Position numbers and translations under genes: made by a program. Positions 1 through 64,000 of a stretch of DNA of 64,000 nucleotides are shown here, piece by piece. The DNA lies in NCBI GenBank assembly GCA_003268905.1, contig QLTU01000001.1, forward strand, positions 1 to 64,000. The letters run 5' to 3'. The notes beneath the pieces are model-generated. The model saw nothing but the letters and a program-made list of their open reading frames with translations, searched no databases and was not told the origin of the DNA. Every line of letters starts with the position of its first letter. Position 1 is the stretch's first letter. Source of the DNA: Acidovorax defluvii. Its GTDB lineage: Bacteria > Pseudomonadota > Gammaproteobacteria > Burkholderiales > Burkholderiaceae_C.

Positions 1-90
1 GTCGTCAAGCTGGGGTTTCCCGTGCTGGCTTCTGGGTCTAACTGTGCAGTCAAGCCGACCCGCCTTCGGCGGGCGGCTTACTTTCGTTCG
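1..90 (+). mobile_element. 3' end of a repeated CR1-type cassette (subfamily i)
   Basis: The first 36 bases plus the attC match the 3' parts of the cassettes at 2602-2921 and 7371-7690. The rest lies left of the window. Confidence 0.85.
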
Positions 91-96
91 TTAGGA
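37..96 (+). repeat. attC site 1
   Basis: Starts TCTAAC, has an internal CCCGCC/GGCGGG stem and AAGCCG/CGGCTT arms, and ends at GTTAG (90-94). It is of the type shared with attC 9, 21 and 22. Confidence 0.9.
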
Positions 97-100
97 AAAC

Positions 101-553
101 ATGAGTCTGTCGCGTCTTATAGAAGAGGCATACGAAACCTTTTCATCATTCCATCGACCCGAACATTTCACTAATAGAGGTTGTTGCCCGGAATGCGAAG
201 AACTCAGCAAGAAAATTGAACCATGCCCACTACGAAATTTAGAGACTAAACATTTGGGGCACCCGCTTTATGGGAGTCTTTGTCTGCTTACAACAGAAGC
301 ACTTTCCTATCTATTTCCGCGTCTTCTTGAAATTACACTGACGGGTTCTCTCGATAAAAATGGAGATCCAATTCTGGAACAATATTTAGGCGTGTTATGT
401 ATAAATACAGAATTAAAATCTAATTTCCAAGACCCTCAGCGGGGCATCGTCATTAAATCTCTCGATTATATTTCCAAGAACATGTCTTCCGTAGTGGAGG
501 CATGGTGTTATGAACGAGACCTAGAGGAAGCCTGCGCGATATGGAATACTTAA
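101..553 (+). CDS. Integron cassette hypothetical protein (150 aa)
   Basis: The protein has no family I recognise. The ATG lies 6 bases after the GTTAG core, with no obvious Shine-Dalgarno sequence, as is common in cassettes. It is soluble-looking, with no signal peptide or membrane segment. Four cysteines cluster near residues 28-42 (CCPEC, then PCP), which could bind a metal. Base composition is clearly AT-richer than the chromosomal genes further right, which fits acquisition as a cassette. The gene is the only content of the cassette at 91-614. Function is unknown; the clean fit between start, stop and attC makes it a real gene rather than a chance frame. Confidence 0.75.
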   Translation: MSLSRLIEEAYETFSSFHRPEHFTNRGCCPECEELSKKIEPCPLRNLETKHLGHPLYGSLCLLTTEALSYLFPRLLEITLTGSLDKNGDPILEQYLGVLCINTELKSNFQDPQRGIVIKSLDYISKNMSSVVEAWCYERDLEEACAIWNT

Positions 554-561
554 CAGCGCAC

Positions 562-620
562 CCTAACCATTCAGTCAAGCGGACTGGCCAAAGGCCAGCC
601 GCTTACCTTTATCGTTAGTC
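562..620 (+). repeat. attC site 2
   Basis: CCTAAC at 562, stem with loop GGCCAAAGGCC, core GTTAGTC at 614-620. Confidence 0.88.
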
Positions 621-933
621 CCTTCACATTCCGCGTCATGCAGGCCGCCATTAACTCCAGCGCTTTGCCTTTCTCCAAGGTTTCTCCTTGGGGGTTTTGG
701 CGCTCTGCGGGGCTTCGCCTGCGTTCGCTTCGGCAGGTTCAAGCCTTTTTGGCCTCCAGCGCTTGCCAGCCAAGCGCCACCAGCTATCATTCTTGCAGTG
801 CTGCGCCGCTTCCGTGGCTCAGCGCTTTTGCGTGGGTTGTGCCCGTCTTCAAGTCAGGGCGCCCCTTTTTGGCCTTCGGGTCTAACTCTGCGCTCAAGCG
901 GACTGGCTTTCAGCCAGCCGCTTACCTTGGCCG
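615..933 (+). mobile_element. Repeated CR1-type cassette, subfamily ii (319 bp)
   Basis: One of twelve full copies of the repeated cassette. It contains the CR1 palindrome core near 760-800. An open frame of about 99 codons from ATG at 638 runs into the attC, but frame integrity is not kept in all copies, so I do not call a gene. Confidence 0.85.
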
Positions 934-939
934 TTAGTC
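881..939 (+). repeat. attC site 3
   Basis: TCTAAC at 881, stem GGCTTTCAGCC, core GTTAGTC at 933-939. It is identical to attC 13. Confidence 0.92.
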
Positions 940-948
940 TGCGAAAAC

Positions 949-1149
949 GTGATTACCGAATCCTTCGTTTTGCTTGTTCAAGAGTTGGTTAGCTCTATTG
1001 CCTTCAAGATTGCTGTCCGACTCAAAGTTGGACAGCACGAACGATGGAAACGTATGGCGCTTGAATTTTTCGTCTTTGCGCTTCTTGTCATACCGTTATT
1101 CTTTATCTTTGGCTGGCTATTTCTTCAGGCTGTTTCATGGCTTCTTTAG
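949..1149 (+). CDS. Small membrane protein cassette, copy 1 (66 aa)
   Basis: GTG start 12 bases after the core site. The C-terminal half (about residues 38-63) is one strongly hydrophobic membrane segment. The N-terminal half is a short amphipathic region with several basic residues. No family is recognised. An identical copy with its flanking attC sites occurs at 5051-5251, so the cassette has been duplicated inside the array. Codon use is AT-richer than the surrounding chromosome. A single-pass small membrane protein is the most that can be said. Confidence 0.65.
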   Translation: MITESFVLLVQELVSSIAFKIAVRLKVGQHERWKRMALEFFVFALLVIPLFFIFGWLFLQAVSWLL

Positions 1150-1156
1150 CAATCGT

Positions 1157-1216
1157 GCCTAACTCTGCACTCAAGCCGACCCGCCTACGGCGGGCGGCTT
1201 ACCTTGGCCGTTAGTC
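1157..1216 (+). repeat. attC site 4
   Basis: GCCTAAC at 1157, CCCGCC/GGCGGG stem, core GTTAGTC at 1210-1216. It is identical to attC 14. Confidence 0.92.
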
Positions 1217-1476
1217 CCTTCATATTCCCCCTTTATGCAGGCCGCATTTATTCCAGCGCTTCGCATCTCTCAAAGGCTTTCCAAGCCTTTTTGGCCTCCA
1301 GCGCTTGCCAGCCAAGCGCCACCAGCTATCATTCTTGCAGTGCTGCGCCGCTTCCGTGGCTCAGCGCTTTTGCGTGGGTTGTGCCCGTCTTCAAGTCAGG
1401 GCGCTCCCTTTTTGGCCTTCGGGTCTAACTCTGCGCTCAAGCGGACTGGCTTTCAGCCAGCCGCTTACCTTGGCCG
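1211..1476 (+). mobile_element. Repeated CR1-type cassette, deleted copy (266 bp)
   Basis: Belongs to subfamily ii but lacks about 53 bp of the left half, between the conserved TTTCTCC stretch and the AAGCCTTTTTGG stretch, and has a base missing near the ATGCAGG start-like codon. Both changes break the frame that is open in other copies. Confidence 0.85.
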
Positions 1477-1482
1477 TTAGGC
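1424..1482 (+). repeat. attC site 5
   Basis: TCTAAC at 1424, GGCTTTCAGCC stem, core GTTAGGC at 1476-1482. Confidence 0.92.
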
Positions 1483-1488
1483 CATCTC

Positions 1489-1905
1489 ATGCGCGGTCTC
1501 ACGCTATTTCGGTCAACGCTGCTATTGCCCCTTGCGGCACCGGGCATCGCTCTTTTGTTGCAGTTGGAAGCAGCTGGGTTTCTCGGAGTCGCGACCTTCG
1601 TTGTTGCCGCGCCATATGCAATTTTTGTGTGCTGGGCGTGGCAGCGCATGGGACGGTTTACCAGCTTCAGAGAGGCCTACACCTTTCTTGCGACGGCACC
1701 GGTTATTTTCGCTGTTCCGATCTGCCTGCTTTGGTTGCTTGGCTCACTTGCCATAGCCATACCATTTTCAACAGCCTTGAAGTCAACTAGCCAGCTACTT
1801 GCAGTCTTGGTAGGTGCGGCGTATCTATACAGTGCCACTGCGGCCCTTTTGGCTGCACTGGCACAAGCCATTGGAATGGTCAGTGAATACAAATGTAATG
1901 AGTAG
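1489..1905 (+). CDS. Multi-pass membrane protein cassette (138 aa)
   Basis: ATG 8 bases after the core. Four hydrophobic segments can be read (about residues 9-27, 33-50, 64-92 and 98-127), separated by short charged loops, so the protein is an inner-membrane protein. It has no signal-peptide cleavage site and no recognised family. It fills the cassette 1477-1965, with its stop just before attC 6. It is AT-richer than the chromosomal background. Function unknown. Confidence 0.7.
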
Positions 1906-1911
1906 GCAAGG

Positions 1912-1971
1912 GCCTAACCCGTCGGCCCAGTCGCGACAGCCTTCGGCTGCCGCTGGCCTCCAACGTTAGTC
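1912..1971 (+). repeat. attC site 6
   Basis: GCCTAAC at 1912, stem around GCCTTCGGC, core GTTAGTC at 1965-1971. The stem sequence is unlike the other attC sites. Confidence 0.85.
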
Positions 1972-2283
1972 CCTTCATATTCCGCTTTATGCAGGCCAGC
2001 ATTTATTCCAGCGCTTCGCCAATCTCAAAGGTTTCTCCTTTGGGGTTTTGGCGCTGCGCCGGGCTTCGCCTGTCTGCACTGCGCAGGTTTCAAGCCTTTT
2101 TGGCCTCCAGCGCTTGTGCGGTAAGCGCCACCAGCTATCATTCTTGCAGCGTTGCGTCGCTTCCGTGGCGCAGCGCTTTTTCATGGGCCGCGCACGTCTT
2201 CAAGTCAGGGCGCCCCCTTTTGGCCTTCGGGTCTAACTGTTCGTCGCAGCCGACCGCCTACGGCGGCGGCTGAACTCAGGGCG
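1966..2283 (+). mobile_element. Repeated CR1-type cassette, subfamily iii (318 bp)
   Basis: Near-identical to the next cassette (2284-2601) and to 5632-5949. All three share the attC type with CGACCGCC/GGCGG arms. A 94-codon frame opens at ATG 1989. Confidence 0.85.
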
Positions 2284-2289
2284 TTAGTC
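2232..2289 (+). repeat. attC site 7
   Basis: TCTAAC at 2232, CCGCCTACGGCGG stem, core GTTAGTC at 2283-2289. Confidence 0.92.
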
Positions 2290-2601
2290 CCTTCATATTC
2301 CGCTTTATGCAGGCCAGCATTTATTCCAGCGCTTCGCCAATCTCAAAGGTTTCTCCTTTGGGGTTTTGGCGCTGCGCCGGGCTTCGCCTGTCTGCACTGC
2401 GCAGGTTTCAAGCCTTTTTTGCCTCCAGCGCTTTTGCAGTAAGCGCCACCAGCTATCATTCTTGCAGCGTTGCGTCGCTTCCGTGGCGCAGCGCTTTTTC
2501 ATGGGCCGCGCCCGTCTTCAAGTCAGGGCGCCCCCTTTTGGCCTTCGGGTCTAACCATTCGTCGCAGCCGACCGCCTACGGCGGCGGCTGAACTCAGGGC
2601 G
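2284..2601 (+). mobile_element. Repeated CR1-type cassette, subfamily iii (318 bp)
   Basis: Tandem neighbour of the cassette at 1966-2283, with only a handful of differences. CR1 core near 2427-2470. A 94-codon frame opens at ATG 2307. Confidence 0.85.
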
Positions 2602-2607
2602 TTAGCC
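2550..2607 (+). repeat. attC site 8
   Basis: TCTAAC at 2550, CCGCCTACGGCGG stem, core GTTAGCC at 2601-2607. Confidence 0.92.
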
Positions 2608-2921
2608 GCTTAGAAACCCGCTTTATTCAGGCCCATGTTTTATTCACCGGCATTCACCTTCTCAAGCATTTATTCGCTGGGTTTTTACCGTGTGCCGGGC
2701 TTCGCCTTGGGGTGCTGCGCCAGTTTCAAGCGTTTTTGGCCTCTAGCCCTTGTGCAGCAAGAGCTACCAGCTATCATTTTGCAAGCATTGCGCCGCCTCC
2801 GTGGCGCCGTGCTTTTTCGCAGTTTGCGCCCGTCGTCAAGCTGGGGTTTCCCGTGCTGGCTTCTGGGTCTAACTGTGCAGTCAAGCCGACCCGCCTTCGG
2901 CGGGCGGCTTACTTTCGTTCG
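2602..2921 (+). mobile_element. Repeated CR1-type cassette, subfamily i (320 bp)
   Basis: Divergent subfamily, nearly identical to 7371-7690. The ATGCAGG start-like codon of the other copies is ATTCAGG here. CR1 core near 2740-2785. Confidence 0.85.
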
Positions 2922-2927
2922 TTAGGT
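2868..2927 (+). repeat. attC site 9
   Basis: TCTAAC at 2868, CCCGCCTTCGGCGGG stem, core GTTAGGT at 2921-2927. Confidence 0.92.
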
Positions 2928-2930
2928 GGC

Positions 2931-3224
2931 ATGAAAACCCTCCTCTTTCTCGCTGCGGCACTGGCCTCTTTCGGTGGTCTTGCGCAGAACTTGCCTGGCG
3001 AAGTCGCGCGCTTCATCGAAGAGCGCAAGAAGTGTGAGCACTTTCTCGGTGAGCCGGTCGAGGGGCGCACTGCCGAACAGCGAGAGCGCCGCGATTTTGT
3101 CGCCGATAGCATCGACCTCTATTGCTCGGGGACCGATAAGCGCCTCGCGGCCTTGAAGCGGCGGTACGCTGGTAACGCACGTGTCATGGCTTTATTGCGC
3201 CCTTTGGAGGCGAAACTGGAATGA
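2931..3224 (+). CDS. Small secreted/periplasmic cassette protein (97 aa)
   Basis: ATG 5 bases after the GTTAG core. Residues 1-18 form a short signal peptide (MKT, hydrophobic core, cleavage near GLAQ). The mature part is charged, carries two cysteines (in KKCEHF and DLYCSG) that could form one disulfide, and has a C-terminal helix rich in Arg and Lys. Similar small exported proteins with a CEHF...C-GTDKRL pattern occur in proteobacterial cassettes as far as I recall, but I know no function. The unusually long attC 10 follows it. Confidence 0.72.
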
Positions 3225-3234
3225 GGCACAGGCC

Positions 3235-3348
3235 ACCTAACAGGTCGTTCGACGCGGACACGCAACGGCATTGCGCCGCAAGGCGTGCTGGTAAGCGTAC
3301 GCCTCGCGGCGCAATGCCATTGCGTGCCGGTCAACTCCGACGTTAGAC
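3235..3348 (+). repeat. attC site 10 (long, about 114 bp)
   Basis: ACCTAAC at 3235 and GTTAGAC at 3342-3348. Arms such as CGCAACGGCATTGCGCCGC and its complement near 3302-3330 make a long stem. This is much longer than the 58-60 bp sites around it and belongs to the cassette upstream of aadA. Confidence 0.85.
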
Positions 3349-3351
3349 ATC

Positions 3352-4197
3352 ATGAGTAACGCAGTACCCGCCGAGATTTCGGTACAGCTATCACTGGCTC
3401 TCAACGCCATCGAGCGTCATCTGGAATCAACGTTGCTGGCCGTGCATTTGTACGGCTCTGCACTGGACGGTGGCCTGAAGCCATACAGTGATATTGATTT
3501 GCTGGTTACTGTGGCTGCACAGCTCGATGAGACTGTCCGACAAGCCCTGGTCGTAGATCTCTTGGAAATTTCTGCCTCCCCTGGCCAAAGTGAGGCTCTC
3601 CGCGCCTTGGAAGTTACCATCGTCGTGCATGGTGATGTTGTCCCTTGGCGTTATCCGGCCAGACGGGAACTGCAATTCGGGGAGTGGCAGCGTAAGGACA
3701 TTCTTGCGGGCATCTTCGAGCCCGCCACAACCGATGTTGATCTGGCTATTCTGCTAACTAAAGTAAGGCAGCATAGCCTTGCATTGGCAGGTTCGGCCGC
3801 AGAGGATTTCTTTAACCCAGTTCCGGAAGGCGATCTATTCAAGGCATTGAGCGACACTCTGAAACTATGGAATTCGCAGCCGGATTGGGAAGGCGATGAG
3901 CGGAATGTAGTGCTTACCTTGTCTCGCATTTGGTACAGCGCAGCAACCGGCAAGATCGCACCGAAGGATATCGTTGCCAACTGGGCAATTGAGCGTCTGC
4001 CAGATCAACATAAGCCCGTACTGCTTGAAGCCCGGCAGGCTTATCTTGGACAAGGAGAAGATTGCTTGGCCTCACGCGCGGATCAGTTGGCGGCGTTCGT
4101 TCACTTCGTGAAACATGAAGCCACTAAATTGCTTGGTGCCATGCCAGTGATGTCTAACAATTCATTCAAGCCGAACCCGCTTCGCGGGTCGGCTTAA
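3352..4197 (+). CDS. aadA: Aminoglycoside (streptomycin/spectinomycin) O-nucleotidyltransferase AadA, ANT(3'')-I
   Basis: The enzyme transfers AMP from ATP to streptomycin and spectinomycin in the cytoplasm, giving resistance. The nucleotidyltransferase signature is clear at residues 34-52: YGSALDGG, then SDIDLLV with the two metal-binding aspartates. Further AadA hallmarks are VPWRYPA, FGEWQR, DILAGIFEPA, DERNVVLTLSRIW and ASRADQL. The sequence resembles the AadA6/A10/A11 branch more than AadA1; the exact allele cannot be assigned without a search. The reading frame continues through the attC and ends in its right half (tail NNSFKPNPLRGSA), giving 281 aa. There is no ribosome-binding site by the ATG, as usual for aadA cassettes. 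The cassette spans 3343-4205 and is intact. Confidence 0.96.
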   Translation: MSNAVPAEISVQLSLALNAIERHLESTLLAVHLYGSALDGGLKPYSDIDLLVTVAAQLDETVRQALVVDLLEISASPGQSEALRALEVTIVVHGDVVPWRYPARRELQFGEWQRKDILAGIFEPATTDVDLAILLTKVRQHSLALAGSAAEDFFNPVPEGDLFKALSDTLKLWNSQPDWEGDERNVVLTLSRIWYSAATGKIAPKDIVANWAIERLPDQHKPVLLEARQAYLGQGEDCLASRADQLAAFVHFVKHEATKLLGAMPVMSNNSFKPNPLRGSA

Positions 4198-4211
4198 TTC
4201 AGGTGTTAGAT
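4152..4211 (+). repeat. attC site 11 (aadA cassette)
   Basis: TCTAAC at 4153, CCCGCTTCGCGGG stem, core GTTAGAT at 4205-4211. It overlaps the 3' end of aadA and is of the compact type found in mobile resistance cassettes. Confidence 0.93.
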
Positions 4212-4319
4212 GCCAGATTTGGCGTTGCGTATGCTCACAGAAAATCGATAGCCGCAAGACTGTTTTTGGCAACTCATAGCCACTACAATTTCTCCTTCAT
4301 ACCGTAGAGGAGATTGCGC

Positions 4320-4652
4320 GTGAAGAACTGGATATTTCTGGCTGTTGCAATCTTTGGCGAGGTCATCGCAACTTCCGCACTGAAGTCTAGCCATGGATTC
4401 ACTAGGTTAGTTCCTTCCGTTGTAGTTGTGGCTGGCTACGGGCTTGCGTTCTATTTCTTGTCTCTCGCGCTCAAGTCCATTCCGGTCGGTATTGCTTACG
4501 CTGTATGGGCTGGGCTTGGCATCGTGCTTGTGGCAGCTATTGCTTGGATTTTCCATGGCCAAAAACTAGACTTCTGGGCGTTCATTGGCATGGGACTTAT
4601 CGTCAGTGGCGTCGCCGTTCTAAACCTGCTATCCAAGGTCAGCGCACATTGA
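4320..4652 (+). CDS. qacF: Small multidrug resistance (SMR) exporter, QacF/QacE-like
   Basis: A 110-aa inner-membrane protein that exports quaternary ammonium compounds and other lipophilic cations by proton antiport, as a dimer. Four membrane helices are visible. The conserved membrane glutamate is Glu13 ([12 protein letters not shown]). [25 protein letters not shown] and WIFHGQKLD follow, as in QacE, QacF and QacH. It looks closest to QacF/QacL; the allele is not certain. The start is GTG at 4320, 7-9 bases after the AGAGGAG ribosome-binding site. Unlike most cassettes the gene has a 114-bp leader (4206-4319) that could hold its own promoter (a TACAAT box near 4283-4288). The cassette spans 4206-4716. 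Confidence 0.93.
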
Positions 4653-4662
4653 CCGGGTTGGC

Positions 4663-4722
4663 ATCTAACAATTCATTCAAGCCGACGCCGCTTCGCGGCG
4701 CGGCTTAATTCAGGCGTTAGTC
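4663..4722 (+). repeat. attC site 12 (qac cassette)
   Basis: ATCTAAC at 4663, GCCGCTTCGCGGC stem, core GTTAGTC at 4716-4722. Confidence 0.93.
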
Positions 4723-5035
4723 CCTTCATATTCCGCTTTATGCAGGACCGCATTTATTCCAGCGCTTCGCCTTTCTCAAAGGTTTCTCTTTGGTGGTTTT
4801 GGCGCTCTGCTGGGCTTCGCCTGCGTTTGCTTGGTCGGTTTCAAGCCTTTTGGGCCTCTGGCGCTTGTGCAGCAAGCGCCACCAGCTATCATTCTTGCAG
4901 CGCTGCTCCGCTTCGGTGGCCCAGCGCTTTTTCATGGGCTGCGCACGTCTTCAAGGCTGGGCGCACCCTTTTGGCCTTCGGGTCTAACTCTGCGCTCAAG
5001 CGGACTGGCTTTCAGCCAGCCGCTTACCTTGGCCG
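4717..5035 (+). mobile_element. Repeated CR1-type cassette, subfamily ii (319 bp)
   Basis: Follows the qac cassette directly. A 99-codon frame opens at ATG 4740. CR1 core near 4853-4900. Confidence 0.85.
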
Positions 5036-5041
5036 TTAGTC
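4983..5041 (+). repeat. attC site 13
   Basis: Identical to attC 3; core GTTAGTC at 5035-5041. Confidence 0.92.
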
Positions 5042-5050
5042 TGCGAAAAC

Positions 5051-5251
5051 GTGATTACCGAATCCTTCGTTTTGCTTGTTCAAGAGTTGGTTAGCTCTAT
5101 TGCCTTCAAGATTGCTGTCCGACTCAAAGTTGGACAGCACGAACGATGGAAACGTATGGCGCTTGAATTTTTCGTCTTTGCGCTTCTTGTCATACCGTTA
5201 TTCTTTATCTTTGGCTGGCTATTTCTTCAGGCTGTTTCATGGCTTCTTTAG
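5051..5251 (+). CDS. Small membrane protein cassette, copy 2 (66 aa)
   Basis: By eye identical to the protein encoded at 949-1149, with the same GTG start and one C-terminal membrane segment. Identity extends across both flanking attC sites (881-1216 against 4983-5318). This points to a recent duplication or a second capture of the same circular cassette. No function is recognised. Confidence 0.65.
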   Translation: MITESFVLLVQELVSSIAFKIAVRLKVGQHERWKRMALEFFVFALLVIPLFFIFGWLFLQAVSWLL

Positions 5252-5258
5252 CAATCGT

Positions 5259-5318
5259 GCCTAACTCTGCACTCAAGCCGACCCGCCTACGGCGGGCGGC
5301 TTACCTTGGCCGTTAGTC
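5259..5318 (+). repeat. attC site 14
   Basis: Identical to attC 4; core GTTAGTC at 5312-5318. Confidence 0.92.
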
Positions 5319-5631
5319 CTCTCATATTTCTCTTTATGCAAGCCTACATTCATTCCAGCGCTTCGCCTTTATCCAAGGTTTCTCCTTTGGGTTTTTGGCG
5401 CTTTGCCGGGCTTCGCCTGCGTTCGCTTGGTCGGTTTCAGGCCTTTTGGGCCTCTGGCGCTTGTGTAGCAAGCGCTGCTAGCTATCATTCTTGCAGCGCT
5501 GCGCCGCTTCCGTGGCCCAGCGCTTTTTCATGGGCCGCGCACGTCTTCAAGGCTGGGCGCCCCTTTTTGGCCTTCGGGTCTAACTCTGCGCTCAAGCGGA
5601 CTGGCTTTCAGCCAGCCGCTTACCTTGGCCG
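5313..5631 (+). mobile_element. Repeated CR1-type cassette, subfamily ii (319 bp)
   Basis: Almost identical to the cassettes at 6230-6548 and 6549-6867. A 109-codon frame that includes 5' bases of the preceding attC end runs through it. Confidence 0.85.
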
Positions 5632-5637
5632 TTAGTC
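5579..5637 (+). repeat. attC site 15
   Basis: TCTAAC at 5579, GGCTTTCAGCC stem, core GTTAGTC at 5631-5637. Confidence 0.92.
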
Positions 5638-5949
5638 CCTTCATATTCCGCTTTATGCAGGCCAGCATTTATTCCAGCGCTCCGCCAATCTCAAAGGTTT
5701 CTCCTTTGGGGTTTTGGCGCTGCGCCGGGCTTCGCCTGTCTGCACTGCGCAAGTTTCAAGCCTTTTTGGCCTCCAGCGCTTGTGCAGTAAGCGCCACCAG
5801 CTATCATTCTTGCAGCGCTGCGCCGCTTCCGTGGCCCAGCGCTTTTTCATGGGCCGCGCACGTCTTCAAGGCTGGGCGCCCCCTTTTGGCCTTCGGGTCT
5901 AACCATTCGTCGCAGCCGACCGCCTACGGCGGCGGCTGAACTCAGGGCG
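5632..5949 (+). mobile_element. Repeated CR1-type cassette, subfamily iii (318 bp)
   Basis: Close to the pair at 1966-2601, although separated from them by about 3 kb of other cassettes. Confidence 0.85.
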
Positions 5950-5955
5950 TTAGCC
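5898..5955 (+). repeat. attC site 16
   Basis: TCTAAC at 5898, CCGCCTACGGCGG stem, core GTTAGCC at 5949-5955. Confidence 0.92.
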
Positions 5956-6229
5956 TTTCGCGCATTCGCTTGCCCACTTCACGGCCCATGGTTGCTTTAC
6001 CCGCTGTCATTCATTCGCAGGTTTTGCCGTTGGTGTTCGGTCGCTCTGCGGGGCTGCGCCTGTTGGCAGGGTCAGTTTTCAAAGCTTTTTTGGCCGTCAC
6101 CGTGCGTCCACATTCGGCTTCTAGCTCTGCTTTTCATAGCACCCACCGTTTGGCTGGTGTCGTTTTCCACCCTGCCGCTAACCCGGCAGTCAAGCTGACC
6201 CGCCAAAGGCGGGCAGCTTACTTTGTCCG
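5950..6229 (+). mobile_element. Divergent cassette without a convincing gene (280 bp)
   Basis: It keeps parts of the repeated-cassette plan (GCTCTGCGGGGCT, TTTTCAAAGC, TTTTTTGGCC and a TTCTAGC piece) but the rest has drifted and the palindrome core is not complete. An 87-codon frame opens at 5970 and runs into the attC. I would treat it as an old relative of the CR1 cassettes. Confidence 0.6.
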
Positions 6230-6235
6230 TTAGAC
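6176..6235 (+). repeat. attC site 17
   Basis: CGCTAAC at 6176, CCCGCCAAAGGCGGG stem, core GTTAGAC at 6229-6235. Confidence 0.9.
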
Positions 6236-6548
6236 CTCTCATATTTCTCTTTATGCAGGCCTACATTCATTCCAGCGCTTCGCCTTTATCCAAGGTTTCT
6301 CCTTTGGGTTTTTGGCGCTTTGCCGGGCTTCGCCTGCGTTCGCTTGGTCGGCTTCAGGCCTTTTGGGCCTCTGGCGCTTGTGTAGCAAGCGCTGCTAGCT
6401 ATCATTCTTGCAGCGCTGCGCCGCTTCCGTGGCCCAGCGCTTTTTCATGGGCCGCGCACGTCTTCAAGGCTGGGCGCCCCCTTTTGGCCTTCGGGTCTAA
6501 CTCTGCGCTCAAGCGGACTGGCTTTCAGCCAGCCGCTTACCTTGGCCG
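6230..6548 (+). mobile_element. Repeated CR1-type cassette, subfamily ii (319 bp)
   Basis: First of a tandem pair that differ at very few positions; CR1 core near 6366-6412. Confidence 0.87.
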
Positions 6549-6554
6549 TTAGTC
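6496..6554 (+). repeat. attC site 18
   Basis: TCTAAC at 6496, GGCTTTCAGCC stem, core GTTAGTC at 6548-6554. Confidence 0.92.
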
Positions 6555-6867
6555 CTCTCATATTCCTCTTTATGCAGGCCTACATTCATTCCAGCGCTTC
6601 GCCTTTATCCAAGGTTTCTCCTTTGGGTTTTTGGCGCTTTGCCGGGCTTCGCCTGCGTTCGCTTGGTCGGCTTCAGGCCTTTTGGGCCTCTGGCGCTTGT
6701 GTAGCAAGCGCTGCTAGCTATCATTCTTGCAGCGCTGCGCCGCTTCCGTGGCCCAGCGCTTTTTCATGGGCCGCGCACGTCTTCAAGGCTGGGCGCACCC
6801 TTTTGGCCTTCGGGTCTAACTCTGCGCTCAAGCGGACTGGCTTTCAGCCAGCCGCTTACCTTGGCCG
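6549..6867 (+). mobile_element. Repeated CR1-type cassette, subfamily ii (319 bp)
   Basis: Second of the tandem pair; CR1 core near 6685-6731. Confidence 0.87.
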
Positions 6868-6873
6868 TTAGGC
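6815..6873 (+). repeat. attC site 19
   Basis: TCTAAC at 6815, GGCTTTCAGCC stem, core GTTAGGC at 6867-6873. Confidence 0.92.
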
Positions 6874-6878
6874 ATATC

Positions 6879-7304
6879 ATGTCGCGTGCTCGTCTTGTTC
6901 CCATTGGCCTGCTGGTTCTTACGGTCCTCCCTGTATCCGTTCTGTTGGTACCGTTAGTTCTGTTTGGGCTACCTTTCTGGATAGCAGGGATAGCGGATGT
7001 CATTGCGGGAAATTACGGCTTCAGTGAATTAACTGACTCGGCTCGCCCAGACGTAGCTCTAATGTTTATTTCTGCGCCATTAGGCCTAGTATCATTGATC
7101 TACCTTTGGATATTCTTGGTATTGGATATCAAGGGTAAGTCCCCACGAAATCGACGCAACTACACAATCGCACTCTCCCTAGGAATTCTCGCTGGAGTTC
7201 AGTTGCTTTTCGTGCAGTTTGGGATCTTATTCTTCCTAGCTCCCGCCACACTTTATGCGCTTTATAAGCTTCAGAAATCAAATCAGCATGATCCAGCTGC
7301 CTAA
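6879..7304 (+). CDS. Multi-pass membrane protein cassette (141 aa)
   Basis: I choose the ATG at 6879, 7 bases after the core GTTAG; a TTG further upstream would start inside the attC. Hydrophobic segments near residues 7-47 (probably two helices), 64-86 and 102-130 suggest four membrane passes. A charged cytoplasmic loop ([12 protein letters not shown]) lies between the last two groups. No family is recognised. The stop codon is formed inside the first box of attC 20. AT-rich relative to the chromosome. Confidence 0.7.
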
Positions 7305-7376
7305 CACTGCGCTCCAGCCGACCGGCTACAGCGGGCTTTGCCCGCTTCCACCGCCGGCTGAGCTTCGACGTTAGCC
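7299..7376 (+). repeat. attC site 20 (78 bp)
   Basis: GCCTAAC at 7299, stem GCGGGCTTTGCCCGC, core GTTAGCC at 7370-7376. Confidence 0.88.
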
Positions 7377-7690
7377 GCTTAGAAACCCGCTTTATTCAGG
7401 CCCATGTTTTATTCACCGGCATTCACCTTCTCAAGCATTTATCCGCTGGGTTTTTGCCGTGTGCCGGGCTTCGCCTTGGGGTGCTGCGCCAGTTTCAAGC
7501 GTTTTTGGCCTCTAGCCCTTGTGCAGCAAGCGCTACCAGCTATCATTTTGCAAGCATTGCGCCGCCTCCGTGGCGCCGTGCTTTTTCGCAGTTTGCGCCC
7601 GTCGTCAAGCTGGGGTTTCCCGTGCTGGCTTCTGGGTCTAACTGTGCAGTCAAGCCGACCCGCCTTCGGCGGGCGGCTTACTTTCGTTCG
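7371..7690 (+). mobile_element. Repeated CR1-type cassette, subfamily i (320 bp)
   Basis: Nearly identical to 2602-2921, including the ATTCAGG change; CR1 core near 7508-7555. Confidence 0.85.
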
Positions 7691-7696
7691 TTAGTC
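7637..7696 (+). repeat. attC site 21
   Basis: TCTAAC at 7637, CCCGCCTTCGGCGGG stem, core GTTAGTC at 7690-7696. Confidence 0.92.
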
Positions 7697-8010
7697 CCTC
7701 CATACTCCCGCTTTATGCAGGCCCGCATTTATTCCAGCGCTTCGCCTTTCTCAAGCGTTTTTCCGCTGGGGTTTTGGCCGTGTGGCGGGCTTCGCCTGGG
7801 GCTTGTGCGCTTTTTCAAGCCTTTTAGGCCGCTAGCCCTTGCGCAGCAAGCGCTAGTAGCTATCATTTTGAAAGTGTTGCGCCGCTTCCGTGGCGCAGCG
7901 CTTTTTCGCAGTGTGCGCCCGTCGTCAACCTGGGGTTTCCCGTTTTGGCCTATGGGTCTAACTGTGCAGTCAAGCCGACCCGCATTCTGCGGGCGGCTTA
8001 CTTTCGGGCG
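7691..8010 (+). mobile_element. Repeated CR1-type cassette, subfamily i variant (320 bp)
   Basis: Most divergent full copy. It has the ATGCAGG start-like codon, but an indel near 7810 changes the frame and a TAG appears in the frame used by other copies. Confidence 0.83.
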
Positions 8011-8016
8011 TTAGCC
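7957..8016 (+). repeat. attC site 22 (last of main array)
   Basis: TCTAAC at 7957, CCCGCATTCTGCGGG stem, core GTTAGCC at 8010-8016. Confidence 0.9.
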
Positions 8017-8044
8017 TGCCTTTTATTCCTGCCCATTTCAGCCC

Positions 8045-8386
8045 ATGAATATCACAGCACAACCTACTTGCACGACACGCGCCTGGCTGGTGGCGGCACT
8101 ACTCAGCGTCCTGACCGTTGGCATCACACCCGCTGCGCAAGCGCAAACCTCCGGCTCGCTACCCATCTACCGCTGTGTGTCGGCTGACGGTACGTCCAGC
8201 CGCATCAGTCGAACCCCTTGTGCAGCTGGAGAAGCTGGTACGGCCAAACAAGCAGTGGCAGGCACAGCCCAACAAAAGCCAGCCATCGTCCACCAAAGTC
8301 CCAGCGTGCCTGCTCAAAGCCAAGCACATGAGGAAACAAACCGCCCACGCGCCCACACGACTCACCGGTCGGGTCGTCGGCGCTGA
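8045..8386 (+). CDS. Secreted DUF4124-like protein, last cassette of the array (113 aa)
   Basis: A signal peptide is clear (residues 1-34, ending in AAQA-QT). The next part, IYRCVSADGTSSRISRTPCAAG, has the look of the DUF4124 fold (two cysteines, a G-x-x-x-S strand-turn pattern) common in betaproteobacterial envelope proteins. The C-terminal 50 residues are low-complexity (Ala, Gln, Pro, His, Arg). No attC is seen after the stop; about 25 bases later the sequence joins the truncated IS5-family transposase. Either the attC was lost when the IS segment arrived, or the gene lies just outside the array. The tail may be altered by that junction. Confidence 0.6.
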   Translation: MNITAQPTCTTRAWLVAALLSVLTVGITPAAQAQTSGSLPIYRCVSADGTSSRISRTPCAAGEAGTAKQAVAGTAQQKPAIVHQSPSVPAQSQAHEETNRPRAHTTHRSGRRR

Positions 8387-8409
8387 GCTGGCGGCATCTT
8401 TTTTGGCTT

Positions 8410-8701
8410 TAGGGCCTAATCGTCCATGGGCATCGAGCTGGGCAAACTCCCGGTAGATCGGGGTGTCAAAGAAGGCCTCTTCCATCGCCAGATCCGACAA
8501 GGTGAACCACTGTTGCATGCAGTGGATGCGCAGCATGGTCTCCAGTGCAAAGGGTGGGCGACCGTTCTTGCCTTCGGGGTAATACGGGGTGATGAGCTCG
8601 ACCAACGCAGCCCAGGGAACCACCAGATCCATCTGGGCAAGCAGTTCCTGCTTGCGGGTCTTCTTGGTACTCAGGTTCAGATCAAGGCTGCTTTGCTTCA
8701 T
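8410..8701 (-). pseudogene. 5' fragment of an IS5-family transposase gene
   Basis: From the ATG at 8701 the first roughly 95 residues match the N-terminal part of IS5-type transposases: a basic start with KKTRKQELL, then LVPW, ITPYYPEG, GRPPFALETMLRIHCMQQW, LSDLAMEEAFFDTP and YREFAQLD. Similarity stops at AHGRL. The catalytic DDE domain is absent, because the sequence runs into cassette DNA. The frame stays open by chance to 8159 in unrelated sequence. The upstream end of the IS should lie near 8735-8770 but I could not define the terminal repeat. No transposition activity is expected. Confidence 0.85.
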
Positions 8702-8886
8702 GCCTGTGAGGATGCCATTGCATGCTGACATGTACCAAACATTGCGGAGGGTTTTGCAGGATTTCCTTTAAGATCAAGAATCAAGACAATTCAGATACAG
8801 TGATTGAGAAATCGGCATTTTTGGTTCCCCGTTAATCAGCTTGTTTCTATTTTTGACAAGCGATTATTTTTTATCTACAGGAGTAA

Positions 8887-9321
8887 ATGATGAACGTTAT
8901 GAAATCGATGAAGAAAACCGTTTTAGTGGGTTCTGGTTTGATGGCTTTGGCTTTGAGCAGCCACGCCTCTGAACTGTTTGTCAACATCCACAGTGGCCAA
9001 GCCATGGCGCAAGGTGCGGGTCTGGTGCTGGCCGGCCAAGCGGCAGCGCAAAAAGCCCCAGTGCGCGTGCTGTTGTGTGACGCTGCTGGCGATATCGCCG
9101 TCGTCGGCAAAGAGCTGCCCAAGCTCAAGCCTAAAGATGTGACCACCCAACAAATGCTGCAAGGTCTGATCAAGTCTGGCGTCAAGGTCGAGGTCTGTGC
9201 GCTGTACCTGCCCAACAGCGGTCACCAAGCCAGCGACTTGATCGCTGGCGTAACGGCAGCCAATCCGGCGGATGTGGCTGCGCACCTGCTCAAGCCTGAA
9301 GTCAAAACCCTCGGCTTCTAA
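8887..9321 (+). CDS. DsrE/DsrF-like family protein with signal peptide
   Basis: The gene starts at ATG 8887 after an AGGAG ribosome-binding site. Residues 1-28 are an export signal (basic start, hydrophobic core, SHASE cleavage). The mature part has the DsrE-like alternating strand/helix pattern: FVNIHSG, ...GAGLVLAGQAAAQKAPVRVLLCDAAG..., ...GVKVEVCALYLPNSG. It has two cysteines that could be redox or sulfur-relay residues. Periplasmic DsrE-like proteins are often linked to sulfur handling, but the exact role here is unknown. It lies between the IS5 remnant and a DUF3817 gene 8 bp downstream, probably in one transcript. Upstream DNA (8820-8880) is AT-rich and may hold the promoter. Confidence 0.78.
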   Translation: MMNVMKSMKKTVLVGSGLMALALSSHASELFVNIHSGQAMAQGAGLVLAGQAAAQKAPVRVLLCDAAGDIAVVGKELPKLKPKDVTTQQMLQGLIKSGVKVEVCALYLPNSGHQASDLIAGVTAANPADVAAHLLKPEVKTLGF

Positions 9322-9329
9322 GTTGCGGC

Positions 9330-9665
9330 ATGGCTGTCACTGCTTCTGATTCGCTGCGTGTGTTGCGCATTGCCTCAGTCATCGAGGGCGCAACCTTGCT
9401 GCTGCTGTTTTTGGTGGCGATGCCGCTGAAGTATGTGGCCGACACGCCGCTGGCCGTGAGCATCGTCGGGCCGATCCACGGCGCGGCGTTTTTGATTTAC
9501 ACCGCGCTGGTACTGCAGTCGTTTGTTTCGCGGCTGATCAGCGTGACCGAGGTGGCGCGGCTGATGGCGGTGGCGTTTATTCCGCTGGGCGCGTGGCTGG
9601 TGGCCGCAATGCTACGCCGCCCGCGTACCGTGCCCTTGGTGGGCAAAAATCGGCTGCATTTTTAG
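9330..9665 (+). CDS. DUF3817 integral membrane protein
   Basis: A 111-aa protein with three hydrophobic segments (about residues 14-35, 42-65 and 77-97). It carries the DUF3817 pattern: LRVLRIASVIEGATLLLLF near the start, PLKYV, and GPIHGAAFLIYT in the second helix. These proteins are small inner-membrane proteins of unknown function. It starts 8 bp after the DsrE-like gene and likely shares its transcript, which would end at the strong terminator at 9738-9779. Confidence 0.85.
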   Translation: MAVTASDSLRVLRIASVIEGATLLLLFLVAMPLKYVADTPLAVSIVGPIHGAAFLIYTALVLQSFVSRLISVTEVARLMAVAFIPLGAWLVAAMLRRPRTVPLVGKNRLHF

Positions 9666-9672
9666 TGAAATC

Positions 9673-9720
9673 GGCCTCTAGCCCAATAGATACGTGCGAT
9701 AGTAGCTATTAATTTAATAG
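9673..9720 (+). repeat. Degenerate CR1 dispersed repeat
   Basis: It keeps GGCCTCTAGC at one end and TAGTAGCTATTA at the other, but the palindrome between them has decayed. Confidence 0.5.
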
Positions 9721-9737
9721 TATTTAAGCGCTGGCAG

Positions 9738-9779
9738 CCAAAAAAAGACGCTCTCCTGTGGGGGAGAGCGTCTTTTTTA
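9738..9779 (+). terminator. Rho-independent terminator
   Basis: Stem AGACGCTCTCC / GGAGAGCGTCT with loop TGTGG, A-run before and T-run after, so it can work in both directions. Confidence 0.9.
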
Positions 9780-9789
9780 TTGGGCCGTT

Positions 9790-9945
9790 TTAAGCCGCGC
9801 TGATGTGCACTGGCGGCAGGCTGTCCGGGTCAATCGCTTCGTCCAGCGTGCCGCCGCGGTAAATCGGCGCGGCAGGGCGCGCCAGCAGCTCGCGCACAAA
9901 GTTGGGCTGGGCCAGCAGCGCTTGGTGCGTTGCGCCGTTGGAAAA
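9790..9945 (-). pseudogene. 3' remnant of a gene (about 50 codons)
   Basis: On the minus strand a well-formed C-terminal coding stretch (HQALLAQPNFVRELLARP, IYRGGTLDEAIDPDSLPP) ends at TAA 9790-9792, next to the terminator. Upstream it breaks at about 9945, where CAGGGACAGACCACG begins, a junction sequence of the kind seen next to REP/transposase remnants. The original gene family is not recognised; part of the gene was lost. Confidence 0.5.
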
Positions 9946-9970
9946 ACAGGGACAGACCACGTTTAATATC

Positions 9971-10042
9971 GCCTAACATGGTGCTCCAGCCGAAGCCGGT
10001 TTCGCTCTCGCTCAACCGGCTCGGCTGAGCTTGACGTTAGGC
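9971..10042 (+). repeat. attC site 23 (orphan array)
   Basis: GCCTAAC at 9971, arms CAGCCGA/TCGGCTG, core GTTAGGC at 10036-10042. It lies about 2 kb beyond the end of the main array, in the same orientation. Confidence 0.85.
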
Positions 10043-10080
10043 TTTGCATCCAACAGTACGTAATCTTCAAGGAGAGCTAA

Positions 10081-10311
10081 ATGCGCTATCTGTATCTTGC
10101 AATCGTCATCCTCATGACACTCGTCGTCGTCACATTCATGGTCCAAAATAGCGGCAGTGCGACGGTTTCCCTCCTTTCTTCTTCAGCGACGTTGCCTTTA
10201 TCGCTGTTGACCTTAGGCACCTACTTCTTAGGCATGCTGACAGGTGGCATGCTCATTGCTTTCATTCGATCATTGGTTCGCGGCGCAACCAAGCCGCAAC
10301 CAAATCAGTAG
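10081..10311 (+). CDS. LapA-domain (DUF1049) small membrane protein in an orphan cassette
   Basis: A 76-aa protein with two membrane segments (about 3-21 and 38-62) separated by a short extracytoplasmic loop. The start MRYLYLAIVILMTLVVVTFMVQN fits LapA/YciS proteins, in which VQN follows helix 1. In E. coli LapA works with LapB on lipopolysaccharide assembly; whether a cassette copy does so is unknown. It has a good ribosome-binding site (AAGGAGAGCTAA then ATG). attC 23 lies upstream and attC 24 downstream, so it is a complete cassette (10037-10376). Confidence 0.8.
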   Translation: MRYLYLAIVILMTLVVVTFMVQNSGSATVSLLSSSATLPLSLLTLGTYFLGMLTGGMLIAFIRSLVRGATKPQPNQ

Positions 10312-10322
10312 ATGCAGGCATA

Positions 10323-10382
10323 GCCTAACAATTCGTTCAAGCCGACGCCGCTTCGAGGCGCGGCTTAACTCAGGTGTTAGTC
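10323..10382 (+). repeat. attC site 24 (orphan array)
   Basis: GCCTAAC at 10323, stem GCCGCTTCGAGGC, core GTTAGTC at 10376-10382. It resembles attC 11 and 12. Confidence 0.9.
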
Positions 10383-10610
10383 CCCCGAAAAAATCCGCAT
10401 TATTCAGGCCCATGATTATCAAAACGGCATTTCTCACCTCTCAGGCGCGGCTCAGCACTGGGGTTGCCGTTTCTCCGGGCTTCGCTTGGTGTGCTGCGCA
10501 GGTTCGCGGTCTTTTTGGCCTCCAGCGCTTTTGCAGCAAGCGCTAGCAGCTATCATTTTGCGATTATCGCGCCGCTTCAGCAGCACCGGTTGCCCAACCC
10601 TGAAGGCAGG
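10377..10610 (+). mobile_element. Partial or divergent repeated CR1-type cassette
   Basis: Begins with TTAGTCCCC at the attC 24 core and carries ATTCAGGCCCATG, CCGGGCTTCGC, TTTTTGGCC and a CR1 core at 10517-10560. It then diverges after GCGCCGCTTC, and no attC follows. This marks the right limit of recognisable integron DNA. Confidence 0.7.
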
Positions 10611-10695
10611 TAGCGCCCCAACCCGCATCGCCCTGCATCCCCGACCCCACCCCCAAGGCCCTGCCATCGGCCTTTGTTTTTTTGGAGCTTTCTTC

Positions 10696-11097
10696 ATGCG
10701 CGTTCTTTTCGCACTGCTCACTTCGCTGGTCATTGCCCCCGCCGCCCTGGCGCAAGCCAAGCCGGTCAACACCGCCAGCGGCCTGGTGTTTGAATCGATC
10801 AAGGAAGGCACAGGCGAGTCGCCCAAGGCCACCGATACCGTCAAGGTCCATTACAAAGGCACCTTGCTCGATGGCAAGGAGTTCGACAACTCTTACAAGC
10901 GCGGCGAGCCCACCGAGTTTCCGCTGAACCGCGTGATCCCCTGCTGGACCGAGGGCGTGCAGCGCATGAAACCCGGCGGCAAGGCCAAGCTGACCTGCCC
11001 GCCTGGCATTGCCTATGGCGAGCGTGGCGCGGGTGGTGTGATTCCGCCCAACGCCACGCTGAATTTCGAGGTGGAGCTGGTCTCGGTGCGCCGCTGA
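10696..11097 (+). CDS. FKBP-type peptidyl-prolyl cis-trans isomerase, exported
   Basis: Catalyses proline isomerisation during folding of envelope proteins. Residues 1-20 are a signal peptide ending in ALAQA, so the enzyme is periplasmic. The FKBP domain covers about residues 25-133: VKVHYKGTLLDGKEFDNSY, FPLNRVIPCWTEGVQRMKPGGKAKLTCPPGIAYGERG and IPPNATLNFEVELV contain the usual active-site aromatic and aspartate positions. At 133 aa it is a single domain without the N-terminal dimerisation helices of FkpA/Mip. The start at 10696 is the only one that gives a signal peptide. It is the first chromosomal-type gene after the integron DNA. Confidence 0.93.
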   Translation: MRVLFALLTSLVIAPAALAQAKPVNTASGLVFESIKEGTGESPKATDTVKVHYKGTLLDGKEFDNSYKRGEPTEFPLNRVIPCWTEGVQRMKPGGKAKLTCPPGIAYGERGAGGVIPPNATLNFEVELVSVRR

Positions 11098-11212
11098 GCA
11101 TTGGCAACGCGCGGGTTGCGGCGGGCCTGCGCGGGCGTACACTCCAGCGCTCAGGCAACGGCCTTGCTGCGCAGGGGGTGCGGCACTTGCCGGCGCCCTC
11201 CGACCGCCGCCC

Positions 11213-13384
11213 ATGAGCCTTCCAGACCTGTCCTTTCTGCACCAAGCCCAGGCGTCCCGCGACCCGGGGCAAGAAGTGCCTGGGTCCTCCTCGCCTACCC
11301 CCCAGCCCGAGCGCCGCTCGCCCCTGCGCCCCGAGGGGCCCCTCGCAGAGCTGATCTCCGAGCTGCGCAGCTACCAGGCCGAGCTGGAGGCCCAGAATAA
11401 GGTTCTGCAATACAGCCAGACGGCCGCCGAAAGCGCCTCGGAGCGCTTTGAGGCCCTATTTGCCAGCGTGCCACTGGCCCTGATGGTGGTGGACGAGTAC
11501 GACGTGGTGGTGCAGGCCAACTCGATGGCGCAGCGCTCGTTCCAGCCCACCGAGCAAGACCGCCCACTGACGGCGCTGATGCCTTTTGTCTGCGAGGACG
11601 ACACCCACCGCGTGCAAGAGGCCTTCAGCGTGGCGCGCGCGCAGGGCCACAGCGAAGCCACCGAAGTGGTTTTCATGATTGGCGACACCGGGCGCATCAC
11701 GGGCGACCTGCACATTGCCTGCATCGAAATGTCCCAGGAGGGTGGCGCGCCGGTGCTCCAGTTTTTGTGCGCCGTGATCGACCAGGGCCCGCTGCTGGCC
11801 GAGCGCCAGACCTTGCAGCAGCGCAACGAGCAACTGCACGCCAGCGAAAAACGGCTGGAGGCCATCATCAACTCCGCCCTGGATGCCATCGTCTGCGTGG
11901 ACCAGCACCAGCACATCACGGTGTTCAACCCCACGGCAGCGGCGCTGTTCCAGTGCAGTGCCAGCGACGCGCTGGGCAGCCCGCTGGAGCGTTTTCTTCC
12001 CGATGCCGCGCAGGCGCTGGCGTTTGCGCAGCTCACCACCCAGGCGCTGCTGGGCGAAATGACGGCGCTTACCGCCAGCGGCAAGGAGCTGGCGGTGGAA
12101 GTGAGCGTGTCGTTCGAGCGCCATGCCGACGGAGAAACCACCACCGTTTTTGCCCGCGACCTCACCGGCCGCAAGAAGGCCGAGGCGCACCGCAACGAGC
12201 TTGAAGCCCAGTTGCGTGAATCACAAAAAATGCAGGCTGTCGGCACCATGGCCGGAGGCATCGCGCACGACTTCAACAACATTCTGGGCGCCATTTTGGG
12301 CAACGTCGAGCTGGCCAAGGCCGACTGCAGCCCCGAATCACCTGTGCTGGAAAGCCTTCACGAGATCGACAAGGCCGGGCGGCGCGCACGCGATCTGGTG
12401 CGCCAGATTCTCACCTTCAGTCGCAACGAACCACCCCAGCGCACCCCGGTGGACCTGGCTGAAGTGGTGCACGACACCGAACGGCTGCTGCGCGTGACCC
12501 TGCCTCCCGCCATTGAGTTGCACATGCACTTGTCAACGGGCTTGCCGGCCTTGCTGGCCGATGCCACGCAGGTGGAGCAAGCACTGCTGAACCTGTGCAC
12601 CAACGCCGTACATGCCATTGGCGCAGAGCGCGGCATCATCCAGGTGGACGCCGCCCAGGTGCATCCCGACCACCGCCTGTGCGAGCGGCTGGGCCTGGCA
12701 CCCACCACCTATGTGGCGCTGTCGGTGCGCGACAACGGCCCGGGCATGGACGCCGCCCTGCTTGGGCGCATTTTTGAGCCTTTTTTCACCACCAAGCCCG
12801 TGGGCCAGGGCACAGGGCTGGGCCTGGCGGTGGTGCATGGCGTGATGCGCACCCATGAGGGCGCGGTAGATGTGCACAGTGCGCCAGGCCATGGGAGCCG
12901 GTTCACGCTGTATTTTCCCGTGGCCACGGACCACGACACGGCAGCCGCCGCCCTGCCATTGCCCCCGGCGCCTGCTGCGCCCGCGCCGGTGGAGCAAGCG
13001 GGCGCACAACGCAGCCACCATGTCATGTACGTGGATGACGACGAGGCACTGGTGTTTCTGGTGCAGCGCCTGCTGCGCCGCCGGGGCTACCAGGTGAGTG
13101 GGTTCACCGACCCCCACGAAGCCACTGCCGCGCTGCGCGCCGATCCGCAGCGCTATGACCTGCTGGTGACCGACTACAACATGCCCGGTTTTTGCGGCGT
13201 GGACCTGGTGCGCGAGGCCCGCCACATCCGCCCCGATCTTCCGGTGGCGCTGGCCTCCGGCTATGTCACCGCAGAAATCGAGCAGGCTGCCATGGCCGAG
13301 GGCGCCAGGGCCCTGATTCACAAACCCAACGACGTGGAAGAACTGTGCGCCACCGTGGACCGGCTGGTCAATGGCGGATCCTGA
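11213..13384 (+). CDS. Hybrid PAS sensor histidine kinase with C-terminal receiver domain
   Basis: A 723-aa soluble signalling protein with no membrane segment, so it senses a cytoplasmic signal. Order: Pro-rich start, coiled coil (about 42-75), a PAS-like domain (about 80-190), a second PAS domain (about 215-325, [15 protein letters not shown]), then the phosphoacceptor helix with His352 in [14 protein letters not shown]. The ATPase domain follows: [11 protein letters not shown] (N box), DNGPGM (G1), FEPFFTTK and GTGLGLAV. A receiver domain begins near residue 600, with phosphoacceptor Asp654 in [10 protein letters not shown]. The HDFNN H box is of the type seen in NtrB/HWE-like hybrid kinases. 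Its target is unknown; the downstream gene overlaps by 14 bp but is an RNA-modifying enzyme. Confidence 0.93.
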
Positions 13385-14048
13385 CAGCCCCGTGGCGGCG
13401 CAAAGTGGCGGGATCGACTGCCTGCATGCAGACGACGACCTGCTGGTGCTGGCCAAGCCATCCGGCCTGCTGTGCGTGCCTGGGCGCGGCCCGGACAAGC
13501 AAGATTGCCTGAGCCGCCGGGCGCAACAGCAATGGCCCGAGGCCCTGGTGGTGCACCGGCTCGATCAGGCCACATCGGGCCTGGTGCTGATGGCCCGCAA
13601 CCCCGAGGCGCAGCGCCGCATGGGTCGTGCTTTCGAACTGCGCCAGGTGCACAAGCGCTACGAAGCCGTTGTGTCCGGGCACATGGCGCCCCCCGAGAAT
13701 GACGACTGGGCCGAGATCAACCTGCCAATTGCCGCCGACTGGGAACGCCGCCCCTTGCGGGTGATCGACCCGGTGCTGGGCAAACCCAGCCTGACGCGCT
13801 GGCGCGCACTGGCGCACGATGAAAGCGCCCACACCACGCGCATCGAACTGGAGCCCGTGACCGGGCGCACGCACCAGTTGCGCGTGCACCTTGCGGCCGT
13901 GGGCCACGCCATCCTGGGCGATGCGCTCTACGCCGATGCCGTCATCCACGCACAACACCCCCGGCTGTTGCTGCATGCAGCGTGGCTGGCATTCGAGCAC
14001 CCCGCTACCGGCCAGCGGATCGAGATTTCATTGCCAGCGCCTTTTTAA
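13371..14048 (+). CDS. RluA-family pseudouridine synthase
   Basis: Isomerises a uridine in rRNA and/or tRNA to pseudouridine. The catalytic motif HRLDQATSGLVLMA (Asp64) is intact. The other family blocks are present: LLVLAKPSGLLCVPGRG, HKRYEAVVSG, VTGRTHQLRVHLAAVGHAILGD and LLLHAAWLAFEHP. Length (225 aa) and the lack of an S4 domain point to RluA itself or a close paralogue rather than RluC/RluD. The ATG at 13371 lies 14 bp before the end of the kinase gene, so translation is probably coupled. The second overlapping frame is typical of dense Burkholderiales gene packing. Confidence 0.9.
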   Translation: MADPDSPVAAQSGGIDCLHADDDLLVLAKPSGLLCVPGRGPDKQDCLSRRAQQQWPEALVVHRLDQATSGLVLMARNPEAQRRMGRAFELRQVHKRYEAVVSGHMAPPENDDWAEINLPIAADWERRPLRVIDPVLGKPSLTRWRALAHDESAHTTRIELEPVTGRTHQLRVHLAAVGHAILGDALYADAVIHAQHPRLLLHAAWLAFEHPATGQRIEISLPAPF

Positions 14049-14129
14049 CCCCTCTGAGTTGCATCCGCACTGGCTCTGCGGCACAGCGAGGCAACGTGAA
14101 CACGCGCTGGGGCTGAAGGCTTCGCCGGG

Positions 14130-15134
14130 TCAGCAGCCTGCACAGCACTGCACGTTGTTTCGGCCCGTTGCCTTGGCCTGGTACAGCGCCTTGTCGGCCT
14201 GTTTGACCAGATCCTCAAAAGAAAGGTCGCTCCCCTGGTGCAGTGTGGCCACACCAATGCTGACGGTAACGCAGACGGTGGCCCCCTCGTCGCCCACCAG
14301 CACCTGCCGTGCCGCCACCGCCTGGCGCAACGACTCGGCCAGGTGCAGCGCATCGTGCGTGTCGGTTTCCGGCAGCACCAGCACGAACTCCTCGCCTCCA
14401 TAACGCGCCACCGTGTCCACGCCTTGGCGCGTGCGCGCCAGGCAGGTTTGGGCCACTGCGCAAATCACGCGGTCGCCCGCCAGGTGCCCCCAACCGTCAT
14501 TAACCGCCTTGAACAGGTCGATATCAACCACCATCACCGACAGCGGGTGCCCAAACCGACGGGCACGCTTGCACTCGTTAACGCCCAATTCCATCAGGGT
14601 GCGCCGGTTGGACAGCCCGGTCAGCGAGTCATTGGCTGCCAGCAGTGCCAGCGTGGCATTGAGCTGGCTGAGCAAGGCGTTCTGCGCAGTCAACTGGCGG
14701 TTGATCTGTTCAATTTCGTCTTCTCTGCGCTTGCGGTCGTCGATGTTGAACGTCACGCCAATGAAGCGCTTGCCCGGCGTGCTGCTGTTGCCATCCATGA
14801 TGCGGCCGTAGCTGGCATACCAGACCCACTTGCCACTTCGGGATCGCAGCCGGAACTCGCAGCGGTATTGGGGCGTGTGGCCCGACATGTGGTCGTCCAC
14901 CGCTTTTTTCACCTTGCCAAGATCCTCCGGGTGAAACAGCCCATAGATGCCTTGCAGGTCGGAGACGATTTCCTCCTCGCTAAAGCCCAGTTCCACGAAC
15001 GTCTTGGTTGCGTTGAGGGTGACCTCGCCGGTGATGAGATCGTTCTCCCACAGGTCCAGCCCGGCGGCTTCCAGGGCCAGCGCCAGCCGGTCTCTGTTGA
15101 GGTCTGCGTCATCCATGATTGATTTCAGGCCCAT
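14130..15134 (-). CDS. PAS-GGDEF diguanylate cyclase
   Basis: Makes cyclic di-GMP from two GTP. An N-terminal PAS domain with a PAC extension covers about residues 10-135 (ALEAAGLDLWENDL, EFRLRSRSGKWVWYASYGRI, GVTFNIDDRKRRE). A coiled coil (about 140-165) leads into the GGDEF domain (about 170-333). The active site is RYGGEEF, an accepted GGDEF variant, preceded by NDSLTGLSNRR and DIDLFKAVND. No RxxD inhibitory site is obvious. No membrane segment. The start is uncertain: ATG at 15134 or 15116 are both possible and neither has a good ribosome-binding site. It is transcribed toward rluA. Confidence 0.9.
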   Translation of the reverse strand: MGLKSIMDDADLNRDRLALALEAAGLDLWENDLITGEVTLNATKTFVELGFSEEEIVSDLQGIYGLFHPEDLGKVKKAVDDHMSGHTPQYRCEFRLRSRSGKWVWYASYGRIMDGNSSTPGKRFIGVTFNIDDRKRREDEIEQINRQLTAQNALLSQLNATLALLAANDSLTGLSNRRTLMELGVNECKRARRFGHPLSVMVVDIDLFKAVNDGWGHLAGDRVICAVAQTCLARTRQGVDTVARYGGEEFVLVLPETDTHDALHLAESLRQAVAARQVLVGDEGATVCVTVSIGVATLHQGSDLSFEDLVKQADKALYQAKATGRNNVQCCAGC

Positions 15135-15365
15135 GGCAGGGCTGCGCCTGGGCGGCGGCCCGCAAATCCCGCAATCCATCTGAACAAGTCACCCTCGCAC
15201 CCTCCCAGGCTGGCATTTCAGCCCAGCTGTATCAGATTGATACTATCGCAGCGCCACTTCAAGCGCCGGCTATTGGAAACCCTGACGTCTCCCGGTCACC
15301 GGAATGTCCGCCTGCGCCCCTGTGCTGCACACCTGGCCTGACACGCGGGCGGGTACCATGCTGGA

Positions 15366-16124
15366 ATGCCTCAACACCTCATCGTTCTGACGGGCGCATC
15401 GCGCGGCATGGGTCTGGCCATGGCGCAACAGTTGCTGCGCCCCGGCCACGCGCTGGTCTGCATCTCGCGCCACCGCAACCCTGATCTTGCCGACATGGCA
15501 ACCCGTGCCAGTGCCACGCTGGAGCAATGGGAGCAAGACCTGTCGCATGGCGAGCAGGCCGCGCACACCCTGCGCAGCTGGCTCACGGCACAGGGCCCCA
15601 CTGCCTTTGCCAGCGCCACGCTGATCAATAACGCCGGCGTCATCCCGCGCATTGCACCGCTGTCGGCCAGCAACCCTGCCGACCTGGCCAACGCCCTGCG
15701 CGTGGGGCTGGAGGCGCCCATGCAACTGACCGCCGCCTTCCTCGGTGCAACGGACACCTGGGCCGTGCCGCGCAAGGTGCTCAACATCTCTTCGGGCCTG
15801 GGCCGCCGGGCGATGGCCTCGCAGGCGGCCTACTGTGCAGCCAAGGCGGGCATGGACCACTTCACGCGCTGCGTGGCGCTGGACGAGGCGGTCAAGCCGC
15901 ACGGCGCCAAGGTATGCTCTCTCGCACCCGGTGTGATCGACACCGACATGCAGGTCCAGCTGCGCGGCGCAGACCCGACCGCCTTCCCGGATCGCCAGAA
16001 TTTCGCCAACCTCAAGACGGGTGGCCAGCTCTCATCGCCCACCGAGGCCGCTACCCGCGTGCTCGCCTGGCTGGAGCGTGCAGACTTCGGCACCAACCCG
16101 GTCGCCGACGTGCGCGATGCCTGA
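15366..16124 (+). CDS. SDR-family NAD(P)-dependent oxidoreductase
   Basis: A 252-aa classical short-chain dehydrogenase. The Rossmann motif TGASRGMG is at residues 9-16, NNAG is present (ATLINNAGVI), and the catalytic Ser, Tyr and Lys are in NISSGLGRRA and YCAAKAGMDHF. CSLAPGVIDTDMQ follows, the usual PG motif. The pattern with SRHRNPDL after the first strand resembles the sepiapterin/benzil reductase-like branch, with Arg/His suggesting NADPH use. The substrate is not known. It stands alone upstream of bktB, separated by a CR1 repeat. Confidence 0.9.
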   Translation: MPQHLIVLTGASRGMGLAMAQQLLRPGHALVCISRHRNPDLADMATRASATLEQWEQDLSHGEQAAHTLRSWLTAQGPTAFASATLINNAGVIPRIAPLSASNPADLANALRVGLEAPMQLTAAFLGATDTWAVPRKVLNISSGLGRRAMASQAAYCAAKAGMDHFTRCVALDEAVKPHGAKVCSLAPGVIDTDMQVQLRGADPTAFPDRQNFANLKTGGQLSSPTEAATRVLAWLERADFGTNPVADVRDA

Positions 16125-16127
16125 CTC

Positions 16128-16172
16128 ATATTTTCATAGCTGCTAGCGCTTTACCAGCAAGCGCTAGAGGCC
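16128..16172 (-). repeat. CR1 dispersed repeat
   Basis: Reads TAGCTGCTAGCGCTTTACC then AGCAAGCGCTAGAGGCC, i.e. the CR1 hairpin in opposite orientation. It lies between the SDR gene and bktB. Confidence 0.8.
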
Positions 16173-16212
16173 AATTTCATTCATATTCCTTCATTCATCC
16201 AAGGAGAATCCC

Positions 16213-17397
16213 ATGACCCGTGAAGTCGTCGTCGTCAGCGCAGTGCGCACCGCCATCGGCACCTTTGGTGGCAGCCTCAAAGACGTTCCGCCCACCGAGC
16301 TGGGCGCGTTGGTTGTGCGCGAATCGCTGGCGCGTGCCCATGTAGAAGGCAAGGATGTGGGCCATGTCGTGTTTGGCCATGTGGTCAACACCGAGCCCAA
16401 AGACATGTACCTGTCGCGCGTGGCCGCCATCAACGGCGGCTGCGGCGAAGGCACACCCGCGTTCAACGTCAACCGCCTGTGCGGTTCGGGCCTGCAGGCC
16501 ATCGTGAACGCCAGCCAGTCGATTTTGCTGGGCGACACCGACGTGGCCATTGGCGGCGGCGCCGAGAACATGAGCCGCGTGCCCTTTGCCAGCCTGAACA
16601 TGCGCTGGGGCGCCCGCATGGGCGACACCAAGATGGTGGACATGATGATCGGCGCGCTGCACGACCCCTTCCACAACATCCACATGGGTGTGACGGCCGA
16701 GAACATCGCCGCCAAGTGGGGCATCACCCGCGAAGACCAGGACCGCCTGGCCGTGGAGAGCCACAACCGCGCCGAGCGCGCCACGCAGTCGGGCGTGTTC
16801 AAGGACCAGATCGTGCCCGTCACCTTGAAGAGCAAAAAGGGCGACGTGCAGTACGCCACCGACGAGCACTTCCGCCCCGGCGCCACCATGGAAGACCTGG
16901 CCAAGCTCAAGCCCGCCTTCCTCAAGGAAAACGGCACCGTGACAGCCGGCAATGCCTCGGGCATCAACGATGCCGCCGCAGCCGTGGTGCTGATGGAAGC
17001 CGGTGCCGCCAAGGCGCGCGGCGCCAAGCCGCTGGCGCGCCTGGTGGCCTACGCCCACGCGGGTGTGGACCCCAAATACATGGGCATTGGCCCCGTGCCC
17101 GCCACGCAGCTGGCACTGAAAAAGGCCGGCCTCACGGTGAACGACCTCGATGTGATCGAAGCCAACGAAGCCTTCGCCGCCCAGGCCTGCGCCGTCACGC
17201 GCGACCTGGGCTTGGATCCGGCCAAGGTCAACCCCAATGGCTCGGGCATCTCGCTGGGCCACCCCATTGGCGCAACGGGTGCGCTGATCACCGTGAAGGC
17301 CATCCATGAGCTGCAGCGCATTCAGGGCCGCTATGCGCTGGTGACCATGTGCATTGGCGGCGGCCAGGGCATTGCCGCCATTTTTGAGCGCATCTGA
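16213..17397 (+). CDS. bktB: Acetyl-CoA acyltransferase / beta-ketothiolase BktB
   Basis: Condenses two acyl-CoA units or cleaves 3-ketoacyl-CoA. In Burkholderiales BktB supplies C4-C5 units for polyhydroxyalkanoate synthesis and takes part in short-chain acid degradation. The active-site Cys90 is in NRLCGSG, the catalytic His in NEAFAAQA and GHPIGATG, and the second Cys in VTMCIGGGQG. Length (394 aa) and blocks such as TREVVVVSAVRTAIGTFGG and GARMGDTKMVDMM match the Cupriavidus BktB type. The start has a strong ribosome-binding site (CCAAGGAGAATCCC). A terminator-like hairpin follows at 17414-17438. Confidence 0.92.
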   Translation: MTREVVVVSAVRTAIGTFGGSLKDVPPTELGALVVRESLARAHVEGKDVGHVVFGHVVNTEPKDMYLSRVAAINGGCGEGTPAFNVNRLCGSGLQAIVNASQSILLGDTDVAIGGGAENMSRVPFASLNMRWGARMGDTKMVDMMIGALHDPFHNIHMGVTAENIAAKWGITREDQDRLAVESHNRAERATQSGVFKDQIVPVTLKSKKGDVQYATDEHFRPGATMEDLAKLKPAFLKENGTVTAGNASGINDAAAAVVLMEAGAAKARGAKPLARLVAYAHAGVDPKYMGIGPVPATQLALKKAGLTVNDLDVIEANEAFAAQACAVTRDLGLDPAKVNPNGSGISLGHPIGATGALITVKAIHELQRIQGRYALVTMCIGGGQGIAAIFERI

Positions 17398-17413
17398 CAC
17401 CCCACCGCTTACC

Positions 17414-17438
17414 GGGCGGCCTGCGTGCCGCCCTTTTT
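17414..17438 (+). terminator. Rho-independent terminator after bktB
   Basis: GGGCGGC / GCCGCCC stem with loop CTGCGT, followed by TTTTT. Confidence 0.8.
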
Positions 17439-17459
17439 CAGATTTGACGGAGTTTTTTC

Positions 17460-18443
17460 ATGATTCGCAACCTGCTTTCCTTTACCGCGCTCGCCCTGGC
17501 CTTGGGTGCCACGGCCCATGCGCAGGCACCGGCGCCTGCTGCCGCCTTCCCCACCAAGCCCATCCGCCTGATCGTGCCTTTCCCGCCCGGCGGCGGCACC
17601 GACATCCTCTCGCGCCTGGTGGCAACCAAACTCACCGAAAGTGCCCAATGGACGGTGGTGGCCGACAACAAGGCAGGCGCAGGCGGCACCATCGGCATTG
17701 GTGAGGCCGTCAAGGCAGCGCCCACCGGCTACGACCTGGTGATGGGCCAAAAAGACAACCTCGTGATCGGCCCCTGGCTCTACAAGAACCTGGCCTGGGA
17801 CCCCACCAAGGACCTCACCGCCGTGGCCCATGTGGCCTACACGCCCGTCATCATTGCCACCAGCGTCAACAGCAAATACAAAACCCTGGCCGATGTAGTG
17901 GCCGCCGCCAAGGAATCGCCCGGCACCATTACCTATGGCTCGCCCGGCAATGGCACGTCCATCCACCTGGCGGGCGATCTGTTCGAGAAGGCGGCGGGCA
18001 TCAAGCTGAGCCACATCCCCTACAAGGGCTCCAACCCGGCACTGATGGACGCGCTGGCGGGCAATGTGGATCTGCTGGTGTCGTCCCTGCCCTCGGCCAT
18101 GGGTCAGATCAAATCGGGCAAGCTGCGCCCGCTGGCCGTGACCTCGGCCAAGCGCAGCTCGTCGCTGCCCGATGTGCCCACCGTGGCCGAATCCGGCTTC
18201 AAGGGCTTTGATGTGAGCACCTGGTATGGCGTGTTCGCCCCCGCAGGCACACCCGCCAGCGTGGTCAGCACCCTCAACGCAGAAATCAACAAGCTGCTGG
18301 CCACCGCCGACATGAAGGCCGCCATCCAGGCCCAGGGCGCCGAGCCCGAAGCCATGTCACCCGCACAATTTGGCACCCTGCTCAAGACCGACTACGCCAA
18401 GTGGAAAGGCATCGTGGAAGCCTCGGGCGCAAAAATTGAGTGA
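17460..18443 (+). CDS. Bug-family tripartite tricarboxylate transporter substrate-binding protein
   Basis: A 327-aa periplasmic binding protein. The signal peptide (residues 1-22, ending in HAQA) is followed by FPTKPIRLIVPFPPGGGTDILSR, the hallmark of the Bug (TctC-like) family so expanded in Comamonadaceae. Other family blocks are VVADNKAGAGGTIG, YGSPGNGTSIHLAGDLF, HIPYKGSNPALMDALAGNVDL and GKLRPLAVTS. The ligand, usually a carboxylate, is not known, and no TctA/TctB genes are adjacent, as is common for this family. A ribosome-binding site GGAG precedes the ATG. Confidence 0.93.
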   Translation: MIRNLLSFTALALALGATAHAQAPAPAAAFPTKPIRLIVPFPPGGGTDILSRLVATKLTESAQWTVVADNKAGAGGTIGIGEAVKAAPTGYDLVMGQKDNLVIGPWLYKNLAWDPTKDLTAVAHVAYTPVIIATSVNSKYKTLADVVAAAKESPGTITYGSPGNGTSIHLAGDLFEKAAGIKLSHIPYKGSNPALMDALAGNVDLLVSSLPSAMGQIKSGKLRPLAVTSAKRSSSLPDVPTVAESGFKGFDVSTWYGVFAPAGTPASVVSTLNAEINKLLATADMKAAIQAQGAEPEAMSPAQFGTLLKTDYAKWKGIVEASGAKIE

Positions 18444-18505
18444 CCCCCTGAGGTGCTTCGCGCCTTCCCCCTGAAGGGGGACGCACCCGGTGGCCTGGCT
18501 TGGGG
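18441..18505 (+). repeat. CR2 dispersed repeat (C-run/G-run hairpin)
   Basis: CCCCCTGAGGTGCTTCGCGC followed by CTTCCCCC TGAA GGGGGACG. This belongs to a second repeat family, also seen at 39430-39490 and, in a related form, inside hrpA and cysW. Confidence 0.7.
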
Positions 18506-18565
18506 CATGCCTATTCCATGAACAGTGGGTTGCGGCTGATCCGCGGCATCATCGAGAACTGAAAC

Positions 18566-18593
18566 AAAAACGGCTCCTTTCGAAGCCGTTTTT
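18566..18593. terminator. Bidirectional terminator
   Basis: AAAAACGGCT / AGCCGTTTTT stem between two converging genes. Confidence 0.88.
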
Positions 18594-18608
18594 CATGGGG
18601 AATGGCGC

Positions 18609-19046
18609 TCAGTCTCTCACCACCAGCACCGGGATGTGCACCACACCCAGCACGCGCTGGGTGACGCTGCCCAGCACCAGTTTTTCCAGCCCCCGGCGGC
18701 CGTGCGATCCCATCACGATCAGATCGGCGCCGGTGCTCTCCACCGCCCGCAGGATGCCGTCGTGCACCGCATGGCCTTCGCCCACCACCGCGGTGGCCTG
18801 CACACCGGCGTCGGCCATGGCTTTCTTGGCGGCGTCCAGCGAACTGTTGGCTTCGGATGTGGCGGCGCTCAGGTATTGCGCCTGGCCATAGGCGAAATCG
18901 GCACCCACGCCGGTAAAGGGATAGGGATCGATCACGTACAGCGCCGTTACGGCACTGCCAAAAGTCTTGGCCAAGGCCGCGGCCTTGGATACCGCCAGCA
19001 TGGACGTCTTGGAGCCGTCCACAGGAACCAGAATGTGTTTGAACAT
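18609..19046 (-). CDS. Universal stress protein, UspA family
   Basis: A 145-aa single-domain USP. MFKHILVPVDGS opens the fold. The ATP-binding motif G-x2-G-x9-G-(S/T) is present as MGSHGRRGLEKLVLGSVTQ, so it is probably of the nucleotide-binding class. I use ATG 19046, preceded by GAGGAGAAG; an upstream ATG five codons earlier has no such site. It helps survival under starvation and stress in the cytoplasm. Monocistronic, converging on the Bug gene with a shared terminator. Confidence 0.92.
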   Translation of the reverse strand: MFKHILVPVDGSKTSMLAVSKAAALAKTFGSAVTALYVIDPYPFTGVGADFAYGQAQYLSAATSEANSSLDAAKKAMADAGVQATAVVGEGHAVHDGILRAVESTGADLIVMGSHGRRGLEKLVLGSVTQRVLGVVHIPVLVVRD

Positions 19047-19142
19047 GGTGCTTCTCCTCAAGTTGATCAGGCCAGGCGAAGGCCTGGAAACATGGAACCA
19101 GTGTGGCGACCCACCCGCCGTTGCGCCTTGATTCGCATCAAA

Positions 19143-19937
19143 TCATGGTGTGTTGCCGGCCCGGTCGGTGCCGCGCTGGGCCGCTACGTCCGCCCCCTGG
19201 AAGCTTTCGCGCCGGCAGGTCACCACCAGCGTGTCGCGGTAACCGCCCGCCACCAGGGGCTGGATGGGCGTAGTCTCGTGGATCATGCGGGCGTCGTCCA
19301 GCAGTAGCAGCGACCATGGTGCACTCAGGGTAAAGCGCTGGCCGGCTGGGCCTGCAGCCTCGAAGACACGCGTTTCTCCACCCTTCACGCCCTCGCGGGC
19401 CACCAGAAACACCGCCACCAGGTCAACGCCATCGCGGTGCGCGCCCTCGGGCGTGGGGCGGCCAATGCCGTCGGTGGTGTCGATGCGAAACTGGTGCGCC
19501 TCGACAAACCAGCGCACAGGCGCATCGGCAGCGGCAAACACGGCGTCGGACACTGCAGCCAGCGCCGCCAGCAACTGCGTCCACACGGGGCGCGCCACGG
19601 TTTCGGCAGTCATGGGGGCAAACCAGCGCTCCATGCCGCCGTGCAGGGCGTTGTACTCCAGCGGCTGCCAGTGCGCCCGGTGCGGCACCTGCGCAACGCG
19701 CCCGTGCGTCACCTCAAAACAGGCATGGCGACGGCGGCGGTAGCGGCCACCGTCTTTCAAAAAATCATCGGGGGGCAAATGGGCCCAGTCGGCAACCAGG
19801 GCCTGCAGATCTTGCAGGGGGCAACCAGACCACGCGGCCACGTCGGTGGGTGACAGCACGGCGTAGCCAGCCCGGCGCAACTGGTCGGCCACACCATGGG
19901 GGCCGGTGAACGGAGGGGGAAAAGTGACTTCTGCCAT
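19143..19937 (-). CDS. 2OG-Fe(II) dioxygenase family protein
   Basis: A 264-aa protein of the 2-oxoglutarate/Fe(II) dioxygenase superfamily (PF10014-like, which includes amino-acid hydroxylases). The metal ligands can be read as the H and D of EGAHRDGVDLV and the distal H of MIHETTPI. An Arg that would bind 2-oxoglutarate follows in GGYRDTLVV. RYRRRRHACFEV near residue 65 is typical of the family. The substrate is unknown; free amino acids are a guess from relatives. No signal peptide, so cytoplasmic. It stands alone. Confidence 0.83.
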   Translation of the reverse strand: MAEVTFPPPFTGPHGVADQLRRAGYAVLSPTDVAAWSGCPLQDLQALVADWAHLPPDDFLKDGGRYRRRRHACFEVTHGRVAQVPHRAHWQPLEYNALHGGMERWFAPMTAETVARPVWTQLLAALAAVSDAVFAAADAPVRWFVEAHQFRIDTTDGIGRPTPEGAHRDGVDLVAVFLVAREGVKGGETRVFEAAGPAGQRFTLSAPWSLLLLDDARMIHETTPIQPLVAGGYRDTLVVTCRRESFQGADVAAQRGTDRAGNTP

Positions 19938-20007
19938 GCAGCAGAGCTTAACCGCCGATGCGGCGGGGCCGGGGCCCGCAGGCCCTTACCCCGCCAAAGT
20001 CCGCAGA

Positions 20008-20508
20008 TCAGTCGCGGTTTCCGTTGCCCTTGCCACGGCCGTCACCACGCCCGTCGTGGCGGCCGCCGCGGTCACCACGGTCGTGCTTGCCGCCACCGCG
20101 CTGGCTATCGTCCCAGCGACGGTCGTCCCGGCGGTCATCCCGACCGCTGTAGCCGGGGCGGCCACCGTAAGAAGGCCCGCGAACAGGTTCTTTCACAAAG
20201 TACACCGGCTGGCCACACGCGTTGTAGCGCGCGCAGTGCTTGCCCCAGTTCTTGGCATGTCCCGGCGGCACGTGCAGGTAGATAGGCGAGCGCGGCACCA
20301 TCACGGCCGGCCGGTGAATGATGATGGGTTCTGCATAGATCAGGGGCGGCGGCGGTGCATTGCCAATGTCGATGCGCCCATACACGCCCGGCGCCAGCTG
20401 CCCTCCTACCGTGGTGTTGATGTAGGTCTGGGCATGGGTGCCTGCGGCGGCAACCAGCAGCAGCACCGTGGTGGCCCCGGACATCAGGTGACGAAGGGTG
20501 AGGTTCAT
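20008..20508 (-). CDS. Secreted protein with Arg/Asp/Gly-rich tail
   Basis: A 166-aa protein. Residues 1-26 are a signal peptide (ending in GTHAQ). A middle domain (about 27-108) has two cysteines in KHCARYNACGQPVYFV and several Pro-rich turns. From about residue 115 the sequence becomes a disordered repeat of RDDRR, GG, HDRGDRGG and HDGRGDGRG. Proteins with this CARYNACGQPVYFV block are common and uncharacterised in Comamonadaceae, as far as I recall. A good ribosome-binding site (AAGGAG) supports the start. Function unknown. Confidence 0.8.
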   Translation of the reverse strand: MNLTLRHLMSGATTVLLLVAAAGTHAQTYINTTVGGQLAPGVYGRIDIGNAPPPPLIYAEPIIIHRPAVMVPRSPIYLHVPPGHAKNWGKHCARYNACGQPVYFVKEPVRGPSYGGRPGYSGRDDRRDDRRWDDSQRGGGKHDRGDRGGRHDGRGDGRGKGNGNRD

Positions 20509-20632
20509 GATTTACTCCTTGGGAATCGGGGAACAGCCCAGTTGTAACAAGATCAGCGGTGTTCCTAGTCGAATACCACGCCAAAGATGTAAGCAAATGG
20601 GTAGGATCGCGACATTTTTATGGCAAAAAACC

Positions 20633-20679
20633 GCTCTAGCCCTTTACCCATAAGCGCAAGCAGCTATTATTTTAAAAGC
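20633..20679 (+). repeat. CR1 dispersed repeat
   Basis: CTCTAGCCCTTTACCCATAA then GCGCAAGCAGCTATTATTTT; imperfect palindrome. It lies in the gap before the PilZ gene. Confidence 0.75.
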
Positions 20680-20768
20680 AGTACGCCAACGGTAAATCTC
20701 GAAACAAAGCGCCACCGGCCGGGCCTTGAAGTAGCATGGAGCCATACCGCCAGGCCCAGGAGACCGCA

Positions 20769-21143
20769 ATGCCCCACGAACGCCGCCACTTCGTCCGCGT
20801 CAGCTTTGACGCCCGGGCCCTGCTCACCACCCCCAACGACACGTTCAGCGTGCACGTTCAAGACCTGTCGCTCAAGGGTGCACTCATCACGGCACCCGCC
20901 CAGGCGCACCTGCAGCCCGGAATGCAGTGCCAGCTCACACTGGCACTCACCGAAACCGGCAACCACATTGCCATGTCCACCGAAGTGGCCCATGTAGAAG
21001 GCTTGCACACCGGCCTGCTGTGCCGCGGCATCGACCTGGACAGCGTGACCCACCTGCGTCGCCTGATCGAGCTGCAGCTTGGCGACCCGGCCCTGCTCGA
21101 ACGCGACCTGGCAGAGCTGACGCATCCGGCCCCGGCGCCCTGA
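20769..21143 (+). CDS. PilZ-domain protein, putative c-di-GMP receptor
   Basis: A 124-aa single PilZ domain. The N-terminal c-di-GMP binding motif is ERRHFVRV (RxxxR type) and the second motif is DLSLKGALI (D-x-S-x-x-G). Both are intact, so ligand binding is expected. I prefer ATG 20769, which follows CAGGAGACCGCA; an in-frame ATG 33 bases upstream has no such site. The output partner is unknown. The PAS-GGDEF protein at 14130 is a possible source of the ligand, but that is inference. Confidence 0.87.
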   Translation: MPHERRHFVRVSFDARALLTTPNDTFSVHVQDLSLKGALITAPAQAHLQPGMQCQLTLALTETGNHIAMSTEVAHVEGLHTGLLCRGIDLDSVTHLRRLIELQLGDPALLERDLAELTHPAPAP

Positions 21144-21198
21144 CGCGGGTCTTTGCGGCATTGAAGGCTGCGGCGCCAGCCGGGCTGGCGCCAGGCAA

Positions 21199-22905
21199 TC
21201 AGCCCCCGGAAGCTGCGACGTCTGGCGCTTCCTTTTCCTGCAACAAGCGCCACATCACCTTGCCGCTGCCGCTTTTGGGAAGCGCCGATACGAACTGCAC
21301 GATGCGTGGCACCTTGTACACCGCCATGTTCTCGCGGCACCAGTCGATGATTTCCTGCTCGGTCGTGTGCTGGTGCGTGGGGCGCAGCACCACCACGGCC
21401 TTCACGGTTTCGCCGCGGTAGCTGTCTTTGGCGGCGATGATGCAGGCCTCTTGTACAGCGGGGTGGCGAAACATCAGCGCCTCGACCTCGGCCGGCCACA
21501 CCTTGAAGCCGCTGGCGTTGATCATGCGTTTGAGGCGGTCGGTCAGGAAAAAATAGCCATCTTCGTCCATGCGCCCCAGGTCGCCCGAGCGGAAAAAGCG
21601 CTTGCCCTCGAACTCGATGAACGCCGCCTCGGTGGCCTCGGGCCGCTTCCAGTAGCCCTCGAACACCTCGGGGCCGTGGATGATGATCTCGCCCTGCTCG
21701 CCCACCGGCATTTCCTGCAGGGTGTCGGGGTCGATCACGCGCGCATCGGTGCCAATGAAAGGGATGCCCAGGCATTGCTGCTTGGGGTTGTCGGGCGGGT
21801 TGGTGTGCGATGGCGCCGCTGTCTCGGTAAGGCCATAGCCCTCGGCATAGCGCAGGCCATAGTGCTCCAGCAGGCGCTGGGCCACAGCCTGCGGCATGGC
21901 GGCGCCGCCCCCGCCAATGTAGGCCAGGCTGGAGAGGTCGTACTGCGCAAAATTGGGGCTGGCCAGCAGGTCAATGACCATGGTGGGAATGTTGGTCCAC
22001 GTCGTGACCTTGTAGCGTGAGATCAGTCGCCCGGCCAAGTCGCGGTCCCACCGGGGCATCACCAGCAGCGTGGCGCCCATGTAGATGGCCGCGTGCATCA
22101 CGCTCACCATGCCCGTGATGTGGAACATGGGCACCACGGCCAGCGTCACGTTGTCGGCCGCTCCGTTGCCCCACAGGCTGCTGGCCACCGCGTTGTGCAT
22201 GATGCTTTTGTGCAGGTGCATGCAGCCCTTGGGCAGGCCTGTGGTGCCGCTGGTGTAGGGCAACACCGCCAGATCGTTCAGCCCCACCAGCAATGTGGGC
22301 GGTGCGGCGGTGCAGGCCAGCGCATCGGCCCAGGCATGCGCCTGGCCACCTTCAAGGGCAGGCAAGGCGTGGGGGGTGCAAAGCCACTCACGCCAGGTGT
22401 CGGGCGGTGCGTCGGGGCCCGCAATGTCGGCATCAAAGGCATCGGTGAACTGCGTCACCACCAGGTGCGCCAGCCGCTCGCCGGGTGCCAGCGCGTTGCT
22501 GGCCTTGGCCAGCTCGGGCGCGAGGTCGCCGGTGGTGATCGCCACCTTGGTGTCAGGATCAGTGATGTAGTGCTTGAGCTCTTCGGCCCGGTTCATCGGG
22601 TTGACCGGCACCACCACTGCGTTGGCGCGCAAGATGGCAAAGTGCGCCATCACCAGTTGCGGGCAATTCTGCATGCACAGCACCACGCGGTCGCCCCGCT
22701 GCACACCCAGCTGTGCCAGCCGGGCGGCCAGGCGCTCGGCGCCCTCGGCCAGCGCACGGTAGCTCAGCGCACGGCCAAAGAACACCACCGCCGCCTTGTC
22801 GGGGTAGCGGCGGGCGTTGATGGCCAGGTTGTCCCACAGCGAGGTGGCGGGCAAGGTGATGGAATGGGGCAGCCGGCGGGGCCAGAACTTGAAGTGGGGG
22901 CGCAT
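21199..22905 (-). CDS. Acyl-CoA synthetase (AMP-forming), medium/long-chain type
   Basis: A 568-aa adenylate-forming enzyme that activates fatty or other carboxylic acids to acyl-CoA. The ATP-binding P-loop YTSGTTGLPKG, the GYGLTE motif (EGYGLTETA), SGDLGRMDEDGYFFLTDRLKRMI and the C-terminal catalytic Lys in SGSGKVMWR are all visible. The start at 22905 follows AAGGAAC and gives the usual N-terminus; longer frames lack a ribosome-binding site. The substrate chain length cannot be read from sequence. It stands alone; the next 335 bp upstream (22906-23240) hold no gene I can support. Confidence 0.9.
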   Translation of the reverse strand: MRPHFKFWPRRLPHSITLPATSLWDNLAINARRYPDKAAVVFFGRALSYRALAEGAERLAARLAQLGVQRGDRVVLCMQNCPQLVMAHFAILRANAVVVPVNPMNRAEELKHYITDPDTKVAITTGDLAPELAKASNALAPGERLAHLVVTQFTDAFDADIAGPDAPPDTWREWLCTPHALPALEGGQAHAWADALACTAAPPTLLVGLNDLAVLPYTSGTTGLPKGCMHLHKSIMHNAVASSLWGNGAADNVTLAVVPMFHITGMVSVMHAAIYMGATLLVMPRWDRDLAGRLISRYKVTTWTNIPTMVIDLLASPNFAQYDLSSLAYIGGGGAAMPQAVAQRLLEHYGLRYAEGYGLTETAAPSHTNPPDNPKQQCLGIPFIGTDARVIDPDTLQEMPVGEQGEIIIHGPEVFEGYWKRPEATEAAFIEFEGKRFFRSGDLGRMDEDGYFFLTDRLKRMINASGFKVWPAEVEALMFRHPAVQEACIIAAKDSYRGETVKAVVVLRPTHQHTTEQEIIDWCRENMAVYKVPRIVQFVSALPKSGSGKVMWRLLQEKEAPDVAASGG

Positions 22906-23240
22906 GAAATGTTCCTTTGCCCGAAGCCTAGGGCGCCTGCGGCGCGGTGGCATTGGGGATGCCACTGATGCCGCGTCGCGCAGGTGACGCAAGACCGATC
23001 AGCGACCAGCGGGCCGAGGGTTGCGACCGGGGCACGCGCAGTGGCAAAAGGAACCGTCTTTCCATCAGGACGGCCTGCGCAGCGCCCTGCGGCCAGTAAT
23101 AGCCCGGCCTTGATCGGTCCCGCTGCCTGGCCTTTCTGGTCAATAACCGCGTCATTGGCCAGCAAACACAAGAACAGTCTGCACACAACCAGTCAATCGC
23201 GCGTCATGCCACCCTAGAATGGCCCGCAGGGGGAGCACGT

Positions 23241-23746
23241 ATGACACCAGAGGCCAAAGCCAGGGTAACGATAGATGCACTGTTGGTGGCGGCGGGCTGG
23301 CACGTCTGCCATGTAGCCCAGGCCAACATCCATGCGGCGGTCGGCGTGGCCATCCGCGAGTTCCAGCTCAACAACGGCTTCGGTTTTGCTGACTACCTGC
23401 TCTATGTGAACGACCAGCTCTGGCCCGCGCAAATCGGCGCCATCACCAATCTGGAAAAAAGCCTGGCCGCCAAAAAGCCCAAGGCCCTCATCCAGATGGC
23501 CACTGGCGGCAACAAGACGTTTACCAGCATCGGCTTCATCTACTGCCTCATCAAGTTTGGCGGCGCCCGCCGCGTGCTGTTTCTGGTAGACCGGGACAAC
23601 CCGGACCGCCGGACCAAGAAAGAGTTAGACGCCTACGCCAGCACCTGCAAAGCAACCAGCTCGACACCAGCGCCCGCGTGGTCAACCTCCTGCGCGCACA
23701 GTCACTGCGCCAGTCAGTGCTGTCCACAGCGCTCCACGCCCCGTAA
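23241..23746 (+). pseudogene. hsdR: Remnant of type I restriction subunit hsdR
   Basis: The N-terminal 55 codons (KARVTIDALLVAAGWHVC, GVAIREF, NNGFGFADYLLYV) match HsdR R subunits, which cut and translocate DNA. The sequence then jumps directly to LWPAQIGAITNLEKSLA, so roughly 130 codons with the nuclease core are deleted. The helicase Walker A region reads MATGGNKTFTS instead of MATGSGKT, so the nucleotide loop is damaged. After LDAYAS the frame breaks. In a shifted frame QSNQLDTSARV continues to a stop at 23744, ending in RQSVLSTALHAP, which may be the end of another Hsd gene. It cannot make a working subunit. The native start with GGGGGAG is still present. Confidence 0.85.
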
Positions 23747-23772
23747 CCCAAGAATAAGCCACAGGGAGAACC

Positions 23773-25656
23773 ATGCACTCAACCACCGTCACCGTCCAAC
23801 AGATCTACCAGGACCGCCGCCAATACCGCGTGCCCTTCTACCAGCGGGCCTACGTGTGGAACCGCGAGGAGCAGTGGGGGCCGTTGTGGGAAGACATCCG
23901 CGACAAGGCCGAAGCGCGCATTCAGGACAACAAGCCGGTGCCGCACTTCATGGGTGCCGTGGTGCTGGAGCCGCAGAAGAAGCTGGGCTTGCTGGGTGTG
24001 GAGCGCCACCACATCATCGACGGGCAACAGCGACTCACCACCATGCAGTACGTGCTCACTGCCCTGTGCCACGTGCTGCGTGAAGCCGGGCAGACTGCGC
24101 TGCTCTCGGTGGTGGATGCCTGCCTCAACAACCCCAACCCCGAGACTATGGAGGACCGAGAGGTGGAGCGCTTCAAGCTCTGGCCCACCTTCCGCGATCG
24201 GCAGCAGTTCGTCAGCGCCATGACGGCGGCCAACTACGAGCAACTGCAGGAGCGCTTCGCAGACAGCTTCACCCGTCAAGGCACACTGCGCAAAATCGGC
24301 GCAGACCACCCGCCCGCGCTGGAGGCCATCTGCTACTTCAGAGAGGCTATGCAGGAGTGGGCTAAAAGTGACCGTGAGACACCTCCAGCACAACTCATGG
24401 CTGCTCTGGCCTCCGCCATCCTGACCGACTTGTCCATCGTGTGCATCTCGCTGGGAGAGGAGGATGATGCCCAGGTCATTTTTGAGACACTCAACGGCCG
24501 GGGGGCCGAACTGCATGCCACCGACCTGATCCGCAACTTCATCTTCATGCGTGCAGGTACCGACGCCGACCAGCTGTACAACAACCTGTGGTCTCAGTTT
24601 GAGGCACCGCTGTGGTCAGAGCCCCAAAAGCGCGGGCGCCTAAATAAGCCCCGGCTGGAGTGGTTTGTGCAAACAGCGGTGCAGGCGCAGACGGGCGAGG
24701 AAATAGACATCGGCCGCTTGTATGCCGGCTACCGCCGCTGCGTGGATGGCGAGCTGACGCTGCACAGCGCCGACGCGCAGCTGAATTTTTTGAACCGATA
24801 CGCCGAGCACTACAAGGGTCTGGCCACCGGGGTCGGCACAGCGCCCATCGCCGAGTTCGGCCGGCGCATTGCCGTTTGGGACGGGTCAGCCACACACGCC
24901 CTTGCACTCAACGTGGCGGCAGGCTCTCTGCCAGATGCCGACCAGCGCGCCATCTTTGACGCCATCGAGTCGTATCTCGTGCGGCGCACGGTCTGCGGGC
25001 TTTCGCGCAAGAACTACAACAAGGTCTTTGCTCTGCAGCTCAAGAAGCTGTTTGAGTCGGGTGCGGATGCCCGGGCTTTCAAGGACTTCCTAGGTGGACT
25101 GACTGGCGAAGCTTCGCGCTGGCCCAGGGACGACGAATTCAGAAAGCACTGGCTCAGCGCCGAGATCTACCCCGGGCGGCTGGACGCGGCCAAGTTGCGA
25201 GCCATGTTCCATCGCCTGGAAATAGCCATGCGCTCGGCCCGCACGGAGGAAAAGGTGGTTCTGAGTCTGGATGACATGGACATTGACCACATCCTGCCGC
25301 AGTCATGGGCTGAATACTGGCCGCTGGCGAACAGCATGGCGGTTTCTCAGCAGGAAGTCTCGGACGCCGTGCTGCTGTCGTACACAGCGACGCAGTTGAG
25401 CGAGAAGAGCCAGTTGATCGCCAATCGTCAGGCTTCGGTGCCGGTGTTCGGCAACCTCACGATGGTGCATTACGGAGTCAATCGCTCGGTGAAGAACCGG
25501 GAGTTTCAGGTGAAGCGCGACGCCTTCTTCGAGCACTCGAACCTGCAATTGAACAAGGCATTGATGGCAGCCGCCACCTGGGATGAAGCGACTATTGCTA
25601 GCCGCAGTGAACTCCTGTTCTCCCATGCGGTGAAAGTTTGGGGCGGACCAGCATGA
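23773..25656 (+). CDS. DUF262/DUF1524 protein, GmrSD-like type IV restriction enzyme
   Basis: A 627-aa protein joining both halves of the GmrSD family in one chain. The N-terminal DUF262 (GmrS-like, ParB-fold NTPase) has [10 protein letters not shown], the key DGQQRLTT motif at about residues 93-100, and [19 protein letters not shown]. The C-terminal DUF1524 (GmrD-like HNH nuclease) has [10 protein letters not shown] at about residues 499-508 and the later GNLTMV and N-rich segment. The family restricts DNA with modified (for example glucosylated hydroxymethyl) cytosines. Catalytic residues look intact, so unlike its neighbours this gene may still work. It starts 27 bp after the hsdR remnant with GGGAGAACC before ATG, and overlaps the GIY-YIG gene by ATGA. 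Confidence 0.88.
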
Positions 25657-26692
25657 GTGGCACTACCCCTTTCTCCCTCCGAATCTTCGTAGCCGACGGC
25701 GACCCCGACGGCCTGCGCACCGTCGACAAGTCCAACTGGATCGGCAAGGCGCTGATGTTCCCGCGAGCGCTGCTGCCGCAGGTCAAGGCCCGGTCCGAGC
25801 TGGCGCACACCGGCGTGTACCTGCTGTGAGGAGCCTGCGCGGCAGAAGGAGCGTCGGCTGCAAAGCGGCTGCGGCGGTCCAGTTTTCACCGCCTTCTTGT
25901 CCCATAGCCGGGCTATGGGCCTGCGAATGCGGCAAAAACTGTCCTCGCCGGATCCGCTTTTCGCTTCGACGCCTTCTGCCGCACAGGCTCCACAGGCCGC
26001 GCCCGGACGGTGAGGGCGACATGCTCTACGTGGGCGAGGGCGACCCCATCCGCCCCCGGCTGGAGAGCCACTATGCGCAAAAGGATTTCTGGACCCGCGC
26101 CGTCGGCTTCACCACCACCACAGCCGGGCAGCTCAACAAGGCACATGCGCAGTTTCTGGAGTCGCGCCTCATGGCCCTGGCCCGGGCTGCCAAGCGCCTG
26201 CCGCTGGACAACGCCAACCAGCCCGCCGAGCCATCCCTGAGCGAGGCCGACCGGGCCGACATGGAAGTCTTTTTGGGCCACATGCTGGGCATGCTGCCGG
26301 TGCTGGGCATGCGTGCGTTTGAGCAAGCGCCCAAGGCCCCAGCCGCGAAGGCGGGCCCGGTGCTCACCTGTAAAGGTAAGGGTGTGCAAGCCACAGGCTA
26401 CGAAGCCAGCCAGGGCTTTGTGGTGCGTGCGGGTTCGCAAGCGGTGGCAGATACCGTGCCCAGCATGGCGCTGCATGTGCGCGGCATGTTTGACCTGCGG
26501 CAGGAGTTGATTGGCAATGGCGTGCTGGGCCTGCAGGGTGGGATCTACCAGTTCACGCAGGACTACAGCTTTAGTTCCCCCAGCACGGCAGCCGCCGTGG
26601 TGCTGGGCCGCAGCGCCAATGGGCGCATTGAGTGGAAGGCGGCGGATGGGCGCACGCTGAAAGAGCTGCAAGAGGCCGAAGCGGCGCAATAG
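25653..26692 (+). pseudogene. GIY-YIG nuclease / DUF4357 protein gene, interrupted by a palindromic insertion
   Basis: The 5' part (25653-25823: [35 protein letters not shown]) and the 3' part (from about 25996: RPDGEGDMLYVGEGDPIRPRLESHYAQKDFW) are the two halves of one GIY-YIG domain. Gly-Val-Tyr is the first motif and Leu-Tyr-Val-Gly the second. A DUF4357 domain (about codons 200-285; GKGVQATGYEASQGFVVRAGS) closes the protein. An insertion of about 172 bp splits the halves, bringing a TGA at 25827-25829 and a frame change. A frame from GTG-type starts at 25826 could express the 3' half. The gene overlaps the DUF262 gene by ATGA, so both were one operon. Confidence 0.83.
25824..25995. mobile_element. 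MITE-like palindromic insertion in the GIY-YIG gene
   Basis: The outer arms are imperfect inverted repeats: left GAGCCTGCGCGGCAGAAGG, right CCTTCTGCCGCACAGGCTC. A second inner pair reads AAAGCGGCTGCGGCGG against CCGGATCCGCTTTTCGC. At the centre is a perfect CCCATAGC-CGG-GCTATGGG hairpin. There is no coding capacity. The target duplication could not be defined. Confidence 0.75.
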
Positions 26693-26705
26693 GCCGTCTA
26701 CTACC

Positions 26706-26754
26706 ATTTTGATAGCTGCTTGCGCTTGATGCATAAGCGCTAGAGGCCATTTTT
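26706..26754 (-). repeat. CR1 dispersed repeat
   Basis: GATAGCTGCTTGCGCTTGAT then GCATAAGCGCTAGAGGCC. It lies between the GIY-YIG gene and the operator at 26790. Confidence 0.8.
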
Positions 26755-26789
26755 ACTCACAGCCTTGTCACTGATGTCAGATCAGCTTA

Positions 26790-26822
26790 TATTCAATATT
26801 CGCGATTTGCGAATATTGAATA
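26790..26822. promoter_or_regulatory. Perfect 14-bp palindromic operator
   Basis: Arms TATTCAATATTCGC and GCGAATATTGAATA with 5-bp spacer GATTT, ending 3 bp before the ATG at 26826. It occupies the place of the ribosome-binding site and probably the promoter, so a protein bound here should block expression. The downstream HTH protein is the obvious candidate repressor. Confidence 0.75.
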
Positions 26823-26825
26823 CCC

Positions 26826-27503
26826 ATGCAACTCAAGCCCCAAGACTTTCTGGTCGCCCTCAAGCTCGTCGCCTGGGGTGAGCAACGCTGGACGTATGCA
26901 CGGCTGGCGCAAGAGCTGGGCATCAGCGTGTCAGAGGCGCATGCCTGCATCAAGCGCGGGTTGTTGGCGGGGCTGTTGCTGGCTAACCGTGAGCCGCCAC
27001 CTGCTGCCAGCAAGGGTGGCCCTGATGCAAACCAGATGAGCAGTGATTTGGCCGCACAGGAGCCCATGGGCATTTACCGCGTAACCCGCAAGCGGGTGCG
27101 CCGTGCAGCCCTGCCGGATGATGCCGAGGCGGCAGCCGACAACCCGGTGCGCCCCCACACCCGCAACTTGGCGGAGTTTGCCTTGCATGGGGCCAAGTAC
27201 GCCTTCCCTGCCATCAAGCTGCCGCTGGCGGCCGGTGTGCCCACCAGCCACAGCGCGCCCGCCTTTGCCGGTGTGTTTGCGCCGGGCAGCACAGACTTTG
27301 TGTGGCCGCACCCCAACGGCACGGTGCGCGGCGTGGGCATAGAGCCGCTGCACCCTGCCGTGCCCTTTGCCGCCATGCAAGACGCCAAGTTGTACGAGCT
27401 GCTGGCGCTGTTTGACGCCCTGCGCGTGGGCAAGGCCCGCGAGCGGGGCATGGCGCTGGAGCGGCTGCAGGCGCTGATCGACCCAAGCCCACCCGAAAAC
27501 TAA
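26826..27503 (+). CDS. Putative HTH DNA-binding protein (225 aa)
   Basis: The N-terminal 60 residues look like a winged or MarR-like helix-turn-helix (DFLVALKLVAWGEQRWTYARLAQELGISVSEAHACIKRGLLAGLL). The rest, about residues 75-220, has no family I recognise; it contains GAKYAFPA and a Pro/Gly-rich stretch before a C-terminal helix. The gene starts 3 bp after a perfect palindrome and has no Shine-Dalgarno sequence, so its mRNA may be leaderless, and autorepression is likely. Similar genes are often found beside nucleotidyltransferase-like genes, as here. It might be the regulator of the MNT/HEPN pair 70 bp downstream. I read no enzymatic motif. Confidence 0.7.
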   Translation: MQLKPQDFLVALKLVAWGEQRWTYARLAQELGISVSEAHACIKRGLLAGLLLANREPPPAASKGGPDANQMSSDLAAQEPMGIYRVTRKRVRRAALPDDAEAAADNPVRPHTRNLAEFALHGAKYAFPAIKLPLAAGVPTSHSAPAFAGVFAPGSTDFVWPHPNGTVRGVGIEPLHPAVPFAAMQDAKLYELLALFDALRVGKARERGMALERLQALIDPSPPEN

Positions 27504-27543
27504 AGGACTCCCGTGTATGGCTAGCCGGATCGTTCTCAATTTT

Positions 27544-27557
27544 GCTTCATATGAAGC
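27544..27557. promoter_or_regulatory. Palindrome upstream of the MNT gene
   Basis: Perfect GCTTCATATGAAGC, followed at 27565-27570 by a further GCTTCA half-site, 15-30 bp before the ATG at 27573. Probably an operator for the wHTH-MNT protein. Confidence 0.6.
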
Positions 27558-27572
27558 TAAAATTGCTTCAAC

Positions 27573-28139
27573 ATGAGCTTGGCGCACTTTTTACTTGGGC
27601 AATCGCGATCAGCTGTCCTCAGCACGCTTTTTCTGCGACCGGAAGCCGCATTGCACGTGCGTGAGCTGGCCCGATTGACAGGCGTATCCCCCGGATCGCT
27701 GCATCGCGAGTTGCGCAACTTGGCCGCAATGGGGTTGCTGTTGCGCCAGGAAACAGGTCGTCAGGTGTACTACCGTGCCAACCCACAATGCCCGATCTAT
27801 GAAGAACTAACAGGCTTGTTGCGAAAGACGGCGGGGTTGGTAGACGTGATACGAGAGGCTCTTTTGCCCCTTGCGGACAAAGTGGAGATGGCTTTTGTGT
27901 ATGGCTCGATGGCGCGTGGAGAGGAGCATGCACACAGCGACGTAGACGTCATGCTGGTGGGGGATTTGGAGTTTTCTGAGGTCGTGCTGGCTTTGTCCGA
28001 CACCCAAACCACGTTGCGCCGTGAAGTCAATCCCACGGTGTTGTCGCGAGCGGAGTTCGAGGACAAGCTTCTGCAATCGGATAGCTTCGTGGCGCAAGTG
28101 TGGCGCGGAAGCAAGTTGTGGGTGATGGGGGAGCCATGA
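27573..28139 (+). CDS. wHTH-fused minimal nucleotidyltransferase (MNT, MntA-like antitoxin)
   Basis: A 188-aa fusion. Residues 1-75 are an ArsR-like winged helix (LFLRPEAALHVRELARLTGVSPGSLHRELRNLAAMGLL, wing RQVYYRAN). Residues 85-180 are a DNA-polymerase-beta-type nucleotidyltransferase: VYGSMARGEEHAHSDVDVMLVG is the GSx10DxD motif with both metal aspartates. In MntA/HepT pairs such an enzyme adenylylates and so silences the HEPN toxin. The next gene is HEPN-like and overlaps by ATGA, so the pair fits that model. The extra HTH suggests the protein also binds the palindrome at 27544. Confidence 0.85.
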   Translation: MSLAHFLLGQSRSAVLSTLFLRPEAALHVRELARLTGVSPGSLHRELRNLAAMGLLLRQETGRQVYYRANPQCPIYEELTGLLRKTAGLVDVIREALLPLADKVEMAFVYGSMARGEEHAHSDVDVMLVGDLEFSEVVLALSDTQTTLRREVNPTVLSRAEFEDKLLQSDSFVAQVWRGSKLWVMGEP

Positions 28140-28588
28140 GTCTGGAAAACCTCCTCAAAATAAATCAACTACAGCGCCACGCCGCCACCGCAGAAGAGGT
28201 GCAGCGTTTGCTTGCCGCCGCCAATCGAAATCTGGCCGACAGCGCAGTAGCGGGCCTGAGTGAGGAAACGCGGTTTGACGCAGCCTATAAAGCCATCATG
28301 CAATGCGCGATGATGGGGTTGATGGCCAACGGCTACAGGCCATCGACGACAACACCGGGCCACCACCAAACCATGATTCAAACCTTGGGTTTGACCATGG
28401 GGGTTGGCAAAGAAGTTTGGATTGTTCTCGACTCGCTGCGAAAGAAGCGCAATCTCAACGACTATTCGGGTGATTTGATTGAGCCTGCAGCAGTGCGTAA
28501 TTGCATTAGCCAGGCCCAATTCCTTTTGACCCATACACATCAGTGGCTCAGCGAACACCGGCCTGAACTACTACGTAAACACCCATGA
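28136..28588 (+). CDS. HEPN-like protein, partner of the MNT protein
   Basis: A 150-aa all-helical protein with HEPN features: DAAYKAIMQCAMMGLMANGYRPSTTTPGHHQTMIQTL and then RKKRNLNDY at residues 102-110. HEPN ribonucleases carry R-x4-6-H before Y; here the His position is Asn108, so either it belongs to a non-catalytic subfamily or the toxin is inactivated. The ATG lies inside the end of the MNT gene (ATGA). Its own stop overlaps the hsdM start (ATGA again), so all three genes are translationally coupled. If active, it would be an RNA-cutting toxin released by infection or stress. Confidence 0.75.
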   Translation: MSLENLLKINQLQRHAATAEEVQRLLAAANRNLADSAVAGLSEETRFDAAYKAIMQCAMMGLMANGYRPSTTTPGHHQTMIQTLGLTMGVGKEVWIVLDSLRKKRNLNDYSGDLIEPAAVRNCISQAQFLLTHTHQWLSEHRPELLRKHP

Positions 28589-30149
28589 ACACCACCACCA
28601 ACACCCTCGTCCAGAAGCTCTGGAACTACTGCAACGTGCTGCGCGACGACGGCATGAGCTATGGCGACTATGTGGAGCAGCTGACGTACCTGCTGTTCCT
28701 CAAGATGGCCGACGAGCGCAGCGCACCGCCGTACAACCAGCCCAGCATCGTGCCCGCAGCCTATGCCTGGCCCACGCTGCTGGCCAAAGACGGCGACGAG
28801 CTGTTTGACCACTACCGCCACGCGCTGGAAAAGCTGGGCCAAGAAAAAGGCACGCTGGGCCTGATTTTTGGCAAGGCGCAAAACAAATTCCAAGACCCGG
28901 CCAAGCTGCGCCGTGTGATCGTGGATTTGATTGGCGCCGAAACCTGGACGATTCTGGGCGCCGACGTAAAGGGCGATGCCTATGAGGGCCTGCTGGAGAA
29001 AAACGCGCAAGACACCAAGAGCGGCGCAGGCCAGTACTTCACGCCACGCGCACTCATCCAGGCCATGGTGGACTGCATCGCCCCGCAGCCCGGCGAGCGC
29101 ATCACCGACCCGGCCTGTGGCACGGGCGGTTTCTTGTTTACCGCGCACAACTACATCACGGCGCATAACAAGAGCCTGACGCGCGACCAGCTCAGGCACC
29201 TGAAGGAAAAGGCCTTCACCGGCTACGAGCTGGTGCAAGGCACCGCCCGCGTGTGCGCCATGGTCAAGCCGCACCAGCGGCTTGGACGGCCAGAGGCCGC
29301 CCGCAGGGGCGCGACCGGCAGGGCACGATCAACATGATGCTGCACGGCATTGGCTCTGAAAAATCCGTGCCCGTGGTGGTGGGCGATGCGCTGGCGGCTG
29401 ACCCTGGAGAGCGCTTTGAAGTGGTGCTGGCCAACCCGCCCTTTGGCAAGAAGAGCAGCACCGTCATCGTGGGTGAAGACGGCCGCACCAGCACCGAGAA
29501 AGACACCATTGAGCGCGACGACTTCGGGGCCACCACCAGCAACAAGCAGCTCAACTTTGTGCAGCACATCAAGACGCTGCTCACCACCCACGGCCGCGCG
29601 GCGGTGGTCTTGCCCGACAACGTGCTCTTTGAAGGCGGCGCGGGCGAAACCATCCGTAAAAAGCTGCTGCACGAGTGCGATGTGCACACCCTGCTGCGCC
29701 TGCCCACGGGCTTGTTTTATGCGCAGGGCGTCAAGGCCAATGTGCTGTTTTTTGAAAAGAAAGGCGCCAGTGAAACACCGTGGACCAAACAGCTGTGGAT
29801 TTATGACCTGCGCACCAACAAGCACTTCACGCTCAAGACCAACCCGCTCACGCGCACAGACTTGAACGAGTTTGTGGCGCTGTACCGGGCCGATAGTCGT
29901 CCGCAGCGGAAAGCCACTTGGTCGCCAGAAACACCTGACGGCCGTTGGCGCGCGTACAGCTACGACGAGCTGGTGGCGCGGGACAAGACCAGCCTGGACA
30001 TCTTCTGGCTCAAGGACGAATCACTGGCCGACAGTGACAACCTGCCCGCACCGGGCGTGATTGCGCGCGAGATTGTCGAAGACCTGCAGGCTGCGCTGGC
30101 GCAGTTCAGGCTGATTGCGGGCGACCTGGGGGAAGTGGTGGAGGAGTGA
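28585..30149 (+). pseudogene. hsdM: Type I DNA methyltransferase subunit hsdM, split by a 68-nt insertion
   Basis: HsdM methylates adenine in the recognition site with HsdS. The first part (28585-29262) has the N-terminal helical domain and the start of the methyltransferase: GQYFTPRALIQAMVDC and the SAM motif DPACGTGGFL. The second part (29331-30149) has the catalytic NPPFGKK motif, LPDNVLFEGG and the C-terminal helices. Between CGCCATG and AACATGATG lies a 68-nt insertion (29263-29330). Removing exactly these bases rejoins the frame and restores CAM-NMMLHGIG. As it stands the frame ends at 29335-29337. No hsdS follows; 30150-30235 is intergenic before hrpA. Confidence 0.87.
29263..29330 (+). 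mobile_element. 68-nt insertion in hsdM
   Basis: Begins with a perfect hairpin AAGCCGC-ACCA-GCGGCTT and continues as GC-rich sequence. There are no flanking duplications and no coding sense. It breaks the hsdM frame. Confidence 0.65.
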
Positions 30150-30235
30150 TGGAGAGGACAAAGGAGATGAAGCGGCAGGCATGCGCCCACCCTCCCCCAC
30201 TCCACAACGATCCGAGCTAATCCGCGCTGATCCGC

Positions 30236-33200
30236 TCAGCTCTGAATCTGCGCCCACAGCTTGTCCAGCCGCTTCACACTCACCGGCTGCGGCGTGCGCA
30301 GCTCTTGCGCGAAGAAGCTCACGCGCAATTCCTCCAGCAGCCAGCGCAGCTCCTGCATTCGCGCATCGACCGCGCCTTTGCGCTCGGCCACCAGGCGCCA
30401 GTAGCGCTGCTCTTGGGGGCGCAGTTCGGCAAGTTTGGCGGCGTCGCGGGCGGGGTCGGCGCGGTATTTGTCGAGCCGCAGCGTGATGGCCTTGAGGTAG
30501 CGGGCGTAGTGGGCCAGTTGCGCCCAGGGGGCGGCCGCGATGAAGTTCTTGGGCATCAGGCGCTGCAACTGCTGCTGCGCGTCCGCCGTGGCCTCGGGGG
30601 CGTTTTTGGTGTCCTTGATCTTGCGGGCGGCGGCGGCGTATTCGGTGAGGATGGTGGCGGCCAGGCGCGCCACTTCGTTGGCGATCAGCGTGAGGCGGCC
30701 CCGGCCCTCTTCGACGCGGCGCTTGAAGGCGTATTCGTCAGTGGGCAGCGGGTCGAGCAAGAAGGCGCGATCCAGCGCCACGTCGATGATCTGGGTGCGC
30801 AGCTCTTCTTGCGTGCCGCCGCCGGTGCCGTCTGCGTTGCGTCCCACCTGCATGTAGGCCACGGCCATTTTTTGCAGATCGGGGATGTTCTTTTCTAGGT
30901 ACTTGAGCGCGTCCTTGATCTGCAGCGCAAACAGGCGGCGCAGGCCCGCGCGGTGTTTGGCGGCGGCCACCTCGGGCTCGTCGAAAACCTCAATGGTGAC
31001 GGCGTCGCCGCCGTCGATGAGCGCCGGAAAGCCAATCAGCGTCTGGCCGGCCTTTTTGATTTCCATGAGCTCAGGCAGCTCGCCGAACGTCCAGGTGGTG
31101 TAGCGCTGGCCAGCGGGGGTTGAGGGGGCCGATGGCGTGGTGCTGGCTGGTTTGGCGGGCTGGGCAGGCTGAGCGCCACCTTTTACTCCTGTTTTAATAG
31201 CTGCTTGCGCTTTACCATCAAGCGCTTGAGGCACTTTTGACTCATATTTATCACTCTCTGCCGCCGCACCACCGAGCTTGAGCCCCGCCAGCGCCTGAAA
31301 AGCCCCGCGCGCCTTGGCGCCCCACTCGGCCTTGAGCGCACCCAGGTTGCGACCGTGGCCGAGCTGGCGGCCGTGTTCATCGACCACGCGGAAGTTCATG
31401 AACAGGTGCGGGCTGAGCATGTCGAGCTTGAAGTCGGCACGCTTTACGTCGAGCGAGGTTTCGTCGCGCACCTGCTTGAGCAGCACGTCGGTCAGGCTGC
31501 CCGTGCCAAAGCGCTCAGGTGTGCCCAGCAGCTCGGCCAGGCGCTTGGCTGACTCGGGCAGCGGCACAAAGCGGCTGCGCGGGCGCTGGGGCAGGCTTTT
31601 GAGCAGGGCCTGGATCTTGTCCTTGAGCATGCCGGGCACCAGCCATTCGCAGCGCTCGTCGCTCACCTGGTTGAGCACGAACAGTGGAATGGTCACGGTG
31701 ATGCCGTCACGTACATCCCCGGGTTCGTGCAGGTAGCTGGCGGCGCAGTCCACGCCGCCCAGACGCACGGTTTTGGGAAACGCGTTGGTGGTGATGCCTG
31801 CGGCCTCATGGCGCATCAGCTCGTCGCGGGTGAGCTTGAGTAGTTCTGGTTGTTTTTTGGACTCGTCGCGGTACCAGGCCTCAAAGCTGTGGCCGCTGCA
31901 CACATCCGGCGGCAGTTGCTGGTCATAAAAGGCGTAGATCAGTTCGTCGTCCACCAGCACATCCTGGCGGCGGGACTTGTGTTCCAGCTCTTCGACCTTG
32001 GCGATGAGCTTCTGGTTGGCGGCCAGAAACGGCAGCTTGGTCTCCCAGTTGCCGCCCACCAGCGCCTCGCGGATAAAGATCTCGCGCGCGGCATACGGGT
32101 CTACCTTGCCGAAGTTCACGCGGCGGTTGTTGTAGACCACGATGCCATACAGCGTGGCGCGCTCCAGCGCCACCACCTCGGCAGATTTTTTCTCCCAGTG
32201 CGGGTCGAGCAACTGCTTCTTGAGCAGATGGCCGCCCATCTGCTCCAGCCACTGCGGCTCGATGGCGGCAATGCCCCGGCCAAACAGGCGCGTGGTCTCG
32301 ACCAGCTCCGACGCAATGATCCAGCGGCCCGGCTTTTTGGAAAGGTGCGCGCCGGGGTGCTTGTAGAACTTGATGCCGCGCGCGCCCAGGTACCAGTCTT
32401 CCTCGTCGCTTTTGGCCCCCACGTTGCCCAGCAGGCCAGCCAGCATCGACAGGTGCAGTTGCTCGTAGCTGGCGGGCTGGGTGTTGATTTGCCACTTGTG
32501 CTCGGTCACCACCGTGAGCAGCTGGGTGTGGATGTCGCGCCACTCGCGCAGGCGGCGGATGCTGATGAAGTTCTGGCGCAGCAGTTGCTCGTATTGGCGG
32601 TTGCTCAGCTTGTGGGTGGGCGCGGGTGCCGCTGCGCTGGCCACGGCGGCCGCGGGCGTGGGTTGCGCGGCCGCCACCATGCGCTGGGTCACGGGCAAAT
32701 AGGCCTGCGACGGCGCCTTGTGGACGGCCATGGCCTTCTGCGCACGGGCCGATGGCAGGCTGGGCGCACCGCCCCGGGCCTCGTTGATCCACTTCCACAG
32801 CTTCAGGTAGCCGCTGAACTCGCTCTTGTCGTCGTCGAACTTGGCGTGCGCCTGGTCGGCCTGCTGCTGCGCCTCCATGGGGCGGTCGCGCACGTCTTGC
32901 ACACTGAGTGCACTGGCGATGACCAGCACCTCGTCGAGCGCCTTGCGGTCGCGCGCCTCGATGATCATGCGGCCCACGCGCGGGTCCAGCGGCAGGCGCG
33001 ACAGCTCCACGCCCATGGGCGTGAGTTCGTTGGCGTCGTCCACCGCGCCCAGCTCGGACAGCAGCTGGTAGCCGTCGGCAATCGCTCGGCCCGAGGGCGC
33101 CTCGATGAACGGGAACTGCGTCACATCGCCCAGGTGCAGCGACTTCATGCGCAGGATGACGCCCGCCAGCGAGCTGCGCAAAATTTCGGGGTCGGTAAAG

Positions 33201-34417
33201 CGCGGGCGGCTGTTGAAGCTGGCCTCGTCGTACAGGCGAATGCAGATGCCGTTGGCTACGCGCCCGCAACGCCCGGCGCGCTGGTTGGCGGCGGCCTGGC
33301 TGACGGGCTCGACCAGCAGTTGTTCGACTTTGCTACGGAAAGAATAGCGCTTCACGCGCGCTGTGCCTGCGTCAATGACGTACCGCACGCCCGGCACGGT
33401 GAGCGAGGTTTCGGCCACATTGGTGGCCAGCACGATGCGGCGGCCCGTGTGGCCGTCAAAGATGCGGTCCTGCTCCGCCTGACTCAGGCGCGCGAACAGC
33501 GGCAGCACCTCGGCATTGCGCATCACGGGCTGGTGCGACAGGTGCTTGCGCAGGTGGTCGGCCGCCTCGCGAATCTCGCGCTCGCCGGGCAGAAAGACCA
33601 ATATGTCGCCGGCCGCATTGCCTTGCCACAGTTCGTCCACACCATCGGCAATGGCTTCGTTCAGGCCATAGTCGCGGCTTTCTTCAAACGGGCGGTAGCG
33701 TTGCTCGACCGGGAAGGTGCGGCCCGACACCATGATGATGGGCGCGGGCACCAATTCGCCCCCACGCTCCCCCACTGCATGTGGGTCGCTGCCCCCTGAG
33801 GGGGCCCCGCCCGCCTTGGGGCGGCCCGGCGCCGGGCGGGCGCTTGCAAAGTGCTTGGCAAACCGGTCTGCATCGATGGTGGCCGAGGTCACCACCACCT
33901 TCAAATCTGGCCGGCGCGGCAATATCTGGCGGATGTAGCCCAGCAAAAAATCGATGTTGAGGCTGCGCTCGTGCGCCTCGTCGATGATGATGGTGTCGTA
34001 GGCCTTGAGCAGCGGGTCGGTCTGCGTCTCGGCCAGCAAGATGCCGTCGGTCATGAGCTTGACCGAAGCATCGCGCGAGAGGCGGTCCTGAAACCGCACC
34101 TTGAAGCCCACCACGTCGCCCAGTGTGGTTTTCAGTTCTTCGGCAATGCGCTTGGCCACGCTGCTGGCCGCAATGCGGCGCGGCTGGGTGTGGCCGATGA
34201 GCTGGCCCTTTTGCCCTGCAGGCGCGTTGCACTTGCCCCGGCCCAGCGCCAGCGCAATCTTGGGCAGCTGTGTGGTCTTGCCCGAGCCGGTTTCGCCGCA
34301 CACGATGATGACCTGGTGCTGGCGGATCGCCTCCATGATCTCGTCGCGCCGGGCAGAGACGGGCAGGGATTCCGGAAACTCGATGTGCAGGGGAGAGGAA
34401 GCGGTGGACGCGGTCAA
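30236..34417 (-). CDS. hrpA: ATP-dependent RNA helicase HrpA
   Basis: A 1393-aa DEAH-box helicase; relatives help mRNA processing and rescue of stalled ribosomes. Walker A is CGETGSGKTTQLPKIAL (about residue 40), followed by the DEAH box IIIDEAHERSLNIDF and SATID. Motifs V/VI follow: ATNVAETSLTVPGVRYVIDAG and QRAGRCGRV. Next come the HA2, OB and long HrpA-specific C-terminal regions. Two stretches have no counterpart in typical HrpA. One is about 35 residues between DADRFAKHF and APIIMVSGRT, encoded by a CR2-like repeat near 33745-33845. The other is a linker (SDKYESKVPQALDG...) encoded by a CR1 repeat at 31191-31240. Both are in frame. Usual length is about 1300 aa, so these account for part of the excess. 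Confidence 0.95.
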   Translation of the reverse strand: MTASTASSPLHIEFPESLPVSARRDEIMEAIRQHQVIIVCGETGSGKTTQLPKIALALGRGKCNAPAGQKGQLIGHTQPRRIAASSVAKRIAEELKTTLGDVVGFKVRFQDRLSRDASVKLMTDGILLAETQTDPLLKAYDTIIIDEAHERSLNIDFLLGYIRQILPRRPDLKVVVTSATIDADRFAKHFASARPAPGRPKAGGAPSGGSDPHAVGERGGELVPAPIIMVSGRTFPVEQRYRPFEESRDYGLNEAIADGVDELWQGNAAGDILVFLPGEREIREAADHLRKHLSHQPVMRNAEVLPLFARLSQAEQDRIFDGHTGRRIVLATNVAETSLTVPGVRYVIDAGTARVKRYSFRSKVEQLLVEPVSQAAANQRAGRCGRVANGICIRLYDEASFNSRPRFTDPEILRSSLAGVILRMKSLHLGDVTQFPFIEAPSGRAIADGYQLLSELGAVDDANELTPMGVELSRLPLDPRVGRMIIEARDRKALDEVLVIASALSVQDVRDRPMEAQQQADQAHAKFDDDKSEFSGYLKLWKWINEARGGAPSLPSARAQKAMAVHKAPSQAYLPVTQRMVAAAQPTPAAAVASAAAPAPTHKLSNRQYEQLLRQNFISIRRLREWRDIHTQLLTVVTEHKWQINTQPASYEQLHLSMLAGLLGNVGAKSDEEDWYLGARGIKFYKHPGAHLSKKPGRWIIASELVETTRLFGRGIAAIEPQWLEQMGGHLLKKQLLDPHWEKKSAEVVALERATLYGIVVYNNRRVNFGKVDPYAAREIFIREALVGGNWETKLPFLAANQKLIAKVEELEHKSRRQDVLVDDELIYAFYDQQLPPDVCSGHSFEAWYRDESKKQPELLKLTRDELMRHEAAGITTNAFPKTVRLGGVDCAASYLHEPGDVRDGITVTIPLFVLNQVSDERCEWLVPGMLKDKIQALLKSLPQRPRSRFVPLPESAKRLAELLGTPERFGTGSLTDVLLKQVRDETSLDVKRADFKLDMLSPHLFMNFRVVDEHGRQLGHGRNLGALKAEWGAKARGAFQALAGLKLGGAAAESDKYESKVPQALDGKAQAAIKTGVKGGAQPAQPAKPASTTPSAPSTPAGQRYTTWTFGELPELMEIKKAGQTLIGFPALIDGGDAVTIEVFDEPEVAAAKHRAGLRRLFALQIKDALKYLEKNIPDLQKMAVAYMQVGRNADGTGGGTQEELRTQIIDVALDRAFLLDPLPTDEYAFKRRVEEGRGRLTLIANEVARLAATILTEYAAAARKIKDTKNAPEATADAQQQLQRLMPKNFIAAAPWAQLAHYARYLKAITLRLDKYRADPARDAAKLAELRPQEQRYWRLVAERKGAVDARMQELRWLLEELRVSFFAQELRTPQPVSVKRLDKLWAQIQS
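31191..31240 (-). repeat. CR1 repeat inside hrpA
   Basis: TAGCTGCTTGCGCTTTACC then ATCAAGCGCTTGAGGC. It is translated in frame as part of an Ala/Lys/Pro linker. Confidence 0.8.
33760..33845 (-). repeat. CR2-like repeat inside hrpA
   Basis: CGCTCCCCCACTGCATGTGG then GTCGCTGCCCCCTGAGGGGGC and a GCCCGCC/GGGCGGGC hairpin. It is translated in frame as a Gly/Pro/Ala-rich loop. Confidence 0.75.
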
Positions 34418-34494
34418 GGCAGAAACTTCGTAGAGAATCGCGAATTATCCCAGCCCTTGCTGTTTTCCACCCTTCCCGACCGCCCCGCCCGCAC

Positions 34495-35841
34495 ATGTCT
34501 GCCGTTTTCAACTTCACCTTCGTCCCCTGGTTCCGCTCGGTGGCGCCGTATATCCACAAATTTCGCAACCAGACGTTTGTGATCGGCCTGCCCGGCGAGG
34601 GCATTGCAGCGGGCAAGCTGCACAACATTGCGCAAGACCTGGCGCTGATCCAGGCGATGGGCGTGCGCATTGTGCTGGTGCACGGCTTTCGCCCGCAGGT
34701 GAATGAGCAGCTGGCAGCCAAGGGGCACGCTGCCAAGTATTCGCACGGCATCCGCATCACCGATTCGGTGGCGCTCGATTGCGCGCAAGAGGCTGCGGGC
34801 CAGCTGCGCTATGAAATCGAGGCTGCCTTCAGCCAGGGCCTGCCCAACACGCCCATGGCGGGGGCCACGGTGCGCGTGATTTCGGGCAACTTCTTGACCG
34901 CGCGGCCCGTGGGCATTGTGGACGGGGTGGATTTTCAGCACTCGGGCCTGGTGCGCAAGGTGGACGTGGCGGGTATCCAGCGCACGCTGGACATGGGAGC
35001 ACTGGTGCTGCTGTCGCCGTTTGGCTTCTCGCCCACGGGCGAAGCTTTCAACCTGGCCATGGAAGAAGTGGCCACCAGCGTGGCCATCGAGTTGCGCGCC
35101 GACAAGCTGATTTTTCTGACCGAGGTGTCCGGCATCCGCATGCAGCCCGGCGAGCCCGCAGGCGACGACAACCCCATCGACACCGAGCTGCCCCTGGCCG
35201 CCGCGCAGGCCCTGCTGGCCACGCTGCCCACCGCGCAGCAGCCCACCGATGTGGGCTTTTACCTGCAGCACTGCGTGAAGGCCTGCAAGGGCGGCGTGGA
35301 GCGCAGCCACATCATTCCGTTTGCGCTGGACGGCTCGCTGCTGCTGGAGGTGTATGTGCACGATGGCATCGGCACCATGGTGATCGACGAAAAACTCGAA
35401 GAACTGCGTGAAGCCACCGTGGACGACGTGGGCGGCATCCTGCAACTGATCGAGCCGTTCGAGAAGGGCGGCACTCTGGTCAAGCGCGACCGCACCGAGA
35501 TCGAGCGTGACATCGCCAGCTACACCATCATCGAGCACGACGGCGTGATCTTTGGCTGCGCCGCGCTCTACCCCTACCCCGAGGCCAAAACGGCCGAAAT
35601 GGCGGCCGTCACCGTGTCGCCGCAAAGCCAGGGCACGGGCGATGGAGAAAAGCTGCTCAAACGCATAGAGCAGCGCGCCCGCGCCATGGGGCTGGACAGC
35701 ATCTTTGTGCTGACCACGCGCACCATGCACTGGTTCATCAAGCGCGGCTTCGTGGTGGTAGACCCCGACTGGCTGCCCGATGCGCGCAAGCGCAAATACA
35801 ACTGGGACCGGCGCAGCCAGGTGCTGGTCAAGAAGCTCTGA
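34495..35841 (+). CDS. argA: N-acetylglutamate synthase ArgA
   Basis: A 448-aa two-domain enzyme for the first step of arginine biosynthesis, acetylating glutamate with acetyl-CoA. The N-terminal amino-acid-kinase-like domain (about 1-290; FVIGLPGEGIAAGKLHNIAQDLALI, VLVHGFRPQVN) carries arginine feedback control in relatives. The C-terminal GNAT acetyltransferase domain (about 300-448) has EMAAVTVSPQSQGTGDGEKLL, the acetyl-CoA loop, and a conserved end IKRGF...WLPDARKRKYNWDRRSQVL. Length matches E. coli ArgA (443 aa). It is divergent from hrpA, with about 77 bp between starts, and overlaps the 3' end of the beta-lactamase gene by 14 bp. Confidence 0.95.
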   Translation: MSAVFNFTFVPWFRSVAPYIHKFRNQTFVIGLPGEGIAAGKLHNIAQDLALIQAMGVRIVLVHGFRPQVNEQLAAKGHAAKYSHGIRITDSVALDCAQEAAGQLRYEIEAAFSQGLPNTPMAGATVRVISGNFLTARPVGIVDGVDFQHSGLVRKVDVAGIQRTLDMGALVLLSPFGFSPTGEAFNLAMEEVATSVAIELRADKLIFLTEVSGIRMQPGEPAGDDNPIDTELPLAAAQALLATLPTAQQPTDVGFYLQHCVKACKGGVERSHIIPFALDGSLLLEVYVHDGIGTMVIDEKLEELREATVDDVGGILQLIEPFEKGGTLVKRDRTEIERDIASYTIIEHDGVIFGCAALYPYPEAKTAEMAAVTVSPQSQGTGDGEKLLKRIEQRARAMGLDSIFVLTTRTMHWFIKRGFVVVDPDWLPDARKRKYNWDRRSQVLVKKL

Positions 35842-36757
35842 ACGTCTCGCGCGCAGCGACGACAGCGCGCGCCACCTGGGCAATGGCCGCGTCGCGCTGC
35901 TCTGGCTGGGCGGTTGACCGCGTGAGGTAGCAGGTCACGAGCACCGGCGCACCACTGGCGGGGGGCCACAAAACCGCCACATCATTGGCCGTGCCGCTGT
36001 CACTGGCCGTACCCGTCTTGTCACCCACCTTCCAGCCCGGCACACCCGCGCGCAAGCGCTTGTCGCCCGTGGTGGTTTCCACCATCCAGCGCTGCAGCCA
36101 GGCGCGCGAAGCGGGCGTGAGCGCACCGCCCAACACCAGCTTGCGCATCGTCTGCAGCATGGCCAGTGGTGTGGTGGTGTCGCGCGGGTCGCCCCTGGCG
36201 GCCTCATTGAGCGTGGGCTCGGTGCGGTCCAGCCGCGTGGCGCCATCGCCCAGCGAGCGCACAAAGGCCGTGAACCCGGCCGGGCCACCGTGGCGCGCCA
36301 GCAGCACATTGGCGGCGGTGTTGTCGCTCAGGCGCACGGTGGCAGCGCACAGCTCGCCCACCGTGAGGCCACCACCGTCGCCCGCACGCGGGCCGCTGAC
36401 GGGTGAATACGCCAACACATCGGCCACCGGGTAGTGCACGCGGGCATCCAGCCGCTCCTTGCCCTGATCCACCAGGGCCAGCATCCAGCCCACCAGCACC
36501 AGCTTGAAGGTGCTGGCCATGGCAAAACGTTCGTCCTGCCGCCAGCCCAGCGCCAGGCCCGAGCCCGTGTCCAGCATGGCCACGCCCAGGCGGCCCTGGG
36601 CGGCGCGCTCGATGCCGGCCAGCGCGTCGCTCCATTGGCGGGCCGTCTTGCCATGGGCTGCGCCACCCGGCCCATTGGCGATGCCTGCAGCGGCACAACC
36701 CCAGAGGGGCAGCGCAGCAACAGCCACCAAGCCCAAAGAAATCGTTCGTCTTTGCAT
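35828..36757 (-). CDS. Class A beta-lactamase, putative lipoprotein
   Basis: A 309-aa serine beta-lactamase. All class A motifs are intact: STFK (Ser82), SDN (144-146), EPTLN (Glu180-Asn184) and KTG (247-249). The N-terminus MQRRTISLGLVAVAALPLWGC is a signal sequence with a lipobox-like WGC, so the enzyme may be anchored to a membrane facing the periplasm. The substrate profile cannot be read by eye; no known named enzyme is recognised. GC-rich codon use like its neighbours points to an intrinsic chromosomal gene. It converges on argA with a 14-bp overlap and no AmpR-type LysR gene beside it. Confidence 0.92.
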   Translation of the reverse strand: MQRRTISLGLVAVAALPLWGCAAAGIANGPGGAAHGKTARQWSDALAGIERAAQGRLGVAMLDTGSGLALGWRQDERFAMASTFKLVLVGWMLALVDQGKERLDARVHYPVADVLAYSPVSGPRAGDGGGLTVGELCAATVRLSDNTAANVLLARHGGPAGFTAFVRSLGDGATRLDRTEPTLNEAARGDPRDTTTPLAMLQTMRKLVLGGALTPASRAWLQRWMVETTTGDKRLRAGVPGWKVGDKTGTASDSGTANDVAVLWPPASGAPVLVTCYLTRSTAQPEQRDAAIAQVARAVVAARETFRAS

Positions 36758-36940
36758 GAGGAAATATTGAAAAGTTGAAAGATAGCCTGAAAGACAAGGT
36801 GCTTGAGCCCCGACAGGACGAGCGCAGGCGCTGCGACCGGGGGTGGATCGGATAGTGCGGGCAATGCACACAACTGCGCGACTCGCCGAGGCGAAAGGCG
36901 ACCGCTATCATCCCTCCTCCTCTTCAATGGCGCGCCTTTC

Positions 36941-37939
36941 GTGGACCCGGTCACCCCCCGCTATCTCACCGTTGCCCTGTACCAGTTTGTCGACCTGCCC
37001 GACTGCGCCACGTTGCGCGCGCCACTGCAGGCGCTGTGCGACGAACAGGGCGTGCGCGGCATGCTGCTGCTGGCGCCGGAGGGCATCAACGGCACCATCG
37101 CAGGCAAACCGGACGCCGTGCACGCGGTGCTCACCTGGCTGCGCAGCGACGCCCGCTTTGCGGCCCTGCAGCACAAGGAGGCGCCCACCGAACGCCAGCC
37201 GTTCTACCGCATGCGCGTGCGCCTCAAGCGCGAGATCGTCACGCTGGGCGTGCCGGGCCTCAACCCCGCGCGCAACGCGGGCACCTATGTGAAGCCCGAG
37301 GACTGGAACGCGCTCATCGACGACCCGGATGTGGTGGTGGTGGACACCCGCAACGACTACGAAGTGGGCATTGGCACGTTCGAGCGCGCGGTGAACCCGC
37401 ATACCAAAAGTTTTTCCGAGTTTCCGGCCTGGGTGGCGGCGCAATCGCAACCCGGTGGCGTACTCGCTGGCAAGCCCCGTGTGGCCATGTTCTGCACGGG
37501 TGGCATCCGCTGCGAGAAGTCCACCGCATTCCTCAAATCGCAGGGTTTTGAAGAGGTATTTCACCTCGAAGGCGGCATCCTCAAGTACCTGGAAACCATG
37601 CCGGAGCAAGACAGCCGCTGGCAAGGCGACTGTTTTGTGTTTGACGAGCGGGTGTCCGTGGGCCACGGCCTGGCACCAGGCCACCACCAGCTGTGCCGGT
37701 CGTGCCGCATGCCACTGGGCGAAGCTGAGCTTGCGTCGCCCCACTATGTGCGGGGCGTGAGCTGCCCCTATTGCCATGGCACGCGCACGCCCGAACAAGA
37801 GCGCGCGCTGGCCGAGCGCCAACGCCAGATGGATCTGGCAGACCAACGGGGACAGGCGCACCTGGGCGCACGGCAACCGGGCAACCCGGCGCACCGCTCC
37901 CACACAGATGGGGGTTTAAGCAAGGACGAGTCCGCGTGA
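36941..37939 (+). CDS. trhO: tRNA uridine(34) hydroxylase TrhO, rhodanese domain (UPF0176)
   Basis: Hydroxylates wobble uridine 34 of certain tRNAs. An N-terminal acylphosphatase-like region (YQFVDLPDCATLRAPLQALC, LLAPEGINGTIAG) leads into a rhodanese domain (about 130-235) with active-site Cys in FCTGGIRCEKSTAFL. A C-terminal zinc-type block follows (CRSCRMPL...CPYCHG). I choose GTG 36941 because the protein then starts next to the conserved YQFV strand; the frame stays open upstream, but without a good site. Its stop overlaps the GTG of the next gene. Confidence 0.88.
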   Translation: MDPVTPRYLTVALYQFVDLPDCATLRAPLQALCDEQGVRGMLLLAPEGINGTIAGKPDAVHAVLTWLRSDARFAALQHKEAPTERQPFYRMRVRLKREIVTLGVPGLNPARNAGTYVKPEDWNALIDDPDVVVVDTRNDYEVGIGTFERAVNPHTKSFSEFPAWVAAQSQPGGVLAGKPRVAMFCTGGIRCEKSTAFLKSQGFEEVFHLEGGILKYLETMPEQDSRWQGDCFVFDERVSVGHGLAPGHHQLCRSCRMPLGEAELASPHYVRGVSCPYCHGTRTPEQERALAERQRQMDLADQRGQAHLGARQPGNPAHRSHTDGGLSKDESA

Positions 37940-38631
37940 GCGCCCTGCCCGTCCTGTATTCCTTTCGCCGCTGCCCGTACGCCATGCGCGCCCGACTGGC
38001 CCTGGCCGTAAGCGGTCAGGTTTGCGAGTTACGCGAGGTGGTGCTGCGAAACAAGCCACAAGGTCTGCTGCAGGCATCGCCCAAGGCCACCGTGCCCGTG
38101 CTGGTGTTGCCCGGCGGCCAGGTGCTGGACCAAAGCCTTGCCATCATGCGTTGGGCGCTGGAGCGGCATGACCCCGGCCGCTGGCTACACCCGAGCCATG
38201 GCGCATTGGCCGACATGCTGGCGCTGATTGCCGAATGCGACGGCCCTTTCAAACATGCGCTGGACCGCTGTAAATACCCGAGCCGCTATCCCGAAGCCGA
38301 TACCGCCCTGGCCAGCACACAGGCCGCGCAATGGCTGCAAGGGCTGGACGAGCGGCTGGGAGAGCAGGACTTTTTGTTTGGCCGTCACGCCACACTGTCC
38401 GACATGGCCATCGCGCCTTTCGTGCGGCAGTTTGCGGGCATCAACGCCCCCTGGTGGCATGCCCAGCCCTGGCCGCATCTGCAGGCGTGGCTGGCGCAGT
38501 GGCAGGCGAGCCGCTTGTTCGAGAGCGTGATGCACAAGCTGCCTGCGTGGGTGGATGGCACGGAGGGGGTCCTGTTTCCGCACCCTGCAGCGACTTCGGC
38601 TGCCGGTGGTAGCGCTTGTAACCCGCTCTGA
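37936..38631 (+). CDS. Glutathione S-transferase family protein
   Basis: A 231-aa protein. The N-terminal thioredoxin-like domain begins LPVLYSFRRCPYAMRARLAL, with CPYA as the likely glutathione-contacting motif and ATVPVLVLPGG as the cis-Pro loop. DQSLAIMRWAL gives the conserved glutamate/serine-equivalent turn. An all-helical C-terminal domain follows (TLSDMAIAPFVRQFA, the usual N-capping box). The GTG start overlaps the trhO stop (GTGA), so translation is coupled. The substrate is unknown. Confidence 0.88.
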   Translation: MSALPVLYSFRRCPYAMRARLALAVSGQVCELREVVLRNKPQGLLQASPKATVPVLVLPGGQVLDQSLAIMRWALERHDPGRWLHPSHGALADMLALIAECDGPFKHALDRCKYPSRYPEADTALASTQAAQWLQGLDERLGEQDFLFGRHATLSDMAIAPFVRQFAGINAPWWHAQPWPHLQAWLAQWQASRLFESVMHKLPAWVDGTEGVLFPHPAATSAAGGSACNPL

Positions 38632-38784
38632 ACTGCGGCGCCTTCGTTTTGAACCAGAACCGGGCGTGGCCGGGGGGACAAGACTTCTGCTGAGGGCCCG
38701 CTGCCACCGGTCAGAGTTACCAGCCAGCGGCCGTTCTTCACCCGGCCCGCGCGAGAAGCCTTCGGCTCCGATACACCCGAAAAA

Positions 38785-38810
38785 CAAAAGGCGCTCAGAA
38801 GAGCGCCTTT
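38785..38810. terminator. Bidirectional terminator
   Basis: AAAGGCGCTC / GAGCGCCTTT stem between the converging GST and dsbB genes. Confidence 0.85.
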
Positions 38811-38837
38811 CGCAAGATCCATGGCGAGCCAAGGGCA

Positions 38838-39368
38838 TCAAGCCATCGAGTATCCCGAGCCTCCGCGACCGCCACCCTTCAAAGCCCGCACCAGCAGCAC
38901 CAGCAACACGAGCCCAAAACCCACAAAACAGATGAACGACCAGTTGGCAATCGAGCCACCCAGGAAGGTCCAGTCGATCGCCGTGCAGTCACCCGAGCCT
39001 CGGAAGATCATGGGGATGGAGCGGCTGATCGGGTAGTTTTCGATCATTCCGTACAAATCACGGCCACAGGTGGCGATCTCGGGTGGGTACCACTGCAGCC
39101 AGCTCTGGCGCGCTGCGACAAAGGCGCCAAAACCCGCCATGACCAAAGCCAGCACCGCCCAAGAAATCCACCAGCCTTTTTGACCTCTAGCGCTTGCCAG
39201 GCCTGTAAAGATTGCTACACCAATGAGAGCATAACGCTGCACAATGCACATGGGGCAAGGCTCCAGGCCCACCACATGCTGCAAATACATGCCAAAAGCC
39301 AGCATGGCCACGCAGGCCACGCTGATCAGTGCCAGCACGCGGCGCGGGGCCGCAGTCAACCAATTCAT
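38838..39368 (-). CDS. dsbB: Disulfide bond formation protein DsbB
   Basis: A 176-aa inner-membrane protein with four helices that reoxidises periplasmic DsbA and passes electrons to quinone. The first periplasmic pair is Cys38-Pro-Met-Cys41 (LEPCPMC) and the second is Cys101 and Cys128 (IATCGRD, GSGDCTA), all present. QRYALIG after the first pair is typical of betaproteobacterial DsbB. A Gly/Arg-rich tail closes the protein. The loop after helix 2 (LASARGQKG) is encoded by sequence resembling half of a CR1 repeat. It lies downstream of cysA on the same strand, with a CR2 repeat between. Confidence 0.93.
   Translation of the reverse strand: MNWLTAAPRRVLALISVACVAMLAFGMYLQHVVGLEPCPMCIVQRYALIGVAIFTGLASARGQKGWWISWAVLALVMAGFGAFVAARQSWLQWYPPEIATCGRDLYGMIENYPISRSIPMIFRGSGDCTAIDWTFLGGSIANWSFICFVGFGLVLLVLLVRALKGGGRGGSGYSMA
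39175..39200 (+). repeat. Half of a CR1 repeat inside dsbB
   Basis: TTTTTGACCTCTAGCGCTTG matches the left half of CR1 (TTTTGGCCTCTAGCGCTTG); the right half is absent. Confidence 0.5.
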
Positions 39369-39429
39369 TTCTTATTCCCTCATCCAATAGCAATTGCAGG
39401 GCACTGCCTGCGCAACCGGCACCGGTCGA

Positions 39430-39490
39430 TGCCGGTCCACCGGGGGCGTCCCCCTTTAGGGGAAAGACGCGCAGCGACTCAGGGGGAGTC
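39430..39490 (-). repeat. CR2 dispersed repeat
   Basis: Reverse complement reads GACTCCCCCTGAGTCGCTGC, then TTTCCCCTAAAGGGGGACGC and CCCCGGTGGACC, the same arrangement as at 18441-18505. Confidence 0.7.
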
Positions 39491-40613
39491 AAATCCCGGC
39501 GGCGTGATCCAGAAAAACGCGGGCGCGGCGCGGTGTCACCACCAGCATTTCACCCTCTTTGAAACCCATCTCCTTGAACTGCTGCGCCGGAATCTGCGCT
39601 TCGATCAAGTGGTCCGGGGACGCATTGTCCGCTGGTTTGTGATCGTCGGATGGAATTAGTTCCAGCCGCGCAATCGGGCCCACCACGATGGCGCGGCTGA
39701 GTTGCGCGACGATGCCGCGGGGGCGGCCTGCCGCATCCAGCCCGGCGCCGGGCGAATAGCGCTGCACGTCCAGGTCGTGCGGGCGCACATAGGCGAAGGC
39801 CTTGGCGTTTTGTGCCTGCTGGTGCTCCGGGGAATCGAGCTCGATGCCTTCCAGGTGCACCAGCCCTTCGTGCGCGCGGCCATGGAACAGGTTCACATCG
39901 CCCAGAAAGCCATAGACAAACGGACTGGCCGGGTTGTCCCACACCTGCTGGGGCGAGCCGCTTTGCTCGATACGCCCCTGGTTGATCACCACCACGCGGT
40001 CGGCCACTTCCAGTGCTTCTTCCTGGTCGTGCGTCACGAAGATGGAAGTGACATGCAGTTCGTCGTGCAGGCGGCGCAGCCAGCGGCGCAACTCCTTGCG
40101 CACCTTGGCGTCCAGCGCACCAAAAGGCTCATCGAGCAGCAGCACCTTGGGCTCCACGGCCAGCGCGCGGGCCAGGGCAATGCGCTGGCGCTGGCCGCCA
40201 GACAGTTGCGAGGGGAACCGCTCGGCCAGCCAGTCCAGCTGCACCAGCTTGAGCAGGTCGGTCACCTTCTGCTTGATCTGTGCCTCGCTCGGGCGCTCGT
40301 TGCGGGGTTTCACGCGCAGACCAAAGGCTACGTTCTCGAACACCGTCATGTGGCGAAACAGCGCGTAGTGCTGGAACACAAAGCCCACGTTGCGCTCGCG
40401 CACATGCACGTCGGTGGTGTCTTCGCCGCTGAAATGGATGCTGCCCACGTCGGCCGTCTCCAACCCGGCGATGATGCGCAAAAGCGTGGTCTTGCCGCAG
40501 CCTGAGGGGCCGAGGAGCGCGATGAGTTCACCCGATGCGATGTCGAGGCTGACGTCGCGCAGCGCATGGAAGTCGCCAAACTGTTTGCTGACGTTACGGA
40601 TTTCAATGCTCAT
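39489..40613 (-). CDS. cysA: Sulfate/thiosulfate ABC transporter ATP-binding protein CysA
   Basis: A 374-aa ATPase that powers sulfate and thiosulfate import. Walker A is [14 protein letters not shown], the signature is [15 protein letters not shown], Walker B is [12 protein letters not shown] and the switch His is in [13 protein letters not shown]-terminal TOBE-like regulatory part includes [11 protein letters not shown] and [10 protein letters not shown]. It is the last gene of sbp-cysT-cysW-cysA, 11 bp after cysW. The first residues [25 protein letters not shown] match CysA. The start is preceded by GGAAAAGAAC. Confidence 0.95.
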
Positions 40614-40624
40614 GTTCTTTTCCT

Positions 40625-41620
40625 TCAGCGGGCAGCAGGCGCGGGGGCGGGCTGCTCGGGCGGCAATTCAGCGGTGGCCTTGAGAGCCTGCTCGTTGCGG
40701 TGTTCAGCAATCGTCTTGATGACCAGGGTGACCAGGGCCAGCAAGGCCAGCAGTGAGGCTGCGGCAAACGCAGCCACCGACTGGTACTCGTTGTAGAGGA
40801 TTTCCACATGCAGCGGGATGGTGTTGGTCTGACCACGGATGTGGCCCGACACCACCGACACCGCACCAAATTCGCCCATCGCCCGTGCGTTGCACAAAAT
40901 CACGCCATACAGCAGGCCCCACTTGATGTTGGGCAATGTCACGTACCAGAAGGTCTGCCACCCAGTGGCGCCCAGCACGATGGCGGCCTGTTCCTCGTCG
41001 TTGCCCTGCGCCTGCATCAGCGGGATCAGCTCGCGCGCGATAAATGGGAAGGTCACGAACACGGTGGCCAGCACAATGCCCGGCACGGCAAAGATGATCT
41101 TGATGTCGTGCTCTTGCAGCCACGGGCCAAACCAGCCCTGCGCGCCAAACATCAGCACGTAGACCAGGCCAGCTACGACAGGAGACACCGAGAACGGCAA
41201 GTCCACCAGCGTTGTCAAAAACGCCTTGCCCTTGAACTCGTACTTGGCAATGCACCAGGCGGCTGCCACACCAAACACCAGGTTCAGTGGCACCGCAATC
41301 AAGGCGGTAATCAGCGTGAGCCGGATGGCCGACCAGGCATCGGGCTCGCGCAGCCCTTCCAGATAAGCGCCAAAGCCTTTGCGCAGTGCCTCGGCAAACA
41401 CCGCAGCCAGCGGTAGCACCAGAAACAGCAGCATGAAGGCCAGCGCTATCCCGATCAGGGTGTAGCGCACCCACGGCGCTTCCGTTGTGCCCGCCTGCGC
41501 ACGGCGCACCGAACTTCGTGCCCCTACGCTTCCCGCTGCGCGTGGTGCGCTGCCCCCCAGGGGGGCTTTCGCGCCTTCGGGCGGCCGTGCGGCGCTCATT
41601 CCAGCCCGGTCCCCCCTCAT
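40625..41620 (-). CDS. cysW: Sulfate ABC transporter permease CysW
   Basis: A 331-aa inner-membrane permease with six helices and the permease EAA loop ([27 protein letters not shown]). Together with CysT it forms the sulfate channel. CysW proteins usually begin shortly before the first helix. Here about 48 extra residues, rich in Ala, Gly, Pro and Arg, precede [14 protein letters not shown], and they are encoded by a CR2-like repeat (about 41510-41590). The ATG at 41620 overlaps the cysT stop (ATGA), which supports it; an internal ATG at 41599 would shorten the extension only a little. Confidence 0.93.
41510..41590 (-). repeat. CR2-like repeat inside the 5' end of cysW
   Basis: CGTGCCCCTACGCTTCCCGC, then GCTGCCCCCCAGGGGGGCTTTC and CGCCTTCGGGCGG. 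Related to the copy inside hrpA. Confidence 0.65.
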
Positions 41621-42507
41621 GCTGGTGCCCCCGCGTGGCGGCGCTGCCAGGCTTGCAGCGCGTTGATGACAAGCAGCAGGACAAACGAAATCACCAGCAT
41701 CACCACCGCCACGGCTGTGGCGCCTGCGTAGTCGTATTGCTCCAGCTTGCCGATGATGATGAGGGGCGTGATTTCAGACACCATGGGGACGTTGCCTGCA
41801 ATGAAGATGACCGAGCCGTATTCGCCCACCGCCCGCGCAAAGGCCATGGCAAAGCCGGTGAGCAACGCGGGAGTGATGGAGGGCAGGATGACCTTGGTGA
41901 AGGTCTGAAAACGCGTGGCGCCCAGGCAGGTGGCAGCCTCTTCGAGCTCTTTTTCAGCGTCTTCGAGCACGGGTTGCACCGTGCGCACCACAAACGGCAG
42001 GCCGATGAAGATGAGTGCAATCACGATGCCCGCGGGCTTGAACGCCAGCTGGATGCCCATGGGCTCCAGGATCTGGCCGATCCAGCCGTTGCCCGCCAGC
42101 AGCGCCGTGAGTGAAATGCCCGCCACGGCGGTGGGCAGCGCAAACGGCAAATCCACCAGCGCATCGACGATTTTTTTGCCCGGAAACTTGTAGCGCACCA
42201 GCACCCACGCAATCAGCAGGCCAAACACCAGGTTGACCAGCGCCGCGAAGAACGAGGCACCAAAAGTCAGCTGGTACGACGCCACCACGCGTGGCGAGCT
42301 GATAGCCGCCCAGAACTGGTCCCAGGTGAGCGTGAAGGTCTTGAAGATCAGTGCCGACAGGGGGATCAGCACGATGATGCTCAGATAAAACAGCGTGTAG
42401 CCCAGCGTCAGGCCAAAGCCGGGCAGCACCCGCTTGGGCGCACGCCGACCAGCCTGCGCAGAAGTCAGCAACGCCGACTGCGCAGCCGCAGAGGTCGCAG
42501 CGGTCAT
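41617..42507 (-). CDS. cysT: Sulfate ABC transporter permease CysT (CysU)
   Basis: A 296-aa permease. After a short Ala-rich start and [31 protein letters not shown] come six helices. The EAA loop is [26 protein letters not shown]. It pairs with CysW. It begins 4 bp before the sbp gene ends and overlaps cysW by ATGA, so the operon is tightly coupled. Length fits the family (about 277 in E. coli) with a slightly longer N-terminus. Confidence 0.94.
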
Positions 42508-42510
42508 GGC

Positions 42511-43509
42511 TTATTTGGTGCTGTAAATTTTGTCGAACTGGCCGCCGTCATTGAAGTGCACCTTCTGCGCTTCGGTCAACGAACCAAAGTACTTGGCCAC
42601 CGTGAACTGCTTGAGTGGTTTGAACGTGGCAGCGTGCTTTTTGAGCACGGCTTCCGAGCGGGGGCGAATTGCGTGCTTGGCCGCGATTTCCTGCGCTTCA
42701 TCGGAATACAGGTAGTCGAGGTAAGCCTTGGCAAGCTGCGCCGTGCCCTTCTTGGCAACCGTGCGCTCCACCACGGCCACGGGGTTCTCGGCCACCACGC
42801 TGACCGACGGGTACACGGAATCGACCTTGCCCACGCCGAATTCGCGGTCGATCGACACCACTTCGGATTCAAACGTGATCAGCACGTCGCCAATGTTGCG
42901 CTGCAAAAAGGTGGCCGTGGCATCGCGCCCGCCCTTGGCCAGCACGGGCACATTCTTGTAGAGCTTGGCCACAAATTCGGCGGCCTGCGCCTCAGTGCCA
43001 CCCTTTTCGCGCACGGCGCCCCAGGCGGCCAGATACGCGTAGCGGCCATTGCCGCCGGTCTTGGGGTTGACCACGATCACCTGCACACCGGGCTTGATGA
43101 GGTCGTCCCAGTCCTTGATGCCCTTGGGGTTGCCGTTGCGCACCAAAAACAGCATGGTCGATGTGGTGGGCGATGCGTCGTGCGGAAACTTCTTGGCCCA
43201 GTCTTTCGCGACCACGCCGCTGTCGGCCAGAAACTGCACGTCGGTGGTGGTGTTCATGGTCACCACGTCGGCGGCCAGGCCATCGTTCACAGCGCGCGCC
43301 TGGGCGCTGGAGCCGGCGTGCGACTGGTCGATCTTGACGTCCTGGCCGGTGGTCTTTTTGTAGTGCGCGGCAAAGGCGGCGTTGTAGTCCTTGTAGAACT
43401 CGCGTGCCACGTCGTACGACACGTTCAGCAAGCTCTGCTGCGCCATGGATGCGCCGCTCGCGGCCAGGGCCAACGTGGCCAGGAGGGTCTTGAGTTTCAA
43501 AGAAGTCAT
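42511..43509 (-). CDS. sbp: Sulfate-binding periplasmic protein Sbp
   Basis: A 332-aa binding protein. The signal peptide (residues 1-23, cut after SMAQ) is followed by SLLNVSYDVAREFYKDYNAAF, the start of the sulfate/thiosulfate-binding fold. Further marks are SHAGSSAQARAV, ADVVTMNTTTDV, NPKTGGNGRYAYLAAWG and AENPVAVVERTV. It could be Sbp or CysP type; the ligands are shared. ATG 43509 is chosen because a signal peptide starts there. It leads the operon. A 39-bp motif at 43559-43597, nearly repeated before the hydrolase gene, lies 50-90 bp upstream. Confidence 0.94.
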   Translation of the reverse strand: MTSLKLKTLLATLALAASGASMAQQSLLNVSYDVAREFYKDYNAAFAAHYKKTTGQDVKIDQSHAGSSAQARAVNDGLAADVVTMNTTTDVQFLADSGVVAKDWAKKFPHDASPTTSTMLFLVRNGNPKGIKDWDDLIKPGVQVIVVNPKTGGNGRYAYLAAWGAVREKGGTEAQAAEFVAKLYKNVPVLAKGGRDATATFLQRNIGDVLITFESEVVSIDREFGVGKVDSVYPSVSVVAENPVAVVERTVAKKGTAQLAKAYLDYLYSDEAQEIAAKHAIRPRSEAVLKKHAATFKPLKQFTVAKYFGSLTEAQKVHFNDGGQFDKIYSTK

Positions 43510-43558
43510 GGTTGCGCGCCTGATCAAAAACGGTTGATGGGGCATTGTGCTGAGCCCT

Positions 43559-43597
43559 GCTTAAAACTCAAAAGAATATATTCTTGTTAATTAATCG
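43559..43597 (-). promoter_or_regulatory. Putative sulfur-control motif upstream of sbp (CysB-like)
   Basis: GCTTAAAACTCAAAAG followed by the palindrome AAGAATATATTCTT (43572-43585) and GTTAATTAATCG. It matches 44357-44396 with about six differences. CysB or Cbl is the likely protein, by inference from gene function. Confidence 0.6.
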
Positions 43598-43681
43598 AAA
43601 TTGGGTATATAGAAATTTCAACCCGCAGCCCTGCTTGCGACTGGCAATGCGCCGAGCCCATCAAAATATCAAGCCAAAATA

Positions 43682-43725
43682 CCCTCTAGCGCTTATGCAG
43701 TAAGCGCTAGCAGCTATTATTTTAT
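43682..43725 (+). repeat. CR1 dispersed repeat (best-preserved copy)
   Basis: Perfect hairpin arms CTAGCGCTTA / TAAGCGCTAG around TGCAG, then CAGCTATTATTTT. It supplies the stop codon of the hydrolase gene. Confidence 0.85.
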
Positions 43726-44333
43726 GAGCACTCAAGCCCGGCGGCCTGCTGTGCCGCTGCGGCAGACACCTGCACGGTGACGGAGGAATGCGCCACACCA
43801 CGGGCCGCATCGCCTTGCAGCGACTGCAGCAGCGCCCAGCCCAGTGGCCACTCGCCGTGACCCGAGTCGATGTTGATGTGCCCGGCGTTCTGCATGTGCA
43901 CGAACTCGCTGCCCCAGGCTCGCGCATAGGCGCCTGCCAGGCGGATGGGACAGAAGGGGTCGTTGCTGCTGGCCACCACGATGCTGCGACAGGGCGGCGG
44001 CGCAAAGGGCACCGGGGCAAAGTCACTCAAAACGGCGCGGCGCTCCGGGTCGGCCGGGGCCACCAGCAGCGCGCCGCACACGCGGGCCGCAGCGTCGGAG
44101 CCCATGTGGGTGGTGGCAATGCAGCCCAGGCTGTGCGCCACGATGACCACGGGGTTCGGAGCGGCCAGCACGGTTTTTTCGAGTTGCCCAACCCAGGCCA
44201 GCCACGTGGGCGAAATCCAGTCGTCCTGCACCACGCGGCGGGCGTTGGGCAGGCGCTCGGCCCACAGGCTTTGCCAGTGGCCGGGGCCGGAGTCGCGCCA
44301 GCCCGCAACGATGACGATGGAAGTGTTGGTCAC
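43722..44333 (-). CDS. RBBP9/YdeN-family alpha/beta hydrolase
   Basis: A 203-aa serine hydrolase. The family start IVIVAGWRDSGPGHWQSLW is present. The nucleophile elbow is VAHSLGC (Ser69), the acid is probably Asp in ASSNDPFCP, and the His is in NAGHINIDSGHGEW. The substrate is not known for the family. The upstream region (44357-44396) carries nearly the same 40-bp motif as the sbp operon, suggesting co-regulation with sulfate uptake and perhaps a role in using an organic sulfur source. The stop codon TAA lies in the edge of a CR1 repeat. Confidence 0.87.
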   Translation of the reverse strand: MTNTSIVIVAGWRDSGPGHWQSLWAERLPNARRVVQDDWISPTWLAWVGQLEKTVLAAPNPVVIVAHSLGCIATTHMGSDAAARVCGALLVAPADPERRAVLSDFAPVPFAPPPCRSIVVASSNDPFCPIRLAGAYARAWGSEFVHMQNAGHINIDSGHGEWPLGWALLQSLQGDAARGVAHSSVTVQVSAAAAQQAAGLECS

Positions 44334-44356
44334 AGAGTGGGCATTCTGCGAGCCTC

Positions 44357-44396
44357 GCTTTAAAACCCAAACGACTGAATTCTTGTTACTTAATCG
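44357..44396 (-). promoter_or_regulatory. Putative sulfur-control motif upstream of the hydrolase gene
   Basis: GCTTTAAAACCCAAACGACT followed by GAATTCTTGTTACTTAATCG; nearly the same as the motif upstream of sbp. Confidence 0.6.
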
Positions 44397-44606
44397 CCAA
44401 ATGATCTGAAAGAAGCTTCACTGGGCCCAAGCTTCACAAGACAAAAACTATCAAGTAAATAATTTATACCAAACGGCTTGACAAGGTACCAACTAGTACA
44501 ACGGTAACCAAATGCAAAAAAGTCCTGGCGACAGACCGCTCACGTCAGCGCCGTAGGACCTGGATTGGCATCTCCGTTCCAACACATCTTTACGAGGCAC
44601 ATTTCA

Positions 44607-46262
44607 ATGCACACATGGAAAATCAGCCAGCGCCTGATGGCGGGCTTCGGCCTGGTCATCGTGGCTTTGCTGGGCATGTCGATCTACAGCATGCTGATTG
44701 CGCGGGGCATCGACGGCGCGCTCACGGCCAACGCCACCCAGAACGCAGTCATTCAGCGTGCGGCCATCAATTTCCGGGGCTCAGCACACGACCGCTCCAT
44801 TGCGGTGCGCGATGTGGTGCTGGCGCCCAGCGAAGACGCTCGCAAGAAAGAAGTCGAATCTATCGCGCGGCTGGCAGATTTCTATGCCAAGTCGGCCACG
44901 CAACTGGACGCAGTGCTCCAGACCGCCACCCAGGTGCCCCCGGAAGTAGGGCCCATGGTGCAAGCGCTCAAAGACATCGAAGCACGCGCCGTGGCCACCA
45001 CCGCCAAGGTGGTGGCACTGGTGCAGTCCGGTGATCGCACAGGCGCAGAAGCCCTGCTCTGGGCCGAAGCCAAGCCGCAATACGAGCAGTGGCTGGCAGC
45101 GGCCAACAAGCTCATCGACTACGAAGAAGCCCGCATCATCAAGAACAGCGCGACAGCCAACCAGGACGCCAGCCAGTTCACGGGCGTGATGCTCGCCATC
45201 ACCTTGCTGGCAATGCTGATCAGCGTGGCCGCCACGGTCATTGTGTCGCGCAGCATTGGCCGCGAGTTGGGCGCAGAGCCCAGCGAAGTGCGCGCCGTGG
45301 TGCAGGCCATACAGCAGGGCGACCTGACGGTGCCCGTGCACGTCAAGGCGGGCGACACCGGCAGCGTGATGGTGGCCGTGCGCGACATGCAGCAGCGGTT
45401 TCATGAACTGGTGTCCGCCGTGCGCGACAACATTGGCCAACTGCGCGCCACCAGCGATGACATCAGCAGTGGCAACCAGAACCTGGGCCACCGCACCGAG
45501 CAGGCCGCCAGCAGCCTGGAGCAAACCGCCGCCAGCATGGAAGAGCTGACCGCCACCGTGCGCCAAAGTGCCGACTCGGCCCGTCAGGCCAACCAGCTGG
45601 CCACCACCGCGGCCAGCACCGCCACCAAGGGTGGCGAGGTGATGCAGCAGGTGGTGAGCACCATGCAGGACATCCACCACAGCAGCCAGAAGATTGCCGA
45701 CATCATCGGCGTAATTGACGGCATTGCGTTTCAGACCAATATCCTGGCGCTGAACGCGGCGGTCGAGGCGGCCCTCGCAGGCGAACAAGGGCGCGGCTTT
45801 GCGGTGGTGGCAACCGAAGTGCGCAGCCTGGCACAGCGCAGCGCTGAAGCGGCCAAAGAGATCAAGGCGCTGATCCAGACCAGTGTGGAAAAGGTGGACT
45901 CGGGCACGCAGCTGGTGGCCAACGCGGGCATGACCATGAATGAGATCGTCCAAGGCGTACAGCGCGTGAACGGCATGATTGGCGAGATCAGCACCGCTGC
46001 CGCAGAGCAAAGCGACGGCATCTCGCAAGTCAACGTGGCCGTCACGCAGCTGGACCAGATGACACAGCAAAACGGCGCACTGGTGGGCGAAAGCACCACG
46101 GCCGCCGAAAACCTGCGCGAGCAGGCCCAGCGCCTGGCCGAGCTGGTGGCGGTGTTCCAGGTAAGCGGCGGCGCGGGCCTGGGCAGCACAGCCACGCGCT
46201 CCGCACCCCGCAACCACAACACGTCCATGCCTTCGCCTGCTGTGCGCCGTCTTGCCCACTGA
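44607..46262 (+). CDS. Methyl-accepting chemotaxis protein
   Basis: A 551-aa transmembrane chemoreceptor. Helix 1 is at about 10-32, a four-helix-bundle periplasmic sensor at about 33-190, helix 2 at about 191-213, then HAMP (about 214-266) and the signalling hairpin. The tip reads [41 protein letters not shown]. The normally conserved Arg in EAARAGEQGRG is Leu390 here. Methylation helices flank it ([22 protein letters not shown]). There is no C-terminal NWETF-type tether. I use ATG 44607; a frame opening upstream lacks a ribosome-binding site. The ligand is unknown and no che genes are adjacent. Confidence 0.94.
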
Positions 46263-46354
46263 AATTTGGATGCGCGGGTGCGCGGGGTGATCCATCCCCT
46301 GCGCGTGGCCGTCGCCTACAGTCAGCGCAAGCAGGACGATGGCAACGCAGCCGA

Positions 46355-47302
46355 TCAGATGCCCGAACTGTCAATGCCTTGCATCGCCTGCCGGGTTGCC
46401 TGGCTGCTGCGGCCAGGCATGGCCTCGCCCAGGTAATCCAGAAAACTCCGCACGGCGGGTGACAAGCCTCGGCGCGACGGGAAGACCGCATACACGATGG
46501 AAGGCGCAGGCGCCCAGTCGGGCAGCACACGCACCAGCTTGCGCGCGCGCATTTCGTCCTGGCACATGTAGTCGGGCATCCAGCAGATGCCGGTGCCCGC
46601 CATGGCGGCGATCTTGAGGGTGAGCAGGTCATCGGCCACGTAGCGCGGCTGGTGCTGCACTGTCTGGTGCGCACCGCCAGGGCCAATGAGGTTCCAGGTA
46701 GAACGGCCATCGGGCGCCGACATGGCAATGCTGTCCATGCGGGCCAGGTCTTCCAGCGTCTTTGGGGTGCCCTGGCGAATCAGTTGCTCGGGGCTGGCCA
46801 CCAGAATCTGGGTGGCGTGGTCCAGCCGCTTGACCACCATGCTGCCGCTGTCATCCACCGATGGCCGCACGCGCAGCGCCACATCAATGCCCTCCTCCAC
46901 CAGGTTCACCGCGCGGTTGCTCACCTGCATCTCGGCCCGCACCTCGGGGAAACTGGCCAGAAACTGCGGCATCAGCTCGGCCAGCACCGTCTGCGCCAGG
47001 GTCACGGGGCAGCTCACGCGGATGGTGCCGCGCGGCGCCGTCTGCACCTGGGCCACGGTGTCGGCAGCGGCCTGGGCCGATTCGCGCATGGCCTGGCAGT
47101 GGCGCAGATAGGCTTCGCCCACCTCGGTGAGCGAGAGCTTGCGCGTGGTGCGCTGCAGCAGGCGCACGCCCAGCTGGGTCTCCAGCTCTGAAACCCGCCG
47201 CGACAGGCGGGATTTGGGAATACCCAGCGCCCGGCCCGCAGCGGCAAAGCCACCGCGCTCCACCACTTCGGCGAAATACAGCATGTCGTTGAGGTCTTGC
47301 AT
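46355..47302 (-). CDS. LysR-family transcriptional regulator
   Basis: A 315-aa regulator with an N-terminal winged HTH (residues 1-60: MLYFAEVVERGGFAAAGRALGIPKSRLSRRVSELETQLGVRLLQRTTRKL) and a C-terminal effector-binding domain. It is divergent from the azoreductase gene with about 130 bp between starts, which contain AT-rich sequence (ATCTATCG repeated in near-copies at 47330 and 47367). It therefore probably controls that gene, in response to quinones, azo dyes or electrophiles as in similar pairs. The ATG at 47302 fits the family start better than the one three codons upstream. Confidence 0.9.
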   Translation of the reverse strand: MQDLNDMLYFAEVVERGGFAAAGRALGIPKSRLSRRVSELETQLGVRLLQRTTRKLSLTEVGEAYLRHCQAMRESAQAAADTVAQVQTAPRGTIRVSCPVTLAQTVLAELMPQFLASFPEVRAEMQVSNRAVNLVEEGIDVALRVRPSVDDSGSMVVKRLDHATQILVASPEQLIRQGTPKTLEDLARMDSIAMSAPDGRSTWNLIGPGGAHQTVQHQPRYVADDLLTLKIAAMAGTGICWMPDYMCQDEMRARKLVRVLPDWAPAPSIVYAVFPSRRGLSPAVRSFLDYLGEAMPGRSSQATRQAMQGIDSSGI

Positions 47303-47430
47303 GGCAGTCATTGTTCTATGGATGGAACAATCTATCGCAATTTTGCTGGCTTATCAACAAAACGATATCTATCGACAATTGACCCCATGGCCACATGTGG
47401 TGGCTCTCTTACAAACTTCCGGAGATCCCC

Positions 47431-48072
47431 ATGCAACTGCTTCACATCGATTCCGCCATCACCGGTGCCCATTCCGTTTCGCGCCAGCTGACCGCGCAAA
47501 TCGTGGCCGCCTATCAGGCCAACCACCCTGGCACCCAGGTGAGCTACCTGGACCTGGTGGCCGATGCCCCAGCCCACTTCACCATGGACGCGATGGCGCC
47601 CCGCACCGGCCAGACCGACGGCCTGAGCGAAGTGCAAAAGCGCGAGAACGCCGTGTCCGAGCGACTGGTCAGCCAGTTTTTGGCGGCCGACGTGGTGGTG
47701 ATTGGCGCCCCGTTCTACAACTTCAGCATTCCCACCCAGCTGAAGGCCTGGATTGACCGCATTGCCCAGCCGGGCCGCACCTTCCAGTACACCGCCAACG
47801 GCCCCGAAGGCCTGGCCAAGGGCAAGACCGTGATCATTGCCTCCACCCGTGGCGGCGTGTATTCGACCAGCGAAGGCGGCCGTGCCATGGAACACCAGGA
47901 AAGCTACCTGCAAACGGTGCTGGGCTTCTTTGGCGTGACCGATGTGCGCTTTGTGCGCGCTGAAGGCGTGGCCATGGGCGACGCAGCCAAAGCCCAAGCC
48001 ATGGCAGATGCTGCCCAGGCCATTCGCAGCCAGGCCGCTGCCAACCAGCCTCAGGCAACGCAAGCTGCCTGA
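47431..48072 (+). CDS. azoR: FMN-dependent NADH-azoreductase
   Basis: A 213-aa flavodoxin-fold enzyme reducing azo bonds and quinones with [29 protein letters not shown] holds the phosphate-binding loop of [37 protein letters not shown] and ASTRGGVYS are further flavin contacts. Length matches AzoR (201 aa). The ATG follows GGAGATCCCC. Regulation by the divergent LysR gene is likely. A hairpin and a strong terminator lie downstream (48073-48141). Confidence 0.92.
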
Positions 48073-48112
48073 AGCACAGGGCGCGGTTGGCGCGCCCTGT
48101 GCCGTGCAAAGC

Positions 48113-48141
48113 AAAAAACCCGGCATTGAGCCGGGTTTTTT
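48113..48141. terminator. Rho-independent terminator
   Basis: AAAAACCCGGC / GCCGGGTTTTT stem. A second hairpin, GCACAGGGCGCG / CGCGCCCTGTGC, lies just before it at 48073-48102. Confidence 0.9.
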
Positions 48142-48159
48142 GTTTTATGAATGAAAACA

Positions 48160-48206
48160 GGCCTTAGCCCTTATAGGTAAAGCGCTAACTGCTATTATTT
48201 AAATAG
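48160..48206 (+). repeat. CR1 dispersed repeat
   Basis: GGCCTTAGCCCTTATAGGTAA then AGCGCTAACTGCTATTATTT; imperfect. It lies between azoR and metQ. Confidence 0.7.
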
Positions 48207-48212
48207 CATATA

Positions 48213-49010
48213 TCAAAAACCTGGCAGCACCGAGCCCTTGAACTCCACCTCGATGAACTTGCGGATTTCTTCGGACTGGTAGGCCTTGAGCAGCTTGGCC
48301 ACCCAGGGCTGGTTCTTGTCGGCCTCACGCACGGCGATCAGGTTGACATAGGGGCTCTTGGCGCTTTCAAGGGCGATGGCGTCCTTCTTGGGGTTCAGTC
48401 CGGCCGACAGGGCAAAGTTGGTGTTGACGGCCGATGCGTCCAGATCGTCCAGCGAGCGCGGCAGCTGGGCTGCATCCAGCTCCACAAACTTGAGCTTCTT
48501 GGGATTGCTCACCACATCCAGCGGCGTGGCCTTGAGGCCGGCGCCGTCTTTCAGCTTGATCAGGCCATTGTCTTGCAGCAGCAGCAATGCACGGCCGCCA
48601 TTGGTGGGGTCGTTGGGCAGGCCAAAGCGGGCACCTTGCTTGAGCTCGCTCAGGCTCTTGACCTTCTTGGAGTACAGGCCCATGGGGAAGTTGACGGTGT
48701 AGCCCACCGACACGATCTTGTAGCCCCGGTCTTTCACCTGGGCATCAAGGTAGGGCTTGTGCTGGTAGGCGTTGGCATCCAGATCGCCCGCCGACAGGGC
48801 CGCATTGGGCTGAACGTAGTCGCTGAACTCGATCACCTGGATCTTCAGGCCGTCTTTTTCGGCCACTTTTTTGACCTGCTCAAAAATCTGGGCGTGCGGG
48901 CCAGCCGTCACACCAATCTTGAGGGGTTTGTCTTGCGCCAGCGCGCCGGGGGCAAAACCGGCGGCCAGGGCCAGGGTGAGGGCAGATTGCAGCAGGGAGC
49001 GCTTGTTCAC
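48213..49010 (-). CDS. metQ: Methionine ABC transporter substrate-binding protein MetQ (NlpA family)
   Basis: A 265-aa binding protein that delivers methionine to MetNI. The signal peptide (1-25, cut after GALAQ) is of the soluble type, with no lipobox. The NlpA fold is shown by KIGVTAGPHAQIFEQVKKVAEKDGLKIQVIEFSDYVQPNAAL, DLDANAYQHKPYLD, GLPNDPTNGGRALLLLQ and VNTNFAL. The permease and ATPase genes lie 4 kb away (53089-54804), beyond modABC, on the same strand. An upstream motif (49057-49096) resembles the putative sulfur-control motif of sbp. Confidence 0.92.
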   Translation of the reverse strand: MNKRSLLQSALTLALAAGFAPGALAQDKPLKIGVTAGPHAQIFEQVKKVAEKDGLKIQVIEFSDYVQPNAALSAGDLDANAYQHKPYLDAQVKDRGYKIVSVGYTVNFPMGLYSKKVKSLSELKQGARFGLPNDPTNGGRALLLLQDNGLIKLKDGAGLKATPLDVVSNPKKLKFVELDAAQLPRSLDDLDASAVNTNFALSAGLNPKKDAIALESAKSPYVNLIAVREADKNQPWVAKLLKAYQSEEIRKFIEVEFKGSVLPGF

Positions 49011-49056
49011 GGAGACACCTTTCGTATGGAGATACCTCGCATCTTAGGGTTAGCCC

Positions 49057-49096
49057 TATAAAACGCAAACAACCGTTTTTCTATTTCCTTAGCTCG
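49057..49096 (-). promoter_or_regulatory. Weaker copy of the putative sulfur-control motif upstream of metQ
   Basis: CTATAAAACGCAAACAACCG then TTTTTCTATTTCCTTAGCTCG; about two thirds of positions agree with the motif before the hydrolase gene. Confidence 0.4.
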
Positions 49097-49118
49097 ATAC
49101 AGAATAAAGAATCGCCAA

Positions 49119-50204
49119 TTACCCGCGCAAGGCCGCGTTGTTGAGCTTGTCCAGCCGCTCGGGCCAGCCTCCCTCGGTGGCAGACTGCAGCAGAATGCGC
49201 GTCCAGGCCACCCAGGCGTCCCACTGCACCCGCTTGTCCCATGCGTTGCCCCAGGCGCTGAAGCATTGCAGCGCACTCTGGGCGGCATGCTTGGCGTCGT
49301 CGCGCCGGCCGGCCGACAGGTACAGCTGCGCCAGCACCATCTGCGGCTCGCCCACCCACGGGTTGTGGCGCACGGCCTGCTCCAGGACGGCGGTGGCCAC
49401 GTCCAGCTCTACCAGCGGCTGGTCTTGCTGAATCACCGACCAATAAAGCGATGTGGCCGCCGCCTCGGACGCCACCGACAGGTGTTGGGTGCAGTTGGCA
49501 AACACCGGGGGCACGGGCAGCAGCCCTTGCAGGCCCGGGTGCTGCAGCGCCTGCCCGAGCCCGGCAATCTGGTGCAACATGCGCCCCGTGGGCCGCATGG
49601 GCCCTGGCCACAGCGATGCGGCCCAGTGCACGGCCTGCGGGCGGTGCTGCACGTTGGGAAAGCGCGAGTAAATGTCGTCCTGCCAGCTGAACCACTGCTC
49701 GATGGTGTCGGCCATGCTGACGATGATGAAGGCCGCCACCTCGTAGGGCGTGAGCAGATGACGCTGCCCGTCCTTGTCGAGCACCAGGCTGCCATCGGCC
49801 TCCAGAGCGCCACCCAGCACGCGCTGCACAAACTGCGTGCGCGACTGGGTGCAAAACAGATACACCAGATGCTCGGCCGATTCGCCCACCAGGTCGCGCA
49901 GGCGGGCCCGCTCGCTGGCCGGGTCAAACTTGACCAGGTCCACAAAGGCGTTGCCATAAACGCTGTGCAGCAGCCCCAGCAGGCGCACATCCCGCGGCTG
50001 CTGCCACAGCGTGAGCGAGCGTGCCACGCCTACCAGGTGGTGGCGAAAGGTGCCCGCCTTGTGCCAGTCCTGCCCCACGTTGCGCGCCAGCACGGTGGGC
50101 AAAACCGGGGCCAGGTCGGCGTCGTGGGCGATCCACTCGTCATCCAGCAGCGCCTGGGCGCGGGTGAAGAGTTGCTGGTCCAGGGGGTGCAATGGCAGGG
50201 TCAT
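49119..50204 (-). CDS. DUF6817-like protein with C-terminal TPR-like region
   Basis: A 361-aa soluble protein. The first half resembles the HD-like DUF6817 fold: WHKAGTFRHHLVGVARSLTLWQQPRDVRLLGLLHSVYGNAFVDL, with His and Asp/Glu residues that could bind a metal, then SMADTIEQWFSW. The second half has helical pairs like tetratricopeptide repeats (LEQAVRHNPWVGEPQMVLAQLYLSAGRRDDAKHAAQSALQCFSAWGNAWD). The catalytic state and substrate are unknown. The ATG at 50204 follows GGAGA. It lies between modC and metQ on the same strand, without sign of a shared role. Confidence 0.75.
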   Translation of the reverse strand: MTLPLHPLDQQLFTRAQALLDDEWIAHDADLAPVLPTVLARNVGQDWHKAGTFRHHLVGVARSLTLWQQPRDVRLLGLLHSVYGNAFVDLVKFDPASERARLRDLVGESAEHLVYLFCTQSRTQFVQRVLGGALEADGSLVLDKDGQRHLLTPYEVAAFIIVSMADTIEQWFSWQDDIYSRFPNVQHRPQAVHWAASLWPGPMRPTGRMLHQIAGLGQALQHPGLQGLLPVPPVFANCTQHLSVASEAAATSLYWSVIQQDQPLVELDVATAVLEQAVRHNPWVGEPQMVLAQLYLSAGRRDDAKHAAQSALQCFSAWGNAWDKRVQWDAWVAWTRILLQSATEGGWPERLDKLNNAALRG

Positions 50205-50320
50205 GGCGTGTTGTCTCCGTCGGTTGTGTCCATCCGTGAAGCGCACAGTATCGTGGCTGGCCGCAGCGGGCGGGAGCTGGTGTGCCCCCTTGCGCCCTAT
50301 TGCGCCCCCTTGCGCCCGCA

Positions 50321-51388
50321 TCATTCCATCAAAGCGACCGATTTCATCTGCACCCACAGCGTGCGCCCCGGCACCACACCCAGCGATGCGGCCGACCGCT
50401 TGGTGAGGCGGGCCAGCAGCATGGCGTCGCCCACGCGCACGCGCACCAGCGCAAGGCCCGGATGCCCATCGTCCCCCACGGCATCGACGCAGCCACGCAG
50501 CACGTTCTGGATGCTGCTGGTTCCGGGCTCTTCGGCCAGGCTCACGTCCCGCGCCAGCACCCGCACCCGCACGCGGCGGCCAACAGGCAAGCCCTGGTCG
50601 CGCACCCACAGGCTGCCGCCCGAAAAATCCACCCGCGCCAGATGCCAGCCGTGGTCCACCTCGCCCACCGTGCCATCGAGCACGGCGCCAGCGTCGTCCC
50701 CCAGCGTGATGGGCAGATCGATGCGGGCCAGCGTTTGCGCCAGGGGCCCGCTGGCCACCACCCGGCCGTTGTCCATCACCACCAGGGTATCGGCCAGCCG
50801 CGCCACTTCATTGGGCGAGTGGCTGACATACAGCACAGGAATGTCCAACTCGCCGCGCAGGCGCTCCAGGTAGGGCAGGATTTCCTGTTTGCGCTGCAGG
50901 TCGAGCGCGGCCAGCGGCTCGTCCATCAGCAGCAGGCGCGGGTTCACGGCCAGTGCCCGCGCAATGCCGACCCGCTGGCGCTCGCCACCCGACAAGGTGC
51001 CCGGTTTGCGGTCCAGCAGATGGCCAATTCCCAGCAGCGCGATCGCCTGATCAAGGCCCGCCCGCTGTGCACCCGTGGTGCGCTTCAGGCCGTAGCGCAG
51101 GTTGCCCATCACCGAAAGATGCGCAAACAGGCTGGCCTCCTGGAACACGTAGCCAATGGGGCGCTGGTGCGTTGGCACCCAGCGGCCGGTGTCTTGCCAC
51201 ACTTCATCACCCACCACCAGGCGCCCTTGCGGTGCGCGCTCCAGCCCGGCGATGCAGCGCAGCAGCGTTGTCTTGCCCGAGCCGGAATGCCCAAACAGCG
51301 CGGTCACGCCACGCACGGGCAGGCTCAGATCCACATCAAGGGAAAAGTTGGGCCAGTCGAGCCGAAAACGTGCTTCGATGCTGCCCAT
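50321..51388 (-). CDS. modC: Molybdate ABC transporter ATP-binding protein ModC
   Basis: A 355-aa ATPase for molybdate import. Walker A is FGHSGSGKTTLLR, the signature is [15 protein letters not shown], Walker B is LLLMDEPLAALD and the switch is YVSHSPNEVARLAD. The C-terminal MOP/TOBE domain (about 290-355; NVLRGCVDAVGD...LVRVRVGDAMLLARLTKRSAASLGVVPG) senses oxyanion and identifies ModC. ATG 51388 sits 1 bp after the modB stop. Last gene of modABC. Confidence 0.94.
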   Translation of the reverse strand: MGSIEARFRLDWPNFSLDVDLSLPVRGVTALFGHSGSGKTTLLRCIAGLERAPQGRLVVGDEVWQDTGRWVPTHQRPIGYVFQEASLFAHLSVMGNLRYGLKRTTGAQRAGLDQAIALLGIGHLLDRKPGTLSGGERQRVGIARALAVNPRLLLMDEPLAALDLQRKQEILPYLERLRGELDIPVLYVSHSPNEVARLADTLVVMDNGRVVASGPLAQTLARIDLPITLGDDAGAVLDGTVGEVDHGWHLARVDFSGGSLWVRDQGLPVGRRVRVRVLARDVSLAEEPGTSSIQNVLRGCVDAVGDDGHPGLALVRVRVGDAMLLARLTKRSAASLGVVPGRTLWVQMKSVALME

Positions 51389-51389
51389 G

Positions 51390-52067
51390 TCAGCCGCCTT
51401 TCCGGGGCTGCGGGCGCCAGGCATACAGGGCCAACAGCACCACAAAAGAGAAACCCAGCATCACCGCCGAAAGCCGGTGTGCCTGCAAATATTCGAGCGC
51501 CTCCACATGGTCGTAAATTTGCACCGAGGCCACGCGGGTGATGCCGGGCAGGTTGCCGCCAATCATCAGCACCACACCGAACTCGCCCACGGTGTGGGCG
51601 AAGGTCAAAATGGAGGCCGTCACAAAACCTGGCGCGGCCAGCGGCACCGCCACCGTAAAAAAAGCATCCAGCGGCGAGGCGCGCAACGTGGCCGCCACTT
51701 CCATCGGCCGGTCGCCCACCGCCTCGAAAGCCGTTTGCAGCGGCTGCACCATGAAGGGCAACGAATAAAACACCGAGGCAATGACCAGACCGCCAAAAGT
51801 GAAAGGCAGCGGCGCCATGTTCAGCGCCTGGGTGAGCTGCCCCACCGGGCCGCTGGGCCCCATCGCCAGCAACAGATAAAAGCCCAGCACCGAAGGCGGC
51901 AACACCAGGGGCAAGGCCACCACCGCACCAATGGGCCCCTTCCAGCGTGACGGGGTGCGCGCCAGCCACCAGGCAATCGGCGTTCCCACCAGCAGCAGGA
52001 TCAGGGTTACCAGGCCTGCCAGGCGCACAGTCAGCCAGATGGCTTGCAGGTCACCGTCCGTCAACAT
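51390..52067 (-). CDS. modB: Molybdate ABC transporter permease ModB
   Basis: A 225-aa permease with five or six helices. [20 protein letters not shown] and the EAA loop [27 protein letters not shown] are typical, followed by [17 protein letters not shown]. The start [17 protein letters not shown] at 52067 follows GGGAGC. It sits between modA and modC. Confidence 0.94.
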
Positions 52068-52162
52068 GGCGTTTGCTCCCATAACCAAACCGCAACGCAC
52101 TCCTGGCCGTTGTCGTTGCCGCTGCCGCTGCCCTCACGCATGCACGCACGCACGCCAGCGCC

Positions 52163-52933
52163 CTACTTGCCCGCGGCTTCGCCGGGCAGGACAAAGCCAT
52201 AACGGGTCATCACGGCACGGGCGGCCTGGCTGCCCATGTAATCGGCAAACCGTTGGGCGAGTGCGTTGCCTTGAGCCCGCCGGGTGATGATGAACCCCTG
52301 CTCCAGCGGCGCATGCAGGTGGTCCGGGATCAGCCAGTAACCGCCCTTGCCGGCCAGCTCGGGGCTGACCGCCAGGGCCAGCGCGATGACGCCGACCTGC
52401 GCGTTGCCCGACTGCACAAACTGCGCAGCGTGGGCAATGTTCTCGCCATAGACCAGCTTGGGCTCGACCTTGTCCCACAGACCGGTGGCGCGCAGGGCTT
52501 CCTCGGCGCGCTTGCCATAGGGCGCGTGCCGGGGGTTGGCGATGGCGACGCGGGCTACTCTTGCATCGGTCAGGCTGGCCAGCGTCATCTGGCGGGCGTC
52601 CATGGCGGCACTCCACAGCACGATGCGGCCCACCGCGTAAGGCCTGACCTCAGAAGCGGCAAACCCGGCTTTGGCCAGCGCACGCGGAAAAGCGATGTCG
52701 GCAGAAAAGTACAGGTCGTAGGGCGCGCCCCGCTGGATCTGCGCGTGAAACTTGCCCGACGAGCCGTAGATGACGTCCACCTGGTCGGCGCTGTGGGCCT
52801 GCTGAAAGGTGGCGACGATCTCGTCCATGGCGAACTTCAGATCGGCAGCGGCCGCAATGGTGATCTTTCCGGCATGGGCGGAGGCCGCAAAAATCATGGC
52901 ACCGGCCAGCAGCAAGGGGCGAAAAAAAGGCAT
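52163..52933 (-). CDS. modA: Molybdate-binding periplasmic protein ModA
   Basis: A 256-aa binding protein. The signal peptide (1-21, ending in SAHA) is followed by KITIAAAADLKFAMDEIVATFQ, then VDVIYGSSGKFHAQIQRGAPYDLYFSADIAFP, the oxyanion-binding segments of ModA. IANPRHAPYGKRAEEAL and ENIAHAAQFVQSGNAQVGVIALALA complete the pattern. The ATG at 52933 or 52945 are both possible. No ModE site could be identified with confidence upstream; a CR1 repeat lies about 100 bp before the gene. Confidence 0.93.
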   Translation of the reverse strand: MPFFRPLLLAGAMIFAASAHAGKITIAAAADLKFAMDEIVATFQQAHSADQVDVIYGSSGKFHAQIQRGAPYDLYFSADIAFPRALAKAGFAASEVRPYAVGRIVLWSAAMDARQMTLASLTDARVARVAIANPRHAPYGKRAEEALRATGLWDKVEPKLVYGENIAHAAQFVQSGNAQVGVIALALAVSPELAGKGGYWLIPDHLHAPLEQGFIITRRAQGNALAQRFADYMGSQAARAVMTRYGFVLPGEAAGK

Positions 52934-53038
52934 GGCCGCAAGCATACGGCACGCACACGGGCCCACCCATGCACAGGCCATCACCTCCCAACAGAAACGG
53001 GCCTGTCGATCCGACCAGGTCCGTTTCAAGCAAAAACA

Positions 53039-53085
53039 GCCTCTAGCGCTTATACATAAAGCGCTAGTAGCTATCAATTAGCTAG
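53039..53085 (+). repeat. CR1 dispersed repeat
   Basis: CTCTAGCGCTTATACATAAA then GCGCTAGTAGCTATCAATTA, between metI and modA. Confidence 0.8.
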
Positions 53086-53088
53086 CAA

Positions 53089-53754
53089 TCAGCGGTGACT
53101 CAAGCGCCGCACGGCCCAGTCGCCCAGGCTCTGGATGGCCTGCACAAAGAAGATCAGCACCACCACCACGGCCAGCATGATGTCGGGCAAAAAGCGCTGG
53201 TAGCCATAACGAATGCCCAGGTCGCCCAGGCCGCCGCCGCCAATGGCGCCAGCCATGGCCGAGTAGCCGGTCAGGCTGACAAAGCTGATGGTCAGGCCGG
53301 CCACGATGCCGGGCAGCGCTTCGGGCAGCAGCACCTTCCACACGATCTGGCTGGTGGTGGCCCCCATCGACTGGGCGGCCTCGACCAGGCCGTTGTCCAC
53401 TTCGCGCAGCGCGGTTTCCACCAGCCGCGCAATGAAGGGCGCAGCGGCCAGCGTGAGCGGCACCACGGCAGCGGCCGTGCCGATGGACGAGCCCGTAATC
53501 AACCGCGTGAACGGAATGATGGCCACCAGCAAAATGATGAACGGCGTGGAGCGCACGGCGTTCACGAGCCAACCCACGGTCTTGTTGAGCGGGCTGTTTT
53601 CCAGCACGCCGCCCCGGTCGGTCAGGCGCAAAAACACACCCAGCGGAATCCCGATCAGGCCACCCACCACGCCCGAGATGCCCACCATCACGATGGTTTC
53701 CCACAGCGAGGTGGCAAACAGCTCCAGCATCATTTCTGAAAAATTCTCGAACAT
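53089..53754 (-). CDS. metI: Methionine ABC transporter permease MetI
   Basis: A 221-aa permease with five helices. The start LLELFATSLWETIVMVGISGVVGGLIGIPLGVFL and the EAA loop AAQSMGATTSQIVWKVLLPEALPGIVAG are typical of MetI. FVSLTGYSAMAGAIGGGGLGDLGIRYGYQR is a strongly conserved MetI block. It starts 3 bp after metN. Confidence 0.95.
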   Translation of the reverse strand: MFENFSEMMLELFATSLWETIVMVGISGVVGGLIGIPLGVFLRLTDRGGVLENSPLNKTVGWLVNAVRSTPFIILLVAIIPFTRLITGSSIGTAAAVVPLTLAAAPFIARLVETALREVDNGLVEAAQSMGATTSQIVWKVLLPEALPGIVAGLTISFVSLTGYSAMAGAIGGGGLGDLGIRYGYQRFLPDIMLAVVVVLIFFVQAIQSLGDWAVRRLSHR

Positions 53755-53757
53755 CGC

Positions 53758-54804
53758 TCAGCCTTCCGTTGTCACTTCTTCCACCACCACACCTTCACCG
53801 CGCAACTGCGCAATGGCGGTTTGCAGCCGGGCACCCTCGCCGCTGGCATACACGGCCAGCGAGCCAAAGGTCTGGTCCTGGATCTCGTCGATCTGGCCGT
53901 GCAGGATGGACAGGTCCAGCCCATGCTCGCGAATCAGGCGCGACAAGATGGGCTGATAAGCCCGCTCGCCCGAGTACGACAGGCGCAGCAGCTGGCCCAC
54001 GCCGCCACCCTGCAACTGGCGCGACAGGTGGCGCACATGGTCCAGCACGCTGGCGGGCAGCTCCTGCGGCACGATCTCATCAATCAGGCTCTTGGTGATG
54101 GCCTGTTGCGGGCGCGTGAACACATCGATCACCGGGCCCTGCTCGACGATGCGGCCCGCGTCGATCACGGCCACACGGTCGGCCACCTGCTTGATGACCT
54201 GCATCTGGTGCGTGATCAGCACCACCGTCAGGCCAAGTTCCTTGTTCACCTGGCGCAGCAGTGCCAGGATGGAGCGCGTGGTTTCAGGATCGAGTGCCGA
54301 CGTGGCCTCGTCGCTCAGCAGCACCTTGGGCCGGCTGGCCAGCGCACGCGCAATGCCCACACGCTGCTTTTGTCCGCCCGAAATCTGCGACGGGTAACGG
54401 TCGGCCAGCGCCGACAGGCCCACCAGCTCCAGCAGCGGGTTCACACGCTCGCGAATGGCGGCCTTGTCCATGCCCGCCAGCTCCAATGGCAGCGCGGCGT
54501 TGTCGAACACCGTGCGCGAGGACAGCAGGTTGAAATGCTGAAACACCATGCCGATGTCGCGGCGCGCGGCACGCAGCTGCGCGTCATTGAGCTGCGTGAG
54601 ATCGCGCCCCGCAACGATCACCTCGCCCTTGGTGGGCCGGTTGAGCAGGTTGATCACCCGCACCAGCGAACTCTTGCCCGCGCCGCTGCGCCCGATGATG
54701 CCAAACACTTCGCCCGGCGTGATGTGCAGGTCGATGCCGCGCAGGGCCTCGACCGGGCCTTGTGGGCCCGGATAAATCTGGGTGATGCCCCGTAAGTCGA
54801 TCAT
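53758..54804 (-). CDS. metN: Methionine ABC transporter ATP-binding protein MetN
   Basis: A 348-aa ATPase. Walker A is [18 protein letters not shown], the signature is [15 protein letters not shown], Walker B is [16 protein letters not shown] and the switch is [15 protein letters not shown]. The C-terminal NIL/ACT-like domain (about 265-348; [34 protein letters not shown]) binds methionine and gives feedback inhibition in relatives. Upstream (54880-54945) the DNA turns AT-rich and may hold the promoter. Confidence 0.95.
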
Positions 54805-55545
54805 GAAAATGAAATTGCGCCGCGAAGCCCCAAAGGCCGCCGCAGCGCAAGAAGTTGAATGAGGCCCGAACTGTAATCAAAAAGCATAACTAATCAAAAT
54901 ATAGAAAAATAAAGTAATAAGACCATCTGGTTATTAAGAAATCTTGCGGCGGTGGGCCCGCATCGGCCGCAGACGCATCCCGGGCACCGTTGTGTCGCGT
55001 CAGGGTCGACAGTCCGCGCAGAACAAGCGACCGCAATGCCGACGCCGCCCCTCCGCAAATTTCGATGCCAGTCCGTCGGACTGCCGCCTGACCACCGAAA
55101 GGGCGTTGCCAAAATGTAAAAAAACTTGCCAGGGCATGTCCGATCAGTCGTCCGCCGTTACGGCGGGTTGACAAGCTGACACCTTGCGACACCTGGTAAC
55201 CCGGTGCCGACAGGAACGGCGTGTAATGGAGCGACTGTGAAATCTGCGAAATCAAAGGATTGGCCATGCCCATCGCATATCTCAGACAACTCGCCCTTGC
55301 GCTGGAACGCACCAGAAACGCCGTGCGCGTAACCCATCCCTTCCAACTCGCGCTGGTTCAGTGGCTATGGTCCCGTGGCTACATAGAGGCAAAAATTTCC
55401 GCCGTGGCAGCAACTTCAAAGGCTGCGGCAGACGTACTCAGCATCACAAGGCTTGGGCGGCAGCTGATTGGCTTCCAGGCGTAGACGCGCAGGATGGCGT
55501 GGCGCATCAGCAGCACAGTGGTCATCAAACTGTCACCAACCCAGA
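54805..55545. other. Long intergenic region without a supported gene
   Basis: About 740 bp between metN and the terminator before tRNA-Lys. The part at 54880-54945 is AT-rich (promoter-like). A 74-codon frame at 55260-55484 on the plus strand begins MAMPIAYLRQLALALERTR but has no ribosome-binding site or known relative; I do not call it a gene. I see no attC or CR1 copy here. Confidence 0.5.
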
Positions 55546-55548
55546 CAT

Positions 55549-55583
55549 AAAAAAGCCTGCTACTGATTAGATAGCAGGCTTTT
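55549..55583. terminator. Rho-independent terminator downstream of tRNA-Lys
   Basis: AAAAGCCTGCTA / TAGCAGGCTTTT stem with loop CTGATTAGA. Confidence 0.9.
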
Positions 55584-55603
55584 CAATGCCCATGGGGCTT
55601 ATC

Positions 55604-55679
55604 TGGTGGGACGTGCGGGGGTCGAACCCACGACAAACGGATTAAAAGTCCGCTGCTCTACCAACTGAGCTAACGTCCC
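55604..55679 (-). tRNA. tRNA-Lys (anticodon UUU)
   Basis: 76 nt, CCA encoded. Acceptor GGGACGT / ACGTCCC, D arm with AGCTCAGTTGGTAGAGC, anticodon loop CTTTTAA, TPsiC arm GTGGGTTCGACCCCCGC. All arms pair. Confidence 0.97.
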
Positions 55680-55722
55680 CAGTTTGCAAAAGAAGTTTTA
55701 TCTACTGCTGCAAAGCCTTGAA

Positions 55723-56556
55723 TTATAGCGTGATTTTTTTGACTTGTCGGGAGCTGGTGGCCAGTTTGTCGAGCACCCATCCGGCGGCACACTGACCAAA
55801 GGTCGCCGTAACGGCCACCACCGAGCCATAGCCATGGCAATTCAAGCTGCCATCACCTTCCACCGCACAGGACGCATCAGGCGACGCCACGGCCTCGCGG
55901 CTGAATACGCAGGTGACGCCGATCTTGCGTCCTTCACGGGGGGCTTGGTGGTGCTTGCGCAGCCGATAGCGCAACTGCGCGAGCAAGGGATCATGCGTGG
56001 TTGCGCTGAGATCATCGATATCGACCTTGTGCGCATGGCGCTTGCCTCCCGCTGCGCCCACACTCACAAAGAGTGTCCCCGTTTCGCGGGCCCAGGCTGC
56101 CATGGCAGTCTTGGCCTTGATCTGGTCACAGGCGTCCACCACCGCATCCACCGGATCGGTAATCAGACCGGGCCAATTCTCCGGTGTGACGAAATCGTCA
56201 ACGCACACCACCTTGCAAGAGGGATTGATGAGCCCAATGCGGTCCTGCATGGCCAACACCTTGGCTTGGCCTACAGTGGTGGTCAGCGCATGAATCTGTC
56301 GGTTGATGTTGGATTCGGCCACATGGTCGAGGTCGATCAGGGTGATGTGCCCAACGCCGCTGCGGGCAAGGGCCTCAGCCGCCCAGGACCCTACCCCGCC
56401 AATGCCGACCACCACCACATGGGACTGCTGGATACGCTGCGCCCCTGCAACCCCATACAACCGCTCCAGACCGCCAAAACGGCGTCGCTGATCTGCGACT
56501 GACTCCGCCTCGCGCTGCTCCACCGCGATAACTGCGGGCCCGATCACTGTCGTCAT
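55723..56556 (-). CDS. tcdA: tRNA threonylcarbamoyladenosine dehydratase TcdA
   Basis: A 277-aa E1-like enzyme that uses ATP to cyclise t6A37 of tRNA to ct6A. The nucleotide-binding GIGGVGSWAAEALARSGVG is followed by DLDHVAESNINRQIHA, the ThiF/MoeB block with its Arg. DACDQIKAKTAMAAW and a catalytic-type Cys near GVTCVFSREA also fit. A C-terminal segment GYGSVVAVTATFGQCAAGWVLDKL is typical of TcdA. It starts within the end of cpoB (ATGA). Confidence 0.93.
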   Translation of the reverse strand: MTTVIGPAVIAVEQREAESVADQRRRFGGLERLYGVAGAQRIQQSHVVVVGIGGVGSWAAEALARSGVGHITLIDLDHVAESNINRQIHALTTTVGQAKVLAMQDRIGLINPSCKVVCVDDFVTPENWPGLITDPVDAVVDACDQIKAKTAMAAWARETGTLFVSVGAAGGKRHAHKVDIDDLSATTHDPLLAQLRYRLRKHHQAPREGRKIGVTCVFSREAVASPDASCAVEGDGSLNCHGYGSVVAVTATFGQCAAGWVLDKLATSSRQVKKITL

Positions 56557-57323
56557 TTAAGTCGCGACAACCGCTCTTTCGCCGCCACTGCAGCCTCAGA
56601 CTGGGGATAGTCGCGCAACAGATCTTCCAGGGTTTTTCTGGCCGTGCGGGTTTCTTTCAGTTCAATCTGACAGTTTGCAATCGACAACGCAGCCTCGGGC
56701 GCGCGCGCGTGACCCGGTGCCTCAGACAACAACATCTTGAAGTTGCCAATGGCCTCCTTGTACTCGCGCGCAGCGTACTGTGCGTTTCCGAGCCAAAAAC
56801 GGGCCGATGGCAGATAGCCACTGCGAGGGTACTGGCGGACAAAACCGGCAAAAGTCGTTTTGGCGTCTGCAAATTTGCCCGCGCGGAAAACCGCCAGAGC
56901 GGCCTCAAAATCGCGTTTTTCATCAGCATCTGCCTGAAACTCCAGCCCATCCACCGTCACCTTGACCGGCTCGAACTGGCGCAAACGCTCGTCCACACCT
57001 TGAGCGATATCTTTCTGGCGTCGCTGCAGGTCTGCCACGTCACGCAGCAGCTGTTCGTTCTGGCCACGCAACTTGGCATGCTCCATGCGCAACGTTTCAA
57101 TCTGGGTCTGCAGATCCAGCAATGAACGTCTTACCTGCGAATTGTCATCCCCCGATCGCTGGTTGACCTGTTGCAGCACGTCCACCCGCTGCCGCAATTC
57201 AAGAATGGCACGCCGTGCCTCGTCATCCTCAAACAGCGCGGCATGGCCGGTGGAAACAAAGGCGCATGAGAGCGTGAGCGCAAGCAGCGCCTGGGCCGTC
57301 ATTGGAAACGTTGCTGCGCGCAT
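56553..57323 (-). CDS. cpoB: Cell division coordinator CpoB (YbgF)
   Basis: A 256-aa periplasmic protein coordinating outer-membrane constriction with peptidoglycan synthesis at division, as partner of the Tol system. The signal peptide (1-27, cut at GHAAL) is followed by a coiled-coil trimerisation region (about 33-110: ILELRQRVDVLQQVNQ, LQTQIETLRMEHAKLRGQNEQLL). A TPR domain then holds FEAALAVFRAGKFADAKTTFAGFVRQYPRSGYLPSARFWLGNAQYAAREYKEAIGNF. Its ATG overlaps the pal stop (TGATG). Confidence 0.94.
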   Translation of the reverse strand: MRAATFPMTAQALLALTLSCAFVSTGHAALFEDDEARRAILELRQRVDVLQQVNQRSGDDNSQVRRSLLDLQTQIETLRMEHAKLRGQNEQLLRDVADLQRRQKDIAQGVDERLRQFEPVKVTVDGLEFQADADEKRDFEAALAVFRAGKFADAKTTFAGFVRQYPRSGYLPSARFWLGNAQYAAREYKEAIGNFKMLLSEAPGHARAPEAALSIANCQIELKETRTARKTLEDLLRDYPQSEAAVAAKERLSRLK

Positions 57324-57865
57324 CAACGGTAAGACAATTCAGCGCGACGATTTTGCGCGTGCACATCTTCACTGCCGCCCTGAGCTGCCGGCTTTTCCTT
57401 GCCAAAACTCACGGCCTCCACCTGGCTATCGGAAACGCCCAGCAAGCCCAGCGAACGGCGCACGGCTTCTGCGCGCTTTTGGCCCAGGGCCAGGTTGTAT
57501 TCACGGCCACCGCGCTCGTCGGTGTGACCTTCCACCATGACCTTGCGGTTGGCACTGGATTTGATGAACCGCGCGTGCGCTTCGATCAATGACTGGAACT
57601 CGGGCTTGATAACGTAGCTGTCGTAATCAAAATAGACCAGACGGCTGACGCCCACCGGACCGGCCGCATCTTGTGCAGATTGCCCCATATTGAGGCCCGC
57701 CACGCCGCTTTGCCCGGCGGCGCCGGAATTGGCACCACCATTGGCACCCGTGGTGGGGATTGCGGACCTGTCTTCGACTGGGACATCGTCCAGCTTCACA
57801 CCGGAACTGCAACCGGCCATGAGGGCTGCGACGGCAATGGCGAGGGAAATGCGTTTGATCATCAT
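57323..57865 (-). CDS. pal: Peptidoglycan-associated lipoprotein Pal
   Basis: A 180-aa outer-membrane lipoprotein that binds peptidoglycan and TolB. The lipobox is LMAGC (mature Cys at about residue 18). A Gly/Ala/Asn-rich linker follows, then the OmpA-like domain (about 75-180): VYFDYDSYVIKPEFQSLIEAHARF, VEGHTDERGGREYNLALGQKRAEAVRRSL and AQNRRAELSYR. The peptidoglycan-binding Asp and Arg are present. Two adjacent ATGs at 57865 and 57862 follow AGGAG; either may be used. Confidence 0.95.
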   Translation of the reverse strand: MMIKRISLAIAVAALMAGCSSGVKLDDVPVEDRSAIPTTGANGGANSGAAGQSGVAGLNMGQSAQDAAGPVGVSRLVYFDYDSYVIKPEFQSLIEAHARFIKSSANRKVMVEGHTDERGGREYNLALGQKRAEAVRRSLGLLGVSDSQVEAVSFGKEKPAAQGGSEDVHAQNRRAELSYR

Positions 57866-57909
57866 CCAAAATTCTCCTGAGAGCTTGATATACAAAAAAG
57901 TCGAAAGGT

Positions 57910-59229
57910 TCACTGTTTCTGAAACGGACCCCAATCGGGTTCGCGAATGTCACCGCCCTGCCCGGCAAGCCGTGCCTTGATTTTTCCGTCCAGGGTGCTG
58001 GTCATGAGCGATTCCCGGCCCTGCTGCTGCGTTGCATAAACGATCAGGCGGCTATTCGGGGCGAAACTGGGGTTTTCATCGGCGCTGGTGTCGGTAATGG
58101 CCGAAACAGCTCCCGACGTCAGATCCATCACATGCAGTTTGAATGCACCGCTGACCCTTGATATGTAGGCCAGCCAGCGGCCGTCGGGACTGATGCTGGG
58201 CGAGATGTTGTAAGTGCCGGTAAAGGTCACTCGCTCGGCATTGCCGCCAGAGGCAGGCACCTTGTAAATTTGGGGGGCGCCGCCGCGGTCACTGACAAAG
58301 TAAATGCTTTTGCCATCGCTGGAGAACGAGGGTTCCGTGTCAATGCCGGCGCTTTGCATCAATCGACGCGGCTCGCCGCCATTGGCATCAATGGTGTAGA
58401 GCTGCGAAGAGCCGTCCCGGCTCAGGGTGACCGCCAGCGTGCGGCCATCCGGCGCCCAGGCGGGTGCGCTGTTGGAGCCGCGGAAATTAGCGATGAGCCG
58501 ACGCCGACCCGTTGCCACGTCGTGCACATACACCACGGGCTTGCGCGACTCAAACGAAACGTAGGCAATTTGCCCGCCATTGGGCGACCAGGCGGGCGAA
58601 ATAATGGGCTCGGGGCTGGACAAGGCAGACTGCGCGTTCTCGCCATCGGCATCTGCCACCCACAGGCTGTAACGCGTACCCGCCTTGGTGACATAAACGA
58701 TGCGGGTCGAAAAAACACCACGCTCGCCGGTCAGCTTTTCGTAGATGAAGTCGGAAATGCGGTGCGCCACCAAACGCAGGTCCCCTTGGGTGACCACAAA
58801 GCTCTGCCCACCCAGGTCCTGCCCGCGCACCACATCCCACAGGCGAAAGCGCACGTCAAAACGGCCGTCCGCCAGGCGTGTCACGCTTCCGGTGGCAAGT
58901 GAATCAGCGCTTTTTTGCCGCCACAGCGCCACATCGGGACGCGAGGTTTCGTCAAGCGCGGAGCCCGACGCATCCACCGCGCGAAATTGCCCGCTGCGCT
59001 CCAGGTCGGCCTGCACAATGGCGGCGATTTTCTGGGGGGACTGGGCCTCGCCGCGAAACGGGGCGATGGCCACCGGCAGCTGGGTCAGCCCGACGCCCGT
59101 GACCTCGACGCGAAATTGCGCCAGGGCGGGCAAGGCGGGGGTGGAAATCAACGCGGCCATCAGACGGCGGCGCAAGGGTTGCGGCAATGCCGCGGAGAGT
59201 GTGGGGTGAGGAGTTCGATCAGTGGTCAT
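57910..59229 (-). CDS. tolB: Tol-Pal system protein TolB
   Basis: A 439-aa periplasmic beta-propeller. The N-terminus has an export signal ([20 protein letters not shown]). The N-terminal domain (about 40-165) is followed by propeller repeats marked by [68 protein letters not shown] and [16 protein letters not shown]. It binds Pal. The order tolB-pal-cpoB-tcdA is conserved, but tolQ, tolR and tolA are not upstream; the next gene is msbA on the other strand. The ATG at 59229 lies 120 bp from the msbA start. Confidence 0.95.
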
Positions 59230-59348
59230 TGGCAGCCAGCGGAAACCGAGCGAAAGCCGGTGGACAGCCGCCAATGTTACACACCATCGGGGCACCCCTG
59301 TGACAAACTGTGCGATGGGCCCGCAGCGAATCGTAGAATCCGGGCCAC

Positions 59349-61136
59349 ATGCACGCCACCGATACGAACGCCCAGGCCGCTGCCACCCAGCCTGCTTCGC
59401 CCCCCAACCTGCGCGCCCGGCTGGCGCGGCTCTCGACCTATTTTGGGCACCAGCGCCTCGCCTGGGTGGTTGCCGTTGTGGCAACCCTGGTGGGCGCAGC
59501 GACCGAGCCGCTCATTCCTGCCTTGCTGCAACCGCTGCTCGACCGCGGTTTCACCCAGGGCACGCTGCAGTTGTGGATGGTGCCAGTTGCCATTCTGGGC
59601 GTTTTTCTGGTGCGGGGAATTGCACAGTTCGTTGCCCAATACGCACTGGCGCGCATTGCCAACGAAGGCATGCTCGCGCTGCGGCAAGCGTTGTTTGACC
59701 GCGTGCTGGCAGCAGAAATGGCCCTTTTCAGCCGCCAGTCGGCCAGTGCGCTCTCGAACACGGTGGTGTACGAGGTACAGACGGGCTCCACCCTGCTGGT
59801 GCAGGCGTTGCTGGGTCTGTCGCGCGACGGCTTCACGCTCATCGCATTGCTGGGCTATCTGCTTTACCTGAACTGGCAGCTCACACTGATTGTGGCCGTG
59901 GTGGTGCCCGGCGTCGCCTGGATCATGAAGACGCTGTCCCGTCGCCTGTATAGCCTGACCAAAAGCAGCCAGCAGGCGACCGACGAACTGGCCTATGTGG
60001 TGGAAGAAAACGTTCTGGCGCATCGCATGGTGCGCCTGCACGGGGCGCAAGCGGGTCAGGCCGAACGCTTTGGCCGCCTGAGCCGAAGCCTGCGTCGGCT
60101 GGCCATCAAATCGACCATTGCATCGTCGTCCATGACGCCGCTCACCCAGTTGCTGGCCGCCGCCGCACTCTCGACGGTGATCTGCATCGCCCTGTGGCAA
60201 AACCGGGGAGCGGTGGACACACGGGAGGTGACGGTGGGCGGCTTTGTCGCGTTCATCACGGCAATGCTCATGCTGATTGCACCCATCCGCCGGCTGGCCG
60301 ACGTGGCCAACCCGATCACACGCGGCCTGGCGGCACTGGAGCGCGGTCTTGCGCTGCTGAGCGATGCCCAGGCAGAAACGGGCGGCACTTACACCGTCGA
60401 GCGGGCCAAAGGCGCACTCACCCTGCAGGACGTGACGGTGAGCTTTGGCCCAGAGCATGCGCCCGCCCTGGACCGTGTGAGCCTGACGGTGCAACCGGGC
60501 GAGATCGTGGCGCTGGTGGGCCCGTCAGGCGCAGGCAAGACCACCCTCGTGAACCTGCTGCCGCGTTTCGTGAGTCCCTCGTCGGGCCAGATCCTGCTGG
60601 ACGGCCACCCCTTGAGCGACTGGCGCCTGGATGCACTGCGCTCACAATTTGCGATGGTCAGCCAGGATGTGGTGATGTTCAACGACAGCATTGCCGCCAA
60701 CGTGGCCCTGGGCAGCCCCATCATCGAACAACGGGTGCACGACTGCCTTGCCGCCGCGAACCTTGCAGAACATATTGCAGCCCTGCCCCAGGGCGTCCAC
60801 ACCGTGGTGGGCCACAACGCCGCCCAGCTTTCGGGCGGACAACGCCAGCGTCTGGCGATTGCACGGGCGCTTTACAAGGATGCGCCCATCCTCATCCTCG
60901 ATGAGGCAACCTCCGCGCTGGACACCGAGTCTGAACGCCTGGTGCAGGACGCCCTGCAACGGCTCATGCGCGGCCGCACCACACTGGTCATTGCCCACCG
61001 CCTGTCCACCATCGAACATGCCGACCGCGTGGTGGTGATGGAGCGGGGCCGCATTGCAGAGCAAGGCACGCACAGCGCGCTGATCGCCAGCGGCGGCCTC
61101 TATTCCCGCCTGCAAAACCGCCCAACCACCGGCTAA
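59349..61136 (+). CDS. msbA: Lipid A export ABC transporter MsbA
   Basis: A 595-aa half-transporter that flips lipid A-core across the inner membrane as a homodimer. Six membrane helices lie in about residues 35-325, followed by an ATPase domain. Walker A is [19 protein letters not shown], the Q loop is [15 protein letters not shown], the signature is [15 protein letters not shown], Walker B is [17 protein letters not shown] and the switch is [28 protein letters not shown] and [18 protein letters not shown] fit MsbA. It is divergent from tolB. Confidence 0.93.
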
Positions 61137-61158
61137 GTGCCTCGCAGTTCGCCGCCCG

Positions 61159-61830
61159 TTACCACTTACCGCGGTTCGGCTGGCGCCGTCGAATGGCGGC
61201 GGCAATGGCATCGGCCGCTTCCCGGCGATCGACCCGCAGGGCAAAGTCAGTGGCAGTCAGCCCCAGCTGATTCTTGAGCGCAGGGTCGGCGCCCTCCTCC
61301 AGCAACAGTTGCAAGGCTTCCCTTGTGCCGTATTGCGCCGCCATCATCAAAGGCGTAGAGCCATTGGGCGATGCCGCATCGATGTAGGCATGGTTCTCCA
61401 GCAACAAGGCCAAGATGCGCGTGTGCTCGGGCGTGGTGCCCGACGCGGCATAGTGCAGCGCCGTCCAGCCCGGTTTGTTGATATCGGCGTCGCGCGCAAT
61501 CAGCGCCTTGACGGCCTCGATGTTGCCCTTGATGGCGGCCAGCATCAGCGGGCTTTCGTCCTGCGCATTGCGGGCTTCCACATTCAACTGCCGCGCGCCC
61601 ATCAGCGCCATGAAGGCATTGTGGGATTCCAGCTGCAACGCCATCGACAAACCTACCTGCCCCTTGGGGTCGCGCGTGTTGGGGTCAAAGCCCCGCCGCA
61701 GCAACGCTGAAATGGCGGCCCCGTCATCGCGCCGGATGGCCGTGAAAAAGTCTTCGTAAGAGCCCGCTTGCGCCGTGGCAGTGACCGCCACCAGCACCAG
61801 GGCCAAAACGGAACGGCGTTGCAGACTCAT
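61159..61830 (-). CDS. Exported ankyrin-repeat protein
   Basis: A 223-aa protein with a signal peptide (1-22, ending in TAQA) and about five ankyrin repeats from residue 27: [59 protein letters not shown]...[17 protein letters not shown] and [26 protein letters not shown] basic tail ([10 protein letters not shown]) follows. It is periplasmic and probably binds another protein; the function is not known. Its ATG overlaps the tatD stop (ATGA). Confidence 0.9.
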
Positions 61831-62633
61831 GCCACCACTCCTTTGAACAATGTCTCGAAATTGCGGCTGGTGGCCTGCGCCACCGCCTCCAGCGGGATAC
61901 CACGGGTTTGTGCAATCTGGCGGGCCACCAGGGGCACATAGGACGGGTTGTTGGTCTTGCCCCGGTAGGGCACGGGCGCGAGGTAAGGGCTGTCGGTCTC
62001 GATCAACATGCGATCCATGGGCACAAAGGCGGCCACGTCACGCAGATCCTGCGCGCTCTTGAAGGTGACGATGCCCGAGAACGAAATGTAGTAACCCAGA
62101 TCCAGTGCGGCCCGCGCCACCTGCATCGACTCGGTAAAGCAGTGGAACACGCCACCGGCACGATTGCCCGCGCCATCTTCGCCCTCTTCGCGCAGGATGG
62201 CCAGGGTGTCATCCGAGGCGCTGCGGGTGTGGATCACCAGCGGTTTACCGCAGGCCCGTGCTGCGCGGATATGGTTGCGAAAGCGCTCACGCTGCCATTC
62301 CATATCGGCAATGCTGCGCCCGCCCTTGCGGTCTTCCATGCCGTAGTAGTCCAGGCCCGTTTCGCCAATCGCCACCACGCGGGGCAGCGCGGCGCGGTCC
62401 AGCAGGTCTTGCACCGATGGCTCGGTCACGCCCTCGTTGTCGGGGTGCACACCTACCGTGCTCCAGAAGTTGTCATGGGCCAGCGCGAGTGCATGCACAT
62501 CGTCGAATTCTTCCATGGTGGTGCAGATGCACAGGGCGCGCTCGACCTGCGCCTCCTGCATGGCCTGGCGAATGGCGGGCAGCTGGCTGAGCAGTTCGGT
62601 GAAGGTGAGGTGGCAGTGCGAATCGGTAAACAT
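61827..62633 (-). CDS. TatD-family metal-dependent hydrolase (DNase)
   Basis: A 268-aa TIM-barrel enzyme. Metal ligands are visible as DSHCHL (residues 4-9), [24 protein letters not shown] and [15 protein letters not shown]. Relatives are 3'-5' exonucleases or deacylases; the YcfH-like branch is likely. It starts at 62633 after the terminator of the holB-pilZ unit and is coupled to the ankyrin gene. Confidence 0.93.
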
Positions 62634-62646
62634 GCGGTTTCAAAAC

Positions 62647-62676
62647 AAAAAAGCCGACCCGCCAGCGCGGGTCGGC
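62647..62676 (-). terminator. Terminator of the holB-pilZ transcript
   Basis: GCCGACCCGC / GCGGGTCGGC stem, with the U-run on the minus strand. Confidence 0.88.
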
Positions 62677-62695
62677 ACAAGATCAGACCATGCAA

Positions 62696-63055
62696 TCAAA
62701 TGGTTTTCGTGGGACGTTCCGACCCCAGGGCCGTGCCCAGCAGCTCCTCGATCTTGGCCTTGAGCTGCCGCGATTTTTCATCTTTGGGGAACTGGATGCC
62801 AACCCCCTGTGTGCGGTTACCCGCTGCGCGAGGGGGAGTGACCCACGCCACGCGGCCAGCCACGGGATAGCGCTGGGTGCCGTCGGGCAGGGTCAGCAGC
62901 ACATACACATCGTCACCCAGCTTGTAGTCGCGCGGCGTGGGAACAAAAATGCCCCCTTCCACAAAAAAAGGAATGTAGGCCGCGTACAAGGCCACCTTTT
63001 CCTTGATGGCCAGCTGCATGACACTGGGACGGGGCGCTGTGGATGGACTGCTCAT
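62696..63055 (-). CDS. pilZ: PilZ-domain protein, type IV pilus PilZ-like
   Basis: A 119-aa protein similar to the founding PilZ needed for type IV pilus assembly. AAYIPFFVEGGIFVPTPRDYKLGDDVYVLLTLPDG and RYPVAGRVAWVTPPRA are typical. It lacks the RxxxR c-di-GMP motif, as true PilZ does, so it likely acts by protein contact (FimX/PilB-like partners) rather than ligand binding. It lies 16 bp after holB, a conserved pairing. Confidence 0.92.
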   Translation of the reverse strand: MSSPSTAPRPSVMQLAIKEKVALYAAYIPFFVEGGIFVPTPRDYKLGDDVYVLLTLPDGTQRYPVAGRVAWVTPPRAAGNRTQGVGIQFPKDEKSRQLKAKIEELLGTALGSERPTKTI

Positions 63056-63071
63056 GGTGATGGGGTCGGCT

Positions 63072-64000
63072 TCAGTGTCTTGAGTGTAGGGTGTTTCGCG
63101 CCTGGGCTACAAGCGCCTCCAGCATCAGGCCGGCATTGAACGGATGGTCGGCCGTGCGTGCGGCCTTGGCCAGGGCGCGCGACCAGCGCGTGAGAGCCCC
63201 CAACGGCGGCGGCTTGGGCAGGTCGCCGGACGCGAAATAGCGCGGAGCAGCGCCTACACTGGCAGCCAGCAGGTCGTGGCACAGCTTTTGAAGGGCATCA
63301 ATCACCTGGGCCGGCGCCCAGTCGCCCAGCGCCGCCACGTCGCCACGCGCAATGGCCTGGGGCAAAGCGGCCCACGACTGCGGACTGCGCCCCGAACGGG
63401 CCAGCACCAGCGCGTCGTCAGGCCGGCCACCTGCAGCGCGCAGATGCGCTGCTGCGGCTGCTGGCTCGACCCCCTGCGCCGCCAGCCACTGGAGCATGTC
63501 GGCCTCGGAGGGCCAGACCATGGCGTGGCCCAGGCAGCGGCTGCGGATGGTGGGAAGCAGCTGGTGCGCGGCCTCACTGGCCAGAACAAAACGCACGTCG
63601 CCCGGCGGCTCTTCCAGGGTCTTGAGGAGCGCATTGGCCGTGATGTGGTTCATCTGCTCGGCCGGATACACCAGTACCGCCTTGCCCCGCCCGCGGGCCG
63701 ACGTGCGCTGCGAAAACTCCACCGCATCGCGCATGGCCTCCACGCGGATTTCGCGGCTGGGCTTGCGCTTTTTATCGTCAATGTCGGCCTGGGCTTTCTC
63801 CGACAGGGGCCAGCCCAGCGCCAGCATGTGCACCTCGGGCATCAGCACGCACAGGTCGGCATGGGTGCGTACATCGATGGCATGGCAACTGCCGCACTGG
63901 CCGCAAGCGCCCTGGGCCGTGGGGGCATCGCACAGCCATGCGCGCACCAGCTCCATGCCCAGGGCGTACTGGCCCAGCCCCGAAGGGCCTTGCAGCAGCC
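63072..64000 (-). CDS. holB: DNA polymerase III delta-prime subunit HolB (5' end cut by window edge)
   Basis: The visible part holds the zinc-binding cysteines (GACGQCGSCHAI), the sensor 1 region (VLVYPAEQMNHITANALLKTLEEPPGDVRFVLAS) with SRC (TIRSRCLGH), and the C-terminal collar region. The Walker A part lies beyond 64000: the last bases still read in frame as LLQGPSGLGQYALG before the internal Met at 63956. HolB is part of the clamp loader. It is followed by pilZ in one transcript. Confidence 0.93.
   Translation of the reverse strand, partial: LLQGPSGLGQYALGMELVRAWLCDAPTAQGACGQCGSCHAIDVRTHADLCVLMPEVHMLALGWPLSEKAQADIDDKKRKPSREIRVEAMRDAVEFSQRTSARGRGKAVLVYPAEQMNHITANALLKTLEEPPGDVRFVLASEAAHQLLPTIRSRCLGHAMVWPSEADMLQWLAAQGVEPAAAAAHLRAAGGRPDDALVLARSGRSPQSWAALPQAIARGDVAALGDWAPAQVIDALQKLCHDLLAASVGAAPRYFASGDLPKPPPLGALTRWSRALAKAARTADHPFNAGLMLEALVAQARNTLHSRH

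Follow-up and report, generated by a model that had tools for sequence, protein, structure and literature searches.

A repeated integron cassette of Acidovorax defluvii, annotated on drug-resistance plasmids as the protein DUF1010/gcuF, is probably a mobile off-switch for downstream genes

Introduction

The array at the start of this Acidovorax defluvii contig contains the same cassette again and again, which raises the question of what a cassette does that is kept in so many copies. Gene-less cassettes are already known as promoters. ORF-less or gene-less cassettes of Vibrio superintegrons and Treponema act on the transcription of their neighbours (PMC11014356, PMC6557892). Other ORF-less cassettes, in Xanthomonas integrons, encode a regulatory RNA; PMC6557892 calls them sRNA-Xcc1, and the review PMC8876359 describes them without using that name. 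We consider it fairly probable that the cassette repeated in the window (the whole stretch of 64,000 nucleotides that was analysed) is a non-coding, mobile intrinsic (Rho-independent) terminator oriented along the sense strand of the array, and the same element as the clinical DUF1010/gcuF/orfD cassette.

Results

One cassette body in twelve copies

Twelve cassettes of the window have one body in common, eleven of them 318-320 bp long and one 266 bp, with cassette length taken as the interval between successive attC R' sites. The copies, together with a truncated one, are as follows.

615..933, + strand: family cassette, subfamily ii body, 319 bp; attC at 882-937; Pfam DUF1010 match at 1.5e-32
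1211..1476, + strand: family cassette, 266 bp; 53 bp deleted internally, terminator still present
1966..2283, + strand: family cassette, subfamily iii, 318 bp; R' site interval and Pfam
2284..2601, + strand: family cassette, iii, 318 bp; R' site interval
2602..2921, + strand: family cassette, i, 320 bp; R' site interval
4717..5035, + strand: family cassette, ii attC, 319 bp; R' site interval
5313..5631, + strand: family cassette, ii, 319 bp; R' site interval
5632..5949, + strand: family cassette, iii, 318 bp; R' site interval
6230..6548, + strand: family cassette, ii, 319 bp; R' site interval
6549..6867, + strand: family cassette, ii, 319 bp; R' site interval
7371..7690, + strand: family cassette, i, 320 bp; R' site interval
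7691..8010, + strand: family cassette, divergent i, 320 bp; the copy closest to attI on contig C17 is identical in body and attC
10377..10588, + strand: family copy without attC at the distal end of the array, truncated within its terminator hairpin

A preliminary description of this DNA had placed twelve cassettes with one shared body at these starts and had divided the bodies into three subfamilies; coordinates, lengths and body E values agree with the first claim, and the subfamilies are borne out. The match of the other window copies to the 615 body (E 2e-34 to 2e-111) is far beyond chance. Measured from TTAG to the attC R'' box, the body is 267 bp long in the 11 full window copies and 214 bp long in the 1211 copy, and an attC of 55-57 bp with core sites and inverted arms lies 3' of each copy in all 12 cassettes. 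The first 37 bases of the window contig coincide exactly with the end of a type i body.

As a separate observation, the cassette at 5950-6229 shows a 75% match to its relative C17_1271 and also gives a partial match to the body (nhmmer 3e-8, model positions 22-140). The canonical stem described below is absent from both, and we treat them as distant relatives of the repeated cassette.

A hairpin and T-tract in one orientation

The stem was studied in an alignment of 73 distinct full bodies (from 141 profile hits, 78 had both ends and 76 of these fell within the length and coverage limits), of which 24 come from this genome (G000), 39 from 11 of 15 relatives and 10 from plasmids; the two copies with deletions are part of the 28-copy terminator count given below and stand outside this alignment. 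At body positions 184-211 lies a stem of 10 pairs, with 89% of stem cells paired over the 73 bodies, and the best four of 2160 candidate 10-pair stems are this same helix with differently cut ends. A T-tract of only 4-5 bases follows it, all five tail bases being T in 62 of the 73 bodies and at least four in 72. A stable GC-rich hairpin with a T-tract directly after it is the anatomy of an intrinsic terminator, and the window has it at these places.

798..829, + strand: terminator hairpin and T-tract of the 615 copy; -21.2 kcal/mol for a 43-nt stretch, z -3.5
1340..1371, + strand: terminator of the 1211 copy
2148..2181, + strand: terminator of the 1966 copy, 13 pairs; z -5.0
2466..2499, + strand: terminator of the 2284 copy
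2784..2817, + strand: terminator of the 2602 copy
4899..4932, + strand: terminator of the 4717 copy; z -2.8
5495..5528, + strand: terminator of the 5313 copy
5814..5847, + strand: terminator of the 5632 copy
6412..6445, + strand: terminator of the 6230 copy
6731..6764, + strand: terminator of the 6549 copy
7553..7586, + strand: terminator of the 7371 copy
7873..7906, + strand: terminator of the 7691 copy; z -5.4

The fold z values range from -2.8 to -5.4 across all 12 window copies. The columns of the stem change at a rate similar to that of the body as a whole (88 changes in 20 columns versus 1265 in 267) with the pairing kept; stem pair 3, for instance, is G-C in 34 bodies, G-T in 22, A-T in 15 and something else in 2. 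Against a conservative phylogenetic null the pairing is in moderate excess, with 16 of 400 simulations reaching the observed value. When all 105 copies that cover the stem are considered, 99 have at least 8 pairs and 101 at least 4 T.

A sense terminator of -12 kcal/mol or lower is present in 28 of 28 genome copies and an antisense one in 1 of 28. The corresponding figures for the 21 other cassettes of both arrays, a set that omits the 2-kb stretch 8011-10036 because it is not one simple cassette, are 1 in sense and 1 in antisense, or 5 and 4 if the threshold is set at -8 kcal/mol. It is by the strength, position and strand of the stem only that the family is separated from other cassettes; a simple scan of the window that counts all terminator-like sites gives 21 versus 16.3 in shuffles (sd 4.0), no clear excess. 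The terminator is retained in both deleted copies, and the 16 strict matches to the stem pattern in the genome all lie within the arrays. The d-score is above zero in 25 of 26 full genome copies versus 0 of 385 shuffles; values below zero occur in 12 of the 41 full copies from relatives, 4 of the 10 from plasmids and 17 of the 77 in named genomes. A short subtype in the relatives (22 copies) is without the canonical stem; the tally that takes in this subtype uses hits that have the cassette start, from model position 60 or lower, score at least 40 and reach position 180.

Spread through two arrays and exchange of attC

At least 28 copies, divided between two arrays, are present in the genome: the 12 of the window, 3 on contig C33 beside intI and 13 on C17. 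This count includes the two copies with a deletion and leaves out the 10377-10588 fragment and the 37-base fragment at the contig start, and it is a lower bound because C1 starts, and C33 ends, at copies. The strong amplification of one cassette asserted in the preliminary description is thus confirmed; repeated copies are also found in several related genomes, so the amplification is not unique to this genome. In Acidovorax temperans DSM 7270, nine family matches fall within 8 kb of the genome. The intI of C33 scores 466 bits as an integron integrase and adjoins the array, in which the attI core GTCGTCTAATTCTAGTTAG is followed by a family copy. Among attI sites found by motif, 14 of 19 have a family member as the first cassette (9 of the 14 include the stem-bearing part), in genomes that were chosen for carrying the family and in which it is common anyway.

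Inside the window the attC type is tied to the body subfamily without exception, as the preliminary description had it in claiming that body and attC evolve as a unit. The claim does not extend to the whole genome: among the 26 full copies there are 6 pairs with bodies at least 95% identical and yet different attC types (C17_1542 and C17_7720 against W_1966, W_2284 and W_5632), and in C17_9407 the attC is exactly that of type i while the body is only 74-75% identical to the type i copies. The 7691 copy is identical to C17_951, which lies in a different array.

The many copies in several genera, the shuffling of attC types among bodies and the recurrence of identical copies in different arrays are what one would expect of a purely selfish cassette, spread through efficient attC recombination and with a hairpin that has no function for the array. 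We regard this as unlikely, because such an element requires its attC alone, whereas here a one-strand hairpin and T-tract persist at a mean identity of 73%, and also where part of the copy is deleted, with stem columns changing as often as the rest. Selfish spread and terminator function could both hold together.

Other RNA, promoter and repeat signals

The preliminary description had left three options, among them a structured RNA and a promoter-bearing spacer, and had proposed a covariance test. In our own version of this test, run over all column pairs, no pair reached E <0.05, and the stem was recognised by its anatomy. The whole body folds with alifold at z -2.7 (plus strand) and -3.9 (minus) relative to column shuffles; a conserved fold of the whole body was rejected, given no covarying pair at E <0.05 and stems at columns 245-268, 36-53 and 105-116 that are not above the null. 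A scan for promoters of the sigma-70 type found 2 sites in the body versus 2.9 expected in shuffles, and with no enrichment the promoter-bearing cassette was discarded. The search of the window against Rfam gave, at gathering score, only the tRNA at 55607-55679 and nothing in the cassettes; below that score three chance eukaryotic matches (E 1.3-3.5) appear in 600-2300, and a known RNA family was likewise rejected. The broader option of a non-coding regulatory element is supported.

The body also contains the core of a palindromic repeat that occurs genome-wide.

751..777, + strand: one example of the core of this genome-wide palindromic repeat

Further strict matches to the core lie at 1293, 2102, 4853, 5449, 5768, 6366, 6685 and 10517, and the pairing of the repeat hairpin is above its null, which 3 of 400 simulations reach. 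As a terminator the repeat was rejected by anatomy: its T-run precedes the stem and none comes directly after. Neither this repeat, nor the terminator, nor the DUF1010/gcuF identity appears in the preliminary description.

The sRNA-Xcc1 RNA is itself an Rfam family, unlike the cassette studied here, which has no Rfam match. It seems highly improbable that this cassette similarly encodes a small regulatory RNA that ends at the terminator. The terminator would supply the 3' end, pairing in the repeat hairpin exceeds that of its null, and a weak 5' hairpin near body 62-82 has a stem of at least 6 pairs in 84% of bodies versus 53% of mononucleotide shuffles; against this stand the promoter and Rfam results and the lack of significant overall covariation.

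The DUF1010 reading frame

A frame beginning MQA had been described as open in most copies and broken in those at 1211 and 7691. Eight of the 12 window copies (615, 1966, 2284, 4717, 5313, 5632, 6230 and 6549) carry it from its ATG into the attC. The 1211 copy has the 53-bp deletion, the 7691 copy has a TAG within the DUF1010 frame, and the copies at 2602 and 7371 have an ATG-started ORF (MFYSPAF...) in another frame. The preliminary description had doubted the ORF and had named strong purifying selection for a protein as the sign of a plain gene family. We looked for such selection in the distribution of changes over codon positions, with intI as control. The 73 distinct full bodies have 429, 388 and 448 changes at positions 1, 2 and 3 of the DUF1010 frame, and none of the three phases shows a significant excess; the 24 distinct bodies of this genome alone have 113, 107 and 108. 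In the control (16 intI ORFs from 14 genomes of the group) the changes number 521, 302 and 1120, or 57.6% at the third position, at a near-equal mean identity of 72% for intI and 73% for the bodies (73.2% with shared gaps not counted). Strong purifying selection is therefore not found, and the doubt is supported. Full-class body lengths run from 264 to 272 (commonest 267, 268 and 269), and therefore the frame is not kept. AlphaFold gives the window ORFs a pLDDT of 48 and a pTM of 0.20, from a shallow 8-row alignment and without a control protein.

That the copies form a gene family encoding a small real protein, DUF1010, is scarcely credible: despite the mostly open frame, Pfam matches (1e-31 to 1e-33) of three ORFs from subfamilies ii and iii, and a gcuF1-OXA-28 fusion protein seen in P. 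aeruginosa (PMC3375312), a protein gene was rejected on the codon-position comparison with intI, several matches contain in-frame stops, full-class lengths are not multiples of three, and the first half of the DUF1010 family model appears to resemble the translated genome-wide repeat. Judged from sequence, the cassette does not look like a gene, and its DUF1010 frame seems incidental.

The gcuF cassettes of clinical class 1 integrons

The repeated cassette belongs to the DUF1010/gcuF/orfD family, as it matches PF06231 and the plasmid DUF1010 cassettes; in subfamily i the ATG ORF has no PF06231 match, but the DNA matches in the DUF1010 frame. The best plasmid records of the gcuF family are 87-91% identical over the cassette, whereas the gcuF of the dfrA12 array is about 72% identical over three quarters of it, its whole body aligning with type i at 73.5%. 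The gcuF cassettes share the body length (267/268) and the place of the attC, and one record of the family (L040) has the same hairpin and T-tract (-21.1 kcal/mol, z -4.2). They differ in that gcuF is described as a gene of unknown function, while we read the repeated cassette as a terminator, and in that gcuF occurs in one or few copies per plasmid array (five records examined of 1833, one plasmid having six places) as against at least 28 chromosomal copies here.

In Hocquet et al. 2012 (PMC3375312), the 319-bp gcuF1 cassette (record FJ207466) upstream of blaOXA-28 is accompanied by ten-fold less blaOXA-28 mRNA, expression is restored once the cassette is lost, and excision of gcuF1 as a circle by IntI is documented. 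The terminator reading fits this drop. The authors' own explanation is a weak ribosome-binding site, and their main text uses neither "terminator" nor "termination" nor "hairpin". The same study reports a transcript spanning gcuF1 and blaOXA-28 as well as a translated fusion protein; any termination at gcuF1 would therefore be partial and the frame readable. If our reading is true and extends to gcuF1, a terminator would explain the gcuF1 effect.

Discussion

The direct basis of the terminator reading is homology, the lack of coding constraint, a hairpin and T-tract in one orientation, and their retention in deleted copies. From these we infer terminator activity in the cell and termination as the reason for the amplification. 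The integrase would move such a cassette like any other, and wherever placed it would halt or reduce transcription that arrives from upstream cassettes or from Pc, thus acting as a portable insulator or off-switch for downstream genes; a copy directly at attI, a frequent position, would lower read-through from Pc over the entire array.

More tentatively, and with rather less confidence, we suggest that chromosomal integrons of the Comamonadaceae may amplify terminator cassettes as off-switches, that placement at attI may silence the array, that loss or gain of copies may reset downstream expression, and that the clinical gcuF/DUF1010 cassettes may be escaped members, in which case a widespread "hypothetical gene" would be a regulatory DNA element and not a gene. 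The sequences point to the Comamonadaceae as the likely source of the family. If the terminator reading is true, cassette order would set insulated, integrase-movable blocks besides distance from Pc, the published ten-fold expression effect would be accounted for, a Pfam protein family would have to be retired as a mis-annotated non-coding element, and a function would be given to the middle cassette of dfrA12-gcuF-aadA2, for which 784 of 5426 complete E. coli genomes contain a match.

Our search of the literature on gene-less cassettes and on DUF1010/gcuF/orfD found no terminator cassette. Like the gene-less cassettes of Vibrio and Treponema, the repeated cassette is probably non-coding and is predicted to affect the transcription of neighbouring cassettes; those cassettes supply promoters, sense or antisense, whereas this one has no sigma-70 signal and the anatomy of an intrinsic terminator. 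In PMC11014356 the word "terminator" is used for an antisense-promoter effect and for Rho. The hairpins of attC sites likewise sit between cassettes and were once thought to lower downstream expression; according to the review PMC8876359, attC does not terminate transcription and is without a T-rich tail. The hairpin of the repeated cassette, in contrast, lies within the body and has a T-rich tail.

Integron arrays and copy number

A chromosomal integron array ends in the window: its distal part takes up the first 10.4 kb, and what we take to be an FKBP-like gene comes next. The twelve family cassettes that the preliminary description had placed at 615, 1211, 1966, 2284, 2602, 4717, 5313, 5632, 6230, 6549, 7371 and 7691 (eleven of 318-320 bp, one of 266 bp) were confirmed in position and length, and with three copies on contig C33 and 13 on contig C17 they bring the family to at least 28 copies in the A. 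defluvii genome, or 28 of the 49 delimited cassettes in its arrays, the other 21 being of different kinds. Because the window contig begins inside a family copy and C33 ends at one, the assembly appears to break at family copies, and the true copy number therefore probably exceeds 28. One integron integrase in this genome (83 contigs) scores above the family cut-off (466 bits); it lies on C33 and points away from a short array at the end of that contig. The second array, on C17, stands behind an attI-like core (GTCGTCTAATTCTAGTTAG; positions 900-954, reverse strand, of L027, a stretch of C17) that is common to the C33 integron and is preceded by a sequence different from the one there; no integrase motif was found beside this array, upstream of the core included.

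Other features of the arrays (window positions unless stated)
3343-4205: aadA-type (ANT(3'')-I) cassette in the chromosomal array, beside the proposed terminator family
4206-4716: qac SMR (QacL-like) cassette in the chromosomal array, beside the same family
934-1210 and 5036-5312: another cassette, present twice in identical form (277 bp, 66-aa ORF), each copy with family cassettes on either side
5950-6229, and L027 1271-1541 (reverse strand): a further, apparently non-coding cassette type, distant kin of part of the family body, without the canonical terminator
8159-8731: fragment between array pieces, apparently similar to the first part of an IS transposase

Coding constraint and identity of the family

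The frame beginning MQA is Pfam DUF1010; three ORFs of the window match it at 1.5e-32, 2.7e-31 and 9.6e-33. Profile searches gave 141 hits from A. defluvii, 15 relatives and four plasmid records, and 73 distinct full bodies from A. defluvii, 11 relatives and plasmids were aligned. Purifying selection on this frame, named in the preliminary description as the mark of a plain gene family, did not appear: on the tree of the 73 bodies, codon positions 1, 2 and 3 carry 429, 388 and 448 changes (228, 197 and 228 in the gap-free 144-column 3' block), with no significant positional excess in any of the three phases, as against 521, 302 and 1120 in an intI control (16 ORFs, 14 genomes of the group) of about the same mean identity (72% vs 73% for the bodies). 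In agreement with this absence of coding constraint, the frame contains in-frame stops, body lengths vary (264, 267, 268, 269 and 272), and in subfamily i the ATG ORF lies in a different frame, for which no Pfam DUF1010 match was found. AlphaFold gives the window ORFs a pLDDT of 48, from only 8 similar rows and without a control. We conclude that the family cassette is probably not a gene.

The family is widespread. By blastn, 1833 of 72,556 plasmid records match, and 36 of the 40 matches listed are annotated as 'DUF1010 domain-containing protein'; the matches include a cassette between dfrA12 and aadA2, adjoining intI1, and two cassettes of one OXA-2 array. Of 5426 complete E. coli genomes, 784 match the dfrA12-array version, and in 769 of them a single place holds at least 80% of it. 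PMC3375312 names a member gcuF1, gives it 78% identity to orfD cassettes and places its closest relative in Acidovorax sp. JS42. Within the window's own family of bacteria, DUF1010 matches occur in 46 of 299 genomes (30 above the family cut-off), and nine genomes, A. defluvii among them, hold at least 10 if weak matches are counted. A strict stem pattern retrieved 32 stretches from the GTDB species collection: 24 from Comamonadaceae genera (Acidovorax, Simplicispira, Comamonas, Ottowia, Oryzisolibacter, Paenacidovorax, Giesbergeria and Rhodoferax), six from MAGs assigned no lower than order or phylum, one Pseudomonas baetica contig and one Nitrosomonas MAG.

A conserved hairpin, the proposed terminator

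Body positions 184-211 form a GC-rich hairpin followed directly by four or five T; the scored stem has 10 pairs, and in some copies the helix extends to as many as 13. Standard pairs fill 89% of the stem cells (10 pairs in each of 73 bodies), and the top four of 2160 possible 10-pair stems (median 41%) are this same helix with shifted ends. Several pairs vary with pairing kept (pair 3: G-C 34, G-T 22, A-T 15, others 2), stem columns change at about the same rate as the whole body (88 changes in 20 columns vs 1265 in 267), and 72 of 73 bodies have a tail of at least four T; of 105 copies covering the stem, 99 have at least eight pairs and 101 at least four T. A sense-strand terminator is predicted in all 28 A. 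defluvii copies, both deleted ones included (-13.5 to -27.2 kcal/mol), and an antisense one in 1/28, whereas the other 21 cassettes of the same arrays yield one sense (-12.2, inside a gene) and one antisense terminator, or five and four at the laxer -8 cut-off. Few dinucleotide shuffles of the window copies reach the stability of the copies themselves (z -2.8 to -5.4). Among full-class copies from all sources, the -12 cut-off is reached by a sense terminator in 75/78 and by an antisense one in 1/78. The d'Aubenton-Carafa score is positive in 25/26 full copies of A. defluvii, 29/41 in relatives, 6/10 on plasmids and 60/77 in named genomes (loci fetched by the stem pattern), vs 0/385 mononucleotide shuffles.

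Three results weaken the terminator reading. A phylogenetic null reached the observed stem pairing in 16 of 400 simulations; a general covariation test, of the kind proposed in the preliminary description, was not significant; and a short subtype in relatives (22 copies) lacks the canonical stem, 11 of these having another hairpin at or below -12. This subtype (e.g. stretches L114, L108 and L113) has a body of about 213-235 bp with a different 3' part and is at times placed at attI. Many of its copies could form a hairpin GTGGCC...GGTCAC with the tail TTTCGTTTTT, which the terminator finder left unscored; the subtype may be a second terminator design.

Movement and proposed action

That body and attC evolve as a unit, as previously proposed, is upheld in the window, where their types agree, but fails elsewhere in the genome: six copy pairs have bodies at least 95% identical and different attC types, and in one copy a type i attC is joined to a body that shares just 74-75% identity with type i copies. 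Nearest neighbours change between body thirds in some copies (those starting at 1542 and 7720 on C17), a sequence pattern that points to recombination between family copies. Body and attC of the 7691 copy both match those of the attI-proximal C17 copy without a difference, and copies have therefore probably moved recently.

Under the terminator reading, IntI would move the cassette through its attC, as homology suggests and as is published for the excision of gcuF1; polymerase arriving from Pc or from upstream cassettes would enter the body, the hairpin would form and transcription would stop at the T-tract; cassettes downstream would then be expressed less. The last step draws support from PMC3375312, in which blaOXA-28 mRNA is ten times less abundant behind gcuF1, whose hairpin is putative, and excision restores expression. 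Its authors hold a weak ribosome-binding site responsible, together with a fusion protein; a transcript across the gcuF1-blaOXA-28 junction was also seen, so any termination there would be partial. Placed at attI, a terminator would hold a long array quiet, and the position of the family agrees with such a role: by motif search in genomes chosen for carrying it, the first cassette is a family member at 14 of 19 distinct attI sites as a raw count (nine with the stem-holding part, five of the short subtype), the other five starting otherwise.

Gene-less cassettes carrying promoters are already known (PMC11014356 and PMC6557892), and attC sites are said in PMC8876359 not to terminate transcription. 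In the literature searched, which covers few subscription papers, no listed title or abstract opening describes this cassette, or another without a gene, as an intrinsic terminator. We therefore call the family cassette a regulatory non-coding type not found described, within a cassette family already named.

A palindromic repeat inside the body

One copy of a palindromic repeat, TTTTTGGCCTCTAGCGCTT-N6-AAGCGCTAGCAGCTATCA (also given as GGCCTCTAGCGCTT-N6-AAGCGCTAGCAGCTATCA), makes up the middle of the body. The repeat is found chromosome-wide, with 52 strict matches in A. defluvii, array ones counted, and none for the reversed pattern.

Examples of the repeat
751-777: window
C1:223558: stretch L029, contig C1
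C3:58929: stretch L038, contig C3

Within the genus, 21 of 24 genomes have it, the count per genome running from 0 to 122; 16 genomes belonging to other families of the order gave none. Translated, the repeat resembles the first half of the DUF1010 model, a likeness that would account for the weak DUF1010 matches limited to the model start elsewhere on chromosomes. A crude ORF test on 21 chromosomal loci left 16 with no coding-like ORF over them; the L038 copy falls in an apparent signal peptide.
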